From: Cycloclasticus sp.
Lineage (GTDB): Bacteria; Pseudomonadota; Gammaproteobacteria; Methylococcales; Cycloclasticaceae
DNA length: 64,000 nt
Reading direction: 5' to 3'
NCBI GenBank assembly: GCA_002700385.1
Contig: PADC01000008.1
Span: 350,485-414,484, forward strand
Positions 1-64,000 of the stretch are shown piece by piece. The first letter of the stretch is position 1. Each line of letters starts with the position of its first letter. The position numbers and the translations under genes are program-made. The notes below the pieces were generated by a model, which was given only the letters and a program-made list of their open reading frames with translations, was not told the origin of the DNA and did not search any database.

Positions 1-366
1 AATTTCTTTCGGCCCAAGGCCATCAAGGGGTGATAAACGACCATTAAGAACAAAATACATGCCTTTAAATCGTGTTGCACCTTCTATCGCTAGTACATCT
101 GCGGGTGTTTCTACTATACATAACACGTTCTGATCACGCCGCTCATCTGAACATAGAATACAAACTTCCGATGAGGATAATGCCCGGCAAACAGAACAGT
201 GGCCTATTTTATCCACTGCGTCAGCCAGGCTTTTAGCTAAGGTAAACGCTCCTTGACGATCGCGCTCCAGCAGATGAAATGCCATCCGCTGTGCAGACTT
301 TTGACCGACACCCGGCAAGCAGCGCAAAGCTTGCATCAAGTCTTGAAGAATCGGTTCTAATTGCAT
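1..366 (-). CDS. recR: RecR recombination mediator protein, partial (C-terminus outside the window)
   Basis: RecR works with RecF and RecO to load RecA on gapped single-stranded DNA. The first 122 of about 200 residues are present; the gene runs off the left edge. Visible are a helix-hairpin-helix at about residues 12-33 (LPGVGQKSAQRMAFHLL), a four-cysteine zinc finger (C57, C60, C69, C72) and the start of the Toprim domain from about residue 81 (LCIVETPADV). The ATG at 366-364 overlaps the ybaB stop in a TAATG arrangement, so translation is probably coupled to ybaB. The order dnaX-ybaB-recR is the standard gammaproteobacterial operon. Confidence 0.96.
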   Translation of the reverse strand, partial: MQLEPILQDLMQALRCLPGVGQKSAQRMAFHLLERDRQGAFTLAKSLADAVDKIGHCSVCRALSSSEVCILCSDERRDQNVLCIVETPADVLAIEGATRFKGMYFVLNGRLSPLDGLGPKEI

Positions 367-692
367 TAAAACGGCAATTTAAAGCCTGGTGGCAATGGAA
401 TCCCTGCGGTCATGCCTGCCATGCTTTCTTTATTTTCGTTTTCCACTTTGCGAACAGCATCGTTAATTGCTGACACAATCAGGTCTTCGAGCATCTCTTG
501 ATCTTCGTCTTTCAATAAACTGGGGTCTATCAATAATCGTTTAGCTTCGTGTTTACCCGTCAACACCAACTTCACAAGACCGGCTCCAGATTCCCCTGTC
601 ACTTCTAATTCCGCCAACTTTTGCTGCGCTTCTTGCATTTTCTCCTGCATTTTTTGCGCTTGCTGCATTAAGTCACCTAATTGGTTCTTCAT
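366..692 (-). CDS. ybaB: YbaB/EbfC family nucleoid-associated protein
   Basis: A small DNA-binding, nucleoid-associated protein of 108 residues, the usual family length. The N-terminal 40 residues are a Gln/Lys/Glu-rich helix ([19 protein letters not shown]), followed by the conserved beta region with [14 protein letters not shown] and the [17 protein letters not shown] segment seen in the family. The gene lies 23 bases downstream of dnaX and its stop codon overlaps the recR start by one base. Its role next to dnaX and recR is conserved, but the exact cellular function is not settled in the family. Confidence 0.95.
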
Positions 693-715
693 TTTTATCT
701 CCGTACACTTTTTAA

Positions 716-2452
716 TTAATCGATCGGCTTAATCGAACCTTCTGCAATTTTAGCGTCAAACAACGCGATTATTTGCTTAACGATCGGGCTGTTCTCTATT
801 TCTTGTTCTGCTTGACGTTGCCTATCAGCGACTTTCTCATTCGCAATACTGTTAGGCGTGACAAGGTCCTTCGCCCCTTCGGTTAGAATCAGTTTTAACT
901 TTCTTCCATAGTGCTCCGACAACGCCTGCTCTAGCTTAAGTTCCGATTTTTTATTCAGCGACACATGCCCACCCACCAACAACAACTCACACTCATGGTC
1001 ATCTAACCTTAATAAGGTGGCATTATTCGCTAGCTGAAGTGCCATCGGATCTAAACTCAGCGTTGGCACAAGCTCATGCCAAGGCTTATCTGAAGTTACT
1101 GCCACCTTAGCCGGTGTATCCAACTCTGGTTTTTCTGCCAACGTTGAGACGTTAACCGCCTCAGCTAGAGGCGCTCTTCTCGGCTCTATATTTTTAAGTG
1201 TTTTTTTTTCAGGAATAACTAATTTGGGTGCTTTCTTCGCTTGCTCTGGTGGCCTGTTCGGCTCAGCCCTGTTTTTTACAGCGGGTTCCGTCGTTTGCGT
1301 GTTCAACCGCGGACTCGATGTTTGGGGTTTTATTACCGATTGAGTTTTCGGTTGCTTAAAATGATTCTGCTGCGTTTCATTGTCTGCAGGTGAAAAAGCT
1401 AACATCCGCAATAACACCATCTCAAACCCTATTTTAGGCGTGGGCGCTAATGGCAGGTCTTTTTGCCCCATCAAGGCAATTTGATAATACAGCTGCACTT
1501 CTTCTTTACCCAGCTTCTCGGCTAATTGCGCTAAAGACTCATCTTCAGTTTGATGACCCATCAGTTGACACACCGCGATTTGATGCAAGTACATTAACAA
1601 TGATTGGAGCACCTCAGCATAATCTGGCGCAAATTCATCCAACGCCTGGATACTGTCTAATACGGCAGCACCCTGCTGCGTTAACAACGCATTCAGCAGG
1701 TCAAGTACTGGCTCTCTAGCAACACTGCCCAGCATGTCGATAACATCAACTTCATTCAGCACACCGTTACCATGCACAATCGCCTGATCCAACAGGCTCA
1801 AGCCATCCCGCATACTCCCATCAGCTGCTCGCGCTAACAGCTCAGTCGCTTTTTGTTGATATTCAATACCCTCACTTTCTAAAATCAGTTTAAATTGACC
1901 TTCTATTTGATCCGGTACTAAACGTTTAAGATTAAATTGCAAACATCGGGACAGTACCGTTACCGGCATTTTTTGTGGGTCTGTCGTCGCTAACAGGAAT
2001 TTAACATGGGCAGGGGGTTCTTCTAACGTTTTAAGCAGCGCATTAAAGCTACTTTTCGAAAACATGTGAACTTCATCAATAAGGTAAACCTTGTACTGAC
2101 CCCGGCTGGGCGAATACTGCACATTTTCAAGCAACTCTCGCGTGTCATCAACACCGGTCCGTGACGCTGCGTCCACTTCAATTAAATCAGGGTAACAGCC
2201 TTGATCAACGTCCAAACAGGCATCACATTTTCCACAAGGCTCTGCACCCGATTTATTCTGGCAATTTAAAGCTTTAGCGAGCACACGAGCTATTGTCGTT
2301 TTACCAACACCACGCGTTCCTGTAAACAAATACGCGTGATGTAAGCGATCATTCTCAAGCCCATTAATTAAAGCTCGAACGATATGTTCCTGCCCAACCA
2401 CTTGAGCAAAATTTAACGGCCGCCATTTTCTTGCAAAGACTTTATAACTCAT
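716..2452 (-). CDS. dnaX: DNA polymerase III subunits tau/gamma
   Basis: Clamp-loader ATPase of the replicative polymerase holoenzyme. The 578-residue protein has Walker [10 protein letters not shown] (44-52), a zinc-binding cysteine set (C64, C73, C76, C79), Walker [10 protein letters not shown] (122-130) and the AAA+ and collar domains up to about 365. A Pro/Lys/Thr-rich linker (about 370-450) and the tau-specific C-terminal domain follow. The linker holds an A9 run at codons 415-418 that probably yields the shorter gamma form (separate entry). The gene heads the dnaX-ybaB-recR unit, with ffs just upstream on the same strand. The start at 2452 gives the canonical [13 protein letters not shown]-terminus. 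Confidence 0.97.
1194..1209 (-). promoter_or_regulatory. Candidate slippage/-1 frameshift site in dnaX producing gamma
   Basis: On the coding strand nine consecutive A follow a G (GAA AAA AAA ACA, codons 415-418). A -1 shift, or one extra A in the mRNA, reads AAC ACT TAA, giving a 419-residue product. This lies close to the position of the E. coli gamma terminus (about 430 residues). A perfect 6-bp hairpin (plus-strand 1157-1173) lies 27 bases further downstream. No Shine-Dalgarno-like stimulator is seen upstream, so transcriptional slippage as in Thermus dnaX looks likelier than E. coli-type ribosomal shifting. Seen: the run, frame and stop. Inferred: use in vivo. Confidence 0.7.
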
Positions 2453-2525
2453 AAGTTTTATAGGGTAACAAAGGCGATGAAATTGTGCGAATTTTTAAGG
2501 CGCTTAACCAGCACATATAAAGAAT

Positions 2526-2641
2526 GGGTGGCAACCCATGCCAGCCGCACCCCGGCACACGATTCCATCGCTGCCGTTGCTCCCTTCCGGGCCTGGCGGG
2601 GTTCACGATTTCACGTTGCGAGGGGACCGACATGAGTCACC
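2526..2641 (-). ncRNA. ffs: 4.5S RNA (signal recognition particle RNA)
   Basis: RNA component of the bacterial SRP, which binds Ffh and targets nascent inner-membrane proteins. On the minus strand the conserved apical domain IV is clear: CCAGGCCCGGAAGGGAGCA with the GGAAG tetraloop region, then the GTGTGCCGGG and GGCTGGCA segments typical of gammaproteobacterial 4.5S RNA. The 5' and 3' arms (GGTGACTC..., ...TTGCCACC) pair to close the long hairpin. Length is about 116 nt, close to the 114 nt of E. coli. The ends are approximate. It lies just upstream of dnaX on the same strand. Confidence 0.93.
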
Positions 2642-2670
2642 ATTGTTCATTGGTGTAAATCAGGAAGGGG

Positions 2671-2699
2671 ATTGTCCACCATTGCGCGCCATCAATCAA
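2671..2699 (-). promoter_or_regulatory. Sigma-70-type promoter of ffs
   Basis: On the minus strand TTGATT (2699-2694) is separated by exactly 17 bases from GACAAT (2676-2671). A start about seven bases after the -10 gives a 5' leader of about 23 nt before the mature 4.5S RNA, matching the RNase P-removed leader of 24 nt known in E. coli. The rest of the 2642-2915 intergenic stretch holds no gene that I can see. Confidence 0.6.
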
Positions 2700-2915
2700 G
2701 AAAAGAGCATAAAGTTTTTCACAAATGGCAGATTACATTCTGCCAATCGCTTATAACTGGCCCATTAAAAAACGCCCTTCATTGAGCCCGTTAGAAAATA
2801 AGCCGCCTTTTAGACCACCCGCTGATTTTGTTTAAACTCGCCAAGCACATCAATCACGGCGTACTTCAAACATTCGCTCGCCCTGACCTAGACACCTTAC
2901 TTAAAATACTTCCGT

Positions 2916-3452
2916 TTATTGCCTGACGGGTCGCTTAGCTAACTTTCGTTGCAGTGTCCTGCGGTGCATATTGAGCCTTCTGGCTGCTTCAGAGATATTA
3001 CCATCACACTCCAGCAATACTTTCTGCATATGTTCCCACTCCATTCGTTTCACAGACAACGGTTTATCCGATGGCATAACATCAGAATCTGCTTGTTTTT
3101 CTTCAAAGGCAGCCAAAATTTCATCTGCGTTTGCTGGTTTAGTAATATATTGAATAGCACCTAATTTAACGGCCTCCACCGCCGTTGCAATACTGGCATA
3201 GCCAGTGAGCATAACCACTTTGGTTTTTTCGTCTTTAGATTTTAAATGCTTAATTAAATGCAAGCCCGAACTATAATCCAAGCGCAAATCCACCACCGCC
3301 ATTTCAGGCTTAAACTCTTCAATTTTCTGAATCGCTTGCCCTTCTGTATAGGCTGATTCCACCTGATAACCACGTCGTTGAAACGCATCGCTCAACACTG
3401 AGCAGTAGATTTGATCGTCATCAATGATCAGTATTTTTTTATTATGTGTCAT
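2916..3452 (-). CDS. regA: RegA/PrrA-type redox response regulator
   Basis: Transcriptional response regulator of the RegA/PrrA/ActR family, which controls respiration, carbon and nitrogen genes in response to redox state. Of 178 residues, the receiver domain covers 1-120 with acidic pocket D11-D13, phosphoacceptor D55 (VVDLRL), a conserved TG after beta-4 and K105. The C-terminal Fis-type helix-turn-helix (ISEAARRLNMHRRTLQRKL) is the conserved RegA recognition helix. It is 14 bases downstream of the partner kinase and clearly co-transcribed. The family call is firm; the regulon in this organism cannot be told from this window. Confidence 0.93.
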   Translation of the reverse strand: MTHNKKILIIDDDQIYCSVLSDAFQRRGYQVESAYTEGQAIQKIEEFKPEMAVVDLRLDYSSGLHLIKHLKSKDEKTKVVMLTGYASIATAVEAVKLGAIQYITKPANADEILAAFEEKQADSDVMPSDKPLSVKRMEWEHMQKVLLECDGNISEAARRLNMHRRTLQRKLAKRPVRQ

Positions 3453-3466
3453 CAGCTATACCCCTC

Positions 3467-4738
3467 CTATACTTTTACAGGAAGCAAAATACTCACACAA
3501 ACACCTTTAGGTTTGCGGTTTTCCCACCTGATACTGCCACCCAGTCGCTCTAATGTTGCCTTTGTTATGTAAACACCCAAGCCCAAACCATTGTCTTTTG
3601 AGGCCATAATGTGCTTGCCCAGCTTGTCTAAATGGAGCTTATCCATCCTACTCCCTTCATCTTCAATAAAAAGACGAATATCATGGTCATCCCAGTTCAG
3701 TTCCAATCTAATGTAATGAGGAGATACTCGAGCTGCGTTGTCCAGCACATTCATCAAAGCACGAGTTAACACAACGTCAGATAGCAATTTTGGGGCCTCG
3801 CCTTGCCCTTTCACCTCTTCAATTAAGTTGATATTGAGATTAGAAATTCGCCATTGAGCCACAATACTCGCTAGATACTGGTCCACTTGAACCCATTGTC
3901 CAGAATCAAACTTCTCAGAGGTGGCCTTTTCGGTAATTGAAGATAATACTTTTTTGCAACGTTTAATTTGCCCTTGAAGAATGGATAACTTGTTGATTGC
4001 CGATTCATCGACCTTTTCACGTAGGTCAATATCCAGTTCATGCAACACTATGTCCATGGTTCCTAGTGGCGTACCCAGCTCATGAGCAGCGCTGCTGGCA
4101 AGGGTACCTAAAGCCACAAGCCGTTCATCACGGAAGATACGTTCTCTCATATCGGAGAGCAGCTTATTTCTTTTGCGTAGAGAGTCCGCCATACCCGCAA
4201 CGAAAAACGCCAATAAAAAACTCGACAATACAAACCCAATCCACATGCCTATTACGTGTGCAGCAAAGTGTCCACTGGCCGACATTTCCATAGCATGGTT
4301 GCTATGAACTAACGGCTGATAATAAAAGACCAACAAGGTATAAGATACCGACGTCAGTAACGCCATCAACCAGGCATGACGCCGAGTCAACAAGGTTGAC
4401 GCAATACTGTGTGGTACTAATAAAAACCAAGCAAATGGGTTTGTCGCTCCACCTGTGAAATACAAAATACCTGTCAATGCAATAACATCAACAACTAATT
4501 GAACGAAAAAAGCATTGTGCGTTATTTGCGATGCCTGTTTAAGTAAAAACAGTGTCACCAAGCTCCATACAATCAACCCACTTATGATCATCGCAAGAGG
4601 CTGGATAGGAAGCGATATATCAAGGTAATAAATCGACACGACAATAGCGATTAGCTGCCCGCTAACACTTAGCACCCGTAAGGACATTAAATACTTTAAA
4701 TTGTCGTCCTGTGCAGGGGTTGTGGTCGTTGGAAACAA
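3467..4738 (-). CDS. regB: RegB/PrrB-type redox-sensing histidine kinase
   Basis: Membrane sensor kinase, partner of RegA. The 423-residue protein has about six transmembrane segments (roughly 20-185). These carry the quinone-binding heptad GGATNPF (96-102) diagnostic of RegB. Next come the dimerisation/phosphoacceptor helix AAHELGTPLG with H219, a cysteine at 261 (KRCKKVL) placed like the redox-active Cys of RegB, and an HATPase_c domain with NVLDNAA and GLGLGVYI. It is first in a two-gene operon with regA. Quinone and cysteine sensing are known for the family; here they are inferred from the conserved residues. Confidence 0.93.
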   Translation of the reverse strand: MFPTTTTPAQDDNLKYLMSLRVLSVSGQLIAIVVSIYYLDISLPIQPLAMIISGLIVWSLVTLFLLKQASQITHNAFFVQLVVDVIALTGILYFTGGATNPFAWFLLVPHSIASTLLTRRHAWLMALLTSVSYTLLVFYYQPLVHSNHAMEMSASGHFAAHVIGMWIGFVLSSFLLAFFVAGMADSLRKRNKLLSDMRERIFRDERLVALGTLASSAAHELGTPLGTMDIVLHELDIDLREKVDESAINKLSILQGQIKRCKKVLSSITEKATSEKFDSGQWVQVDQYLASIVAQWRISNLNINLIEEVKGQGEAPKLLSDVVLTRALMNVLDNAARVSPHYIRLELNWDDHDIRLFIEDEGSRMDKLHLDKLGKHIMASKDNGLGLGVYITKATLERLGGSIRWENRKPKGVCVSILLPVKV

Positions 4739-4913
4739 GGGAATAAGTATCGTTAGAAAAAAAGGTTTCTATACTTTAACAGCATCGCAAGTGAACAACG
4801 AGTTCAAACCGTCGTTTGGCGGCCAATTTTTAAACTTATTTTTCTTTTATACCTAGCAAATTTTTAATTACCTGCCATTATTAAAGTATGTTCGGATTAA
4901 ACGATTAACTACC

Positions 4914-5375
4914 ATGACCCTAAACCAGAAAGAAAGTTTTTGCTCCCTCACGGGACTCCCAGACGCAGCAACTTTTGCAGAACAAACAGAACAATTACTC
5001 TCATTTTGTACGCGAACTCATGCTAAAGCCGTTATGCTTATTATTTCCTTTGATTCAAAGGTCAATGAGATTAACAGTCAACAAAATGACCTGGCGCTTA
5101 AAGCCATTGCCGAACGATTGCTCTCTAAAGCACGCGATGCTGACATCTACGCACACTTGGATGGAATGAACTTTGCCAATCTTACTGTTAAAACCAGCGA
5201 AGACCACGTGTCTATCTTGGTTGAAAAACTTAAAAATGAGCTGGCTGAACCGATCCAACTAATGGATGGCTCCTCTATCAAGCTAAACACTAAAGTGGGT
5301 ATTGCGGAATTTCCCGAACAAGGAACCTCGTACAAAGAACTGTTTGAGGTTGCGAGCAGCCATCGACACGATTAA
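4914..5375 (+). CDS. Degenerate GGDEF-domain protein
   Basis: A 153-residue protein made of a single GGDEF-like fold, with no sensor domain or membrane segment. Family hallmarks are the opening LTGLPDAATF, the RLLSKARDADIYAHLDGMNFANL block and the closing IKLNTKVGIAEFP...YKELFEVA. The signature GGDEF reads DGMNF, so the catalytic loop is lost and diguanylate cyclase activity is unlikely. A GTP- or c-di-GMP-binding or partner-binding role is possible but unproven. It is monocistronic, divergent from regB and convergent with icd, with a shared terminator after it. Confidence 0.8.
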   Translation: MTLNQKESFCSLTGLPDAATFAEQTEQLLSFCTRTHAKAVMLIISFDSKVNEINSQQNDLALKAIAERLLSKARDADIYAHLDGMNFANLTVKTSEDHVSILVEKLKNELAEPIQLMDGSSIKLNTKVGIAEFPEQGTSYKELFEVASSHRHD

Positions 5376-5390
5376 CATTCAAACATAAAA

Positions 5391-5424
5391 AAAGCCGGTG
5401 GCTTAATGGCAAACACCCGGCTTT
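5391..5424. terminator. Bidirectional rho-independent terminator
   Basis: AAAGCCGG (5391-5398) pairs with CCGGCTTT (5417-5424). An A-rich run on the left serves as the U-tract for the minus-strand gene icd, and a T-rich stretch on the right serves the plus-strand gene. It lies between the two convergent stop codons (5375 and 5449). Confidence 0.8.
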
Positions 5425-5448
5425 AGTTTATGTCTTCCTTTAAAAGAC

Positions 5449-7877
<2,429 letters not shown>

Positions 7878-8638
7878 GTTGTGATTTGCGGATAAACCTT
7901 AGTCGGTTACACTTAAACGATTGAAAGATCAAGTCATCTAACGGTTGTGATTTGCGGATAAACCTTAGTCGGTTACACTCTAATCACATTCGATAGAAAG
8001 AGCGAGAAAGTTGTGATTTGCGGATAAACCTTAGTCGGTTACACTTCAATTTCCTCTTTTTAGTTAAAAATCTAAGTTGTGATTTGCGGATAAACCTTAG
8101 TCGGTTACACTTCGGCATTAACGACACTTTTAACATAGTTTGTTGTGATTTGCGGATAAACCTTAGTCGGTTACACTCCCCTTTCGAGTTATCTATAAGA
8201 AGTTATCGTTGTGATTTGCGGATAAACCTTAGTCGGTTACACTGAATTACAGGAGATATTAAAATGAGCGAAGTTGTGATTTGCGGATAAACCTTAGTCG
8301 GTTACACTAGTCATCATCATGTATGTGACGTTTATGCTGTTGTGATTTGCGGATAAACCTTAGTCGGTTACACTTGAGAACTGATCGTTCTAAAAACCGT
8401 AACGGTTGTGATTTGCGGATAAACCTTAGTCGGTTACACTAAGCGATCAAAGAAGTCTCAGGAACCTACAGTTGTGATTTGCGGATAAACCTTAGTCGGT
8501 TACACTGATACGAGCATGGCACCATTAACAGCAAGCGTTGTGATTTGCGGATAAACCTTAGTCGGTTACACTTTCTGCTATGCAGCTCGCATCTGTACGC
8601 GCGTTGTGATTTGCGGATAAACCTTAGTCGGTTACACT
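7878..8638 (+). CRISPR. Type II-C CRISPR array, 12 repeats and 11 spacers
   Basis: Twelve identical 36-bp repeats start at 7878, 7944, 8010, 8076, 8142, 8208, 8273, 8339, 8405, 8471, 8537 and 8603. Each begins GTTGTGATTTGCGG and ends TTAGTCGGTTACACT. Ten spacers are 30 bp and one (8244-8272) is 29 bp. The plus-strand orientation follows from pairing with the tracrRNA anti-repeat at 13029-13058 and from the GTTGT start typical of type II-C repeats. Each repeat carries TTGCGG and TACACT 16 bp apart, a promoter-like pair. The array converges on cas2. No spacer matches another part of the window that I can see. Confidence 0.98.
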
Positions 8639-8686
8639 ATCCTCAATATAAGATGTTGTTTTTGTTTGCAAAGCCCCACTTTAGTT

Positions 8687-9016
8687 TTAAAAGAATTGAA
8701 GCTGAAGGGGGGCTTGTTCAATCGGTTTTCTTTTGTTTCCAAAAAACACCTCTATTCGCCCAAATTGTTTATCGGTTATTTTAATAATCCTAACTTCTCC
8801 GTCATCGGGCAAGGTTGATTTAACTCGCGAAGCATGGACATGTGCGTTCTCATCACTGCTACTGTGTCGTATATAAACAGAGTATTGCATCATTGTGAAC
8901 CCATCTTCTATTAATGATTTTCTAAACCGTGTGTATTCCTTCCTTGCTGCTTTAGTATCTGTTGGCAGGTCGAACATTACTATAATCCACATGGTATTCA
9001 GCCCGCCAAAACTCAC
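8687..9016 (-). CDS. cas2: CRISPR-associated endoribonuclease/integrase subunit Cas2
   Basis: Cas2 forms the spacer-integration complex with Cas1. The 109-residue protein has a ferredoxin-like fold with the family opening MWIIVMFDLPTDTK (the conserved Asp is in FDLP), then RKEYTRFRKSLIEDGF and MMQYSVYIRH. The start chosen is GTG at 9016, preceded by AGGTGAGG. It adds eight residues (MSFGGLNT) before the internal Met, an extension common in type II Cas2. The gene is five bases downstream of cas1. Its stop lies 48 bases from the last repeat, so cas genes and array converge. Confidence 0.95.
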   Translation of the reverse strand: MSFGGLNTMWIIVMFDLPTDTKAARKEYTRFRKSLIEDGFTMMQYSVYIRHSSSDENAHVHASRVKSTLPDDGEVRIIKITDKQFGRIEVFFGNKRKPIEQAPLQLQFF

Positions 9017-9021
9017 GGCAG

Positions 9022-9912
9022 CTACCTCACCTGCTTTACGGGGTAAACAAGGTTTTTTACCTCCTTGTTGTAGCAGCGTTTTAAATTGGCTGTTAAGTAA
9101 TGCAGCATGACCATTAGTGGCATTTTTTTATTTTCATACTTAACAGGCTCACTTAAAAGACCTAGAAGCACTTGCTTAGTTTGCTGGTTTACTTCTAGTT
9201 CACCTTGCTTAGCAAGTTGATAAACCAGTATATCCACCCATGCTCTAAAGGGCTCCATTATGTCATCAGCCAAACAGAGGGCATTATATTGATTGCTATG
9301 AAAAAGCCCGAGCGTAGGGTGTAGGCCAGCACCACAGATGCTTCTTGCTACGGCAGCCCTTATAATTGAATAACCGTAATTGAGCAGGCTATTAATGCCT
9401 TCCATATCCACATTGCGCCTAAAGTCATCTCCAAATAATAAACGCCAATAAACTTGTGCGGCAATCGCCTCGCAATTTGTGCTATCCCCTGTTTTTACTT
9501 GTGCTGCTATTCGATCTAAACGACTTGTGTTTTTACCTAAAGCAGTAAGGGTTTTTACTTGTTCAATAATTTTCTGCTGAACAATTTGCTGCCATAGGCG
9601 TTTTCGAGTGGGTTCTGTTATTGTGATTTGCTGCTTTAATATTTTATTAGGTAGTGAATGACTTTCTGCAATTGGCAAAATAACGGAGTAAGGCAAGTGC
9701 TTTTCATCGCAAAAGATAATAATCACCTTATCTTTTTGACAATGAATGATCACTTGTTGAGTTAACACGATTGCGGGGTGTTGCAAAATCAACACGCCCA
9801 AATCTTCTATCGGCACTTGCCCAACCGTTTCGCCTTGCTTATCGATTAATAATTGCTTGTTTTTTAAATGAAGGTAAGCCGCCTCACTGATATCAATGGT
9901 TCGTTTTATCAT
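9022..9912 (-). CDS. cas1: CRISPR-associated endonuclease Cas1 (type II)
   Basis: Integrase that inserts new spacers at the leader end of the array. The protein has about 296 residues from the ATG at 9912 (MIKRTIDISEAAYL); an in-frame ATG at 9933 would add seven. The N-terminal beta domain includes GVLILQHPAIVLTQQVI. The alpha-helical catalytic domain carries the metal-binding Glu in NCEAIAAQVYWRLLFG, the NYGYSIIRAAVARSICGAGLHP motif with the conserved His, and LADDIMEPFRAWVD with the conserved Asp. The start overlaps the 3' end of cas9 by about 20 bases, so translation is probably coupled. Confidence 0.96.
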   Translation of the reverse strand: MIKRTIDISEAAYLHLKNKQLLIDKQGETVGQVPIEDLGVLILQHPAIVLTQQVIIHCQKDKVIIIFCDEKHLPYSVILPIAESHSLPNKILKQQITITEPTRKRLWQQIVQQKIIEQVKTLTALGKNTSRLDRIAAQVKTGDSTNCEAIAAQVYWRLLFGDDFRRNVDMEGINSLLNYGYSIIRAAVARSICGAGLHPTLGLFHSNQYNALCLADDIMEPFRAWVDILVYQLAKQGELEVNQQTKQVLLGLLSEPVKYENKKMPLMVMLHYLTANLKRCYNKEVKNLVYPVKQVR

Positions 9913-12900
9913 CAGCACAGACCCCGATGGCATTAATGAAATGTTTCTTTAATCCGTTTCTCATTAACGCGGTAATCGACTTCCTAATACCTTCTATTTT
10001 ATTCTCAATTGTAGAAGAAGTATTCAGCCGCAATGTTAGGCCACTAGGTACTTCAAGCTTTTGAACCCGATAGTAAATCCTCCCGCCCCCATCAACGCTA
10101 ACACTCACCAAATCATTAATATGCAAGGCCATAATAAACTGCCATTCATCGCCATGGTCTACCTTAACGAGCGGTAGCTTTTTACCTTCTGGGTTTAATT
10201 TGCTTTGAATACCTTTGGCTCGATGGCTGGCTTGCATCATGGTGACAAATTCGCCTTTATACTTCCCTGTTTCTATATTTTGAATAATTTCGACATGGTG
10301 CATATTGCCATACGACATATATTTAAAGACCTTGCCTGATTTATCTTTTATACTTACTTTATTTTGCTCTAGTTTCTTTAAAGTGGTGTTTGACTGTAAA
10401 ACACGCACGCGCTTAATAGGCGTTTTGCCATCTTTATGCATTACTTTTATATTATCTGCAAAGGCTTTCTTAGGGTCGTTATCGTACTGCTCCAAATGAT
10501 TAAGCACTATTAACTTTATCGTATCATCCACTATTTGCTTCGCATTTTTTACTGTGAAGTCAGGCGTTAAGTTCTTTCGGTAAACTAAGCCACCGTGTTT
10601 TTCGATATAGCCGGCACCTGTTTCTTCATGTAATGCACCAGATAGCTTCCTATTGCTAGCATGAGAAACAATCATCTGCTCTAAACGCTCCGCAAGTTCA
10701 TTTCGTATATTTGGATAAGGCGGTTCAATTTTAAGTTTATCTCGCTCAATTTGCTTAACCGCTTTTGTGTACAAGCTCCGTGATGTGGCCGCAATAACCA
10801 CGGCGTCTATTGCATGATGTCTATGATCTGTTCGATCTTTTTTCTCCACTTCACCAATAAGGTCATTAAAGCCCCACTGGTGTCGGATTTGCGAAACAAC
10901 CGAACCTTTTGTGACAGAGACATTACTATTCCCAACAAGCTCCGCCATATAATCTAAAGCAAGTTTTGAAATATAGCGGGTATCGTTTAACTGAGAGGAT
11001 ATAAAATCCCTTTTTTGCAAGTCTGCTTCTGTTTGATGAAAACGTTTTACTTTTGAATCCACACCTTTCCATTTACTAATTGCCTGAGTGATTTGCATCC
11101 ACTTTTCTACATTACCACTCCACGCATCTTTTGGTGTTCGATCGCCTTTATTTCGGTTCTCTGCTACATAACAAAGTACTTTGTTCATATAAGAATCATC
11201 AAGGCTTTTCTTAAACGGTAAGATGTGGTCTATTTCAACGGAAGATGTAAAAACAGAATGAAGCGGAATCATTTCGTTACTGTAGGCGCAACGGCGATTT
11301 TGCTCTTCCCAAAGACGGTATTTTATCTTGTCGTCATAACTTGGGTATTTACCAAGATTCAAGCCTTTGTATGCTTCAACAGCGCCTTCATTCGCTTTTT
11401 TGTTTTTATTCTGCCGAGCTTCGTTTTCCTTATAACGCTTGGTATTCATTTCCAGATCGCGCGCCATTTCTATACGAATGATGTCGGGCTTACCGTATTC
11501 CTTTATAAGTGCGTTAACCACCCGTTTTAATTCGTGCATGGCTTTGTTTACTATCGGGTTGCTGGTTTCAAGCGGCGCACCAAGTTTATTACTAACTTCC
11601 TGCTCTTTGATTTCATCACTATAGCCTGCTGCTTGTAACGCGCCTAACTCGCCAGTCTGTTGGTCTTTTTTACTGTATATAAGCCCTTGCTGTAAAAAAG
11701 GAAGTAGTTTGTTAATCGCTTTTAATGAAAGGTTGCTGTGGCTCGGTTCAAACTCAAGTAAACATAACTTTATAGCCACTTCAGCACCCAAGCCCCAATG
11801 TTTAATAAGCCTTGTTTTTAAAGCCGACTTTTTCTTAATTGATAACAGGTCTTCTACTAAATTAAATTGCTCTTTATCTGAATAATTATCCCACCGGTCT
11901 TTTAACACATTCCTAATTTCACACGCTGTGATATTACCTTTTAGGTTTTTTGCTTCTAAATTAATTTTGGTTAATTTGTCTAAACCTAATAGTTTTTTTA
12001 ACGCTGTTATTGTGATTTTTGGGTGTTGTTCAAAATATTCTATTAACTTCTGCCTATCTGCTTGAGTAAAAGCTAACCATTGATCTGTTTGGCGCTCAAA
12101 ATACTGCAAATTATTCACATCTTGAAGATATCTAAAACGCTGCACCTCAAGCCTTGCCATTGATGCTCGATTGTTTTTAGGCTCTAGCGAACATTTGCCA
12201 ATTCTGTCTTTTTTAAGCTTTAAAGGGCGCTGATAAAAAATAATTTCTTTTACCCCTTTGTTGTCCTCCATAAAATCAGCTGGAAGGTCTGAAAAAAATT
12301 GTTGTTGCTGCTGCCATATTAAATCAAGCTCGTCTTTATACATGGCTCTATCAGTACGAAGGTGGCCACCTTCATGACTTCTATTGCGTTTACAAACCCC
12401 TTTATCAAGTTGATGAAGATATTCCCCAAGAGTTCGCGCGCCTGATAGAGTAATGGCTTTTCTTACTTCGCTAATATCAGCTTTAAAAGCCCCTTCTTCT
12501 TTGTCTTGCGTAGGTTTATCTTCAATTTCATTCAGGTAAGCGATAGTGTCAGGGTCATCAATCAAGTCACCAGCGACTTGCTTTTTTGTACTTAAAAAAC
12601 CACGCCTAGCAACAAAGTGTAGTAACACACGCCCTAGTTCATAGCGCGTTAGCTTTTCATCTAAGGCTTTACTTCTTAGTTCGTAAGGGTCACCCAGCTC
12701 ATTTAAAATGATTTCAGGTTGATGGTTTCTTAGTAATTCGTTTGATAACAAATCTAAGGAGACTAAATAGTTAAGCATCCGCTGCTTGCGCCTTGCTCTA
12801 CGTTGTAGCACTCGCCTGCCAAGTCGCATATCACGCCGCTTTACATTCTTTGGTGTTGGAACTTTTTCTTCGACTGCTTTAGTGAAAATTCTGCTTCCAA

Positions 12901-12997
12901 TATCAATAATACTATTAGCTTCACCATTAACTTCTTCAAGTAAAGCCCAGCCTATAGAATTGCTGCCTAAATCTAGTCCTAATATTTTCTTGCCCAT
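9893..12997 (-). CDS. cas9: CRISPR-associated endonuclease Cas9, compact type II-C
   Basis: RNA-guided double-strand DNA nuclease. At 1034 residues it falls in the compact II-C size range, between C. jejuni (984) and N. meningitidis (1082). Domains in order: RuvC-I with D9 (ILGLDLGSNSIGWA), Arg-rich bridge helix (53-74), helical REC lobe (about 80-490), RuvC-II with E510 (IIRIEMARDL), HNH with D590-H591 and N614 (EIDHILPF, AENRNKGDR), RuvC-III with H728 and D731 (DHRHHAIDAVVIA), and WED/PAM-interacting region (about 770-1034). All catalytic residues are present, so it should be active. There is no csn2 or cas4, which supports subtype II-C. AGGG lies seven bases before the ATG. The PAM cannot be read from the sequence. 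Confidence 0.98.
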   Translation of the reverse strand: MGKKILGLDLGSNSIGWALLEEVNGEANSIIDIGSRIFTKAVEEKVPTPKNVKRRDMRLGRRVLQRRARRKQRMLNYLVSLDLLSNELLRNHQPEIILNELGDPYELRSKALDEKLTRYELGRVLLHFVARRGFLSTKKQVAGDLIDDPDTIAYLNEIEDKPTQDKEEGAFKADISEVRKAITLSGARTLGEYLHQLDKGVCKRNRSHEGGHLRTDRAMYKDELDLIWQQQQQFFSDLPADFMEDNKGVKEIIFYQRPLKLKKDRIGKCSLEPKNNRASMARLEVQRFRYLQDVNNLQYFERQTDQWLAFTQADRQKLIEYFEQHPKITITALKKLLGLDKLTKINLEAKNLKGNITACEIRNVLKDRWDNYSDKEQFNLVEDLLSIKKKSALKTRLIKHWGLGAEVAIKLCLLEFEPSHSNLSLKAINKLLPFLQQGLIYSKKDQQTGELGALQAAGYSDEIKEQEVSNKLGAPLETSNPIVNKAMHELKRVVNALIKEYGKPDIIRIEMARDLEMNTKRYKENEARQNKNKKANEGAVEAYKGLNLGKYPSYDDKIKYRLWEEQNRRCAYSNEMIPLHSVFTSSVEIDHILPFKKSLDDSYMNKVLCYVAENRNKGDRTPKDAWSGNVEKWMQITQAISKWKGVDSKVKRFHQTEADLQKRDFISSQLNDTRYISKLALDYMAELVGNSNVSVTKGSVVSQIRHQWGFNDLIGEVEKKDRTDHRHHAIDAVVIAATSRSLYTKAVKQIERDKLKIEPPYPNIRNELAERLEQMIVSHASNRKLSGALHEETGAGYIEKHGGLVYRKNLTPDFTVKNAKQIVDDTIKLIVLNHLEQYDNDPKKAFADNIKVMHKDGKTPIKRVRVLQSNTTLKKLEQNKVSIKDKSGKVFKYMSYGNMHHVEIIQNIETGKYKGEFVTMMQASHRAKGIQSKLNPEGKKLPLVKVDHGDEWQFIMALHINDLVSVSVDGGGRIYYRVQKLEVPSGLTLRLNTSSTIENKIEGIRKSITALMRNGLKKHFINAIGVCADDKTNH

Positions 12998-13019
12998 TTA
13001 TCTTCCCTGAATATATAAT
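12990..13019 (+). promoter_or_regulatory. Promoter of the tracrRNA
   Basis: A perfect -10 TATAAT at 13014-13019 lies 18 bp downstream of TTGCCC (12990-12995), which overlaps the cas9 start codon on the other strand. The predicted start, about 13026, is just before the first base of the anti-repeat at 13029. The cas9 and tracrRNA 5' ends are therefore only about 30 bases apart. Confidence 0.65.
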
Positions 13020-13028
13020 ATTTTTAAT

Positions 13029-13134
13029 AGTGTAACCGACTAAGGCTTATCGAATTGCTTTTCATACCAATGAAATTGATTTTTCGTAGGCAACGCTTTC
13101 AAGCGACCAAAGCCCTCCCAGCGGGGGCTTTTTA
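13029..13134 (+). ncRNA. tracrRNA for Cas9
   Basis: The anti-repeat AGTGTAACCGACTAAGG (from 13029) pairs with the 3' half of the repeat. It continues through CTTATC (one A-C mismatch at repeat base 19) and, after a bulge of repeat bases 11-13 (GCG), GAATTGC (13052-13058) pairs with repeat bases 4-10 using G-U pairs. Downstream are hairpins TTTCAT/ATGAAA (13060-13075) and CGCTT/AAGCG (13094-13105). A terminator hairpin AGCCC/GGGCT (13111-13129) is followed by a T run. This is the lower stem-bulge-upper stem plan of known tracrRNAs. It is divergent from cas9. Ends are predicted, not mapped. Confidence 0.9.
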
Positions 13135-13231
13135 TTATGTTCGATATTACTCACGTTTAAAAAAGCGTTTTTCACAGTTTTTTATGATGAAAGAGCTATG
13201 ACGAGTTTACCCATTTCATCAAACAAGTGGT

Positions 13232-13726
13232 TTGAATAAAATTATTTATTATCTCCCCGGCAGAGATGGAAAAATCACAACTGGCCTTGGCGAAGAAATA
13301 ACCTCTTTAGAATATGGGATTGAAGGTCGCTAAACACCCTGATTATACAAAAACCTTTCCCTCCAAGAACAACTTGATTTAATTGCAAGTGGTCTGCAAA
13401 AAAATTTTGGAATGACGTTTCAAAAGTATTTCTGTATCTTATGATTGCTACCTGTTAATGCATATCGTATATAATCTAAATCCTTACCCGGGAGTTATCT
13501 TACTAATCTCGCCTGTTCTTAGTGGCGTTATAAACAAAGCTACTTTACGTTACTATTGCCCAGCTTGACCCATAAACTTATAAAGCTGGTAGAAACAAAA
13601 CATTTTCCAGTCCCAAACCATATTGAAATTCATGTTGATGAAAAGTACTGGCAAAACCCGTACGAAAGAGTCATTCAATTTAGTGATACTGTTCAGGGTA
13701 AATATGTTGCTCGCAATTACGTTTAA
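13232..13726 (+). pseudogene. Decayed pseudogene, probably of a small alpha/beta-hydrolase-like protein
   Basis: No intact gene is present, but conserved-looking protein fragments follow one another in different frames. They are: NKIIYYLPGRDGKITTGLGE (from 13232, ending at TAA 13331), LSLQEQLDLIASGLQKNFG, SYDCYLLMHIVYNLNPYPG continuing to LLISPVLSGVINKATL, and HFPVPNHIEIHVDEKYWQ to a stop at 13724. Order and content look like one roughly 150-residue protein broken by frameshifts and stops. The hydrolase guess rests on the SY..YLLMH nucleophile-like segment and the LLISPVL strand. No ATG start is seen. The family name is tentative; the pseudogene status is well supported. The stretch 13140-13231 holds nothing I recognise. 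Confidence 0.65.
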
Positions 13727-13766
13727 AGGGTTTTGAAACGGTATGGGACGTTAAGAAATGAGTTTA

Positions 13767-13840
13767 TGGAGGCTGAGAGCGGAATCGAACCGCTGTACAC
13801 GGCTTTGCAGGCCGCTGCATAACCACTCTGCCACTCAGCC
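13767..13840 (-). tRNA. tRNA-Cys (GCA)
   Basis: Full cloverleaf on the minus strand. Acceptor GGCTGAG pairs with CTCAGCC, the D-arm is GTGG...TTATGCAGC, the anticodon loop CTGCAAA has GCA, and the T-arm is GCGGTTCGATTCCGC. The discriminator is U and CCA is encoded (13769-13767). It lies about 50 bases after tRNA-Gly. The order pgsA, tRNA-Gly, tRNA-Cys is that of E. coli glyW-cysT; the E. coli third gene, leuZ, is absent here. Confidence 0.97.
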
Positions 13841-13888
13841 AGAGAGGGCTTATATGAGAAAGTCGTGGTGGTGACACGGCTTAAAATT

Positions 13889-13963
13889 TGGAGCGGGAAA
13901 CGAGATTCGAACTCGCGACCCCAACCTTGGCAAGGTTGTGCTCTACCACTGAGCTATTCCCGC
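13889..13963 (-). tRNA. tRNA-Gly (GCC)
   Basis: Full cloverleaf on the minus strand. Acceptor GCGGGAA pairs with TTCCCGC, the D-arm is GCTCAGTGGTAGAGC, the anticodon loop TTGCCAA has GCC, the T-arm is GCGAGTTCGAATCTCGT, and CCA is encoded. It follows pgsA on the same strand, as in E. coli. Confidence 0.97.
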
Positions 13964-14017
13964 TTTGAGGCCGTGTATTCTATCTTTCGTAGCAAAACTG
14001 TCAAGTCAGAATCCCTA

Positions 14018-14572
14018 CTATTTTTTAAATTGAGGGAGTGCCAGCTGTATATACTGCCACATTGACCAAATTGTTAAAAGGGCCGCTATGTATATCGCTA
14101 CAATACCAATTGTGCGAATTGAAAAACCAAAAAGGCTCTCGTTATACAGCAAACAAAGGATGGATGTCATTTGAAATCCGGTTTTATATTTTCCAACCCA
14201 AGACACTTTTACAACAGAACGTTGCCCTATTTCTGCCATCCATTCCCGTAGCGAGGCCACTGATACTTCACGGGCAATAATAATAGCCGCCGGTATAGCG
14301 ATATAAGCTATTGGATCAGCCTGCACAATTAATACTAATATAATCACGACCATTAACTTATCCGCGACTGGGTCTAAGAATTCACCAAAAGCTGTCTGAA
14401 GATTTAACTTTCTTGCTAAAAAACCATCAAACCAGTCCGTGATAGAGGCGACAATAAAGATAACTGTGCACCATAATCTCGAATCTTCTATTGGAAGATA
14501 AAAAACAATCATGATGACCGGTATGGAGGCAATGCGTAGCAGCGTTAAAATGGTTGGAATATTAAGAATCAT
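14018..14572 (-). CDS. pgsA: CDP-diacylglycerol-glycerol-3-phosphate 3-phosphatidyltransferase
   Basis: Integral membrane enzyme making phosphatidylglycerophosphate, the first committed step to phosphatidylglycerol and cardiolipin. The 184-residue protein has the CDP-alcohol phosphotransferase signature: D46, D49-G50, A53-R54, then G63, D67 and D71 (DWFDGFLAR...GEFLDPVADK). The opening MILNIPTILTLLRI is typical of the family. Several hydrophobic segments span the rest. It sits 40 bases downstream of uvrC on the same strand and upstream of the tRNAs. pgpA elsewhere in the window acts on its product. Confidence 0.96.
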   Translation of the reverse strand: MILNIPTILTLLRIASIPVIMIVFYLPIEDSRLWCTVIFIVASITDWFDGFLARKLNLQTAFGEFLDPVADKLMVVIILVLIVQADPIAYIAIPAAIIIAREVSVASLREWMAEIGQRSVVKVSWVGKYKTGFQMTSILCLLYNESLFGFSIRTIGIVAIYIAALLTIWSMWQYIQLALPQFKK

Positions 14573-14612
14573 TCAACAAAAATTATCATTACATTTACGG
14601 CATAGTACCATT

Positions 14613-16454
14613 TTATCCACTCACTCCGTCATGAAAAAAGTTATACACCCGTTGCGCTAAGGATTTACTGATTCCATCAACCGTGCACAGGTCATCCACA
14701 CCGGCCGATTGAATTTCGCGCAATCCACCAAATTGCTTCAGCAATTGCTGACGACGCTTCGGACCCAGCCCTTCAATTTCTTCCAATGTAGATTTTTTCT
14801 TAACTTTTCCGCGTTGTTGCCGGTGTCCACTGATGGCAAAACGATGTGCCTCGTCTCTGATTTGTTGAACGATTAATAGAGCGGGGTCATCAGACGGAAC
14901 AATGAGGGTTTTTCCATCGCTCGCGCGATAGATTTTTTCCATACCCACTTTTCTGTCACTGCCTTTTGATATTCCAATCACCACAACATCTGAATAATGA
15001 ATATCTTTCAGCGCATTAGTAACCGCATGAACCTGGCCTTTACCGCCATCTATGATAAGTACATCTGGTGCTATGTGCTGATTTTTTTTGGCGCGAACAA
15101 ATCGGCGAGTCACTGCTTGTGATAAGGCCGCATAATCATCACCCGCTATTACACCGGTAATATTAAACCGTCTGTAATCTGATTTTAGCGGCCCTTCTTC
15201 ATTCAGTACAACACATGAAGCTACCGTTTGTTCCCCTTGTAAATGACTGATGTCAAAACACTCTAAACGATTAATGTCCCGTTCCACGCCCAATAATACT
15301 GCTAGCTTTTTCAAACGTCTTTTGGTGTTTTCTCGGCTCTCCAATCGTTGGGTTAAGGCTGTTGTTGCATTATCTTTTGCCATTTTAAGCCAACGAGCCC
15401 TGTCCCCTCGTGGTTTTTGAATTAACGCTATTCGTCTTTCAGCTTGTGTTTCTAAAACTTGTTGAATTAAATCCCGCTCTGACAAGTCATGGCTCAATAT
15501 AATCGCTTTTGGAAATTTTTTATCAAGATAAAACTGCATTAAGAAGGCGGTAAGCACTTCACCTTCTCTTTTTCCTAGCGGTACTTTAGGGAAAAATGTC
15601 CGATGACCCAAATGTTGCCCATTTCGGATAAAAAACACTTGTACGCAGGCTATGTTCTGTTGAATGTTACACGCTACGACATCAATATCTCCCTCATTCC
15701 CGCTGACATATTGCCTCTCCATTATTTTTCTTAATTGTGCAATCTGGTCGCGGTAATGTGCCGCTTTTTCAAAATTCAAACGCTCTGCCGCACGTTCCAT
15801 TTTTTTTACCAGTCCGGTTATTAGTCGTTTGTTTTTGCCTTCGAGAAACAGCACAGTATGATCCACATCGTCCTGATACTCTTGTGGGCTAATAAGCCCA
15901 ACACAAGGCGCTGTGCAGCGTTTAATTTGATATTGCAAACACGGCCTTGATCTGTTTTTAAAATAACTGTCATCACATTGTCTAACTGGAAACAGTTTTT
16001 GTAATACATGCAAGCTTTCTCGGACAGCACCAGCACTGGGGTAAGGGCCAAAATAACGACCTTTTTTGGTCTTAGCGCCCCGATGGAATATTAATTTTGG
16101 AAATTCTTGGTGTGATGACAAATAAATATAAGGGTAACTTTTATCATCCCTCAGGCAGATATTGTATCTTGGCTTTAATTTTTTAATGAGTTGGTTTTCA
16201 AGGAGTAAAGCCTCACCTTCGGTATGTGTTACAACAATATCAATGCGTTGGACATGTGACAACATCAGCTGCTTCTTAGCATCCTTATCTGTCTTATTAA
16301 AATAGCTGGAGACTCTTTTTTTTAGGTTCTTTGCCTTACCTACATAAATGCAATTATCTTGGCGATCGATCATTTGATAAACGCCCGGCTTTTGCGTTAG
16401 CGTTTTAAGGAAATGTTCGCTATCAAATTTTGTTGAGTCATCCTTCTTATCCAT
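14613..16454 (-). CDS. uvrC: Excinuclease ABC subunit C
   Basis: Nucleotide excision repair nuclease that makes both incisions with UvrB. At 613 residues it is close to E. coli UvrC (610). The N-terminal GIY-YIG domain (about 15-95; KPGVYQMIDRQDNCIYVGKA) makes the 3' incision. The UVR motif (about 205-240) binds UvrB, an RNase H-like domain follows with CFDISHLQGE and LIIDGGKGQ, and two helix-hairpin-helix motifs lie at the end (IEGLGPKRRQQLLKQFGG). It is the first gene of the uvrC-pgsA unit. The 16455-16544 gap upstream holds no gene. Confidence 0.97.
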   Translation of the reverse strand: MDKKDDSTKFDSEHFLKTLTQKPGVYQMIDRQDNCIYVGKAKNLKKRVSSYFNKTDKDAKKQLMLSHVQRIDIVVTHTEGEALLLENQLIKKLKPRYNICLRDDKSYPYIYLSSHQEFPKLIFHRGAKTKKGRYFGPYPSAGAVRESLHVLQKLFPVRQCDDSYFKNRSRPCLQYQIKRCTAPCVGLISPQEYQDDVDHTVLFLEGKNKRLITGLVKKMERAAERLNFEKAAHYRDQIAQLRKIMERQYVSGNEGDIDVVACNIQQNIACVQVFFIRNGQHLGHRTFFPKVPLGKREGEVLTAFLMQFYLDKKFPKAIILSHDLSERDLIQQVLETQAERRIALIQKPRGDRARWLKMAKDNATTALTQRLESRENTKRRLKKLAVLLGVERDINRLECFDISHLQGEQTVASCVVLNEEGPLKSDYRRFNITGVIAGDDYAALSQAVTRRFVRAKKNQHIAPDVLIIDGGKGQVHAVTNALKDIHYSDVVVIGISKGSDRKVGMEKIYRASDGKTLIVPSDDPALLIVQQIRDEAHRFAISGHRQQRGKVKKKSTLEEIEGLGPKRRQQLLKQFGGLREIQSAGVDDLCTVDGISKSLAQRVYNFFHDGVSG

Positions 16455-16544
16455 AGAGGCTAGTTTACTTATTTATTGGCCCTATGGGCACCTTTGAACA
16501 TGCCCATTGTCATTCATTCTTTTTGATAAATCTGTAAACACAAA

Positions 16545-16568
16545 AAAAGCCCCGTTTCAGGGGCTTTT
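16545..16568 (-). terminator. Rho-independent terminator after phaR
   Basis: AAAAGCCCC (16545-16553) pairs with GGGGCTTTT (16560-16568) around a six-base loop. On the minus strand it is followed by a run of T (plus-strand A run 16542-16548). It lies 16 bases past the phaR stop and separates phaR from uvrC. Confidence 0.85.
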
Positions 16569-16583
16569 CATAGATTCTACGGC

Positions 16584-17048
16584 TTATTTCTTTTTGTTTA
16601 CTGTTGATGATGACATGACTTTTTTAAACAAACCTTCCTGCATTTCTTTAAAAACTTCCATATTGCGATTTGCTAGAGATGCCATCATCGTGAAGGGATC
16701 TGCGGCCTGTTCCAGCTGGCTTCTTACCTTGGATCTTTGCTCGGCAATGAGCTTTACTGAATTTTCCAGGTACTTTGCAAAGTTATGCTGAAAAGGATCA
16801 CCATAAAAACGAATAAGCTGCTCTAACATCTCGGCACTCATTATCGGTTCACCATCTTCTTCCTGCTCTAAAATAATTTGCAGTAATACACTACGCGTTA
16901 AGTCCTCTTTAGATTTAGCGTCAAGCACCTTTATCGGCTCGCGCTCAATAATAAGCTGACGCACATCATTGAGGGTTACATATTTACTAATTTCCGTATC
17001 ATACAAGCGACGGTTAGGGTACTTTTTAATAATACGGGAATTAGTCAT
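16584..17048 (-). CDS. phaR: Polyhydroxyalkanoate synthesis regulator PhaR
   Basis: DNA-binding repressor that senses PHA granules and controls phasin and PHA genes. The 154-residue protein has the N-terminal PHB/PHA accumulation regulator DNA-binding domain (1-65; IIKKYPNRRLYDTEISKYVT is the family opening). A PHB-associated domain (about 70-110; AEMLEQLIRFYGDPFQHNF) and a helical tail follow. It lies 26 bases downstream of pnp, with a terminator after it. Its presence suggests the organism stores polyhydroxyalkanoate, although the synthase genes are not in this window. Confidence 0.9.
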   Translation of the reverse strand: MTNSRIIKKYPNRRLYDTEISKYVTLNDVRQLIIEREPIKVLDAKSKEDLTRSVLLQIILEQEEDGEPIMSAEMLEQLIRFYGDPFQHNFAKYLENSVKLIAEQRSKVRSQLEQAADPFTMMASLANRNMEVFKEMQEGLFKKVMSSSTVNKKK

Positions 17049-17074
17049 AGTGTATTACCCCAGCAATTATCTCT

Positions 17075-19141
17075 TTATTCTACTTCCTTCATACTCAAAC
17101 GGACACGACCTTGGCGATCTACTTCTAAAACCTTCACTTTAACTACATCACCTTCTGATAACTCATCACTTACTTTTTCAACACGTTCAGCTGAAATTTG
17201 TGAAATATGAACAAGACCATCTTTCCCAGGCAAGATTGACACAAAAGCACCGAAATCCATTAATCGAACCACTTTACCTTCATAAACCCTACCCACTTCC
17301 ACTTCTGCTGTAATGTCTTCGATACGCTTTAGTGCTTTCTCGCCAGCTTCACGATCTACAGAAGCTACTTTAACAACGCCTTCATCAGAAATATCAATCG
17401 CCGCACCGGTTTCTTCTGTAATCGCACGAATCGTTACACCACCTTTACCGATCACATCTCTAATTTTAGCTGGATCAATTTTAAGGGTCAAAATACGAGG
17501 CGCAAAATCAGACATTTCTGTTCGCCCAGCAGATAATTCGGTGTTCATTTTTTCTAAAATATGTAACCGCCCTGCTTTCGCTTGCTCTAGTGCAGTCGAC
17601 ATAATTTCGTGCGTGATGCCCTGGATTTTAATGTCCATTTGTAACGCTGTTACACCAGAATCTGTGCCTGACACTTTAAAGTCCATATCACCTAAGTGAT
17701 CTTCATCACCCAGAATATCTGACAAGACTGCAAAATCGTCACCTTCTTTGATAAGCCCCATTGCAATACCCGCAACAGGTGCTTTCGTTGGTACACCCGC
17801 ATCCATCAGCGCTAAACTGGTACCACAGGTACTGGCCATTGAACTTGAGCCATTAGATTCAGTTACTTCAGATACAACACGCAAAACATAGGAAAACTCT
17901 TCCTGACTGGGTAAAACCGCTTGAATACCTCGTTTAGCTAAACGACCATGACCAATTTCACGTCTTTTTGGAGAGCCAACAAAACCTGTTTCGCCAACAC
18001 AAAATGGAGGGAAGTTATAATGCAACATAAAATTATCACGGTACTCGCCCTCAACCGCATCAATCATTTGCGCATCGCGATCTGTACCCAATGTGGCCAC
18101 AACCAAGGCCTGCGTTTCGCCTCGTGTGAACAAGGCTGAACCATGCGCACGGGGTAAAACACCAGTACGCACATGAATATCACGGACAGTTGATAAATCA
18201 CGGCCATCAATACGTTTATTGGTTGAAAGCACTAACTCACGGACATGCTTCTTTTCTAATGAAGCAAAAATATCTGCAACTTCTTCGGCCTCTTCAGCCT
18301 CAAACTGCGCCAACACGTCTGCACGGACTTCTTTTAACTTTGCTTGACGATCCAATTTAACCAATACCGTGTAGGCTTCTGCTATACCGGCTGTTGCAAG
18401 TTCGGCAACCTTATCAACCAACGCTTGATCCTTCTCTACTGCAACCCACTCCATGCGAGGTTTGCCCGTTTCAGCTGCAAACTCATTGATAGCATTAATG
18501 GCATCTTGCATTTGCTCATGGCCATACGTAACGGCGCCCAACATAACATCTTCAGAGAGGCAATCTGCTTCAGACTCTACCATTAAGACAGCTTCAGCAG
18601 TACCTGCCACGACCAAGTCCAGCTGGGATTCAGACATCGCTGTTTTTGATGGGTTTAAAACATAATCGCCATCAATATAACCGACTCGTGCTGCGCCAAT
18701 GGGCCCTTCAAACGGCAAGCCTGAGATAGCTAACGCTGCTGATGCACCCAGCAAAGCAGGAATATCCGGGTCTACTTCGGGGTTTAGCGAAATAACCGTT
18801 GCAATAATTTGAGTTTCGTTTTTATACCCTTTTGGGAACAAAGGGCGGATGGGGCGATCAATAAGCCGAGAAGTCAACGTTTCCTTTTCACTCGGGCGTC
18901 CTTCTCGCTTAAAAAAACCGCCTGGAATTTTACCTGCGGCATATGCTTTTTCTTGATAGTTGACGGTTAACGGAAAGAATGAGTTATTTTCTCCACCTTC
19001 TCGTTGACCAACCGCGGTAACCATAACAACGGTACCATCAATCTCAACTAAAACTGCACCGTCTGCTTGACGGGCAATTTCGCCTGTTTCAAAAGAAACG
19101 GTTTGATTGCCGAACTGAAACTCTTTTTTTACTGATTTCAC
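17075..19141 (-). CDS. pnp: Polyribonucleotide nucleotidyltransferase (PNPase)
   Basis: Phosphorolytic 3'-5' exoribonuclease of mRNA decay and a degradosome component. At 688 residues it has the full plan: two RNase PH domains (about 1-140 and 310-545) with a helical linker. A KH domain follows (about 550-615; [19 protein letters not shown]), then an S1 domain to the end ([20 protein letters not shown]). [12 protein letters not shown] and [17 protein letters not shown] are conserved catalytic-site segments. It lies 22 bases downstream of rpsO, the classical rpsO-pnp operon, where pnp mRNA is autoregulated in E. coli. Confidence 0.98.
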
Positions 19142-19163
19142 TATTTGTCTGCCTATTAATTAT

Positions 19164-19433
19164 CTATTTTCTTAATCCTAAACGCGCAATGAGTGCACGG
19201 TAACGTTCTACGTCTTTACCTTTTAAGTAATCCAAAAGTTTACGGCGGCGGTTAATGATTCTTAACAAACCTTGACGTGAGTGGTGATCTTTTTTGTTCT
19301 CAGAAAAATGCGGTGTCAAATGATTAATTCTCCCCGTTAACAAAGCAATTTGGACCTCTGGAGACCCTGTATCACCTTCTGATAACGCATATTCTTTAAC
19401 AATCTCTTGCTTTTGTTCTGTACCGAACGACAT
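19164..19433 (-). CDS. rpsO: 30S ribosomal protein S15
   Basis: Primary 16S rRNA-binding protein of the small subunit. It has 89 residues from the ATG at 19433 ([20 protein letters not shown]), exactly the E. coli length. A reading frame open to 19478 would add 15 unconserved residues and is rejected. Conserved segments are [40 protein letters not shown] and LDYLK. GTGGAG lies ahead of the ATG. It is co-transcribed with pnp and lies about 100 bases downstream of truB. Confidence 0.98.
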
Positions 19434-19533
19434 ATTTACTCCACTTTCTATAATATTAATCTTGAAAAAACAGCACATTGTACTCCATCGCTCTAAGAGC
19501 TAACAAGCTTTATGATGAAACCGTCGCCTGTAT

Positions 19534-20442
19534 TTACGCAAAAATTCTTACTGGTGCCAAATAGTTACCTTCAAGCCACTTGCCCAAGCCAAAAATATCG
19601 CCATTGGCATCATATAAACGAATCAATGGACTTGGGGCTAAATCAACTAATTGGATCCGGCGTCCAAAACATAAATCACTTGTTTCTTCTCGATTACATC
19701 TCACCAGAGGGTAGTCTTGCAACGCCATATCGAGGCTTTTCAACTGTTGATCCAACGGATCAAAGTCACCGTTTAGTTGCTCTAATTGATAAATCGTTAC
19801 GGCGTCTTCCAATTCAAACGGCCCTGTTTTAATACGCCTTAAAAAAGTAACATGAGCACCGCAACCCAGTTTTTCACCCAAGTCTTCCGCTAAAGTGCGA
19901 ACATAGGTTCCTTTTGTGCAACAGACTTCAAGGGTCAAGCTGTCGCTTGTTTTAGAGAGCAGTGATAGCGATTTGATCGTCACACCTCTGGCCGGTCGCT
20001 CAACAACTTGGCCCGCTCTTGCCAAATCATATAAACGTTGCCCTTTGTGTTTAAGTGCTGAATACATGGGAGGCACTTGTTGAATATCGCCTGTAAAGGC
20101 TTGCAAGAGAGCCGCTATTTGTTGCTCACTGATGTCAGGCACCTCTCTTTTGTGAACCACACGACCCTCAGCATCACCTGTGTCGGTTGTTTCTCCAAGT
20201 TTCATCGTGAATTGGTAGGTTTTATCTGAAGCCAGTAGATATGGTGATACTTTGGTGCCATGTCCTAGACAAATAGGCAAAACACCCGATGCCAAGGGGT
20301 CCAGGCTGCCTGTATGGCCCACTTTTTTAGCGTCGTATAATCGTTTAATAATTTGCACCGCTCGATTGGAAGAAATATTAAGCGGTTTATCTAGAATAAG
20401 AATTCCACTAATATCGCGCCCTCTCTTTTTTCGATCGGCCAC
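19534..20442 (-). CDS. truB: tRNA pseudouridine-55 synthase
   Basis: Makes pseudouridine 55 in the T-loop of tRNAs. The 302-residue protein has the catalytic Asp at residue 48 in GHTGSLDPLASGVL. KRGRDISGILILDKP forms the N-terminus, YKVKHKG-type substrate contacts appear as YSALKHKGQRLYDLAR, and CTKGTYVRTLAEDLG is the second family motif. A PUA-like C-terminal domain completes it. It is downstream of rbfA with a three-base gap, in the conserved nusA-infB-rbfA-truB-rpsO order. Confidence 0.97.
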   Translation of the reverse strand: MADRKKRGRDISGILILDKPLNISSNRAVQIIKRLYDAKKVGHTGSLDPLASGVLPICLGHGTKVSPYLLASDKTYQFTMKLGETTDTGDAEGRVVHKREVPDISEQQIAALLQAFTGDIQQVPPMYSALKHKGQRLYDLARAGQVVERPARGVTIKSLSLLSKTSDSLTLEVCCTKGTYVRTLAEDLGEKLGCGAHVTFLRRIKTGPFELEDAVTIYQLEQLNGDFDPLDQQLKSLDMALQDYPLVRCNREETSDLCFGRRIQLVDLAPSPLIRLYDANGDIFGLGKWLEGNYLAPVRIFA

Positions 20443-20445
20443 TGA

Positions 20446-20811
20446 TTATTTCTCATTTTCAGGATCGGTCGCTTTAAGCAACGCGTCCATTTTAATACCT
20501 TGCTCAATAGACTCATCCAGGAAAAAGCGCAATTCAGGCACCATACGCATGCGCATGCGTTTCGATACCATACCGTGTATATAATTAGATGCTCGATTTA
20601 GGGCCTTAACGCTAGACGATTTGCTGTCCTTGTCATTCGTTGTTAAGACACTGACAAAAACCTTAGCGACCGCCAGGTCTTTTGTGACCTCAACATCACT
20701 GACTGTTACAAAGCCAACATCAGGGTCTTTAAGATCACGCCGTATCACTTCGGCTAGCTCCCTTTGTAATTGGCGGGCAACTCGCTGAAAACGTAAAAAC
20801 TCTCTAGGCAT
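20446..20811 (-). CDS. rbfA: Ribosome-binding factor A
   Basis: 30S maturation and cold-adaptation factor that acts on the 5' end of 16S rRNA. The 121-residue protein has the single KH-type fold of the family. The opening EFLRFQRVARQLQRELAEVI, then DPDVGFVTVSDVEVTKDLAVAKVF, and MRMVPELRFFLDESIEQG near the end are diagnostic. It lies 12 bases downstream of infB and three bases upstream of truB, so all are probably translated from one mRNA. Confidence 0.97.
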   Translation of the reverse strand: MPREFLRFQRVARQLQRELAEVIRRDLKDPDVGFVTVSDVEVTKDLAVAKVFVSVLTTNDKDSKSSSVKALNRASNYIHGMVSKRMRMRMVPELRFFLDESIEQGIKMDALLKATDPENEK

Positions 20812-20823
20812 TAATCGCGCACA

Positions 20824-23436
20824 CTACAATTTACGTTTTACTTCAACACGCTCAAAGACTTCTATCTGATCGCCTTCCTGGACATCATTGTAATTCTTCA
20901 CGCCGATACCGCATTCCATGCCATTTTTAACTTCTTGAACATCATCTTTAAAACGTCTCAACGATTCAAGCTGACCTTCGAAAATAACAACATTTTCACG
21001 TAGCACACGAATCGGCAGGTCTTTCTTAACGTAACCTTCGGTTACCATACAACCCGCAATTGCACCTAATTTTGGCGATTTAAATACATCACGCACATTC
21101 GCAATACCAACGATCTGTTCTTTAATATCAGGAGCTAATAAACCGGACAAGGCATCGCGTACATCATCAATCACATCATAAATAATGCTGTAGTAACGTA
21201 CTGAAACACCGCGATTTTCAATCATACGTCTCGCACTTGCATCCGCACGGGTATTGAAACCAACAATGAGCGCATCTGAAGCAGCGGCTAGATTAACGTC
21301 ACTTTCATTAATGCCACCGACACCACCGGCGACAATTGATACTTTCACTTCGTCTGTTGAAAGGTTCACAAGTGACGCCTTTAAGGCCTCTAAACTACCA
21401 TGGACATCCGTTTTCAATAATATATTGAGTGTCGCACTGTCCCCTTCTTCCATTTGTGAAAAAGCTTGCTCGAGTTTCGCTGCCTGCTGTTTTGCTTGCC
21501 TTGCCTGCTTCGATTTATTTTGACGGAATTCAGCAATTTCGCGGGCTTTACGTTCGTTTGGCGCCGCATAAACTTCCTCGCCTGCTTCGGTAGCACTTGA
21601 AAGCCCTAACACTTCAACAGGTACGGCAGGTGTCGCAGATTTAATAGCCTTGCCGTTCTCATCGAACATGGCTTTTACACGCCCATGTGCCTCACCAGCA
21701 ACTAGGTAATCACCCATATTTAATGTGCCTTTCTGCACAAGGATGGTGGCTACAGCCCCCCTGCCTTTGTCTAGACGAGACTCAACAATAACGCCGGTTG
21801 CCGCCACATCAACTGGCGCAGACAGCTCTAATAATTCAGCCTGTAAAGCGATCGCTTCTAACAGCTCATCTATCCCTTGACCGGTCAATGCAGAGATATT
21901 AACAAATTGCGTATCTCCACCCCAATCTTCAGGGGTTACTTCAATCGAAGCAAGTTCATTCTTAACTCGATCCGGTTGAGCGCCTTCTTTGTCCATTTTA
22001 TTGACAGCGACAATAATCGGCACACCGGCCGCCCGTGCATGTTCAACGGCCTCTTTTGTTTGCGGCATAACGCCGTCATCTGCTGCAACAACCAAAATGA
22101 CCAAATCGGTAATCTGGGCACCACGCGCTCGCATGGCTGTGAATGCCGCATGCCCGGGTGTATCGATAAAAGTTACCATGCTATCACCTTGTTTCACACG
22201 GTAAGCACCAATATGTTGAGTAATACCACCTGATTCACCCGCTGCAACACGACTTTCTCTAATATAATCGAGTAATGAGGTTTTTCCGTGATCTACATGC
22301 CCCATAATGGTCACCACGGGACCACGTGGCACCTCTTCACCATCTTTTTGTATAACATCAGCCAATAACTCAGCCTGAATGTCTTCATCACTCCGTAAAA
22401 TGGCTTTGTGACCCATCTCTTCAACCACAATAACAGCGGTATCTTGGTCGAGCGCCTGGTTAATAGTCGCCATTGTGCCCAAGCCCATCAATGTTTTAAT
22501 GACTTCACCCGCTTTAACCTTCATTCGTTGAGCAAGGTCAGACACGATAATACTTTCAGGGATTTCTACATCATAAACAATTGTCTTCGTAGGCACTTCA
22601 AAACCATGTTTTTCACCCGACTCAAGGCGAATATCACCGGCCTTATTAGCCCCCTTCTTTTTGATACGTCGTGGCTTCTTATCTATATGTAAAATGCCGC
22701 CATCAAACTTAGAGCTGCCTTTTTTCTTATCTGGCTTTCTTGCTGCCTCACGGGCTTTCTTGGCATCCGCTTCTGCTTTTATTCTTGCCATCACTTCGGG
22801 GCTAGCCATTCTGCTTTCTTTATCAGCAGGTTCGGGGGTTTTCTCCTTTTCGGCCGCCGCTAACTTGGCCGCTTCTTCTGCAGCCTGTTTTGCAGCCGCT
22901 GCTTCTTCCGCTGCTTTTTTAGCCGCTTCAGCCGCCCTTTCTTCTTCAAGTTTGGCTTGCTTTTCAGCCTCAAGTTTATCCTTAACTTCTTGCTGTTTAT
23001 TGAGCCTTTCTTGTTCTTTTTCTCTTACAGCTTCTTGTTCTTCTACCAATTTTTGATGTGCTTCAGCGGCCTTTTCCGCCTCTAATAACTCATCCGAGCT
23101 CAAACCTGTTGCTATTTCATCTGCAGAGCGCCCAGGACCTTTCTTTTTTCGCACTTCAATACTGACCGAACCAGCACCACGCCCTTTGGTTTGTTTTAAC
23201 TCCGTTACTTCAGGCTTACGCCTTTTAAGCGTCATTGTTTTCTTCGGCCTGGTAATATCTGCTTTCGCTTTTCCATGACTTTCTCGAAGATGGGCTAATA
23301 ACTTCACCTTATCGTCTTCACTAAGCGTGGAGCTTATAGTTTTACCTTTTACACCTGCATCTTTAAGTTGCTCTACTAACTTTTCAGCAGTCGTCCCGAC
23401 TACTGTTGCTAAATGTTGAACTGTAATATCTGCCAT
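20824..23436 (-). CDS. infB: Translation initiation factor IF-2
   Basis: GTPase that brings fMet-tRNA to the 30S subunit. The 870-residue protein has an N-terminal IF2N domain (1-55), a long charged coiled-coil (about 115-235) rich in Ala, Glu and Lys, and a second IF2N-like domain (about 290-345). The G domain follows with G1 GHVDHGKT (379-386), G3 DTPGH (425-429) and G4 NKMD (479-482), then domains II-IV. Length is close to E. coli (890). In E. coli an internal start yields a shorter IF2 form; a similar product here is possible but not evident. Confidence 0.98.
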
Positions 23437-23462
23437 ACTTCTTTCTCCAAAGAGTTTGTTGC

Positions 23463-24965
23463 TTACTCAGCAAACCAGGGTTCACGTGCTTTCATAATTA
23501 GTGCTGTGGCACGTTCTTCATCCATCTCTATCATTTCGAGTAATTCATCCGTCGCCAGTTCAGCCAAATCATTCATTGTTACCACTTCTTTACTGGCCAA
23601 CTGGTATGCCAGTTCTCGATCCATTCCATCCATTTCAAGCAGGTCTTTCGCTGGCTCGTGTTCTTCCAATACCTCTTCAGAAGCAATCGCTTTAATCAGA
23701 TAAGCATCTTTTGCACGTTGTAAAAGCTCTTCTGCGATCTCTTCATCGAACTCTTCAATCTCGGCGAGGTCTTCCAAAGCAGCGAAATTGATGTCCTCAA
23801 TTGTTGTGTATCCTTCTTGAACGAGGATCAGGGCTACATCCTCATCCACATCAAGATCAACCATTAATTGCTGAGCATAAGCTTCGGCTTCTGACGAATT
23901 TTGTTCATCAGCTTGCGTTTCACTCATAACATTTAATTTCCAACCGGTTAGTTCACTGGCTAACCGAACATTTTGGCCGCCTCGACCAATGGCTTGTGAC
24001 AAGCTGTCATCTTTTACTGATACATCCATGCTGTGTTTGTCTTCATCCACAACAATCGCAACCACTTCGGCCGGTGACATCGCATTAATTACAAACTGGG
24101 CTTCATTTTCATCCCATAAAATAATATCTACACGCTCTCCCGCCAATTCATTCGACACGGCTTGAACGCGCGAACCGCGCATGCCAACACAGGCACCAAC
24201 CGGATCCAAACGCTGATCACGCGTGCGAACAGCAATTTTTGCTCGTGAACCCGGGTCTCTCGCTGCGCCTAAAATTTCAATTAAACCGTCCCCTACTTCA
24301 GGCACTTCAAGCTTAAAAAGAGCAATTAGTAATTCTGATGCACTTCTTGAAACGGTTAATTGAGGACCCCGTGTGGTTTCTTGAACTTCTTTCAAATATC
24401 CTCGGATCCTGTCACCTGTTCTGACCGGCTCTCTTGGAATCATTTCTTCTCGAGGAATAATGGCATCAGCGGTTCCTTCAAGATCAACAAAAACATTCCC
24501 GCGTTCAATACGCTTAATGACGCCCGTAACAAGCTCGCCCACTTTATCCTTGTATAAATCGTAAACTTTTCCTCGTTCAGCTTCTCTAACTTTTTGGACA
24601 ATCACCTGTTTCGCGGCTTGCGCGCCAATTCTGCCAAAATCAGCTGACTGAATAGGTTCTTCTATAAAACCACCAATAACGGCTTCTGGGTCTTTGCTTT
24701 GTGCGTCTTCAAGTAAAATTTGAGCATCGGGGTTTTCCAAACCGCCCTCGAACTCTGGATTTGCCTCAACGACCTCCCATCGGCGAAAAGATTCGTAATC
24801 TCCACTTGAACGATCAATTTCAACACGAACGGCGATATCTCCTTGATACAGTTTTTTGGTTGCCATTTCCAAGGCTGACTCAATGGCCTCAAAAAGAATG
24901 CCACGATCAATTTCTTTTTCATTAGAAACAACATCTACAACCATTAAAATTTCTTTATTAGCCAT
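23463..24965 (-). CDS. nusA: Transcription termination/antitermination protein NusA
   Basis: RNA polymerase-binding factor for pausing, termination and antitermination. The 500-residue protein has the N-terminal RNAP-binding domain (1-125; [20 protein letters not shown]), the S1 domain (about 130-200; [20 protein letters not shown]), KH1 and KH2 (about 200-345; [20 protein letters not shown]). Two acidic C-terminal repeats follow (about 360-500), the long gammaproteobacterial form that contacts the RNAP alpha subunit and lambda N. It lies between rimP and infB. In E. coli NusA represses its own operon. Confidence 0.98.
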
Positions 24966-24988
24966 CTTTAAACCCTGATAATAAATTT

Positions 24989-25447
24989 TTAAAATTTAAC
25001 CACTAATCTAGCTTTTTTGATAAGAGAGAAAGGAATTTCAATTTCCTCATCATCGACGTGCAAATGAACTGTCTCATTTTGCACCTCTAAAATATCACCT
25101 GTAAAACGTCGTTGCCCCTCTATGGTCGCCTGACGCAACTCCAGTTTGACCGTAGACCCTTTGAAACGCTCAAAATGTTCCAATTCAAACAGTGGACGTT
25201 CTAGACCCGGCGAGGAAACCTCTAGCCTGTATTGCCCGCTAATAGGGTCTTCAACATCCAAAATGCCACTGATCTGGTGGCTGACCTTTGAACAATCATC
25301 AACCAGAATACCCTTTTCTGAATCAATATAAACCAATAAAACAGACGATTTACCTTGACCGGTCAATTCGGCACCTACAAATTCATAACCCAGTCCTATA
25401 ACAGCAGGTTTTATTAGCTCTAATATTTTAGCTGGTGCTTGATTCAT
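24989..25447 (-). CDS. rimP: Ribosome maturation factor RimP
   Basis: 30S assembly factor, first protein gene of the nusA operon. At 152 residues it is near the E. coli length (150). The N-terminal domain includes IKPAVIGLGYEFVGAEL and DDCSKVSHQISGILD, followed by YRLEVSSPGLERPL, the strongest family signature. The C-terminal SH3-like barrel ends with EIPFSLIKKARLVVKF. It is preceded by a short terminator-like hairpin (25464-25483) and by tRNA-fMet. Confidence 0.96.
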   Translation of the reverse strand: MNQAPAKILELIKPAVIGLGYEFVGAELTGQGKSSVLLVYIDSEKGILVDDCSKVSHQISGILDVEDPISGQYRLEVSSPGLERPLFELEHFERFKGSTVKLELRQATIEGQRRFTGDILEVQNETVHLHVDDEEIEIPFSLIKKARLVVKF

Positions 25448-25463
25448 CGCTATCCATCACGTA

Positions 25464-25483
25464 CAAAAAAAGGGCCAGAGCCC
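25464..25483 (-). terminator. Terminator-like hairpin in the rimP-nusA leader (candidate attenuator)
   Basis: On the minus strand GGGC-TCTG-GCCC (25483-25472) is followed by seven T, only about 17 bases before the rimP ATG. The stem is only four base pairs, so it would be weak alone. Its place between the operon promoter region and rimP suits leader attenuation or a NusA-responsive pause, but that is inference. Confidence 0.45.
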
Positions 25484-25550
25484 CATCGAATACTTTAATT
25501 TTTACCTAACACTTTCATTTTAAAAAAGTTTGCCAGGGATAAAACAAAAA

Positions 25551-25566
25551 TACCCCTAGTGGGGTA
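25551..25566 (-). terminator. Rho-independent terminator of tRNA-fMet
   Basis: On the minus strand TACCCC (25566-25561), loop ACTA and GGGGTA (25556-25551) form a perfect hairpin, followed by five T. It starts 13 bases after the encoded CCA of the tRNA. It separates, fully or partly, the tRNA from the rimP operon. Confidence 0.75.
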
Positions 25567-25578
25567 CCATGTATACAT

Positions 25579-25655
<77 letters not shown>

Positions 25656-25731
25656 TCCATTTAGGTGCAAAATGATACTAGATGAACCTTCATTTTACAA
25701 TCTAAATTAAAACTTATTTTGAGCTTTCTTT

Positions 25732-26223
25732 TTAGACAATTAAATTAATGGCATATAAACACGCTGCGGACATCAAGCCTGCCGCCAGGTCATCCGCCAT
25801 GATACCGACCCCGCCCTTTACTTTCCTGTCCAGCCAACTTATGGGCCACGGTTTGGCAATATCAAACAATCTAAACAACATAAAACCCACAATGACATTT
25901 TGCCAACTAAACGCCACCCAGTACATTGTTAACAAATAGCCTGCTATTTCATCCCAAACTATACCGCCATGATCATGCACACCGATCTCTTTTGCAGTCT
26001 TCCCACAGATCCAACAACCCGCCGTAATAACAAGCAGCAACACCGGTAAATAAAAATCTGGAAAAAAAACCAGTAAATAATAAACAGGTATCGCGACCAA
26101 TGTACCCATGGTGCCTGGCGCTTTTGTTGACAGCCCGGAACCAAAGCCAAACGCTAACAGGTGCACCGGATGGCTTAACAATTGTTTAAAAGATGGCGTT
26201 TTATTCGACATTAAAGTGATCAT
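25732..26223 (-). CDS. pgpA: Phosphatidylglycerophosphatase A
   Basis: Inner-membrane phosphatase making phosphatidylglycerol from the product of PgsA. The 163-residue protein has LLAFGFGSGLSTKAPGTMGT near the N-terminus and VHDHGGIVWDEIAGYLLT near residue 85. DIAKPWPISWLDRKVKGGVG and IMADDLAAG complete the family signature (Asp and His metal ligands). Three to four hydrophobic segments are present. The start may be at 26223 or the second ATG at 26211; neither has a well-spaced Shine-Dalgarno. It overlaps the thiL 3' end and is the last gene of the riboflavin-nusB-thiL run. Confidence 0.95.
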   Translation of the reverse strand: MITLMSNKTPSFKQLLSHPVHLLAFGFGSGLSTKAPGTMGTLVAIPVYYLLVFFPDFYLPVLLLVITAGCWICGKTAKEIGVHDHGGIVWDEIAGYLLTMYWVAFSWQNVIVGFMLFRLFDIAKPWPISWLDRKVKGGVGIMADDLAAGLMSAACLYAINLIV

Positions 26224-27157
26224 ATCCTTTGTTGAGTGTTTTTACTTCGCCATGTGCTGTTGCCACCCTTAACCCTTTTTCTTTCTCAATAACCCCAATC
26301 TTTGAGATATTAAACGGCGTTAAGTGGCTTAATGAAGCCACCTCCATTTTTTTTGGCAAGGTAAAACATAATTCATAATCATCACCCGTTGAATAAGGCC
26401 AAAAAACATCACCGATCTGTTCAATATGTTGATGAACAGATGGAGCCAATGGCAACTTTTCATTCCAAACCTTGGCGCCCACACCACTGGCTTTAAGCAC
26501 ATGGTTTAAATCAGCCGATAACCCATCGGAAATATCTATACACGAGGTCGCCATCTCCAATAAAGCCTTACCCAGATTAATACGAGGCGTCGGCCTTAGA
26601 AAAGCCTGCAAATCATTATCATCAATATTAGAGAGGCCTTCCTTGGCTTTTATTAAGCCCAACCCTGCACTGCCAATATTTCCTGATACACAGAGATGAT
26701 CGCCGACCTGAGCACCCGATCGAGTTAATCGATGATGCTTGGGTAACAACCCCATGATGTTGACTGTAATTGATAACGGACCACGAGTCGTGTCACCACC
26801 AATTAGGTGCAGGGCATATTGCTTGGCTAAATCAAAAAAACCCTGGCTAAATGAGGACAACCAAGCTTTATCAACACGAGGCATGGTAATCGCTAATGAA
26901 ACCCAGGCAGGTGTCGCTCCCATGGAAGCCAAATCACTTAAATTAACAGCCAATGCTTTATGCCCTAACAACGCAGCATCACTCTTTGGTAAAAAATGCA
27001 CCCCTTCTACCAAGGTGTCCGTGCTAACAGCCAACTGTTTTCCAGAGGGCACTTCTAGTACAGCACAATCATCACCAATGCCCATTACAGGTGGCCTGCC
27101 TAAGTCAGAATGGAGCGTAAAATACTCTTCTATGATAGAAAACTCAGACGATGACAT
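26201..27157 (-). CDS. thiL: Thiamine-monophosphate kinase
   Basis: Phosphorylates thiamine monophosphate to the cofactor thiamine diphosphate, in the cytosol. The 318-residue protein has the PurM/AIR-synthase-like fold: SEFSIIEEYF at the N-terminus, MGIGDDCAVLEV (Mg-ATP site) near 26-37, VSTDTLVEGVHFLP near 44-57, HKALAVNLSDLASMGATP, and DISDGLSADLNHVLKASGVG near 215. It lies 9 bases downstream of nusB. The nusB-thiL-pgpA order is the standard gammaproteobacterial one. Confidence 0.96.
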   Translation of the reverse strand: MSSSEFSIIEEYFTLHSDLGRPPVMGIGDDCAVLEVPSGKQLAVSTDTLVEGVHFLPKSDAALLGHKALAVNLSDLASMGATPAWVSLAITMPRVDKAWLSSFSQGFFDLAKQYALHLIGGDTTRGPLSITVNIMGLLPKHHRLTRSGAQVGDHLCVSGNIGSAGLGLIKAKEGLSNIDDNDLQAFLRPTPRINLGKALLEMATSCIDISDGLSADLNHVLKASGVGAKVWNEKLPLAPSVHQHIEQIGDVFWPYSTGDDYELCFTLPKKMEVASLSHLTPFNISKIGVIEKEKGLRVATAHGEVKTLNKGYDHFNVE

Positions 27158-27166
27158 GACGTCGAC

Positions 27167-27616
27167 TTAGCCTGCTTTTTTCTTGCCTTTTAACTTCGCC
27201 TTCATTTCAATCGCCCTGTTTTTTTGCGCCAATTTATCCATTACACTATTCACATAGGCATGGCTCTTTTCAGAGCCAAAATTTTTCGCTAAATTTATAG
27301 ATTCGTTAATGGCCACTCGATAGGGCACTTCCGGCTTATAAAGCAACTCATAAGCACCCAAACGCAAGATGGCTTTTTCAATCGGATCGATTTTTTCAAC
27401 ATCACGTGCCGTAAATTCACTAATGGCCTCGTCCAAATCACCAAACTTATCAACAACACCGGTCAACAAAAGCTCAAAATAAGCTTTATGATACTTGGGT
27501 GTTTCAGGGTCTTTTTCAAACTGATCGCAAATTTCAGTTAAATTCTGGCCTGTCATTTGCCATTGATATAACGCTTGAAGTGCTACCTGCCTTGCATTAC
27601 TTTTTGGTGAACTCAT
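27167..27616 (-). CDS. nusB: Transcription antitermination protein NusB
   Basis: Binds boxA RNA with S10 (NusE) for rRNA antitermination. The 149-residue all-helical protein opens with [20 protein letters not shown] and contains [40 protein letters not shown] and [30 protein letters not shown], split across the family's helices. It overlaps the ribH stop by four bases (ATGA), so translation is coupled. A Lys-rich tail (KLKGKKKAG) closes it. Confidence 0.96.
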
Positions 27617-28092
27617 TCGGCGTCTATCACCTTAAGTACATTGACCATTTCAATTGCCGCTAACGCCGCTTCTGCACCCTTATTACCTGCTTTGGTGCCT
27701 GCTCGTTCAATGGCCTGTTCAATAGAATCCACCGTCAGCACTCCGAAGGTAACTGGGGTGTCTGCTTGTAGTGACACCGTTGCTAATCCCTTGGTCACTT
27801 CAGCAGAAACATATTCAAAATGGGGTGTGCCGCCACGGATAACTGCGCCCAAACCAATGATCGCATCATATTTTTTCTTCCCAGCTAAACGCTGTGCTGC
27901 GAGAGGCATTTCAAATGCGCCCGGCACTTTAACCACATCAATATTTTTAATGTCAGCACCCTGTCTAACAAGAGTATCAATTGCACCCCCTTCTAATTGA
28001 TCAACAATAAAACTGTTAAAACGACCGACTAGTAAGCAGAAGCGCGCATCGCGCACGATCATATTTCCTTCAATTAATTTTGCCTCAGACAT
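27613..28092 (-). CDS. ribH: 6,7-dimethyl-8-ribityllumazine synthase
   Basis: Penultimate step of riboflavin synthesis, condensing the pyrimidine with 3,4-dihydroxy-2-butanone 4-phosphate; it forms a large capsid-like or pentameric assembly. The 159-residue protein has [52 protein letters not shown] (catalytic His) and [19 protein letters not shown]. It lies about 110 bases downstream of ribBX; that gap has no gene or riboswitch that I recognise. Its stop overlaps nusB. Confidence 0.97.
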
Positions 28093-28200
28093 AGTAACCC
28101 TTTGTTATGTGTACGTGTAACGTTAAATATGAGCAACTTCGCTTAGAGAAACGGGTTAGCTCTGTTCAGATAAAAAATGTACGATCAGTATATCAGTGTT

Positions 28201-29304
28201 CTAATCCAATGAAACATGTTCAACAATCTCAATGTCAAACCCTGTTAATCCTGAATATTTAGTTGCTGTGCCCAGTAGTTTTAAGTTTTTAATTCCCAAT
28301 TCCGTTAAGATTTGACAACCCACACCCACTTCTCTGGAATCAACCATTGGCTTCGTATTTTGTGCTGACACCCCTTTTTGTTTCAGCTCTTGCTCATGAA
28401 TAAATTCAACAATTGATTGATTATCTTCTTTATTTCGAATCAAAATTAAAGCGCCTCGCCCTTCTTGCGCTATCTTGCGCATCACGCTGGGTAAAGGATA
28501 ATGATCACTTCCCTTGGCATGCAGTAGATCAGCCAAGGTACTTTGCGCATTTACCCTCACTAACACGGGTTCATCGGTGCATACATCACCATACGTTAAT
28601 GCTAAATGAAGTTTATTATCAATTTCATCCTGAAAAGCATGCAATCTAAAATCACCATACTTGGTTGGGTAATGACAACTGCTAACGCACTCAATCGTTT
28701 TTTCATTTTGAATGCGGTAATGAATCAAGTCTGCAATCGTCCCTATTTTTAATTCGTGCTTTTCCGCGAATTTTTTTAAATCATCTCGACGCGCCATCGA
28801 GCCATCATCATTTAAAATTTCAACAATAACGGCGGCCGGTTCTGCACCGGCCAATCGCGCTAAATCACAACCTGCTTCAGTATGGCCGGTTCGATTTAAT
28901 ACCCCACCTGGTTGCGCCATCAATGGAAAAATATGCCCTGGCTGAACCAGATCTATGGGTTTAGCATCGGGTTTTACAGCCGCCAAAATAGTCGCTGCTC
29001 GATCCGCAGCAGAAATACCGGTTGTTACACCTTCAGCTGCCTCAATGGACACGGTGAAATTTGTTGAATAGGCCGCTTGGTTATCATTGACCATCAGGGG
29101 TAAACGAAGCTGCTGGCAACGTTCACGAGTGAGTGTCAGACAGATCAGTCCTCGTCCATAGCTGGCCATAAAATTGATATCTTGCGGGCGAACATGCTCG
29201 GCGAGCATCAAAAGATCACCTTCATTTTCGCGATCCTCGTCATCCATAATAATGACTATTTTGCCTTGCCTTAAATCATCAATGATTTCTTTGGTCGTAT
29301 TCAT
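28201..29304 (-). CDS. ribB: RibBX: 3,4-dihydroxy-2-butanone-4-phosphate synthase with degenerate GTP cyclohydrolase II domain
   Basis: The N-terminal RibB domain (1-200) is intact: [16 protein letters not shown] supplies the acidic metal site, and [20 protein letters not shown] the catalytic His. It should make the four-carbon precursor of riboflavin. The C-terminal half (about 208-367) aligns with RibA. However, the RibA zinc and catalytic segment, which in E. coli reads C...RCDCG, is here [18 protein letters not shown] with no cysteines. GTP cyclohydrolase II activity is therefore very unlikely, and a separate ribA should exist elsewhere. Products of this layout are known as RibBX. It lies between ribE and ribH. 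Confidence 0.93.
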
Positions 29305-29366
29305 ATCTTTTTATTATCTTATGATTGACACGTATTGTAGCCGATTCGCCTTGGTTTCTTTTCAGG

Positions 29367-30020
29367 TTATTTAACGAAGCCGCTGTCTTCCAGCAACTTT
29401 TTGTAGTTTACCGATGCTGGATTCTTCGACTCACCCAACATTAATCGCTCCAAATAACGTGCGATGACATCCACTTCAAGATTCACCACATCACCGACTT
29501 CTCGGTAGCCCAGTGTTGTCATCTCAAGCGTATGCGGCACTATGTTGACAGAGAACGACGAATCATCAACCTTATTCACCGTTAAACTGATGCCATCAAT
29601 ACAAATAGAGCCTTTTTGCGCCACGTATCGAGCCAAGTCTTTCGGCAGACTAAAAGTAAAACGAATTGAACGCGCATCTGCTTTACGCTCAATCACCCGC
29701 CCAACGCCGTCAACATGTCCACTGACTAAATGACCACCCAAGCGCGTTTGTGCCTGCAATGCACATTCCAAATTAACCGGTGAGCCTACCGTTACGTCGC
29801 CCATAGTGGTTGCGGATAAAGTTTCATTTGAAACATCGGCGACAAACTGCTGTGGCATTAACTCAATGGCCGTCAAACAGACGCCATTAACCGCAATGCT
29901 ATCACCCAATTGGGCATCGCTTAAATCTAAATCGGCCGTATCTACCGTTAAACGGACATCACCTTGTTGCTGTTCAATCCCCTTGATTTTGCCGACTGCT
30001 TGAATGATCCCGGTAAACAT
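29367..30020 (-). CDS. ribE: Riboflavin synthase, alpha chain
   Basis: Dismutates two lumazine molecules to riboflavin. The 217-residue protein is two tandem lumazine-binding barrels. The first begins MFTGIIQAVGKIKGIE and contains SIAVNGVCLTA, the second contains VSGHVDGVGRVIERK and SICIDGISLTVNKV. The MFTGII start is the hallmark. It is directly downstream of ribD with no gap (stop 30021, start 30020), so translation is probably coupled. The symbol ribC is also used in some genomes. Confidence 0.97.
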   Translation of the reverse strand: MFTGIIQAVGKIKGIEQQQGDVRLTVDTADLDLSDAQLGDSIAVNGVCLTAIELMPQQFVADVSNETLSATTMGDVTVGSPVNLECALQAQTRLGGHLVSGHVDGVGRVIERKADARSIRFTFSLPKDLARYVAQKGSICIDGISLTVNKVDDSSFSVNIVPHTLEMTTLGYREVGDVVNLEVDVIARYLERLMLGESKNPASVNYKKLLEDSGFVK

Positions 30021-31136
30021 TTAGTCCTCTTTTTTTACGTCGTAAGTTAGCTTTACATCTTCATCCAATTGTTCCATACCCACATATTTCAATTGAACCC
30101 TATCAGATAGTGTTGACACTGTTGGCATTGAGAAAGCACCACGAGCCTCTGTGCCCAACACACTGGGCGCCATGTAAATAATCAACTCATCAATCATGCC
30201 CATCTGCATAAACGCGCCATTTAATAGAGCACCCGCTTCGATCATCACGCTGTTCAACGCTTGCATTGCCAACCAGGTTTCTACTGCATGCAGATCTACC
30301 TGACCTTTCTCATTGGCATCGACTATAACAACACCGCAACCGGCCTTCTTTAACGCCAAGACTGCTGGCTCATCATGACTACATGTTAGTATTGTCACTT
30401 CAGAGCCTTCTTTGAAAACCGCTGCATCAAGCGGCGTTTTTAACGTTGAATCGAGAATAACGATACGCGGTTGTGTAACGCTTAATCCGCCCAAACCCTC
30501 TCTTGCTGTCAATTTAGGATTATCGGCAAGAACCGTCCCAACACCCGTCAGCACAATATCACTTTGCGCGCGTAAACGATGAACATCTTGGCGAGCCTTA
30601 AAACCGGTTATCCACTGGCTTTCACCTGAAGCCATCGCTGTTCGACCATCAAGGCTCATGGCAACTTTGCTCGTCATATACGGTTTACCTGTCATCATTT
30701 TATGACAGAAGGATTTGTTCAATGCTTGCGCTTGGTTTTTCAGCAAACCACACGACACCGTGACACCCGCTTCTCGCAACTTTGACATGCCCATGCCTGC
30801 CACCAATGGGTTAGGGTCTTGCATAGCAATGATGACATGATTGACTCCTGCTTCAATCAAAGCTTCAGCGCACGGCGGGGTTTTACCGTGATGACTGCAC
30901 GGTTCTAACGTAACATAAACCGTTGCCCCGCTGGCATTAACCCCTGCTTTTTTCAGCGCATGAACTTCGGCATGAGGTTCGCCAGCTTTTTCATGCCAGC
31001 CCTCACCAACAATGTCACCCTTCTTGACAATGACACACCCAACGCAAGGGTTTGGTTTGGTGCTGTATTGCCCTAATGCCGCCAATTCCAATGCTCGAGC
31101 CATGTAGCGATGATCATCAGACGAAAACATCACCAT
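30021..31136 (-). CDS. ribD: Bifunctional diaminohydroxyphosphoribosylaminopyrimidine deaminase / 5-amino-6-(5-phosphoribosylamino)uracil reductase
   Basis: Second and third steps of riboflavin synthesis. The N-terminal cytidine-deaminase-type domain (about 5-145) has PHAEVHAL (zinc His and catalytic Glu) and PCSHHGKTPPC (zinc cysteines). The C-terminal reductase domain (about 150-371) has KPYMTSKVAMSLDGRTA and SDIVLTGVGTVLADNPKL. The 371-residue length matches E. coli RibD (367). The start may be the ATG at 31136 or at 31130. It sits six bases downstream of nrdR in the nrdR-ribD-ribE-ribBX-ribH run. Confidence 0.97.
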   Translation of the reverse strand: MVMFSSDDHRYMARALELAALGQYSTKPNPCVGCVIVKKGDIVGEGWHEKAGEPHAEVHALKKAGVNASGATVYVTLEPCSHHGKTPPCAEALIEAGVNHVIIAMQDPNPLVAGMGMSKLREAGVTVSCGLLKNQAQALNKSFCHKMMTGKPYMTSKVAMSLDGRTAMASGESQWITGFKARQDVHRLRAQSDIVLTGVGTVLADNPKLTAREGLGGLSVTQPRIVILDSTLKTPLDAAVFKEGSEVTILTCSHDEPAVLALKKAGCGVVIVDANEKGQVDLHAVETWLAMQALNSVMIEAGALLNGAFMQMGMIDELIIYMAPSVLGTEARGAFSMPTVSTLSDRVQLKYVGMEQLDEDVKLTYDVKKED

Positions 31137-31142
31137 CTGGAA

Positions 31143-31640
31143 CTATTCCTTACCAATAACAGCAGACAATGTCAGCTGTTCATTTTTATCTTCCTTCTCC
31201 AACGCATCAATCACTTCTCTGAATGCATTAATGTCTTCGAAACTTTTATAAACAGAAGCAAAACGAACATAAGCCACGTGATCAAGATTCTCTAATTCTT
31301 CCATGACTAATTCTCCAATCTTCATGGAAGGCACTTCTCGTTCACCGAGAGATAAAAGACGCTTTTTGATTCGACTCATGGCCGCATCAATGTCCTCACT
31401 TTTAACCGGACGTTTTTCCAGTGCCCGTAAAAAACCCGCACTGAGTTTTTCTTCCCAAAACGGTTCTCGAACACCATCACTTTTCACCACTCTAGGGAGG
31501 TTTAGTTCAGCCGTTTCGAAAGTGGTAAAACGCTCTTTACAAGCAACGCATTCACGTCTTCTGCGCACGCTGTCCCCTTCGCCAGCCAGGCGAGAATCGA
31601 TCACTTTAGTATCATGATCACCGCAAAAGGGACACTGCAC
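31143..31640 (-). CDS. nrdR: Transcriptional repressor NrdR
   Basis: ATP/dATP-sensing repressor of ribonucleotide reductase genes. The 165-residue protein has a zinc ribbon with C3, C6, C31 and C34 ([28 protein letters not shown]) followed by an ATP-cone domain (about 46-140; [19 protein letters not shown]). It lies 11 bases downstream of glyA and upstream of ribD, the usual gammaproteobacterial context. NrdR boxes would be expected at nrd promoters elsewhere; none is evident here. Confidence 0.97.
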
Positions 31641-31651
31641 CGCCTTAAACC

Positions 31652-32908
31652 TTAGTCAGCGTAAACGGGCAAACGATCACAAATAGCCAATACATTTTCT
31701 TTAACTGTTTGTTGAACACTCTCGTTTTCAATATCATCTAAAATATCACACATCCAACCCGCCAGGTCTTTACTGTCTTGTTCTGTAAAGCCTCGGGTTG
31801 TAATCGCTGGCGCACCTAACCTGATACCACTGGTCACAAATGGTGATTGTGGATCATTTGGTACGGAGTTCTTATTCGTCGTGATATTGGCTTGCTCTAA
31901 AGCCGCTTCTGCCGCTTTCCCTGTTAAGCCTTTATCTATTAAATCCACCAAAAACAAATGGTTATCCGTGCCGCCGGACACAATATTGTATCCACGCGCA
32001 ATAAATGTATCGGCCATTGCGCTTGCGTTAATCTTTACTTGCTTTTGATACGCTTTAAACTCGTCTGTCAACGCTTCTTTAAACGCAACGGCTTTTGCTG
32101 CAATAACATGCATTAGTGGGCCACCTTGTGTCCCAGGGAAAACCATTGAATTCAGTTTCTTCTCAATGTCGGGGTTAGACTTAGCCAAAATTAGCCCACC
32201 ACGTGGACCGCGTAAAGTTTTGTGCGTTGTTGAAGTCGTGACATCTGCAATTTGCACGGGGCTTGGGTACTCACCTGCTGCTACTAAGCCAGCAATATGC
32301 GCCATATCAACAAACAAATACGCACCCACTGAATCGGCAATATCACGGAATTTTTGCCAATCCATCACACGAGAATACGCTGAAAATCCCGCCACGATCA
32401 TTTTAGGCTTGTGCTCATTTGCTAAGGCTTGGATTTCATCGTAATCAACCTCGCCGGTTGCTTCGTTCAAGCCATACTGAACAGCATTGAATATTTTGCC
32501 TGAAAAATTAACTTTCGCACCGTGTGTCAAGTGACCACCATGCGCCAGACTCATGCCCAAAATCGTATCGCCCGCTTGTAACAAAGCGAAATAAACCGCT
32601 GCATTGGCTTGAGAACCCGCATGCGGCTGTACATTAGCATAATCCGCACCGAATAACTCCTTAACACGATCAATGGCTAATTGCTCAGCAATGTCCACAT
32701 ACTCACACCCACCGTAATATCGCTTACCGGGGTAACCTTCAGCATATTTATTGGTTAGCATAGAACCTTGCGCTTGCATCACACGTGGACTGGCATAGTT
32801 TTCAGACGCAATCAACTCAATGTGATCCTCTTGGCGCTGCTCTTCTTGTTGAATAGACGCCCAAAGTTCGTCATCAAATCCTTCAATCTTCATGCTTTTA
32901 GTGTACAT
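31652..32908 (-). CDS. glyA: Serine hydroxymethyltransferase
   Basis: PLP enzyme converting serine and tetrahydrofolate to glycine and 5,10-methylene-THF, the main one-carbon source. The 418-residue protein has the PLP lysine K230 in [35 protein letters not shown] near residue 29, and [18 protein letters not shown] near 64. Length matches E. coli (417). It is the first gene of the glyA-nrdR-ribD run and divergent from ettA. The 169-base intergenic region must hold both promoters; no riboswitch is apparent. Confidence 0.98.
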
Positions 32909-33077
32909 TTTATTTTCCCGTGCTTTTTTGCAAAGTAATGCTATTTAATAAGGCCGGCAATTTTACATCATATAGTGCTTTCAACGCTATTTTTTAAGAT
33001 AAAAACACAAGTAGCACTTTTCAAAAAATCCTCTCTCGGTAATACTAAGCGGCTCATTAATCAATCGAAAATCAACC

Positions 33078-34748
33078 ATGGCTCAATACATTTACACAAT
33101 GAATCGCGTGAGCAAAGTCGTACCGCCTAAACGCCAAATTCTTACCGATATTTCCCTCTCGTTTTTTCCTGGCGCAAAAATTGGTGTATTAGGGCTCAAT
33201 GGCGCGGGCAAATCCACACTGTTAAAAATCATGGCAGGGCTCGATACCGACATTGAAGGCGAGGCAAGGCCACAACCCGGCATAAAGATTGGCTACTTAT
33301 CTCAAGAACCTCAATTAGACGAGAGCAAAGATGTTCGCGGCAACATAGAAGAAGCCTTAGGTGATTTAACATCTGCGCAAGCCGAGTTAGACGCAGTATA
33401 CGCTGCTTATGCCGAACCAGATGCCGATTTTGATGCCTTAGCCGCCCGCCAGGCTGAGCTGGAAAACATCCTACAAGCAGGTGACGGGCACGATACGGAT
33501 CGCACGATGGAAATCGCCGCAGATGCCTTACGTCTCCCACCATGGGATGCAGATGTTAGCAAACTCTCAGGCGGTGAAAAACGCCGAGTCGCCTTATGTA
33601 AGCTACTGCTATCAAAACCCGATATGTTACTGCTGGACGAACCCACCAACCACTTAGACGCGGAATCTGTTGCATGGTTGGAACGTTTTTTACACGACTT
33701 TACGGGCACTGTGGTGGCCGTTACTCATGATCGTTATTTCCTCGATAATGTGGCGGGTTGGATTTTAGAGCTCGATCGTGGACGCGGTATCCCTTGGGAA
33801 GGGAATTACTCATCTTGGCTCGAACAAAAAGACGCGCGTCTTGAACAAGAACAAAAAGCTGATGCTTCTCGCAAACGCTCGATCAAAAAAGAATTGGAAT
33901 GGGTACGAACAAACCCTAAAGGCCGACATGCAAAAAGCAAAGCACGGATGGCTCGATTCGATGAATTGCAAACTAAAGAATTCCAACAACGCAGTGAAAC
34001 TCAAGAAATTTATATTCCCCCTGGCCCTCGACTAGGTGATTCCGTTATCGAAGCCATTAATGTTAGTAAAGCCTTTGGCGACCGCGTCTTGTACGACAAC
34101 CTGAATTTCAGGCTTCCTCAAGGTGGCATTGTGGGCATTATCGGTGCTAATGGTGCGGGTAAATCCACCTTATTTAAAATGATGGGGGGGTTAGAAGAAC
34201 CAACGAGTGGAGAAATTAAAATAGGTGAAACCGTCAAACTCGCTTACGTTGATCAATCCCGCGATAACTTGGACGACAACAAAACTGTTTGGGAAGAGCT
34301 GTCAGGTGGGCTTGATGTCATTACCGTTGGCACGTACGAAACCCCTTCACGCGCTTATGTCGGTCGCTTTAATTTTAAAGGTTCCGACCAACAAAAACGC
34401 ATGGGCGATCTATCTGGCGGTGAACGTAATCGTGTGCATCTCGCAAAAGTTCTTAAAGAAGGTGGCAATGTTCTCTTACTGGATGAGCCCACGAATGATT
34501 TAGACATTGAAACACTGCGTGCACTGGAAGAAGCCCTACTCAGCTTCCCTGGCTGCGCTGTTGTTATTTCCCATGACCGGTGGTTTCTTGACCGTATTGC
34601 CACGCATATGCTGGCGTTTGAAGGTGACAGTAAAGTCGTTTGGTTTGAAGGCAATTATGAAGAGTACGAAACAGACCTTAAACGCCGCTTAGGCGCTGAA
34701 GCCGATCAACCTAAACGGCTTAAGTATAAAAAGCTAGCCGGCTCATAA
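33078..34748 (+). CDS. ettA: Energy-dependent translational throttle protein EttA (ABC-F)
   Basis: Ribosome E-site ABC-F ATPase that gates entry into elongation according to the ATP/ADP ratio. The 556-residue protein (E. coli 555) has two ABC domains with no membrane part. Walker A motifs are GLNGAGKST (39-47) and GANGAGKST (near 357), signatures LSGGEKRR and LSGGERNR, and Walker [12 protein letters not shown] and [11 protein letters not shown]. The EttA-specific arm and linker [19 protein letters not shown] is present. It is monocistronic and divergent from glyA. Confidence 0.97.
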
Positions 34749-34790
34749 TAGCGTCGTTTTGTAAGAAATTAACGAATTACCTTTGTTCGT

Positions 34791-34834
34791 AAACCGACTT
34801 CTCGTGTTAATTCATCACCTCGACAAGTCGGTTT
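34791..34834. repeat. Long inverted repeat downstream of ettA
   Basis: AAACCGACTT (34791-34800) is perfectly complementary to AAGTCGGTTT (34825-34834) with a 24-base loop. It lies in the convergent ettA-nudix gap (34749-34996), which otherwise holds nothing I recognise. No clear U-tract follows on either strand, so it may act as an RNA 3'-end stabiliser rather than a classical terminator. Confidence 0.55.
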
Positions 34835-34996
34835 AACTGCCGTTCCTTTATCGCTTTTGAAGTATGCTGAGTGCGAGCCTTTACGTGTTGCCCAGCAAAG
34901 TTAAAGGGCACATTGAATATTTCACCTTACTATTTTTTAACGCTGACAGGTCAAGCTCTCTTCAACTAAGACGTTTATTAATGCGTTTAAACAAGT

Positions 34997-35500
34997 TTAT
35001 CGCCTGGGAACATAAGCCAAGTTTTGGTGCCAAAAATCAACCACATAATTGATACGCGCCCGAAGCAGTTCTCTATAGGCAGGTAAATCACTCAAGTGAA
35101 TCCAGCGACACTCTATAATGCCTTCTTCATTTTGAGGAACCGTTTCATCGTCTTCACTGTCATATTCCATTAAATACCAATGCGTTTTTTTTAGGTATTT
35201 CACCCCGCCATGGGTGGTCGTGTGAAAAGTTGAAACGAGTTTTCCTTTGATCGATAATTTATTAGGGTCCAACCCCGTCTCTTCTTCTACTTCTCTAATA
35301 GCAGCTGTTTCTTTTGATTGGCCGGGTTCAATTCGCCCTTTAGGCATATCCCATTTACCCCGCTTAAACATCAGTAAAACGTGGTGACTTCTATTACGCA
35401 CTAAGCCGCCTGCTGACTCTATCACCGGAAGCCCAATTGTTTCCTCCAGATTCATTCTTTTTTTACCTTTATCATTCTTATTGTGTTTACCCATGTGCAT
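34997..35500 (-). CDS. Nudix family hydrolase
   Basis: The 167-residue protein has a complete Nudix box, in two overlapping pieces GRIEPGQSKETAAIREVEEE and REVEEETGL (about residues 55-77), which binds Mg and cleaves a nucleoside diphosphate linked to another moiety. GKWDMPKGRIEPG precedes it, as in diadenosine- or diphosphoinositol-polyphosphate hydrolase-like members, so a dinucleoside-polyphosphate substrate is plausible but not shown. The N-terminal 18 residues are Lys/Asn-rich and may include a later true start. It lies 24 bases downstream of ppk2 on the same strand, hinting at a shared polyphosphate/nucleotide role. Confidence 0.85.
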   Translation of the reverse strand: MHMGKHNKNDKGKKRMNLEETIGLPVIESAGGLVRNRSHHVLLMFKRGKWDMPKGRIEPGQSKETAAIREVEEETGLDPNKLSIKGKLVSTFHTTTHGGVKYLKKTHWYLMEYDSEDDETVPQNEEGIIECRWIHLSDLPAYRELLRARINYVVDFWHQNLAYVPRR

Positions 35501-35524
35501 GCTAGTTCTTAAAATAAAAAGACC

Positions 35525-36361
35525 TTACCCTTTTAATTCTTTAAGCACGGCAAGTTGCTTCATCGTCAAACCGCTAAATTTAACGCCGGCTATATCAATA
35601 CTTTGCGATTTAATAACATCTTCTCCGGTCAACGGTTGAAAATCTTTATGACCAAAAAGTCTCACCAAGTGTAGCATGGTCGTTAAGCGAGCCTCTTTTT
35701 TATTATTCGCATTAACAATAATCCAAGGAGATCGATTTGATGAAGTCCGCTCAAACATTTGTTCCTTAAATTTGGTAAAAATATGCCATTTCTCTCGAGC
35801 CTTTAGGTCATTATTAGAAAATTTCCAGAAAGTTAGCGGGTTTTTAATTCTGTCTTCAAATCGGAAAAGCTGTGTATCTTCTCGTATGGATAAATAAAAC
35901 TTAACCAACATCAACCCGTCGTCGATTAAAGCGTGCTCCCAATTAAGCACTTTCCCCATAAAATATTTGTACTGACTTTCGGAACAATACCCCATAGCGG
36001 GTTCAATCATCGCGCGGGTGTACCAGGAACGATCAAAAAAAACAATTTCCCTTTCTTTTGGCATGTGCTTAGCGTAGCGCCTAAACCAGTTTTTAGATTC
36101 TTTTTTTGTTGGTATACCCAGTTCAACCGTTCTAAAATGTGCCGGCATCATGTTTTCATTAAAGCGCTTGATAGTCGAACCTTTTCCCGCCGCATCTCGC
36201 CCTTCAAACACAATAGCTAAACGCCCCTTTTTAGCAACAATTGATTGTTGAATTTTCAATAATTCAACTTGTAAACGCCGTTTTTCAACCTGATAGTCTT
36301 TTTCCGTTATATCCTGATAAGGTGTTTCTACCGCCTTGATTTTCTTTAACTTCATACGCAA
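35525..36361 (-). CDS. ppk2: Polyphosphate kinase 2 family protein
   Basis: Transfers phosphate between polyphosphate and nucleotides. The 278-residue protein is a single-domain PPK2 with a P-loop kinase fold. Walker A GRDAAGKGSTIKRF starts at residue 54, the lid region holds RTVELGIPTKKESKNWFRRY, and Walker B is IVFFDRSWYTRAMIEPAMGY near residue 113. FWKFSNNDLKAREKWH and SPWIIVNANNKKEARL are family segments near the C-terminus. Whether it prefers GDP, ADP or AMP cannot be told. It is adjacent to the Nudix gene on the same strand. Confidence 0.93.
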   Translation of the reverse strand: MRMKLKKIKAVETPYQDITEKDYQVEKRRLQVELLKIQQSIVAKKGRLAIVFEGRDAAGKGSTIKRFNENMMPAHFRTVELGIPTKKESKNWFRRYAKHMPKEREIVFFDRSWYTRAMIEPAMGYCSESQYKYFMGKVLNWEHALIDDGLMLVKFYLSIREDTQLFRFEDRIKNPLTFWKFSNNDLKAREKWHIFTKFKEQMFERTSSNRSPWIIVNANNKKEARLTTMLHLVRLFGHKDFQPLTGEDVIKSQSIDIAGVKFSGLTMKQLAVLKELKG

Positions 36362-36452
36362 TGAGAAAATGATTTAATCGATTTGATGCACCATCTTATC
36401 AGTTTATTATGATATTTTTGTGACAGTAGATTTAACGACCAAAAGAGAAAAA

Positions 36453-37763
36453 CTAATTCAAGTTTGTCGTCGCAAACCCTTTTCTAATAACGCCTTCTTG
36501 AAAATGTTTTTTTCGATTTATATTAAAGGCCTCAGGCGCAATGATGCCTTGGATACGAAGCGGTTTACCCTTAGAATCCGTTAGCACTTTATCAAGGTTA
36601 ACGACCATTTCCTTTACCGGATTCATATAACGATCCATGATCGTCATTACTCTGGGTCGTAGCTTTGATTCTTCATTAACCTCCAACACCAAGGCAATAC
36701 GGTTATCGCTAAGTTGCACATAACATCCCGGCGGGAAGACACCCAAACTTTCTATAAATTTACTCACTAAGGGCCGATCAAATTGTTGACCAGCTTGTTG
36801 ATAAAGAATTTTTGTCGCTTCCAGATGCGTCATTCCTTTTTTATAAACCTTATCACTCGTCAGGGCATCATAGGTATCGGCTATAGCCACAACGTTAGAA
36901 TAAAAAGAGACACCCGAATCTTTTAAACCTTGAGGATAACCCTGTCCTTTTATCCTCTCATGATGCGTTAAGGCTGTTTCTATCGCGCCATAAAACATGT
37001 TGTCACTAGATTTAAGCAACTCTGCACCCAACGTTGTATGAGTTTTCATGATCTCAAGCTCATCTGGATCTAATTCAGCCGGTTTATTAAGAATGGACAC
37101 CGGAATTAACATTTTCCCCATATCGTGCATCATTCCACATAAACCCAAGTTCCTTAATTCCTGTTCGGGCAAGCCAATATGGCGCCCAAGCACAATAGAC
37201 AACATGCTGACATTTAAACTGTGCTGAGCGGTATATTCATCTTTATTTTTTAACTGCATGAGCCATAAATGAGCATCCGGAGATTTCAAAATACTGTTCA
37301 CCGATGAGGCAACAGATTCTTTGGCTAACTTAGCATCTATACCGCCACCATTTCTGACCTTTGTCATGAAGTCGGTGATTAAACGATGTGTCGCTTGGTA
37401 ATGACGAGTTGCACTGCGGATTTCTTTTTCGAAAGAACCCCGTTTTTTTGACGGTTTACCTAACAAGATCTGGTTGTTTGCCAACCGACTTTTCGCTGAT
37501 AAACTCAGTTTGCTTTCTCGAGCCTGGTCAACATAAACGTAATAACAAATATTTTTTAGTACGTTAAGCTCTCGTTCGGTTTTTATATTAAAGCCTTGAA
37601 GTTTAAAGGGTGACTCAATCCAAGGGCGATCAAGCTGAGCAACGTACATGCCCATTGCTAAATTATCTGTTCGGACATACGTTAACTCAGACTCCAAGAT
37701 GCCTTTAGTTGCCTGAGGGGTTGGCACTTTTTTCCTAAAGAGCTTGAGAACCCAATCAATCAT
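36453..37763 (-). CDS. HD-GYP domain c-di-GMP phosphodiesterase
   Basis: The 436-residue cytosolic protein has an N-terminal DUF3391 domain (about 22-110) and an HD-GYP domain (about 160-350). Catalytic motifs are present: HSLNVS (H181), HDMGK (H213, D214), THHE (267-269) and the GYP loop GQGYP (273-277). It should hydrolyse c-di-GMP to pGpG or GMP. DUF3391-HD-GYP proteins are typical of gammaproteobacteria. It is monocistronic. With the degenerate GGDEF protein at 4914 it is the only c-di-GMP-related gene in the window. Confidence 0.92.
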   Translation of the reverse strand: MIDWVLKLFRKKVPTPQATKGILESELTYVRTDNLAMGMYVAQLDRPWIESPFKLQGFNIKTERELNVLKNICYYVYVDQARESKLSLSAKSRLANNQILLGKPSKKRGSFEKEIRSATRHYQATHRLITDFMTKVRNGGGIDAKLAKESVASSVNSILKSPDAHLWLMQLKNKDEYTAQHSLNVSMLSIVLGRHIGLPEQELRNLGLCGMMHDMGKMLIPVSILNKPAELDPDELEIMKTHTTLGAELLKSSDNMFYGAIETALTHHERIKGQGYPQGLKDSGVSFYSNVVAIADTYDALTSDKVYKKGMTHLEATKILYQQAGQQFDRPLVSKFIESLGVFPPGCYVQLSDNRIALVLEVNEESKLRPRVMTIMDRYMNPVKEMVVNLDKVLTDSKGKPLRIQGIIAPEAFNINRKKHFQEGVIRKGFATTNLN

Positions 37764-38058
37764 AATCCATTGCCTGATTCCAGTTTGGTCAGATAGAACT
37801 TATCCTCTAAAAAGTATAAGACGACATGCCAGTCTCTCTGAATTTTTTTTACGTCAATGTTTCATTTCTTAGAAGTATGTCACAAATAATTGATCTTATT
37901 AAAGATTTCAAACACCTCCTTGTGATTAAAGTCGGGTTTTTAATCGTGATATGAATGGGAGCTCGATCATTGTTACAAGCAGTCATGTAAAAAGCATCAC
38001 CGATGGTTCACGTTACTGAAGAACTCCTCATTTCACTAAACACGGAGCTGACTTATTC
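37764..38058. other. Intergenic region without a supported gene
   Basis: It lies between the HD-GYP start and the cysK stop. It contains CACCTCCTT (37913-37921), a perfect 9-base match to the anti-Shine-Dalgarno of 16S rRNA, and on the plus strand a 25-codon frame (37877-37954) encoding a hydrophobic peptide. Neither has enough support to call a gene. The left part should carry the HD-GYP promoter. Confidence 0.5.
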
Positions 38059-39084
38059 CTAAAATTGAAACCCCGGTGTTGATTGAGAAATCGCTTGTTC
38101 ATCCTCACTCATCTCAATGGAGATATCATCAAATAAAGGCGTGGAAAGGTAACGCTCACCGGTATCGGGCAACATACATAAAATTGTTGAACCTGCTGCA
38201 GCCTGTTCAGCAACCCTTATTGCGCCGGCCAGTGTTGCCCCCGCAGAAATTCCTACAAAAATCCCTTCCTTCATTGCCAAGTCTTTAGAACATTGGATCG
38301 CTTCTTTACCATTAATGGTGAGCAACCCATCAATTCTTGACCCGTCAACCACGTCTGATGTTAGTTTTGGAATAAAGTCTGGAGTCCAGCCTTGTATTGG
38401 GTGAGGCGAAAAATCAGGATGACTTGCCGCATCACCTTGTGCAGTACCACTTGACAATAAAGCAGCAAGTTCAGGTTCACAAACGATGATGTTTGTTTTC
38501 GGGCTTTTTGTTTTTAATACGCTAGAGACACCATTTAATGTTCCCCCCGTCCCGTAACCGGTCACCCAATAATCCAGCGTAGTATCTGAGAAATCATCTA
38601 AAATTTCCTCAGCGGTTGTTTTTATATGCATCTGTGCATTTGCTGGGTTCTCAAATTGTTTAGATTGCCACCACCCGTGTTTTTTGGCCAACTCATCCGC
38701 TTTTTTAACCATCCCGGTTCCCTTTTCAGCAGCAGGCGTTAAGACCACTTTTGCGCCTAAAAAGCGCATTAACTTTCGTCGTTCAACACTGAAGCTTTCT
38801 GACATGGTAATCACCAGCGGGTAACCTTTTTGAGCGCATACCATGGCTAAGCCTATGCCCGTATTGCCACTTGTTGCCTCCACAACAGTTTGCCCTGGCG
38901 TTAGTTCCCCTCGACGTTCGGCATCTTCAATAACGCCCAATGCGAGCCGGTCTTTAACAGAGCCCATCGGGTTAAACGCTTCAATTTTGACAAATAAATT
39001 AATACCTTTTGGGGCTAACTTATTAATACGGACAACCGGCGTATGACCAATTGTTTCAAGAATATTTTCGTAACGCTTACCCAT
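38059..39084 (-). CDS. cysK: Cysteine synthase (O-acetylserine sulfhydrylase A)
   Basis: PLP enzyme forming cysteine from O-acetylserine and sulfide. The 341-residue protein has the PLP lysine K44 in NPMGSVKDRL, the substrate loop EATSGNTGIGLAMV, the phosphate-binding loop GYGTGGTLNGV, and GISAGATL with PDTGERY near the C-terminus. ETIGHTPVVRIN opens it. It is slightly longer than E. coli CysK (323), with a short acidic C-terminal tail ending in QF. It is monocistronic, 41 bases downstream of the decarboxylase stop. Confidence 0.94.
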   Translation of the reverse strand: MGKRYENILETIGHTPVVRINKLAPKGINLFVKIEAFNPMGSVKDRLALGVIEDAERRGELTPGQTVVEATSGNTGIGLAMVCAQKGYPLVITMSESFSVERRKLMRFLGAKVVLTPAAEKGTGMVKKADELAKKHGWWQSKQFENPANAQMHIKTTAEEILDDFSDTTLDYWVTGYGTGGTLNGVSSVLKTKSPKTNIIVCEPELAALLSSGTAQGDAASHPDFSPHPIQGWTPDFIPKLTSDVVDGSRIDGLLTINGKEAIQCSKDLAMKEGIFVGISAGATLAGAIRVAEQAAAGSTILCMLPDTGERYLSTPLFDDISIEMSEDEQAISQSTPGFQF

Positions 39085-39125
39085 TGTTATTCTCCTGTTC
39101 AGTAAAGGTTTTACTTTCGGCGCAC

Positions 39126-40583
39126 CTAATGTACACCTGAAATTAATTCATTGCCAATTTCCAGTACCTCACTGACCAAATCATTGGCATGGTGCCAATC
39201 TGTTCTTGCACCTAAGAAACAAGGGCGAATGACAAATTTATCTCCAACCATTGTTGTACTGGGGATATTCACCCCATTTTTCATCAGTTGCCGATGAATG
39301 GTTTTGTTAAGGGCATTTAAATCACTCGCTTTTTCATGCACATAACGAAAACAACAAATCGAGAGGGTTGGTTCAAGTGCAAGTTCTAAATTTGGATGTT
39401 CTGCGGCCTGAGCAGCTACTTGCCTTGCCATTGCATTGTGGCGACAGATACGTTCCGTCATCCCCTCAACTCCAATTTCACGAATCAACGCCCAAACAAT
39501 GGCCCCACGTGCTGGAGCAGACAGCTCTACACCAAGATCATAATAAGGCACACCCATTCCATCCATTGAGTTTTCGACCTGTTCTTCTTTCACCGTTGTA
39601 CTTTCAAGATAATCAGCGGCCCCTTGTGTAAAGGTATCGTACAACGCCTGATAGTGCTTAACAAAGGTTGCTCCTATACCAACGGGGGCTCCCAGCCATT
39701 TATGCGCATCTACGGTGACTGAATCAGCCAGCTCGATGCCTTTATATAAATGGGCCACCTGAGGGTCCAATCGGCCTGGCAAACCATAAGCTCCATCCAC
39801 ATGAAACCACACATGATGCTCACGAGCGATTTCAGCAATTGCTTCTATCGGGTCAATAGCGCCCGTATTCGTGCTCCCAGCATTGGCCACAATTGCCACC
39901 GGTAACGCTCCCTTGGCTTTATCCTCTTGAAGTTGCCTTTTTAATGCGTCGGGACACATTCGCAGCTTCTGGTCTAACTGAACATGCACCATCGCATTGC
40001 GCCCCATACCTAAAACAGCCACGGCTCTGTGGACTGTGTGGTGGCTTTGCCCTGTAGCATATACTCGACAGGCCCGCTGCACCCCTTCAGCCGAGGCATC
40101 GATACCTATTTGCTGAAAGGCCCATTGTCTAGCTGCCCCCAATCCTATTAAATTTGCCGTTGAACCGCCGCTACTCAACACACCCTGCATGCCACGCGAC
40201 AAATTAAACATATCCGCCAACCAATCCAATGCCACGCCCTCTAAATAATTAAAGGCCGTCAGGCCTACGCGTTGTGGGGAAGCAGTAATACCCGCCAGGG
40301 TGGCTATTGAGCCCATATCAGTCGCCGCTGTCGTAATATAGGACGTACACCCTGGTTTTGCTATTTGAGAACCATTGGGAATAATGTGCTCTCCAAATTC
40401 TTCAATGACTTTTTCAGCGCCAATCCCTTTTTTAGGCACAGGGCCGCTCAGTGCAGCTTGCCAGCTTTCTGCATTGCGCATTGCATCAGGGTGCTCAAAC
40501 CGTTGAAACTGTTCCAAATATGTAACTAAACGATTAAATAAGAAAGAAAGGTTGTCACACTCAGCTTGTTCTTTTTTCATCAA
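39126..40583 (-). CDS. PLP-dependent group II amino-acid decarboxylase
   Basis: The 485-residue protein belongs to the aromatic-L-amino-acid/glutamate/diaminobutyrate decarboxylase superfamily. The PLP lysine is K295 in SVTVDAHKWLGAPVG, D263 in HVDGAYGLPG contacts the pyridine nitrogen, and HHTVHRA (near 181) stacks on the ring. SGGSTANLIGL (near 138) binds the phosphate. The substrate is not clear from sequence; aspartate, diaminobutyrate and aromatic amino acids are all possible. It lies between cysK and a methyltransferase on the same strand but with gaps of about 40 bases, so an operon is only possible. Confidence 0.85.
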   Translation of the reverse strand: MMKKEQAECDNLSFLFNRLVTYLEQFQRFEHPDAMRNAESWQAALSGPVPKKGIGAEKVIEEFGEHIIPNGSQIAKPGCTSYITTAATDMGSIATLAGITASPQRVGLTAFNYLEGVALDWLADMFNLSRGMQGVLSSGGSTANLIGLGAARQWAFQQIGIDASAEGVQRACRVYATGQSHHTVHRAVAVLGMGRNAMVHVQLDQKLRMCPDALKRQLQEDKAKGALPVAIVANAGSTNTGAIDPIEAIAEIAREHHVWFHVDGAYGLPGRLDPQVAHLYKGIELADSVTVDAHKWLGAPVGIGATFVKHYQALYDTFTQGAADYLESTTVKEEQVENSMDGMGVPYYDLGVELSAPARGAIVWALIREIGVEGMTERICRHNAMARQVAAQAAEHPNLELALEPTLSICCFRYVHEKASDLNALNKTIHRQLMKNGVNIPSTTMVGDKFVIRPCFLGARTDWHHANDLVSEVLEIGNELISGVH

Positions 40584-40631
40584 ACTTTTAGGAAATTATT
40601 GTTGTATATTGCAGCTATTCAAGACGACCCA

Positions 40632-41366
40632 TTAAATGGGCGAGCTCGCCTGAACGGTTAATTTAGCAAGGTAATCATAATGGGGGCCGTGTTGAATAAT
40701 CTCACATTCAAAACCACTTTGCTGTGCAGCATCTATTAATAATTCCTCTGAAACATATAACCAACGAAAGGGCGCCCCTTTTATTTTCTTGTACGATAAA
40801 TTGAACTCAACTTCACCGTGGTATTTATCATTGAGGTCTATCAAGTAAGAACCGTCGTCCTCTTCGTACATATAAATTAAATCAGAGCTGTCCAATAAAA
40901 TTTGGCCATTGGGGGCTAATAAAGTTTTTGCCTTCTTGAAGAAGGCATCAAAGCCATCCAGCGTTTTAACTAAGCCAATACCATTCATAAGAAAAAGCAA
41001 GGTATCAAAGGCGCCTTCATTAAATTCAAAAAAGTCAGCGAGTTTCACTTTAGAAAGCCCACGTTTTTGCATCACCGAAACAGAATGTGGCGACACATCT
41101 ATCGCTGTGACATCCATGCCATTTTGCTGCAAATATAAACTGTGTGAACCGGCGCCGGCACCCACGTCTAAAACTTTTCCACTGGCTTGTTGTAAAGCGA
41201 CTCGCTCCAACTGAGGGCATTCATCAAATGATCTAAAGAAATAACTCGGCGCAAGTGTATCTTTTTCTGCAATATCCATCTCCACCTGAATGTTCGTGTC
41301 CTCCGATGTTTGATAGAAATCGAGCAGTGCAGATCCAATGGGGTCTTCGTGTTTATTGATCAGCAT
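40632..41366 (-). CDS. Class I SAM-dependent methyltransferase
   Basis: About 244 residues from the ATG at 41366; an in-frame TTG lies one codon earlier. The Rossmann motif I is VLDVGAGAGSHSLYLQQNG (near 66), followed by VTAIDVSPHSVSVMQKRG (motif post-I). FDTLLFLMNGIGLVKTLDGF and LLAPNGQILLDSSDLIYM are motifs II and III. The target molecule cannot be deduced. It is eight bases upstream of no partner of known pathway; the gene before it on the same strand encodes a small cytochrome c. Confidence 0.85.
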   Translation of the reverse strand: MLINKHEDPIGSALLDFYQTSEDTNIQVEMDIAEKDTLAPSYFFRSFDECPQLERVALQQASGKVLDVGAGAGSHSLYLQQNGMDVTAIDVSPHSVSVMQKRGLSKVKLADFFEFNEGAFDTLLFLMNGIGLVKTLDGFDAFFKKAKTLLAPNGQILLDSSDLIYMYEEDDGSYLIDLNDKYHGEVEFNLSYKKIKGAPFRWLYVSEELLIDAAQQSGFECEIIQHGPHYDYLAKLTVQASSPI

Positions 41367-41377
41367 CAATCAACTAT

Positions 41378-41695
41378 CTACTTTTCTTTTACCGCTACAA
41401 CATCGCCTAAAGATTGGATATACGCGACCAACCCATCCAGCTCTTTACCGTTGATATTGGCAAACGAGGGCATCATCATGCCGCCTTGTTGAATCACCTT
41501 TTTCATTTCATCGGCTAACATGACTGATGTACTTAAATCAAAAAACAGGCCAAATTTGCCCATCCCATCGTCTCCATGACAAGCAGCACACGCTTCACGG
41601 TAAATTTGCGCTCCGTTTGCCCCAGCGGCCGGTTGATAATCACTTGCCATCAAAACTGTAGGCATCAACATCAACACCAATAATAGCTTTTTCAT
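41378..41695 (-). CDS. Small periplasmic class I cytochrome c
   Basis: The 105-residue protein has a Sec signal peptide (about 1-17; KKLLLVLMLMPTVLMA) and one haem-binding motif CAACH (C36, C39, H40). The Met-rich stretch GGMMMPSFA supplies the likely sixth haem ligand, and ELDGLVAYIQSL is the typical C-terminal helix. The mature protein is about 88 residues, a cytochrome c-553/c5-like electron carrier, possibly accepting electrons from the bc1 complex encoded elsewhere in the window. It is immediately downstream of trhO (one base) and probably co-transcribed. Confidence 0.9.
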   Translation of the reverse strand: MKKLLLVLMLMPTVLMASDYQPAAGANGAQIYREACAACHGDDGMGKFGLFFDLSTSVMLADEMKKVIQQGGMMMPSFANINGKELDGLVAYIQSLGDVVAVKEK

Positions 41696-42679
41696 TTAAT
41701 TTTTCTCTTTTTGGACCCGTTGCTTCTTTTTTTCTATACGGTGTTGTTCGATTAACTCTTTCATTTCACCGCCTATATGCTCTTCACCCCGCTCTTTGGC
41801 TAAGTCAATTTGATGTTGGCGTTCAATATAGCGGGCTTTTTGCTCGGCATTTGTTTTATCAAAGCAATGATGGCAGCTAATCCCCTGCTGATAATGTTCA
41901 TGTAATTTATCTTCAACAGTAATCGGCATACGGCAAGCATAACATTGGTCATATTGCCCTTTTTCTAACTGATGATTAACTGAAACACGGTTATCAAATA
42001 CAAAACACTCACCTTCCCACTGCGAATCACTTTCGGGCACGTCTTCCAGGTACTTTAATATCCCTCCCTCCAAATGAAACACTTCATCAAACCCTTGTTG
42101 TTTAAGATATGCAGTTGACTTTTCACAACGGATCCCACCGGTACAAAACATGGCCACTTTCTTATGTTTTTGAGGGTCAATATTCTTTTTTACATACCCT
42201 GGAAACTCGCGAAAAGTTTCTGTTTTAGGGTTTAACGCGCCCTTAAATGTCCCAATCGCCACCTCATAATCATTTCGCGTATCCACCAACAAAACATCTG
42301 GATCATTAATTAGCGCATTCCATTCTTTAGGTTTAATATAAGTGCCGACAATGTGATTAGGGTCTATGTCTTCCACACCCATCGTAACAATTTCCTTTTT
42401 CAATTTAACCTTGGTTCGATTGAAAGGCTGCTCATCAACATATGATTCTTTATGTACGAGCGTTTTAAATTCGTTTTTATTTTTTAACCAAGCTAACAGA
42501 TGGTCAGTCGCCTCACGCTTACCGGCAACGGTGCCATTAATACCCTCGGCAGCCAGCAGCAAAGTTCCTTTAATACCATGGTGCCGCATCAGTTTTAACA
42601 GGGGCTGCTTTAGAGCGGTATAATCTTCTAATCGTACAAAGTGGTAGAGTGCGCAAACAACGTATTGCTGATCTTTCAT
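41696..42679 (-). CDS. trhO: tRNA uridine(34) hydroxylase TrhO (rhodanese-domain, UPF0176)
   Basis: Oxygen-dependent hydroxylase that forms 5-hydroxyuridine at tRNA position 34. It has 327 residues from the ATG at 42679, which has GAGGAC six bases ahead; an in-frame TTG four codons upstream is less likely. The N-terminal acylphosphatase-like domain (1-100; [16 protein letters not shown]) is followed by a rhodanese domain with catalytic C179 ([18 protein letters not shown]). A C-terminal cysteine cluster ([13 protein letters not shown]) and a highly charged tail complete it. In E. coli this gene is yceA. Confidence 0.94.
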
Positions 42680-42934
42680 GGCTGTCCTCAAGTTAGAGCT
42701 CGCTGGAACGTAAATCCAGTGCTATAGCGAATCATTATATCAAATGGAGACCTTGCTAAAGAACTCTCAAGGCCCATAAACATTATCTCTTTAGATTGAA
42801 TCCTGTAGGCAAAAACTTAAACAACCGTTTGCTTTTTTTGATTTAGCTCATTGACTCAAGTAGCGCTATTCACCGATAGTTTAAACGCTAAAAACGCTCT
42901 TCGAGCCGGTTTAACATGACACAGGAGATTAACA

Positions 42935-43315
42935 ATGGCATTTTTAACACATGGATTATCCATTGGTATTGAAAGAATGAATACCCACTTCTTTCTCACA
43001 CTCAAGGCGGTTGGCAAACTTACCCATGAAGATTACACCGTCATCACCCCTATGATTGACTCTGCTTTAGCCACCGTTAAGGAACCAAAGGTTAACATAT
43101 TAATTGATGCCACTGATCTGAAAGGGTGGGAACTGAGGGCCGCGTGGGATGATTTCAAACTTCGCCTAAAACATGGCTCCGAATTCGATAAAATAGCAAT
43201 TTATGGCAATAAAAATTGGCAAAAAATTAACACCAAGCTCGGTTCATGGTTTATTTCTGGTGACGTTCAGTATTTCGACCATTTACACGATGCGCTGAGT
43301 TGGTTAGATGTATAA
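42935..43315 (+). CDS. SpoIIAA-like (STAS-related) protein
   Basis: A 126-residue protein with the SpoIIAA-like fold (PF11964 type). It opens with a beta hairpin (LSIGIERMNTHFFLTLKAVG), then KLTHEDYTVITPMIDSAL, VNILIDATDLKGWELRAAWD and DKIAIYGNKNWQKI. It lacks the phosphorylatable Ser motif of anti-sigma antagonists. Homologues are common single genes of unknown role, sometimes stress-induced. A good ribosome site AGGAG precedes the ATG by nine bases. It is monocistronic on the plus strand between trhO and selO; the 42692-42934 gap holds its promoter region. Confidence 0.8.
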   Translation: MAFLTHGLSIGIERMNTHFFLTLKAVGKLTHEDYTVITPMIDSALATVKEPKVNILIDATDLKGWELRAAWDDFKLRLKHGSEFDKIAIYGNKNWQKINTKLGSWFISGDVQYFDHLHDALSWLDV

Positions 43316-43364
43316 CAACACACAAATCTTGCTCTTTTTTTAAAATCGTTCGACATCAACCTCG

Positions 43365-44942
43365 CTAAGAACTACACGACAACATAGAGCAGCCTACTTT
43401 GTATTTTGCCCAGTCTGGCCTCTTTTGATTGAGGTGTTCTTTATCGGGTTGCTCCTCGTAAGGTTGACTTAGCACCTTAAGCAATTCATTGACCATACTA
43501 TGATCACCTTGCTCTGCTTTATCTATTGCCAACTGTGCCAGGTAATTTCTTAAAACATATTTGGGGTTAACGTTATCCATTAACGTTTTTCGTTCTAGAG
43601 CACTGGCCGGGTCTTGTTGACTTCGTTGAGCATAGTGCTCAAGCCATTCGGTGATCATTTTTTCTGATTCTTTATCCATTTCTTCAGCATAAAAGGCCGG
43701 CCTTAGTTGCTCTAAAGCCTCGACTGCCTTAAACGTATCACGGTGTAATTGAACGTCCGAAAGCCGCCTGAAGAAAATAGTCATGTCGGTTTCGAAAGCA
43801 TTAAAAAACAACAATAATTGCTTGATCAGTTGATTATCCTCTACCCGTTGAACCGATGAAAAGCCCAACTTTTGGGTCATCATTCTCAACCATTTTCTGG
43901 CATAACGGTCTGCATAAGCATTCAGTGCTTTTTCTAACGGCTCAACTTCATCGATTAGCGGGTAAATGGCATTGGCCAACTGGTAAAGATTCCAATGTGC
44001 TATTTGAGATTGCTGTCCAAAAGCATACCGGTGATGCGTCGCATCTGTCGTGTTAGGCGTCCAATTCAAGTCATAGGGCTCTAACCAACCATAGGGTCCA
44101 TAATCAATGGTTAAACCCAAGATCGACATATTATCGGTATTCATCACGCCATGTACAAAACCAACGCGCATCCATTCCACCACCATATCGCAAGTCAATC
44201 GACACACTTCCTCAAACCATTGGATATAGGTCAATGTGCTCGGTTCGGGCAAATGTGGAAAATCCGTGATGATTGTATGATCAACAAACTGCTTTAATAA
44301 TTGAGCATCTTGTTGCGCATAGTATTGAAAATGGCCAAAACGAGTAAAAGAGGGGGCCAATCGGCACACAACCGCTCCAGGTTCTGGAGCAGGGTTGCCA
44401 TCATAAAGCATATCACGCACAACCTCTTCACCCGTGCTCAACAAACTTAGTGCACGTGTTGTGGGCACGCCAAGGTGATACATGGCTTCACTGCATAAAA
44501 ACTCTCTGACAGAAGAACGCAGAACAGCCAAACCATCTGCTGTTCTTGAATAAGGTGTTGGGCCAGCACCCTTTAATTGTAACGCCCATCTGTCCCCTTT
44601 TTTATTGACGATTTCACCCAGATTGATTGCTCGACCATCGCCTAACTGTCCCGCCCAATGACCAAATTGGTGACCGCCATAGCTGGTTGAATAAGTCGCC
44701 ATTCCGTTTAACTGCTCATTACCTGCAAAGATTTGAGTAAAGCGCTCGCTTTCACAATCTTCTTTAGTCAAATCCAATAATTGCGCAGCCTCCTTTGAAT
44801 AACTTACCAATGATGGTGAGGCCATCTTCTTCGGTTTTACCCAGGAGTAACATGCGCCTTGAACTTGTCGAGGGTAGTTATCAACAATGCTATCAGCCGG
44901 TAATTGCTGCACAAATTGATTATCAAATGTCATACCTTTCAT
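43365..44942 (-). CDS. selO: Protein adenylyltransferase SelO (YdiU family)
   Basis: Pseudokinase-fold enzyme that AMPylates proteins on Ser, Thr or Tyr in redox stress. The 525-residue protein has GYATSTSYGG-like MATYSTSYGGHQFGHWAGQL (near 82), LQLKGAGPTPYSR (near 120) and GVMNTDNMSILGLTIDYGP (near 246). It ends CSMLSCSS, in which Cys occupies the place of selenocysteine in animal SelO. The start overlaps the previous gene's stop by four bases (ATGA), so it is translationally coupled to the diphthine-ammonia-ligase-like gene. Confidence 0.95.
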   Translation of the reverse strand: MKGMTFDNQFVQQLPADSIVDNYPRQVQGACYSWVKPKKMASPSLVSYSKEAAQLLDLTKEDCESERFTQIFAGNEQLNGMATYSTSYGGHQFGHWAGQLGDGRAINLGEIVNKKGDRWALQLKGAGPTPYSRTADGLAVLRSSVREFLCSEAMYHLGVPTTRALSLLSTGEEVVRDMLYDGNPAPEPGAVVCRLAPSFTRFGHFQYYAQQDAQLLKQFVDHTIITDFPHLPEPSTLTYIQWFEEVCRLTCDMVVEWMRVGFVHGVMNTDNMSILGLTIDYGPYGWLEPYDLNWTPNTTDATHHRYAFGQQSQIAHWNLYQLANAIYPLIDEVEPLEKALNAYADRYARKWLRMMTQKLGFSSVQRVEDNQLIKQLLLFFNAFETDMTIFFRRLSDVQLHRDTFKAVEALEQLRPAFYAEEMDKESEKMITEWLEHYAQRSQQDPASALERKTLMDNVNPKYVLRNYLAQLAIDKAEQGDHSMVNELLKVLSQPYEEQPDKEHLNQKRPDWAKYKVGCSMLSCSS

Positions 44943-45619
44943 AAAACAGATCCTTCTGGTTGTAAGTCGGCAAATATAAAACCCTCTCGCTCCACTACGT
45001 CCCCTGTTGAAATATTTATTGGTTTTTTGAACATGGGGCCCGCGTAGGTAAAGCTATGGAATTCACCATTTTCACCACATGGATCAATACCGTCTGGCAA
45101 ATCATCTAAAAACTGTTGATTAAACTCTCTACCAGCGAAATTTGCAGATAATTTATTGGGATCAATGCAAGTAATCCGCGTTTTTAATCCAGCATCAATC
45201 ATCTTCTGCGCCAACTTCTCAGTCGGTTCTAACCACAATGGAAACATGGGTGTTAATCCCGTTCCTTTTAAATTCTCTTCACGGTATTGGCGAATATCTT
45301 CTAAAAACAAGTCACCAAACGCCATATGCGTCGCACCTATCTGTTGAATGGAATCAAAAAAACCATCCATCGCTTGATTATATTTCTCGTTACTGCACGG
45401 GTGAGGAATATTAATAATGTGTAACGGCAAATTGGCAGCGGCTGCTTGTTGTTCCAATAACACAAGACGAACGGCATGCATTGCAACCCGTTGATGCGTC
45501 TGATTAACCGTTGTAACCAGACCTAACAACTCAACGTCGCTCCTTTGCTGAAGTGTGTATAAAGTCCACGCGCTGTCTTTCCCACTGCTCCACGATAGAA
45601 GAGTTTTTTTCATGCGCAT
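44939..45619 (-). CDS. Diphthine-ammonia ligase family PP-loop ATPase
   Basis: About 226 residues of the adenine nucleotide alpha hydrolase superfamily. The PP-loop SWSSGKDSAWTLYTL (near 7-21) binds ATP, and family segments include HIINIPHPCSNEKYNQ, HMAFGDLFLEDIRQYRE and GIDPCGENGEFHSF. In eukaryotes the family amidates diphthine. Bacteria lack diphthamide, so the true substrate here is unknown. The ATG at 45619 has GAGAAG nine bases ahead; GTG 45622 and ATG 45613 are alternatives. It lies between a thioesterase and selO, overlapping selO. Confidence 0.85.
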   Translation of the reverse strand: MRMKKTLLSWSSGKDSAWTLYTLQQRSDVELLGLVTTVNQTHQRVAMHAVRLVLLEQQAAAANLPLHIINIPHPCSNEKYNQAMDGFFDSIQQIGATHMAFGDLFLEDIRQYREENLKGTGLTPMFPLWLEPTEKLAQKMIDAGLKTRITCIDPNKLSANFAGREFNQQFLDDLPDGIDPCGENGEFHSFTYAGPMFKKPINISTGDVVEREGFIFADLQPEGSVL

Positions 45620-45625
45620 CACATA

Positions 45626-46057
45626 TCACTTCTCAAGGTGTACTTCAAAATTTTCTATTTTCGCTCTGATAGCCTCCGGTATAGCGGCACTTTGCTGTTT
45701 CACCATATCAAACCATACCATGACCCCTTTGCTTGTTGACGCAGGTTCTTCTTCCCCTTCAACATAAATATTGGCCAGGATAGTGGCACTTTTATTACTA
45801 ATTTTACTGATACGGCTTCGTACCTCAAGCAAGGCGGGATAGTGCACTTGTTGCAAATAACTGCACTGTATATCGGCTAAAACCCAGCCGGATTCCATAC
45901 CGGCCTTCAGGTTTAAGTCCATCACATCGCCACAATAAGCCACTCGGCCAGATTCAATATAGCGAACAAATTCAACGTTATTAATGTGCCCGTATACATC
46001 CGCATCTCCCCAACGAACAGATAATGGAAATACGTGTGAAAAATCTTGCTTACTCAT
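45626..46057 (-). CDS. Acyl-CoA thioesterase, 4-hydroxybenzoyl-CoA thioesterase-like
   Basis: A 143-residue single hot-dog domain. The opening VRWGDADVYGHINNVEFVRY carries the family catalytic Asp (WGDAD) and HxNN motif, followed by the central helix YIESGRVAYCGDVM. VHYPALLEVRSRISKI and PASTSKGVMVWFD follow. It hydrolyses acyl- or aryl-CoA thioesters; the chain specificity is not predictable. It is the first gene of a three-gene run with the PP-loop ATPase and selO, divergent from the NosR-like gene. Confidence 0.88.
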   Translation of the reverse strand: MSKQDFSHVFPLSVRWGDADVYGHINNVEFVRYIESGRVAYCGDVMDLNLKAGMESGWVLADIQCSYLQQVHYPALLEVRSRISKISNKSATILANIYVEGEEEPASTSKGVMVWFDMVKQQSAAIPEAIRAKIENFEVHLEK

Positions 46058-46149
46058 TGACCGCCCCTTTATCCGTTAAAAAAAATTCATTTGAGTTTGC
46101 TATTATACCTCTTTGCATAAGAGACATTTTTAGTCTAACTGTATTAAAT

Positions 46150-48300
46150 ATGCGCATTAATAAAAATAATAAATGCTTATTGTTAAGTTTATTTCTCTGC
46201 TTCTTCTTAAAGAGTGCACCTGACGTTTTAGCCGACACTTCTCCGGACAAAATCAATACGCCCTTAGCTGAGCACAGCCTTGAAAATGGCCGAGTTAAAA
46301 GCCTGATTATGGAGATGTTTCCCACGGCCACGCATATTGGTAAAAAAGATAACAAACAATCTGTATGGCCTGTATACATGAGATCACAAAGAGTGGGTTA
46401 TGCTTTCGAAAGTAAAGATTTTACCCAAATACAAGGGTTTGCCGGGGACATTATTAATTTGCTCATTGGCCTTGATAATGAAGGAAAATTGAAGGGTGTG
46501 AGCATATTATTTCAGCATGAGCCCATCTTTATGCATGGCCTAGGCCCCGAAGCCTTCGATAAATTTCTTTCTCAATACCCGGGGCACTTCGTTTCTGAAC
46601 GAATTATTGTGGATAGCGGCCGTTCTCATTCTGTTACTTCTAACAGTGGAGGCGGCCTGATTTTTGATGGTGTTACCAAAGCAACCGTATCTGTTATCGC
46701 TGCAAATGACACATTGTTAACTTCAGCCCTAGAAGTGGCTCGCAAGGTATTGGGTAAATTTATTCAAGCAGCGTCCTCGCAACCCAAAATGGACCTGTTT
46801 GAACCCCTTTCTTGGCAACAATTATTAGACAAAAAATTTGTTGGGCATTGGACAGTGACGCGGGATCAGCTTGAAAATAAACTGGGAAGAAAGCTGACAG
46901 ATTACCCCGATTATGGTTTTGAAGACCCCGATATGAAGGTTATCTCCGAGGTTTACTATGCCTACTTAAATCCGCCAATCATCGGAAAGAATATTTTAGG
47001 TGAACGGGACTATGCGCGGTTATTAGAAACAATTGAACCGGGGGAACACGTTATTGGCGTGATGTCTAAAGGGCCTTATGATTATTTAGAAGAGGGGTTC
47101 AGGCCGGGAAAAGTACCAACGCGCCTCTCCTTCTACCAGAATGAACTCCCTGTCTTGATCAGGGATATGGATTTTTTCCGGTTTTTTGAGAAAACCCTCC
47201 CCGAGACCATCCCTGATTTGCCTAATTTTAAATTATTAAAAATTAGTGGGCATGCCGGTTTCAACCCAGCCCAACCCCTCACCATTCAGATGAATTACGA
47301 TTTACGCCAAAATCATTTAATAGGCGATAACATCAATCAACGTAGCCACCACCAACTCCCTTCGACCCTTTTTATTAAAACAGACGCTCTTGAAGAAAAG
47401 CCCGAACCCATTTGGAAGCGTTTATGGCATTCAAGACTCGTTGAAATTTTCATCACTCTTGCCTCTTTAACGGTACTGAGCTTGATATTTATTAAACAAC
47501 GGACTTTATCTAAATACCCCAGACTTATTCGTTATGGCCGCTGGGCATTTTTATTCTTCACACTGTTTTTTCTTGGCTTTTATGCGCAAGGACAATTATC
47601 CGTTGTGAATATTTACACTGTTCTACTCTCATTAAAGGATGGTTTTAAGCTTGATGTCTTTCTGTTAGACCCTATCTTGTTTATTCTTTGGCTTTATACA
47701 TTTATCACGCTATTTATCTGGGGAAGAGGTGTCTTTTGTGGTTGGTTATGCCCCTTTGGCGCCTTACAAGAAATGATTGCCTGGGTGGCTAAAACATTAA
47801 AAATCCCTCAATTCAAACTCACAGCGCCTTCTCACCAAAAATTACAAAATTTAAAATACTTTATTGTGACGGTTCTTTGCGTTATTTGTTTTTATGATTT
47901 GGCATTAGCTCAAACTTTGTCGGAAATAGAGCCCTTTAAAACCACGATTACTTTGGGGTTTGACAGAGAATGGTATTTTGTTGTCTTTGCTGTGGGTCTT
48001 TTGGCTATCGGCCTGTTTGTTCATAAATTCTATTGCCGATATGTCTGCCCTCTTGGAGCCGGCCTAGCCATTTTAGGACGTTTTCATTTGTTTAAATGGT
48101 TAGATCGGAGAAAAGACTGCGGCAAACCTTGCCAAGTTTGCCATGTACGTTGCGGCATCAAAGCCATTAAGAAAACAGGGCAAATAGATTATAGCGAGTG
48201 TATCCAATGTCTGGAGTGTCTTGTTATCTATAACGATCAGCAACAATGCGCCCCCGTTATGCTTAAAAACAAACGAGCCTTCAAACCAGCCGTTAAATGA
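46150..48300 (+). CDS. NosR/NirI-like membrane flavo-iron-sulfur protein
   Basis: Family members feed electrons to nitrous-oxide reductase or regulate it. The protein has 716 residues from the ATG at 46150, which is followed by a signal peptide (KCLLLSLFLCFFLKSAPDVLA); an upstream ATG at 46024 is rejected. A periplasmic FMN-binding domain has the attachment-type motif FDGVTKATVSV (Thr near residue 179). Several membrane segments (about 425-660) follow, with CGWLCPFGALQE and CRYVCPLGAG on the cytoplasmic side. A cysteine-rich tail CGKPCQVCHVRCG...CIQCLECLV resembles 4Fe-4S sites of NosR. No nosZ, nosD or nosF lies nearby. Confidence 0.85.
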   Translation: MRINKNNKCLLLSLFLCFFLKSAPDVLADTSPDKINTPLAEHSLENGRVKSLIMEMFPTATHIGKKDNKQSVWPVYMRSQRVGYAFESKDFTQIQGFAGDIINLLIGLDNEGKLKGVSILFQHEPIFMHGLGPEAFDKFLSQYPGHFVSERIIVDSGRSHSVTSNSGGGLIFDGVTKATVSVIAANDTLLTSALEVARKVLGKFIQAASSQPKMDLFEPLSWQQLLDKKFVGHWTVTRDQLENKLGRKLTDYPDYGFEDPDMKVISEVYYAYLNPPIIGKNILGERDYARLLETIEPGEHVIGVMSKGPYDYLEEGFRPGKVPTRLSFYQNELPVLIRDMDFFRFFEKTLPETIPDLPNFKLLKISGHAGFNPAQPLTIQMNYDLRQNHLIGDNINQRSHHQLPSTLFIKTDALEEKPEPIWKRLWHSRLVEIFITLASLTVLSLIFIKQRTLSKYPRLIRYGRWAFLFFTLFFLGFYAQGQLSVVNIYTVLLSLKDGFKLDVFLLDPILFILWLYTFITLFIWGRGVFCGWLCPFGALQEMIAWVAKTLKIPQFKLTAPSHQKLQNLKYFIVTVLCVICFYDLALAQTLSEIEPFKTTITLGFDREWYFVVFAVGLLAIGLFVHKFYCRYVCPLGAGLAILGRFHLFKWLDRRKDCGKPCQVCHVRCGIKAIKKTGQIDYSECIQCLECLVIYNDQQQCAPVMLKNKRAFKPAVK

Positions 48301-48388
48301 CCTTAATGCGCTTTGTTTTATCTACAAACAGAATAAGTCCTGTTTCGTCTTGCATAAATACAGCTCAACAATTGATTTTCATCTCACT

Positions 48389-49927
48389 CTATTGGACACC
48401 GCGTTCTATTTCACCTTGTTTATTTAAAACACGCTTAACAATTTTACCTGTGCCATTTTTAGGTAAGGCATCCATAAAGACGACTTTTCTCGGCACTTCG
48501 TAATTCCCTAAGTGTTGGCGGCACCAGCGACGAATATCCGCAGACTCTATTTCAAAGCCTTCTTTCAAGGCGATATAAGCCACAGGGATTTCACCATGTA
48601 ATTTATCAGCTTGACCTATCACTGCAGCTTCTAGAACGGCCTCATAGCGATACAGTACTTCTTCGATAATTCTTGGATAAACATTCATGCCGTTGACAAT
48701 AATCATGTCTTTTTTTCGATCAAGAATACTGAAATAGCCCTCTTCATCTTCTGTTCCCAAATCACCCGTTAAGAACCAGTCTTCAAAGAATGAGGCTTCC
48801 GTCGCCTCTGGTAACTTCCAATAGCCTTTCATAACATTATCACCTCGAACAGCTATTTCACCGATTTGGCCTAATGGCCTTTCTTCACCCTGCTCATCAA
48901 GAATTTTCATTTCTACACGTGGCACCGGTTTTCCTACCGTTCCCACTTTTCTAACACCCCCTACAGGATTCACACAAGTGACCGGGGAACATTCCGTTGG
49001 CCCATCTCCTTCATAAATAGCCACACCAAATTTTTCTTCAAAACGCTTTAATACATCGACAGGCATTGACGCACCCCCCGACACACATAGTTTTATTGAG
49101 TTAAAGCGCTTTGCTTTATCATCCGATGTATTCAGTAAGACGTTATACATACTTGGCACTCCGAGAAAAACAGTGCTTTGTGTTGCCTCTATTGTATGAA
49201 GTAAATTGTCAGGCTCAAATTTAGCAATCGGTACAAAGCAGCAGCCGTGTGTTAAGGGCGTTAACATGCCAACAGTGGCAGCAAAAGCGTGAAACATCGG
49301 CAGCACCAGGATAATTTTTTCTTTTCCGGCTTGCCACTTCATCGCTTCAAAAACGCTGGCCGTGTTACTAACCAAATTTTGATGCGTTAACATTGCTCCT
49401 TTTGGCTTACCCGTGGTTCCTGACGTATATAAAATCGCAACCAAATCATTTTTCGGGTCAATGGGTATTTCAGGGAGAACGCCATCATTATCAAGAAAGC
49501 GCTCCCAATCTATTGCTTCTTTCGAGCCAGAACCGACACAAATACTCAATATAGGGAAACGGAGGGCATTTAAAATATCATGCGTGTTAGTTTGAAAGGC
49601 CTCATGATAAATTATGCCAGTGACGTTCGCATTGTCCATGACATAAACAATTTCAGCAGGCTTTTGCAGCAAATTAATCGGCACAACAACCGCTCCGGCT
49701 TTTACAATCCCCATATACGCGATTGCAAATTCCAGACTATTAATGCAATACAAGGCGATCCTGTCACCTTTTACAACGCCCTGTTTCAATAGCCCAACAG
49801 CACATTGATCGGATGCTTTTTTTAATTCTAAAAAAGTATGAGATTGATCGTTACTGATAAGCGCTGAACAATCCGCATATTTATTCGCTGTTGCATTTAA
49901 AACTTCAATTAACGACAGTTCAGTCAT
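48389..49927 (-). CDS. AMP-dependent long-chain acyl-CoA synthetase/ligase
   Basis: Activates a carboxylic acid to its acyl-CoA through an acyl-adenylate. It has about 512 residues from the ATG at 49927; a GTG lies one codon earlier. Adenylation motifs are AILYTSGTTGKPKGAMLTHQ (A3, near 168), IYEGDGPTECSPVT (A5), WFLTGDLGTEDEEGYFSILD (A7) and the C-terminal PKNGTGKIVKR (A10 lysine). It has no signal or membrane segment. Substrate chain length is unclear. It converges with the NosR-like gene. Confidence 0.92.
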   Translation of the reverse strand: MTELSLIEVLNATANKYADCSALISNDQSHTFLELKKASDQCAVGLLKQGVVKGDRIALYCINSLEFAIAYMGIVKAGAVVVPINLLQKPAEIVYVMDNANVTGIIYHEAFQTNTHDILNALRFPILSICVGSGSKEAIDWERFLDNDGVLPEIPIDPKNDLVAILYTSGTTGKPKGAMLTHQNLVSNTASVFEAMKWQAGKEKIILVLPMFHAFAATVGMLTPLTHGCCFVPIAKFEPDNLLHTIEATQSTVFLGVPSMYNVLLNTSDDKAKRFNSIKLCVSGGASMPVDVLKRFEEKFGVAIYEGDGPTECSPVTCVNPVGGVRKVGTVGKPVPRVEMKILDEQGEERPLGQIGEIAVRGDNVMKGYWKLPEATEASFFEDWFLTGDLGTEDEEGYFSILDRKKDMIIVNGMNVYPRIIEEVLYRYEAVLEAAVIGQADKLHGEIPVAYIALKEGFEIESADIRRWCRQHLGNYEVPRKVVFMDALPKNGTGKIVKRVLNKQGEIERGVQ

Positions 49928-50009
49928 CACACTGATGCTCTCTTACATATGATTAATAAGTCTGTCATTTTTGACTCCTCCATTTCATTTAATCGCTTAT
50001 TAAGCGTCA

Positions 50010-50618
50010 TTATCTGTTTTTTATAGAATAATTTTGTTCGACATTATGCACCAAGTCTCTATACATTTGATGGGCAAGTAACTCTTTTGAAAAAACGGTT
50101 CCTTGCCTAATCAGGTAATAAAAAATAACCCGAAGTTGAAACAATGACAAGGCGTAATGATCTGACAAATCAGGCTCTTCAATAACGGGTAAATCAGGAA
50201 ATTGTTCTCTAAGATTTGTAACAAACAAACCACTGCCATTCTTGCTCAATGGCCGACCACGGGGCGATTTAATCAGCACTGTATTTAATCCGCAACTCGG
50301 AGAACCAGGCACCAGAACAAAACCGGATAAAAAACTTAAACCAGCCACCTGCCGATCACAAAAATTCTGTAGTTGGCTGGTGACATCTAATGAACTGTCA
50401 TCTCGGCCAAGTGCTTTAAGGCCGTTAGGACATTTAACCAACTCGATCGGTGGCCTAGGAATAGATAAGCCGGATTCAACTTCTGGGCAGACTGAGTAGA
50501 ACTCAAAGCAATCTGCTAAATGCAAATGGCAGGTTCCTGAGGATTTTGACCGGCCATCATAACGCACTGGATCACCCATCAAGCAACGACTCATTCCAAT
50601 TATAATCGGCAAAAACAC
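50010..50618 (-). CDS. DUF523 domain protein
   Basis: A 202-residue protein of the DUF523 family, seen in E. coli as the first part of YbgA. The GTG start at 50618 is preferred because PIIIGMSRCLMGDPVRYDG then aligns with the family N-terminus; the ATG at 50594 would cut into that strand. Conserved cysteines occur in CLMG, SVCPEVESGL and PGSPSCG, suggesting a metal or iron-sulfur site. It has an extra C-terminal helical stretch of about 60 residues with no recognised motif. Function unknown. The 50619-50719 gap separates it from sspB. Confidence 0.8.
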   Translation of the reverse strand: MFLPIIIGMSRCLMGDPVRYDGRSKSSGTCHLHLADCFEFYSVCPEVESGLSIPRPPIELVKCPNGLKALGRDDSSLDVTSQLQNFCDRQVAGLSFLSGFVLVPGSPSCGLNTVLIKSPRGRPLSKNGSGLFVTNLREQFPDLPVIEEPDLSDHYALSLFQLRVIFYYLIRQGTVFSKELLAHQMYRDLVHNVEQNYSIKNR

Positions 50619-50719
50619 CTCTGTTAATTTATGAATACCGACCCGATGTCTAGCAATGACACTGCGTTCTCAGTAACTTATCTTAACAACTGACTTATTA
50701 TGCAGGCTGAACAACCTAC

Positions 50720-51109
50720 TTATTTAACCAGTTTTAAAGCTGGTTTTTTAGTCGCTTTCTTTTCAGGCGGTGTCTCAGGATCTGGTGGCACATCATCTCC
50801 AAATTGTTCGTCGAACATCATCCCTTTTCCGTTTTCTTTAGCATAGGTTGCCAATACAGCGGCAACAGGAATATATATATGCTCTGATTGACCGGAAAAC
50901 CGGGCTGAAAATGAAACCACTTCATTATCTAGCGCCCAATTAGTTACAGCACTTGGGTGCGTATTTAAGATAATTCGGCCCTCCGAAATATAGGCCTTTG
51001 GTACAGACACACCCTCATAATGCGCATTGACCAGCAGGTAAGGAGTCAAACCATTATCCAGTATCCATTCATGCAATGAACGAATTAAATAAGGTTTTAA
51101 AGGTGTCAT
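50720..51109 (-). CDS. sspB: ClpXP protease specificity-enhancing factor SspB
   Basis: Adaptor that delivers ssrA-tagged proteins and RseA fragments to ClpXP. The 129-residue protein has the substrate-binding beta domain (1-100; PYLIRSLHEWILDNGLTPYL, RIILNTHPSAVTNWALDN and FSARFSGQ). A flexible Pro/Glu-rich linker follows, then a terminal ClpX-binding motif (ALKLVK, compare LRVVK of E. coli). It lies seven bases downstream of sspA, the conserved sspAB pair, and follows the bc1 operon as in many gammaproteobacteria. Confidence 0.96.
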   Translation of the reverse strand: MTPLKPYLIRSLHEWILDNGLTPYLLVNAHYEGVSVPKAYISEGRIILNTHPSAVTNWALDNEVVSFSARFSGQSEHIYIPVAAVLATYAKENGKGMMFDEQFGDDVPPDPETPPEKKATKKPALKLVK

Positions 51110-51116
51110 AAAATAC

Positions 51117-51764
51117 CTAAGAAGCCATCAATAAATGACTTTCCATCATATCAACTTCTTCTTTGCTCATGCTTTCTTGGAAAGTTTCACGTTTAGTGAC
51201 TCGAGCAATATAATCTTTAATTGCTTTGGCTTCGCTCGGCAACTCAATACCGTAAAAGGGCAAACGCCAGAGTAAAGGTGCTAAGACACCATCCACTAAT
51301 GTAAATTCATCACTTAAGAAGTATTTATTCGCTTCAAATAAAGGAATCGCCGCAATAAGGTTCTCTCTCAGCAGCTTTTTTGCTTTAGCCGCTTTCTTTT
51401 CACCTGCATTAACAATGTCATCAAGCAAGGTGTACCAATCTTGATCAATACGATGAATCATCAAACGAGAACGTGCTCTAGAAACAGGATCAATCGGATA
51501 CAGCGGTGGATGTGGAAATCGCTCATCCAAGTATTCCATAATAATCCTCGAATTAAACAGTGCTAAATCTCTATCAATAAGGATGGGTAACGTCCCATAA
51601 GGGTTTAGCTCCTGAAGGTCTTCAGGAAACTCTGCAGTATTTATAAACTCAACCTCAGCAGAAGCACTTTTTTCACACAAAACAAAACGAGTTCGGTGGC
51701 TATAGTGACACACAGGGTCTGCAAAAAGTGTCATGATTGATTTTCTGTTAAGTGCGTTGATCAT
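51117..51764 (-). CDS. sspA: Stringent starvation protein A
   Basis: RNA polymerase-associated GST-fold regulator of stationary-phase and stress genes. The 215-residue protein has the thioredoxin-like N-terminal domain with KSIMTLFADPVCHYSHRTRF and the helical C-terminal domain with SRIIMEYLDERFPHPPLYP (strictly conserved), RLMIHRIDQDWYTLLDDI and KYFLSDEFTLVDGVLAPLLW. Length equals E. coli (212). The PHP residues that contact RNAP-sigma70 are kept. It is followed by sspB. A terminator at 51792-51819 separates it from the bc1 genes. Confidence 0.96.
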   Translation of the reverse strand: MINALNRKSIMTLFADPVCHYSHRTRFVLCEKSASAEVEFINTAEFPEDLQELNPYGTLPILIDRDLALFNSRIIMEYLDERFPHPPLYPIDPVSRARSRLMIHRIDQDWYTLLDDIVNAGEKKAAKAKKLLRENLIAAIPLFEANKYFLSDEFTLVDGVLAPLLWRLPFYGIELPSEAKAIKDYIARVTKRETFQESMSKEEVDMMESHLLMAS

Positions 51765-51787
51765 ATTTTGTCCAATTTATTAAATGT

Positions 51788-51819
51788 AAAAAAGAGCTTT
51801 GTGTTTTCACAAAGCTCTT
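51788..51819 (-). terminator. Rho-independent terminator of the petABC operon
   Basis: AAGAGCTTTGTG (51792-51803) and CACAAAGCTCTT (51808-51819) form a perfect 12-bp stem with a four-base loop. On the minus strand it is followed by six T. It lies 25 bases past the cytochrome c1 stop. Confidence 0.9.
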
Positions 51820-51843
51820 AATCTTTAAATTCTGCTTGCTTTT

Positions 51844-52584
51844 TTAATGGATATCTTTCCAATATTCTTTCTTCAAGAAATAGAAGATGCCGAACATAAC
51901 CAAGATAAACATTAAGACTTTCCAACCCAATCTTTGACGTTCAAGTTTTGCAGGTTCTCCCATGTAGACCATAAAATTAACAAGGTCATTCATGGCCTTA
52001 TCAAATTCTTTTTCATTCATCCGGCCTGGTTCTGCAATTTCCAACCGGGCAATCACTTTCTTGACAGTACCATCTTCAAGCTCGACATCTTTATAAACCG
52101 CTTTTTGCAATCCTTGGAGATCGGACAATACATGAGGCATACCCACTTTTGGGAATAAAGCATTGTCGACACCAAAGGGCCTTGATTCATCAATATAAAA
52201 ACTTTTTAGATAAGTATAAAGCCAGTCTGCCCCGCGGGAACGCGCAATTAATGACAAATCAGGTGGATTAACACCAAACCATTTCTCTGCATCTTTTGGC
52301 CGCATTGAAATGGTCATGCCATCAAATATTTTTTCACCCGTAAACATCAAATTCAGCTCAACCAATTCCGGTGAAATACCCAGGTCTTTCCCCGTACGAG
52401 AATACCTGAGTTGCTTCGCGGAATGACAACTTAAGCAATAATTTACAAAATACTTAGCCCCTCTTTGTAAAGAGGCTTTATTTTCCAGATTAATATTTGC
52501 AGATTGCAACTCAATATTTGTGCCACCGGCCGCCAGTAACTGCGACGAGAACAATACCAATAAAACGATACTCAGCTTTTTCAT
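51844..52584 (-). CDS. petC: Ubiquinol-cytochrome c reductase, cytochrome c1 subunit
   Basis: Haem-c subunit of the bc1 complex, passing electrons from the Rieske protein to periplasmic cytochrome c. The 246-residue protein has a Sec signal peptide (1-18), the haem motif CLSCH (C50, C53, H54) in YFVNYCLSCHSAKQLRYSR, and conserved PPDLSLIARSRGADWLYTYL. A candidate Met axial ligand lies in TISMRPKDAE, and a C-terminal membrane anchor (about 222-240) precedes KKEYWKDIH. It overlaps petB by four bases and is the last gene of petABC, followed by a strong terminator. Confidence 0.97.
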   Translation of the reverse strand: MKKLSIVLLVLFSSQLLAAGGTNIELQSANINLENKASLQRGAKYFVNYCLSCHSAKQLRYSRTGKDLGISPELVELNLMFTGEKIFDGMTISMRPKDAEKWFGVNPPDLSLIARSRGADWLYTYLKSFYIDESRPFGVDNALFPKVGMPHVLSDLQGLQKAVYKDVELEDGTVKKVIARLEIAEPGRMNEKEFDKAMNDLVNFMVYMGEPAKLERQRLGWKVLMFILVMFGIFYFLKKEYWKDIH

Positions 52585-53807
52585 TTCTCTTCTACCCTTT
52601 CTGGAACATATTTATCTTGACCTATATTTGAATAAAACGGCATCAATAGGAAGAAAGCAAAATAAATCAATGAGAAAATCCTTGAGAACCAAGTTCCTAC
52701 TTCCGTAACAGGCTGCATACCGAAATAACCCAAACCGATAAAGCTGATACAGAAGGCATAGATGGAAGCTTTAAATACAGGGCCTCTGTAGCGAATTGAT
52801 TTATTGACGCCTCTGTCAAGCCAAGGCAATAAGAATAAAACAAAAATGGCGCCCGCCATCGCAACCACACCTAAGAACTTATCAGGAACCGCCCTTAAGA
52901 TTGCATAAAAAGGCGTGAAATACCAAACAGGCGCAATATGCTCAGGTGTTTTCAAAGGATCAGCAGGGACAAAATTAGCATGCTCCAAGAAATACCCCCC
53001 CATCTCAGGCATATAGAAAATGATCAGAGCAAAGATAAACATAAACACGGCCACACCCACCAAATCTTTTACAGAATAATAAGGGTGGAAAGGAATACCA
53101 TCTAAGGGCACGCCTTTATCATCTTTATGCTTTTTAATTTCAATTCCTTCTGGGTTGTTTGAACCAACTGCATGTAAGGCAACAATGTGCATAAACACCA
53201 GAATAACCAGTACCAAGGGTATCGCAATCACATGGAAAGCAAAAAAGCGGTTAAGCGTTGCATCAGAAATAACATAATCACCTCTTAGCCATAACGCCAA
53301 ATCTTCTCCAACATAGGGAATGGCTCCAAACAAAGACACAATCACTTGAGCCCCCCAATACGACATTTGACCCCAAGGCAATAAATAGCCCATGAAAGCC
53401 TCTGCCATAAGCGCCACATAAATGATCATGCCGAAAGTCCATACCAATTCACGTGGTTTCTTAAACGAGCCATATACAAGCCCTCGAAACATATGCAGAT
53501 ACACAACAACAAAAAAAGCAGATGCTCCTGTTGAGTGCATGTAGCGAATTAACCAGCCCCATTCCACATCACGCATGATGTATTCAACCGAGTCAAAGGC
53601 CAACTTAGCATCAGGTTTGTAATTTATCGTTAGGAAAATGCCAGTGATAATTTGGTTCACCAAAACCAATATGGCTAATGACCCGAAATAATACATCCAA
53701 TTAAAATTTTTCGGCGCATAGTATTCTGCCAGATGTTCGTTCCAGACTTTACTCAGCGGGAAGCGGTCATCCATCCAACCCAATGCACTTTTTAACATAC
53801 GACTCAT
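52581..53807 (-). CDS. petB: Ubiquinol-cytochrome c reductase, cytochrome b subunit
   Basis: Membrane core of the bc1 complex with the Qo and Qi quinol sites. The 408-residue protein has eight or so membrane helices and is full length, not split. The four haem-b His lie in YMHSTGASAFFVVVYLHMFR (helix B) and RFFAFHVIAIPLVLVILVFM plus HIVALH (helix D). The Qo-site PEW loop is seen as APVWYFTPFYAILRAVPDK. The start overlaps the petA stop by one base and its end overlaps petC by four bases, so the three subunits are translationally coupled. Confidence 0.97.
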   Translation of the reverse strand: MSRMLKSALGWMDDRFPLSKVWNEHLAEYYAPKNFNWMYYFGSLAILVLVNQIITGIFLTINYKPDAKLAFDSVEYIMRDVEWGWLIRYMHSTGASAFFVVVYLHMFRGLVYGSFKKPRELVWTFGMIIYVALMAEAFMGYLLPWGQMSYWGAQVIVSLFGAIPYVGEDLALWLRGDYVISDATLNRFFAFHVIAIPLVLVILVFMHIVALHAVGSNNPEGIEIKKHKDDKGVPLDGIPFHPYYSVKDLVGVAVFMFIFALIIFYMPEMGGYFLEHANFVPADPLKTPEHIAPVWYFTPFYAILRAVPDKFLGVVAMAGAIFVLFLLPWLDRGVNKSIRYRGPVFKASIYAFCISFIGLGYFGMQPVTEVGTWFSRIFSLIYFAFFLLMPFYSNIGQDKYVPERVEEK

Positions 53808-54400
53808 TATGCTTGCCCTCCTGACGAACCGATTAATATTTTAGTTTCCGTCACATATTCATGCGGCGGCACAACTAAGTTTAAAGGTGCAGGCACCCCT
53901 GCATAAACACGCCCTGACAAATCAAACAAAGAACCATGGCAAGGGCAGAAAAACCCTCCTTTCCAGGCAGGCCCTAAGTCATCAGGAGCAACTTCAGGTC
54001 TATACGTTGGCGAACAACCAAGATGGGTACAGATCCCAACGGCTAAAAAGACTTCAGGCTTTATTGATCGGCCAACATTTTTACAGGACTCAGGTTGCTC
54101 AGACTCATTGGAATCTGGATCCCTTAAGATATCGGTCATTTCGGCAATTTCAGCCAAGGATTGTTCACTGCGCTTAAGAACCCAAACAGGTTTTCCACGC
54201 CATTCGACACGAATTAGCTGCCCTAATTCTAATTTTGAAATATCAACCTCAACCGGCGCACCTGCTGCCTTTGCTCGATCACTTGGATTCATTGACGCTA
54301 TAAAGGGAACCGCTACATATGCAGCACCAACACCCGTGACTGCAGTCGCTGCAGCTGTTAAAAAAAGACGCCTGCGCTTATCTACCACCTGTTCGCTCAT
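53807..54400 (-). CDS. petA: Ubiquinol-cytochrome c reductase, Rieske iron-sulfur subunit
   Basis: 2Fe-2S subunit of the bc1 complex. The 197-residue protein has a Tat-type N-terminus (KRRRLFLTAAATAVTGVG) that also serves as the membrane anchor. Cluster ligands are C124 and H126 (CTHLGC) and C152 and H155 (CPCHGS), with the stabilising disulfide C129-C154. LFDLSGRVYAGVPAPLNL is the conserved C-terminal part. It is the first gene of petABC, with a good promoter about 70-100 bases upstream. Confidence 0.97.
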   Translation of the reverse strand: MSEQVVDKRRRLFLTAAATAVTGVGAAYVAVPFIASMNPSDRAKAAGAPVEVDISKLELGQLIRVEWRGKPVWVLKRSEQSLAEIAEMTDILRDPDSNESEQPESCKNVGRSIKPEVFLAVGICTHLGCSPTYRPEVAPDDLGPAWKGGFFCPCHGSLFDLSGRVYAGVPAPLNLVVPPHEYVTETKILIGSSGGQA

Positions 54401-54468
54401 CTAAATCTCCATAAAATCATCGTAAATTACGCATGCAAGTTTTGCACGGCACTTATTGACAGAATTTT

Positions 54469-54498
54469 ATCATATTTTTATTTTTATTTGCTTGTCAA
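54469..54498 (-). promoter_or_regulatory. Sigma-70 promoter of petABC
   Basis: On the minus strand TTGACA (54498-54493), a perfect -35, is 18 bp from TATGAT (54474-54469). The predicted start is near 54462, giving a petA leader of about 60 bases. A short A+T-rich tract fills the spacer. Confidence 0.65.
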
Positions 54499-54548
54499 AC
54501 ACGGCTCGAAAGGAAAAAATCCGGCTGAGGCGCACGCCTTAAGCTCTT

Positions 54549-55631
54549 CTATTTTAGAATTGACCCTATTTTTTCAAAAAACAGATCATTTTCTGAACGT
54601 GTGCCGACTGTGACACGCAGACATTCATCTGGCAACCCGGGCACATGCCCCATTTTTTTTATTAACACACCCGCTTCTTTTAACTCTTCAAAAACTCGTT
54701 CGGCAGAATCCGAGAGCAACGAAAATAAAATAAAATTAGCCTCGCTCGGAAAAACCCTGACAACCGATAATGAAGAAAGTTTTTTGAGCAAACGTTCTCG
54801 TTGATTACAAAGAATAGCGGCCTGACCATCCAACACATCCATATGTTTAAAAGCAAATGTCGCTGTTAGCTGGGTAAAAATATTGATGTTGTAAGGCAGG
54901 CGTATTTTTTCCAGATCATCCGTCAGATTATTATGGCCAACAAGAAAACCAAGGCGCAATCCAGCTAAACCAAGTTTTGAAACCGTACGCAAGACTATTA
55001 AATTTTCATGCTCTGACACACGATTCAAAAAACTTTTCCGCGCAAAGGGCTGATAAGCCTCATCAATCACGACCAACCCATTAGCTGCGTTGAGAATAGC
55101 CCGTATATCTTCATCATGAAACAAATTAGCGGTTGGATTATTCGGGTAAGCCAAAAAAATCACCGCAGGATCATGCCGTTCTATCTCAGAGATCATCGTC
55201 GGCACATCCAGGCTAAAATCTCCATTTAAAGGAACGCTGACAAAAGGCAAACTTAAAGACGTTGCGATATGCCGGTACATGACAAAACTCGGGGTGGGCG
55301 CCATGATGCTGGCACCTTGATGCATTGCCATTAATATCAGTTGTATCAACTCATCAGAACCATTCCCTAACACAACGCCCAATTCTGACGGTACACCAAA
55401 GCAATGGCGTAAACTGGCAACCAATTCTTTTGCGGAGGGGTCTGGATACCTATTGGGTTCAGCATCTGACAACAACTGAAGCCATTCTTCTTTCATTTCT
55501 ATTGGCCAGGCAAAAGGGTTTTCCATCGCATCTAATTTTACCAAGCCAGTAGCCTCAGGCACATGATAGGCTGACATTGCCCGTATTTCTGGACGAACCA
55601 GGCTCTCTAATTTTTTATTATTTTTTGACAC
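54549..55631 (-). CDS. hisC: Histidinol-phosphate aminotransferase
   Basis: PLP-dependent transamination in histidine synthesis. The 360-residue fold-type I aminotransferase has the PLP lysine K219 in VLRTVSKLGLAGLRLGF. ENPFAWPIEMKEEW opens the family block, LGNGSDELIQLI (near 88) and AYPNNPTANLFHDEDI (near 161) bind PLP phosphate and ring, and VVIDEAYQPFA (near 187) holds the Asp and Tyr. RVTVGTRSENDLF near the end carries the substrate Arg. It is the last gene of murA-hisG-hisD-hisC, seven bases after hisD. Confidence 0.95.
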   Translation of the reverse strand: MSKNNKKLESLVRPEIRAMSAYHVPEATGLVKLDAMENPFAWPIEMKEEWLQLLSDAEPNRYPDPSAKELVASLRHCFGVPSELGVVLGNGSDELIQLILMAMHQGASIMAPTPSFVMYRHIATSLSLPFVSVPLNGDFSLDVPTMISEIERHDPAVIFLAYPNNPTANLFHDEDIRAILNAANGLVVIDEAYQPFARKSFLNRVSEHENLIVLRTVSKLGLAGLRLGFLVGHNNLTDDLEKIRLPYNINIFTQLTATFAFKHMDVLDGQAAILCNQRERLLKKLSSLSVVRVFPSEANFILFSLLSDSAERVFEELKEAGVLIKKMGHVPGLPDECLRVTVGTRSENDLFFEKIGSILK

Positions 55632-55638
55632 GACTAAG

Positions 55639-56934
55639 TTATTTTAACCGGCGGTATTCAGCTGATTTTGCATGCGCAGTTAATGCCTCACCATGCGCCA
55701 AAACAGATGCTGTTACTGATAATTCCGATGCGCCTTTTTCACTGCAGTTAATGAGGCTACTGCGTTTTTGAAAATCATAAACACCCAGCGGCGATGAAAA
55801 CCGCGCTGTTCTAGATGTTGGTAAGACATGATTTGGACCGGCACAGTAATCACCGAGTGATTCAGGCGTATATCGCCCGACAAATATCGCCCCCGCATGA
55901 CGAATCTCATCGGCCCATTGCTCGGCATTATCAACCGATAACTCTAAATGCTCAGGAGAAATTTTATTCACGATCTCTATCGCTTGCTCTTTTGTTTCTG
56001 CATAAATAAAACAGCCTCTTTTCTCTAACGAGGCCTTAATCACATCCGATCGTTCCATCTGAGGCAGCCATTTAGCCATACTATCTCTTACCTTTTCAAT
56101 GAAGTGATTATCCAAAGAAATCAGTATTGATTGTGCATTTTCATCATGCTCTGCTTGTGAGAATAAATCCATCGCTATCCAATCAGGGTGGGTCTTACCA
56201 TCACACACCACAAGAATTTCTGATGGTCCAGCAACCATATCAATACCCACATGACCAAAGACCATTTTTTTTGCCGTGGCAACATAAATATTTCCTGGCC
56301 CAACGATTTTATCTACTTTCGGTACCGTATTTGTTCCATAAGCCAGTGCCGCCACCGCTTGTGCACCACCGATTCTAATGACCTTATCGACACCGGCCAA
56401 CCAGGCTGCCGCAAGCACGATTGAATTCAACTCACCTTTCGGGGTTGGCGTTACCATCACTATTTCCGAAACACCCGCTACTTTAGCAGGGATAACATTC
56501 ATTAAAACTGATGAAGGATACGCGGCTTTACCTCCCGGCACGTACACGCCAACTCGCTCCAGCGGAGTGACTTTTTGACCCAGTTTATTTCCAAACTCAT
56601 CGGTAAAATCCCATGATTGAATTTTTTGATGTTCAGCGTACTGACGAATCCTATCAGCAGCTAAATTTAATGCTTTCGATTGTTCATCAGGCAATTGATT
56701 CCAAGCCTCTTCAAGCTGTTGGCGATCAACCAGCAAATCATCAACCGTCGTCGTCCACTGATCAAAAACCTTTGTATAAGACAGCAGGGCCGAATCCCCG
56801 TGTTGACGAATTTCATTTATTATTTCTTCAACAGCCCGGGTGATTGAGCTATCTTCAACTTCGCTCCAATCTAAAACATCATCCAGTTGCTGATTAAAAC
56901 AAGAACCAGTCGCCTCTAAAGTCTTAATCTTCAT
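55639..56934 (-). CDS. hisD: Histidinol dehydrogenase
   Basis: Zinc enzyme doing the last two oxidations to histidine. The 431-residue protein contains [20 protein letters not shown] (near 130), [48 protein letters not shown] and the metal and catalytic region [14 protein letters not shown] (Glu-His pair). [10 protein letters not shown] with [19 protein letters not shown] completes it. Length is as in E. coli (434). It starts three bases after the hisG stop. Confidence 0.97.
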
Positions 56935-56937
56935 TCA

Positions 56938-57567
56938 TCAACGCCTATTCTCAACAGCAGACTCCAGCTTTTTAACGAGTGTTTTTATTTGCTGATATTT
57001 CATTTTCATCGACGCTTTATTGATCACCAACCTTGAGCTGATATTCATAATAAGATCTAAAGGTTCCATGCCGTTTGCCTTCAACGTATTACCGGTATCA
57101 ACCAGGTCAACAATACAATCAGCCAGGCCAACAATCGGTGCCAATTCCATGGAGCCATACAACTTGATGATCTCGGCTTGTTGGCCTCTATTTGCAAAAT
57201 ACTGCTCTGTTAAAGATACATATTTAGAAGCAACACGAATTTTACCCGTTGGTAATATTTTTCCCTTGACAACAGCTGTCATTAAACGACATTTTGCGAT
57301 GTTGAGATCTAAAGGCTCATAGAGATTGTCACTGCCATGCTCCACTAAAGTATCTTTACCGGTAATACCAACGTCGGCCGCGCCATATTCAACGAATGTC
57401 GGCACATCGGTAGCTCGTATGATGACTAAATTCACCTCACCACACACACTGGGAACAATAAGTTTACGAGTTTCTGATAAGTTCTCAGATGGCTCAATAC
57501 CTGCCTCGGCCAATAAAGGGAGCGTGTCTTTTAAAATTCGACCTTTCGAAATAGCAATGGTGAGCAT
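56938..57567 (-). CDS. hisG: ATP phosphoribosyltransferase, short form (HisG_S)
   Basis: First step of histidine synthesis. It has 209 residues from the ATG at 57567 ([20 protein letters not shown]); an open frame extending to 57804 overlaps murA and is rejected. [20 protein letters not shown] and [16 protein letters not shown] are catalytic-domain signatures. The C-terminal regulatory domain of the long form (about 300 residues in E. coli) is absent. Known short HisG needs the HisRS-like partner HisZ for activity and feedback, so a hisZ should lie elsewhere. It starts four bases after murA. Confidence 0.96.
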
Positions 57568-57571
57568 TAAC

Positions 57572-58873
<1,302 letters not shown>

Positions 58874-59173
58874 TTAAATGATTGGCAAGATGTCATCAAG
58901 ACCGCTCACTTGAGCGATATCCATCATTTGTTTTGGCATTCCTTGAAATGAAATAGTCTGACCCGTTTTTTTTGCCATCACCATCCATTCAATTAACAAG
59001 GCTAACCCCGCGCTATCGGTTTTCTCAACAGCACTCAAATTAAAAACAAGTGCATCTTTACCCGCAAAAAATGGCCTAGAATGTTCCAACATATCGCTGA
59101 CTAAATCAAAGCCCAACGTACCTGACACCGCTATGATGCCTTCATCGTTTTTTTCCAGCTGCGCGTTACTCAT
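58874..59173 (-). CDS. mlaB: MlaB-like STAS-domain protein
   Basis: Cytoplasmic STAS subunit that stabilises the MlaFE transporter. It has 99 residues from the ATG at 59173 (MSNAQLEKNDEGIIAVSGTL); an open frame to 59236 would overlap mlaD and is rejected. VFNLSAVEKTDSAGLALLIE carries the conserved STAS Ser or Thr region contacting MlaF. Length matches E. coli MlaB (97). It lies 25 bases after mlaD, where mlaC is found in E. coli. Confidence 0.9.
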   Translation of the reverse strand: MSNAQLEKNDEGIIAVSGTLGFDLVSDMLEHSRPFFAGKDALVFNLSAVEKTDSAGLALLIEWMVMAKKTGQTISFQGMPKQMMDIAQVSGLDDILPII

Positions 59174-59198
59174 TACCAACCCTGACTTGCCGTAAAAA

Positions 59199-59663
59199 CT
59201 ATTCTTTTGATGCACTATTGAACAAGAACTGCCCAATAATTTGTTCTAACACCAAAGCGGACTGAGTTAACTCAATTTCACTCCCATTCACCAACACATC
59301 TTCTTCACCACCTGGCTCAAGACCAATGAACTGTTCCCCCAATAACCCTGCCGTTAAAATACTGGCATTCGTATCCAAAGGTAGTTGATTATATTGGGCT
59401 TCGATATTCATCGTGACCACTGCTTCAAAAGATTCAGGATCAAAGTCAATAGCCTTTACTCGACCTATATTGACGCCCGCCATAGACACTGGGGCACGTA
59501 CTTTTAAGCTACCAATATTCTCAAAATTTGCTTTAACGTCGTAACCCTCCTCACCACCAACATTGCTCAGATTGCTGACCTCCATAGATAAAAAGAACAT
59601 CGCAACAAAGCCAATAGCCACAAAAAAACCCACTAATACTTCAATTGATCTTGATATATGCAT
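59199..59663 (-). CDS. mlaD: Outer-membrane lipid asymmetry transporter protein MlaD
   Basis: MCE-domain substrate-binding subunit of the Mla phospholipid transporter. The 154-residue protein has one N-terminal membrane helix (about 8-28; IEVLVGFFVAIGFVAMFFLS) and one MCE domain in the periplasm (about 35-120; GSLKVRAPVSMAGVNIGRVK, LTAGLLGEQFIGLEPGG). In E. coli MlaD is 183 residues and hexameric. It lies between mlaE (two-base gap) and mlaB. Its periplasmic partner MlaC is not encoded here. Confidence 0.95.
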   Translation of the reverse strand: MHISRSIEVLVGFFVAIGFVAMFFLSMEVSNLSNVGGEEGYDVKANFENIGSLKVRAPVSMAGVNIGRVKAIDFDPESFEAVVTMNIEAQYNQLPLDTNASILTAGLLGEQFIGLEPGGEEDVLVNGSEIELTQSALVLEQIIGQFLFNSASKE

Positions 59664-59665
59664 CT

Positions 59666-60448
59666 TTAGATATCTCCAAACATCAATGCCGTTAAAATAA
59701 AATCTAACAATAAAATAGCAAACGCCGAATGAACAACTGTTCGTGTAGTTGCTCGCCCCACCCCTTCAGAGGTCGGTATGGCATCATAGCCTTCAAAAAT
59801 GGCAATCCATGTCACCACCCAGCCAAAAACCACACTCTTGATCAGGCCATTCATAACATCTTCACTAAAGTCAATTTTAGCCTGCATCTGAGCCCAAAAA
59901 CCGCCTTCATCAATACCCAGTAAACCAACGCCTATGAAATACCCACCCACAATACCAACGGCTGAAAAAATCGTTGCTAACAATGGCATAGAAATGAGCC
60001 CTGCCAAAAAACGAGGCGCCATAATTCTTTTAACAGGATCGACAGCCATCATTTCCATGCCGGATATTTGCTCTGTGGCCTTCATCAATCCAATTTCAGC
60101 GGTTAACGCAGATCCGGCTCGTCCAGCAAATAACAAGGCCGTGACCACTGGCCCTAGCTCCCTGATAAGCGAAGCTGACACCATCACCCCCAACATGCCT
60201 TCAGCACCAAAGTCTGACAAGGTGTAAAAGCCCTGCAAGGCAAGCACCATCCCTACAAAAAGACCCGATATAACAATCAATGAGAAACTTAAAACGCCCA
60301 CCGAATGCATCTGCGCAATCAGCAAGCGAGGCCGCACAATAACACTCGGAACACTGAATACGATATTAACGAAGAAAAGAGATCCCCGACCCAATCGTTC
60401 GAACATGCTTATTGATACGGCACCTAATCGTTGCAAATAACTTAGCAT
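59666..60448 (-). CDS. mlaE: Lipid asymmetry ABC transporter permease MlaE
   Basis: Inner-membrane permease of the Mla system. The 260-residue protein has about five to six membrane helices and the MlaE/DUF140 signatures. These are FVGMVLALQGFYTLSDFGAE, SLIRELGPVVTALLFAGRAG, EIGLMKATEQISGMEMMAVD and KSVVFGWVVTWIAIFEGYDA. Length is that of E. coli MlaE (260). It is 19 bases downstream of mlaF. Confidence 0.97.
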   Translation of the reverse strand: MLSYLQRLGAVSISMFERLGRGSLFFVNIVFSVPSVIVRPRLLIAQMHSVGVLSFSLIVISGLFVGMVLALQGFYTLSDFGAEGMLGVMVSASLIRELGPVVTALLFAGRAGSALTAEIGLMKATEQISGMEMMAVDPVKRIMAPRFLAGLISMPLLATIFSAVGIVGGYFIGVGLLGIDEGGFWAQMQAKIDFSEDVMNGLIKSVVFGWVVTWIAIFEGYDAIPTSEGVGRATTRTVVHSAFAILLLDFILTALMFGDI

Positions 60449-60467
60449 ATTAGAGTCACCTTTATAC

Positions 60468-61304
60468 TCAACTTTCTATCCCCAACAAATCTTTAGCGTA
60501 ATCCTCCGCCGCATAATGAAAATGCACCGGTCCGTCCGCCATGCCTTGCATAAACTGCTGCGACCACTCAGAGTCTGAATTTGCCAATTGTTCAGGTGAC
60601 CCGTGTTCCATCACCTTACCGGCAGATACCAAGTAAACATAGTCTGCTATCGCGCATGTTTCTTTTACATCATGCGAAACAACAATACTCGACAAGCCCA
60701 ACGCATTATTAAGCAAACGAATAAGCCGCACTAGGACACCCATAGAAATAGGGTCTTGTCCCGTGAAAGGCTCGTCATACATAATCATCATAGGATCCAA
60801 AGCGATGGCACGCGCCAAGGCCACGCGTCTCGCCATGCCACCCGATAACTCCGCTGGCATCAGATACCTGGCACCCCGCAAGCCAACGGCATTTAACTTC
60901 ATTAGCACCAAATGACGAATCATCGACTCGGGCAACGTCGTATGTTCTCGCAATGGAAACGCAACATTATCAAACACCGAAATATCCGTTAACAGCGCGC
61001 CACTTTGAAACAGCATCCCCATTTTTTTTCGTAACTGGTAAAGTTGCTTACGCTTCAGTTGATGCACATTTTGCCCGTCAACTTCTATAGAGCCAGACGA
61101 TGGCTTTAATTGACCACCAATCAGCTTTAGCAGGGTTGTTTTACCTGTTCCACTCGGCCCCATAATGGCGGTGACTTTTCCACGCTGAAAGTCCATATCC
61201 ACACCGTCAAAAATAAGCTTTGACCCGCGTGAAAAATGAACATCTCTAACTTTTATGAATGGAGTTGTCTCTGCCAATTCCGCTCCCCTATTATGTTCCA
61301 GCAT
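60468..61304 (-). CDS. mlaF: Lipid asymmetry ABC transporter ATP-binding protein MlaF
   Basis: ATPase driving phospholipid traffic between the inner and outer membrane. The 278-residue protein has Walker A GPSGTGKT (49-56), Q-loop MLFQSGALLTDISVFDNVA, signature ELSGGMARRVALARA, Walker B MIMYDEPFTGQDP and H-loop VVSHDV. Before the core ABC domain lies a short N-terminal stretch (MLEHNRGAELAETTP). It is the first gene of mlaFED-B, divergent from caxA as in E. coli. Confidence 0.97.
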   Translation of the reverse strand: MLEHNRGAELAETTPFIKVRDVHFSRGSKLIFDGVDMDFQRGKVTAIMGPSGTGKTTLLKLIGGQLKPSSGSIEVDGQNVHQLKRKQLYQLRKKMGMLFQSGALLTDISVFDNVAFPLREHTTLPESMIRHLVLMKLNAVGLRGARYLMPAELSGGMARRVALARAIALDPMMIMYDEPFTGQDPISMGVLVRLIRLLNNALGLSSIVVSHDVKETCAIADYVYLVSAGKVMEHGSPEQLANSDSEWSQQFMQGMADGPVHFHYAAEDYAKDLLGIES

Positions 61305-61341
61305 AAGTTAATGCTGATCCGTGCGTATAAATAAACGAAAC

Positions 61342-61370
61342 ATTGTCCCTACCTTATTAATCTACGTCAA
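61342..61370 (-). promoter_or_regulatory. Sigma-70 promoter of the mla-murA-his run
   Basis: On the minus strand TTGACG (61370-61365) is separated by 17 bp from GACAAT (61347-61342). It is about 40 bases before the mlaF ATG. The remaining part of the 61305-61509 divergent region is AT-rich and should hold the caxA promoter; a weaker TTGCAA (61443-61448) with GACAAT (61464-61469) is the best candidate. Confidence 0.55.
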
Positions 61371-61509
61371 TCCGAACTTATAATATTTACGACTTAACAT
61401 TTTGAATTTCATTTAAACTTTAAGTTTTAGCGCTTAAGTTTTTTGCAATTCATTATTCTATGCGACAATGAATTTTTGCGATGACTAATACAGTCCCTCA
61501 TACAGTCTT

Positions 61510-62487
61510 ATGCTTCTATTTTTAGCTGCTCTTGTTGCAGGCTTTTTCTTTTTAATTTTTTCCGCTGATTTTTTCGTCAAAGGCACATCCGCTATTGCTC
61601 GAAACCTTGGTGTCCCTCCTTTGATTATTGGGCTGACCATTGTTGGCTTAGGCACCTCAGCACCCGAAATGCTGGTAGCAGGCATGGCATCTATTCAGGG
61701 CAACACAGGGCTTGCAACCGGTAATGCCATTGGCTCAAATATCGCAAATATCGGCTTAGTCCTTGGCGCAACAGCCTTGACCGCCCCAATTCTATTACAA
61801 TCTTCGCTACTAAAGCGTGAATTCCCTATTCTAATGGCCATTTCGATGGCGAGTTACCTGCTTGTTATCGATGGACACCTATCGAGGTTGGATGGCCTCG
61901 TGCTTATCACGGGGCTTGGAATCTTCCTCTATTGGTTATTACGAAGTGCTCAACAGACCAAAAAACAAAGCAAAGATATTCTTGCCACTGAATTTGAGGA
62001 AGAGATTCCAACTAACTTAAGTACAAAAGTTGCTTCTTTCTATGCCATCTCAGGGCTCGTTACCCTGATCGCCAGCTCAAAACTACTCGTGTGGGCAGCC
62101 GTTAATATTGCCATTTTCTTCGGCGTTAGTGATTTAGTTATTGGCTTAACCATCATCGCCATTGGCACGAGCTTGCCAGAATTGGCAGCGTCTATAATGA
62201 GCGTTATTAAAAAAGAGCCTGATCTGGCCGTTGGTAATATTATCGGTTCAAATGCCTTTAATTTATTAGCGGTCTTATGCTTACCCGGTCTTTTATACCC
62301 TAATTCAGTAGACACTCAGCTGGTTACTCGTGATTTTCCCATTATGCTTGGCTTTACCTTGCTTCTATTTTTTTTCTCGTACAGCTTTAATGGCGAACCC
62401 AAGATCAACCGTTTTAAAGGTGGGCTTTTTGTGCTATTTTTTGCTGCCTATCTCAGCAAGGTATATTTAGACACCTTAGGAACCTAG
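61510..62487 (+). CDS. caxA: Calcium/sodium antiporter, CaCA family (YrbG-like)
   Basis: Inner-membrane cation antiporter of 325 residues with ten predicted helices in two inverted repeats. Each repeat carries the alpha motif: GLGTSAPEMLVAGMASIQGN with GNAIGSNIANIGLVLGA in the first half, and AIGTSLPELAASIMSVIKKE with GNIIGSNAFNLLAVLCLPG in the second. These bind the transported cation. The E. coli homologue is yrbG, in the same place divergent from mlaF and upstream of kdsD. The physiological ion is uncertain. Confidence 0.94.
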   Translation: MLLFLAALVAGFFFLIFSADFFVKGTSAIARNLGVPPLIIGLTIVGLGTSAPEMLVAGMASIQGNTGLATGNAIGSNIANIGLVLGATALTAPILLQSSLLKREFPILMAISMASYLLVIDGHLSRLDGLVLITGLGIFLYWLLRSAQQTKKQSKDILATEFEEEIPTNLSTKVASFYAISGLVTLIASSKLLVWAAVNIAIFFGVSDLVIGLTIIAIGTSLPELAASIMSVIKKEPDLAVGNIIGSNAFNLLAVLCLPGLLYPNSVDTQLVTRDFPIMLGFTLLLFFFSYSFNGEPKINRFKGGLFVLFFAAYLSKVYLDTLGT

Positions 62488-62509
62488 CTCAACCAGACAC
62501 CGACCCTAT

Positions 62510-63493
62510 ATGTCCGACAAAAAAAACCATCGCGCACAGCTTAAACGATTAGGTTTAGCTGTTATAAAAACGGAAACTGAAGCTATAGCGAACCTGACCG
62601 ACCAAGTTGATGAAAATTTCATCAATGGATGCGAGCTTATGCTTCAATGTACGGGCAAAATTGTTGTTATTGGCATGGGCAAATCCGGGCACATTGGAAA
62701 TAAAATTGCAGCCACACTCGCTAGCACGGGCACACCCGCTTTCTTTATCCATCCCGGCGAAGCCAGTCACGGCGATCTCGGTATGATTACCCGTAACGAT
62801 GTTGCGTTAGCACTTTCAAACTCGGGTGAGACAGCGGAAGTGTTAACCATTTTACCTATACTCAAGCGCCTGGGTATTCCGCTCATTTCGATCACTGGCA
62901 ACCCTCATTCAACGTTAGCCAATATGTCTGACGCACCAATTAACGCCAGCATTACTCAAGAAGCCTGTCCGTTAGGACTCGCCCCAACATCAAGCACCAC
63001 TGCGGCTCTTGTGATGGGGGATGCCTTGGCCATTGCGTTACTTGAAGCGCGCGGTTTCACTGAAGCGGATTTTGCGCTATCACACCCCGGCGGCAGTCTA
63101 GGCAGACGATTACTGCTTCATGTTCGCGACATCATGCACACTGGCGATAACATCCCACTGGTTGAAGAGACTGCGCTTGTGAGTACCGCTTTACTTGAAA
63201 TGACTGAAAAAAAACTCGGCATGACGGCCATCGTTAATCAACAAGGTCATTTAACAGGTATTTTTACCGATGGAGATTTACGGCGTATGCTTAAAAATAT
63301 CACCGACATACACACAACCCCAATAAAACAAGTCATGACTCAAGGCGGCACCACAATTAGTTCAGAAAAGTTAGCCGTTGAAGCCCTACAATTAATGCAA
63401 GATAAAAAAATCAACTCTCTCCTCGTCACCGATGATAATAAACTGGTAGGCGCACTTAATATGCACGATATGCTTAAAGCAGGGCTGTCATGA
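62510..63493 (+). CDS. kdsD: D-arabinose 5-phosphate isomerase
   Basis: Converts ribulose 5-phosphate to arabinose 5-phosphate, the first step of Kdo synthesis for lipopolysaccharide. The 327-residue protein (E. coli 328) has an SIS sugar-phosphate domain (about 40-180; VVIGMGKSGHIGNKIAATLA, SNSGETAEVL, TSSTTAALVMGDALA) and two CBS domains (about 205-327). ALSHPGGSLGRRLLLHVRDI links them. The end overlaps kdsC by four bases (ATGA). Confidence 0.97.
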   Translation: MSDKKNHRAQLKRLGLAVIKTETEAIANLTDQVDENFINGCELMLQCTGKIVVIGMGKSGHIGNKIAATLASTGTPAFFIHPGEASHGDLGMITRNDVALALSNSGETAEVLTILPILKRLGIPLISITGNPHSTLANMSDAPINASITQEACPLGLAPTSSTTAALVMGDALAIALLEARGFTEADFALSHPGGSLGRRLLLHVRDIMHTGDNIPLVEETALVSTALLEMTEKKLGMTAIVNQQGHLTGIFTDGDLRRMLKNITDIHTTPIKQVMTQGGTTISSEKLAVEALQLMQDKKINSLLVTDDNKLVGALNMHDMLKAGLS

Positions 63494-64000
63494 TAGAACT
63501 GAGCAAGGATTTTCAGCAACGTGCAAAAGATATCCTGTGCGTTATCTTTGATGTCGATGGTGTTTTGACGGATGGAAAATTATTCTTTGACCTGAAAGGC
63601 AAAGAATATAAATCCTTTCATGCTCAAGATGGTCAAGGACTCAAGCTATTACAACAAAATGGAATTGAGGTGGCCGTTATTTCTGGTCGTTCTTCGCCAA
63701 TTGTTGACCGCCGAATGAAAGGTCTTGGCATCGCCCATGTATACCAAGGCCAAGAAAACAAAACGGCCGCCTTTAATGATCTACTCAACAAACTCAACTT
63801 AACACCCGATCAAGTCACGCATGTTGGTGATGACCTGCCCGATTTAGCACTGATGTCACAGGCTCGTCTTGCCATTGCCGTACAGGATGCCAACCCATCT
63901 ATACTGCCCTACTGCCATGCTCAAACAAGCCGCTGCGGTGGCCAGGGTGCGGCAAGAGAAGTTTGCGACACTATCCTCGCTGCTCAGGGTAAGCTGGACA
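63490..64000 (+). CDS. kdsC: 3-deoxy-D-manno-octulosonate 8-phosphate phosphatase, cut by the window end
   Basis: HAD-family phosphatase releasing Kdo from Kdo-8-phosphate. The first 170 residues are present, nearly the whole usual length of about 180; the stop lies outside the window. The nucleophile motif is VIFDVDGVLTDGKLFF, followed by FHAQDGQGLKLLQQNGIEVA, VISGRSSPIV (motif II), a Lys in KTAAFNDL (motif III) and VGDDLPDLALM (motif IV). It has no cap domain, as in KdsC. It overlaps kdsD and belongs to the kdsD-kdsC-lptC set. Confidence 0.96.
   Translation, partial: MIELSKDFQQRAKDILCVIFDVDGVLTDGKLFFDLKGKEYKSFHAQDGQGLKLLQQNGIEVAVISGRSSPIVDRRMKGLGIAHVYQGQENKTAAFNDLLNKLNLTPDQVTHVGDDLPDLALMSQARLAIAVQDANPSILPYCHAQTSRCGGQGAAREVCDTILAAQGKLD

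What the first reader, a model, noticed from the sequence alone, without database searches (positions are those of the whole stretch)
7878..13134. Complete, apparently functional compact type II-C CRISPR-Cas9 locus
Array, cas2, cas1, a 1034-residue Cas9 with all RuvC and HNH catalytic residues, and a recognisable tracrRNA are all present in 5.3 kb, with no csn2 or cas4. The small Cas9 is of an unfamiliar sequence, and its PAM-interacting region (about 850-1034) gives no hint of the PAM. This is the most distinctive accessory system in the window.
Basis: partly seen in the sequence, partly recalled or inferred. Interest (0 to 1): 0.7.

Follow-up and report, generated by a model that had tools for sequence, protein, structure and literature searches.

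The report
Complete phage-fighting type II-C CRISPR-Cas9 locus
This stretch holds a complete bacterial Cas9 immune system, two of whose stored memories match known viruses perfectly and give a first hint of the short DNA tag the enzyme looks for; the kind of system itself is well known.

Summary
Observation confirmed. 7878-13131 holds 12 identical 36-nt repeats with 11 spacers, cas2, cas1, a 1034-aa Cas9 with intact catalytic residues, and a divergent tracrRNA with terminator. Subtype II-C is supported: no csn2 or cas4, closest solved relatives ThermoCas9, Nme1Cas9, GeoCas9. It belongs to a patchy, horizontally moving Cas9 clade and sits at a tRNA-Cys insertion hotspot that is empty in five of seven genus genomes examined. 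(2) The last 60 residues of Cas9, which hold the PAM hairpin, are among the most variable stretches between orthologs. (3) New spacers seem to enter beside cas2: decayed repeats lie at the other end in 6 of 6 informative arrays, and a motif stands at fixed distance beside cas2 in 14 arrays. This polarity is already reported for F. columnare II-C. An ordinary kind of system with a testable PAM.

The parts
7878..8638 (+). CRISPR array, 12 identical 36-nt repeats and 11 spacers; crRNA sense is the + strand (from tracrRNA complementarity); oldest end at 7878, newest at 8638 (age order inferred from relatives)
8441..8470 (+). spacer 9; 30/30 match in IMGVR_UViG_3300022934_001304, 3' flank GAGTCAAGAATAGA
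8573..8602 (+). spacer 11 (cas2-proximal, newest by inference); 30/30 match in IMGVR_UViG_3300046449_000213 and 3300045790_002272, 3' flank AAAACTACTATGTG
8639..8686 (+). probable leader between array and cas2; A at +13 (8651) and T at +19 (8657) are shared by 14 of 14 arrays, A at +12 by 13 and G at +20 by 11
   Evidence: 0 of 5000 random registers as conserved
8687..9016 (-). cas2, 109 aa
9022..9912 (-). cas1, type II; start at 9912 favoured over 9933 because relatives align from residue 8
9893..12997 (-). cas9, 1034 aa, RuvC and HNH residues intact
9896..10075 (-). Cas9 residues 975-1034: end of the PAM hairpin and the tail behind it, variable between orthologs
10052..10054 (-). codon of Glu982, aligned with Nme1Cas9 H1024 (reader of PAM position 5)
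12990..13019 (+). promoter-like TTGCCC-18-TATAAT before the tracrRNA (10 of 12; 2 sites found against 1.2 expected, so weak)
13029..13131 (+). tracrRNA: antirepeat from 13029, conserved middle part and hairpins, terminator 13109-13131

Best explanation
A complete and probably working type II-C CRISPR-Cas9 immune system, gained horizontally at a tRNA-Cys hotspot. Cas1-Cas2 insert new spacers at the cas2-proximal end, beside a leader motif in the 48-bp gap before cas2 (inferred from repeat decay in relatives and a conserved motif). crRNAs are made in the opposite sense to cas9, pair with the divergently encoded tracrRNA (complementarity shown; the RNAs themselves inferred) and guide the 1034-aa Cas9 to cut phage DNA (inferred from the family). 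Two spacers match phage contigs (shown). The PAM is provisionally N4CNA, 3' of the protospacer; reading of the C by Glu982 on the PAM hairpin is inferred.
For: Gene and repeat anatomy. 30/30 matches of spacers 9 and 11 to IMG/VR contigs; proteins from the spacer-9 contig and from one of the two spacer-11 contigs fall in phage families (head, tail, tail spike, internal virion protein; RecE-like exonuclease, methyltransferase). Own repeat:antirepeat pairs beat swapped ones over 10 loci (means -43.7 and -34.9 kcal/mol; 0 of 20000 permutations as good). Same gene order in relatives. Departing repeats at or next to the crRNA 5' end in all 6 arrays that have any, of 15 examined. Leader motif. Empty site in 5 of 7 genus genomes examined; gene tree at odds with kinship: nearest ortholog, 78%, is in another family (G483), and same-genus G005 pairs with a Nitrosomonas MAG, both with support 97. 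The own genome shows no array match but the array and the tracrRNA at E 0.1, so no self-target was seen.
Against: No RNA data. The PAM rests on two independent protospacers; 6 of 8 scanned spacers had no full-length hit and 3 (1, 3, 6) were not scanned. A weaker match of spacer 6 in genome G510 (24 of 29) has A, not C, at position 5; it covers a ribosome-site-plus-start-codon stretch and, over 301 genomes, is at chance level. No repeat-embedded promoter reached the scan's threshold, though II-C arrays elsewhere use them. For several loci a foreign repeat fits as well as or better than the own one, the window's among them. Two clade members are decayed (G043; Nitrosomonas MAG). The window's own array has no departing repeat, so its polarity is borrowed from relatives.
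Confidence: 0.9

Rival explanations
1. The system is as described, but the shared C at position 5 and A at position 7 of the two flanks are coincidence and the real PAM differs (for instance a purine at position 5, as in Nme1 relatives with H or N at that site).
For: Only two independent protospacers. Glu is not among the D, H, N groups of PMC9433092 (passages). The profile register at the hairpin is uncertain and close orthologs have M, S, G, Q or D there. The weak G510 match of spacer 6 has A at position 5.
Against: At about 20% C, two C by chance is about 1 in 25. An acidic residue (D) at that site goes with C at position 5 in PMC9433092. The repeat itself has T at position 5, so N4C would spare the array.
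Confidence: 0.4
2. Conventional polarity: leader and array promoter lie on the icd side (7681-7877) and new spacers enter at 7878.
For: That gap is longer (about 200 bp), and in most CRISPR types the leader lies upstream of the transcript (recalled).
Against: All six informative relatives have decayed repeats at that end; the 3' flank carries a fixed-distance motif (top-five information 8.13 bits, 14 rows) and the 5' flank does not (2.82 bits, 13 rows); the two phage matches are the first and third spacers from the other end.
Confidence: 0.07
3. A relict or regulatory locus: intact to the eye but no longer used for phage defence.
For: Decayed orthologs occur; no expression data.
Against: ORFs open, all 12 repeats identical, spacers 9 and 11 match virus contigs exactly.
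Confidence: 0.05

Closest known systems
Neisseria meningitidis Nme1Cas9 / Nme2Cas9 (type II-C)
   Same: Whole-protein fold (best row 6jdv, Z 29.4, rmsd 14.5, 740 aligned; rows within 1 Z are tied); C-terminal profile match E 3e-8
   Different: About 28% identical; Glu982 where Nme1 has H1024; provisional PAM N4CNA against N4GATT and N4CC (PMC9433092 passages)
ThermoCas9 / GeoCas9
   Same: Top of the profile search with Nme1 (706 and 694 bits); ThermoCas9 entry title names an NNNNCCA PAM, also C at position 5
   Different: About 27-30% identical; the C-terminal profile aligns only over its first 91-105 positions with them
Flavobacterium columnare type II-C (PMC8092290, passages read)
   Same: Transcription toward the leader, repeat base 36 leader-proximal, so new spacers enter at the downstream end
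   Different: Has parDE between cas9 and the array; PAM NNNNNTAAA
Orthologs in G483 (78%), G004, G005, Nitrosomonas MAG JAUXRH010000130.1, G383, G285
   Same: Related tracrRNA (not found in G285's 320-nt stretch) and, where the locus is whole, the order cas9-cas1-cas2-array
   Different: C-terminal PAM region differs; the Nitrosomonas locus is broken

Membership tests
CRISPR-Cas type II | Cas9 with RuvC and HNH nuclease motifs | tested here: met
   TIGR01865 646.5 bits; HNH_4 and RuvC_III Pfam above cut-off; catalytic positions invariant in 19 sequences
CRISPR-Cas type II | tracrRNA complementary to the repeat | tested here: met
   -39.5 kcal/mol duplex; 0 of 20000 permutations; duplex of -37 kcal/mol or better in 12 of 15 upstream regions
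CRISPR-Cas type II | crRNA and tracrRNA expressed and bound by Cas9 | not testable with these tools
   no RNA data
Subtype II-C | only cas9, cas1, cas2; no csn2, no cas4 | tested here: met
   No further minus-strand ORF of 60 aa or more between icd and tRNA-Cys; the three ORFs scanned are Cas9, Cas1, Cas2. Small antisense ORFs were not scanned
Subtype II-C | Cas9 groups with II-C enzymes by similarity | tested here: met
   Profile scores 643-706 bits for ThermoCas9, Nme1Cas9, GeoCas9, HpaCas9; St1Cas9 380, SaCas9 353. Subtype labels of these enzymes are mostly recalled
Subtype II-C | place in a tree with labelled II-A, II-B, II-C rows | tested here: inconclusive
   38-row tree holds no labelled II-A row; the clade of 15 rows has support 100
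Subtype II-C | repeat-embedded promoters | tested here: inconclusive
   None reached the scan's threshold; TTGCGG-16-TACACT can be read by eye in each repeat
Subtype II-A | csn2 present | tested here: not met
   ORF list
Subtype II-B | cas4 present | tested here: not met
   ORF list

The most novel reading that the evidence does not exclude
This clade of compact Cas9s (1,018-1,070 aa in the complete rows seen), spread by horizontal transfer through Gammaproteobacteria, keeps one guide-RNA design while its C-terminal PAM region keeps changing; the window's enzyme reads C at position 5 through a glutamate, a PAM code outside the D, H, N groups described for Nme1 relatives, giving N4CNA. (Probability lowered from 0.35 after one search showed that the tail behind the hairpin, more than the hairpin itself, carries the divergence.)
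Probability: 0.3. Interest if true: 0.5.

Novelty: new member of a known kind. Interest (0 to 1): 0.35.

Why it matters
It adds a compact Cas9 clade for which I found no study, with a concrete and cheaply testable PAM, natural targets and a ready guide-RNA design. Orthologs with similar tracrRNAs but different PAM regions are good material for linking residues to PAMs, and the leader motif makes spacer-acquisition tests direct.

Tried and rejected
Array against phage records (12 records, E 0.8, 87.5% over 32 nt) and plasmid records (5 records, E 0.8-9): taken as chance. Six relatives' arrays against phages: nothing below E 0.07. Spacer 5 core hit IMGVR_UViG_3300021958_002823 over 18 nt, but the full spacer has 9 mismatches there: rejected. 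Array against 18 genus genomes, 301 of the order and 398 of the phylum: matches in 5, 39 and 1 (the own genome), thresholds E 0.1, 0.01 and 0.0001. Judged by query range in the listed rows, these run over repeats, except one: spacer 6 in G510, 24 of 29, flank GTTGAAGA (position 5 A). Fetched and read, it is a ribosome-site and start-codon stretch; not counted as a protospacer, but it speaks against N4C if real. Two mixed rows (G465, G516) held no spacer match within 9 mismatches. The 21-nt match in G006 (E 0.05) did not extend. phmmer of the C-terminal 255 aa alone found no Cas9; only the profile did. Fold comparison of that part: Z 8-10 with many Cas9s but rmsd mostly about 12, so it cannot fix the residue register. 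No direct repeat of the tRNA-Cys end (words of 10-12 nt) in 7001-13600, so no att site shown. Conventional array polarity considered and rejected. My first wording that the PAM hairpin itself is the most variable part was too strong and was mended.
Full report
What is there. The finding is accurate. Between icd (NADP isocitrate dehydrogenase, 5449-7680 minus) and tRNA-Cys (13767-13840 minus) lies a CRISPR array of 12 identical 36-nt repeats and 11 spacers (7878-8638); then on the minus strand cas2 (8687-9016), cas1 (9022-9912) and cas9 (9893-12997, 1034 aa); and on the plus strand, diverging from cas9, a tracrRNA. The cas1 start at 9912 is preferred because relatives align from residue 8 of the longer reading.

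Cas9. NCBIfam calls it Cas9 at 646.5 bits. A profile of 19 sequences finds ThermoCas9 (706 bits), Nme1Cas9 (705), GeoCas9 (694) and HpaCas9 (643) well above St1Cas9 (380) and SaCas9 (353) (names of entries). The AlphaFold2 model (mean pLDDT 79.6, pTM 0.45) has Nme1Cas9 as its first row (6jdv, Z 29.4, rmsd 14.5 over 740 residues, 28% identity); the next two rows are tied with it. The positions recalled as catalytic are invariant.

Guide RNAs. The antirepeat at 13029 pairs with the plus-strand repeat at -39.5 kcal/mol, so crRNAs run in plus sense. A terminator follows at 13109-13131 (0.0 expected by shuffling); a TTGCCC-18-TATAAT box precedes it (2 promoter-like sites found, 1.2 expected). A duplex of -37 kcal/mol or better lies upstream of cas9 in 12 of 15 loci tested; in L078, L133 and L135 none was found within 320 nt, and for L022 and L012 the window's repeat was used. 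Across 10 loci own repeat and antirepeat fit better than swapped ones taken together (means -43.7 and -34.9 kcal/mol; 0 of 20000 permutations as good). The rows are related, two pairs share one repeat, and for the window, L020, L024 and L134 a foreign repeat scores better than the own one.

Targets and PAM. Eight of 11 spacers were scanned as 18-22-nt cores in IMG/VR (spacers 11, 10, 9, 8, 7, 2, 5, 4; not 1, 3, 6). Two match over all 30 nt: spacer 11 in IMGVR_UViG_3300046449_000213 and 3300045790_002272 (same flank, counted once), spacer 9 in 3300022934_001304. Of eight proteins scanned from the first and third of these contigs, most fall in phage families of known role (major head, tail, tail spike, internal virion protein; RecE-like exonuclease, methyltransferase; two are of unknown function, among them the one that holds protospacer 9). 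The 3' flanks are AAAACTACTATGTG and GAGTCAAGAATAGA: C at position 5 and A at position 7 in both, so N4CNA, provisionally; two sites cannot fix a PAM. A weak match of spacer 6 in G510 (24 of 29) has A at position 5 and is held to be chance. The C-terminal profile of 11 orthologs aligns with the Nme1 PAM domain (E 3e-8) and puts Glu982 opposite H1024. In PMC9433092 (passages read) Asp at that site goes with C at position 5, His or Asn with a purine. In Nme2Cas9 D1028 and R1033 are the PAM-interacting residues (PMC9849140, passages). The alignment was made before the flanks were seen, but no prediction was written down first.

Variable C-terminal region. Against the nearest ortholog (G483) identity is 81% over residues 1-780, 77% over 781-974 and 42% over 975-1034; against G004 76, 79 and 45%. 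In a scan of 975 windows of 60 residues, the last window ranks 1st to 14th lowest in seven orthologs (G483, G004, L077, L078, L023, L024, L079), but the hairpin 973-991 is 42-63% identical and the tail 992-1034 only 23-44%: the tail carries more of the divergence. Ordinary drift of a protein end is a fair reading. The residue in the Glu982 column is M in L020, S in L022, G in L077, E in L078, D in L023, L024, L079, L082 and L083, E in L080, Q in L081 and D in G483, L133, L134 and L135.

Where spacers enter. Of 15 arrays, six have a repeat that departs from the consensus (L132, L020, L077, L078, L079, L081); in all six the departures are in the first or second repeat at the crRNA 5' end, far from cas2. 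In 14 arrays (L021, with no cas genes, left out) the flank next to cas2 carries A at +13 (14 of 14), T at +19 (14), A at +12 (13) and G at +20 (11), with 0 of 5000 random registers as conserved, also after dropping three near-duplicates; the other flank, 13 rows, shows nothing alike. So new spacers probably enter beside cas2, and the two phage-matching spacers are the first and third from that end. PMC8092290 (passages) describes this polarity for F. columnare II-C, so it is not new in kind.

Movement. Cas9 matches occur in 28 of 369 genomes of the class at E 0.001, own included and remote Cas9s too, and in 3 of 18 genomes of the genus, own included. The nearest ortholog is in another family of the order; same-genus G005 pairs with a Nitrosomonas MAG. 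Of seven other genus genomes whose icd to tRNA-Cys gap was fetched, five (G014, G001, G017, G012, G004) have the two alignments 136-356 bp apart; G015 has about 2 kb with an integrase-like ORF and two short ORFs; G007 shows no icd within the 5.5 kb fetched. G004 carries its CRISPR locus on another contig. GC is 39.2% against 42.7% for the window. The site looks like an insertion hotspot; no att repeat was found.

Verdict. A real, complete, probably working II-C system: a new member of a known kind. Searches for print: Cycloclasticus with CRISPR (23 papers, 15 seen as a listing, none by title on this), Nitrosomonas with Cas9 (none); the 79-ortholog catalogue PMC7606464 has none of Nitrosomonas, Cycloclasticus or Methylo- in its main text (supplements not seen).

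Noticed in passing
L132 (G483) array, spacer 37; L143 1501-1530: In the nearest ortholog's host, spacer 37 matches its own CTP-synthase-like gene (named by eye) 30/30, with T at position 5 of the flank; in sister genome G525 the same site, also 30/30, has C there. Spacers 24 and 25 (identical) match an own SMC-like gene with one mismatch, flank A at position 5.
   Followed up: partly
L025 (G043) 6298-7111: Decayed locus of the same clade: the first 155 residues of Cas9 and the last part of Cas1 are left, on overlapping ORFs; no cas2 ORF matched.
   Followed up: no
L012 (Nitrosomonas MAG) 6001-10304: Cas9 split over two ORFs in different frames, with a transposase-like ORF after it and no cas1 or cas2 match.
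   Followed up: no
L021 (G015) 8597-8698: Two repeats of the same kind in a genome with no Cas9 match at E 0.001: an orphan remnant beside a transposase-like ORF.
   Followed up: no
L130 (G102) and L062 (G242): Cas9s of 1284 and 1260 aa near this compact clade in the tree; Cas1 and Cas2 of L130 are 44% and 59% identical to the window's.
   Followed up: no
13170-13725: Broken coding debris between the tracrRNA and tRNA-Cys, stops in all frames; possibly an old hydrolase-like gene, by eye only.
   Followed up: no
L024 (G040) upstream of cas9: The tracrRNA region seems to hold an internal duplication after the antirepeat (by eye).
   Followed up: no
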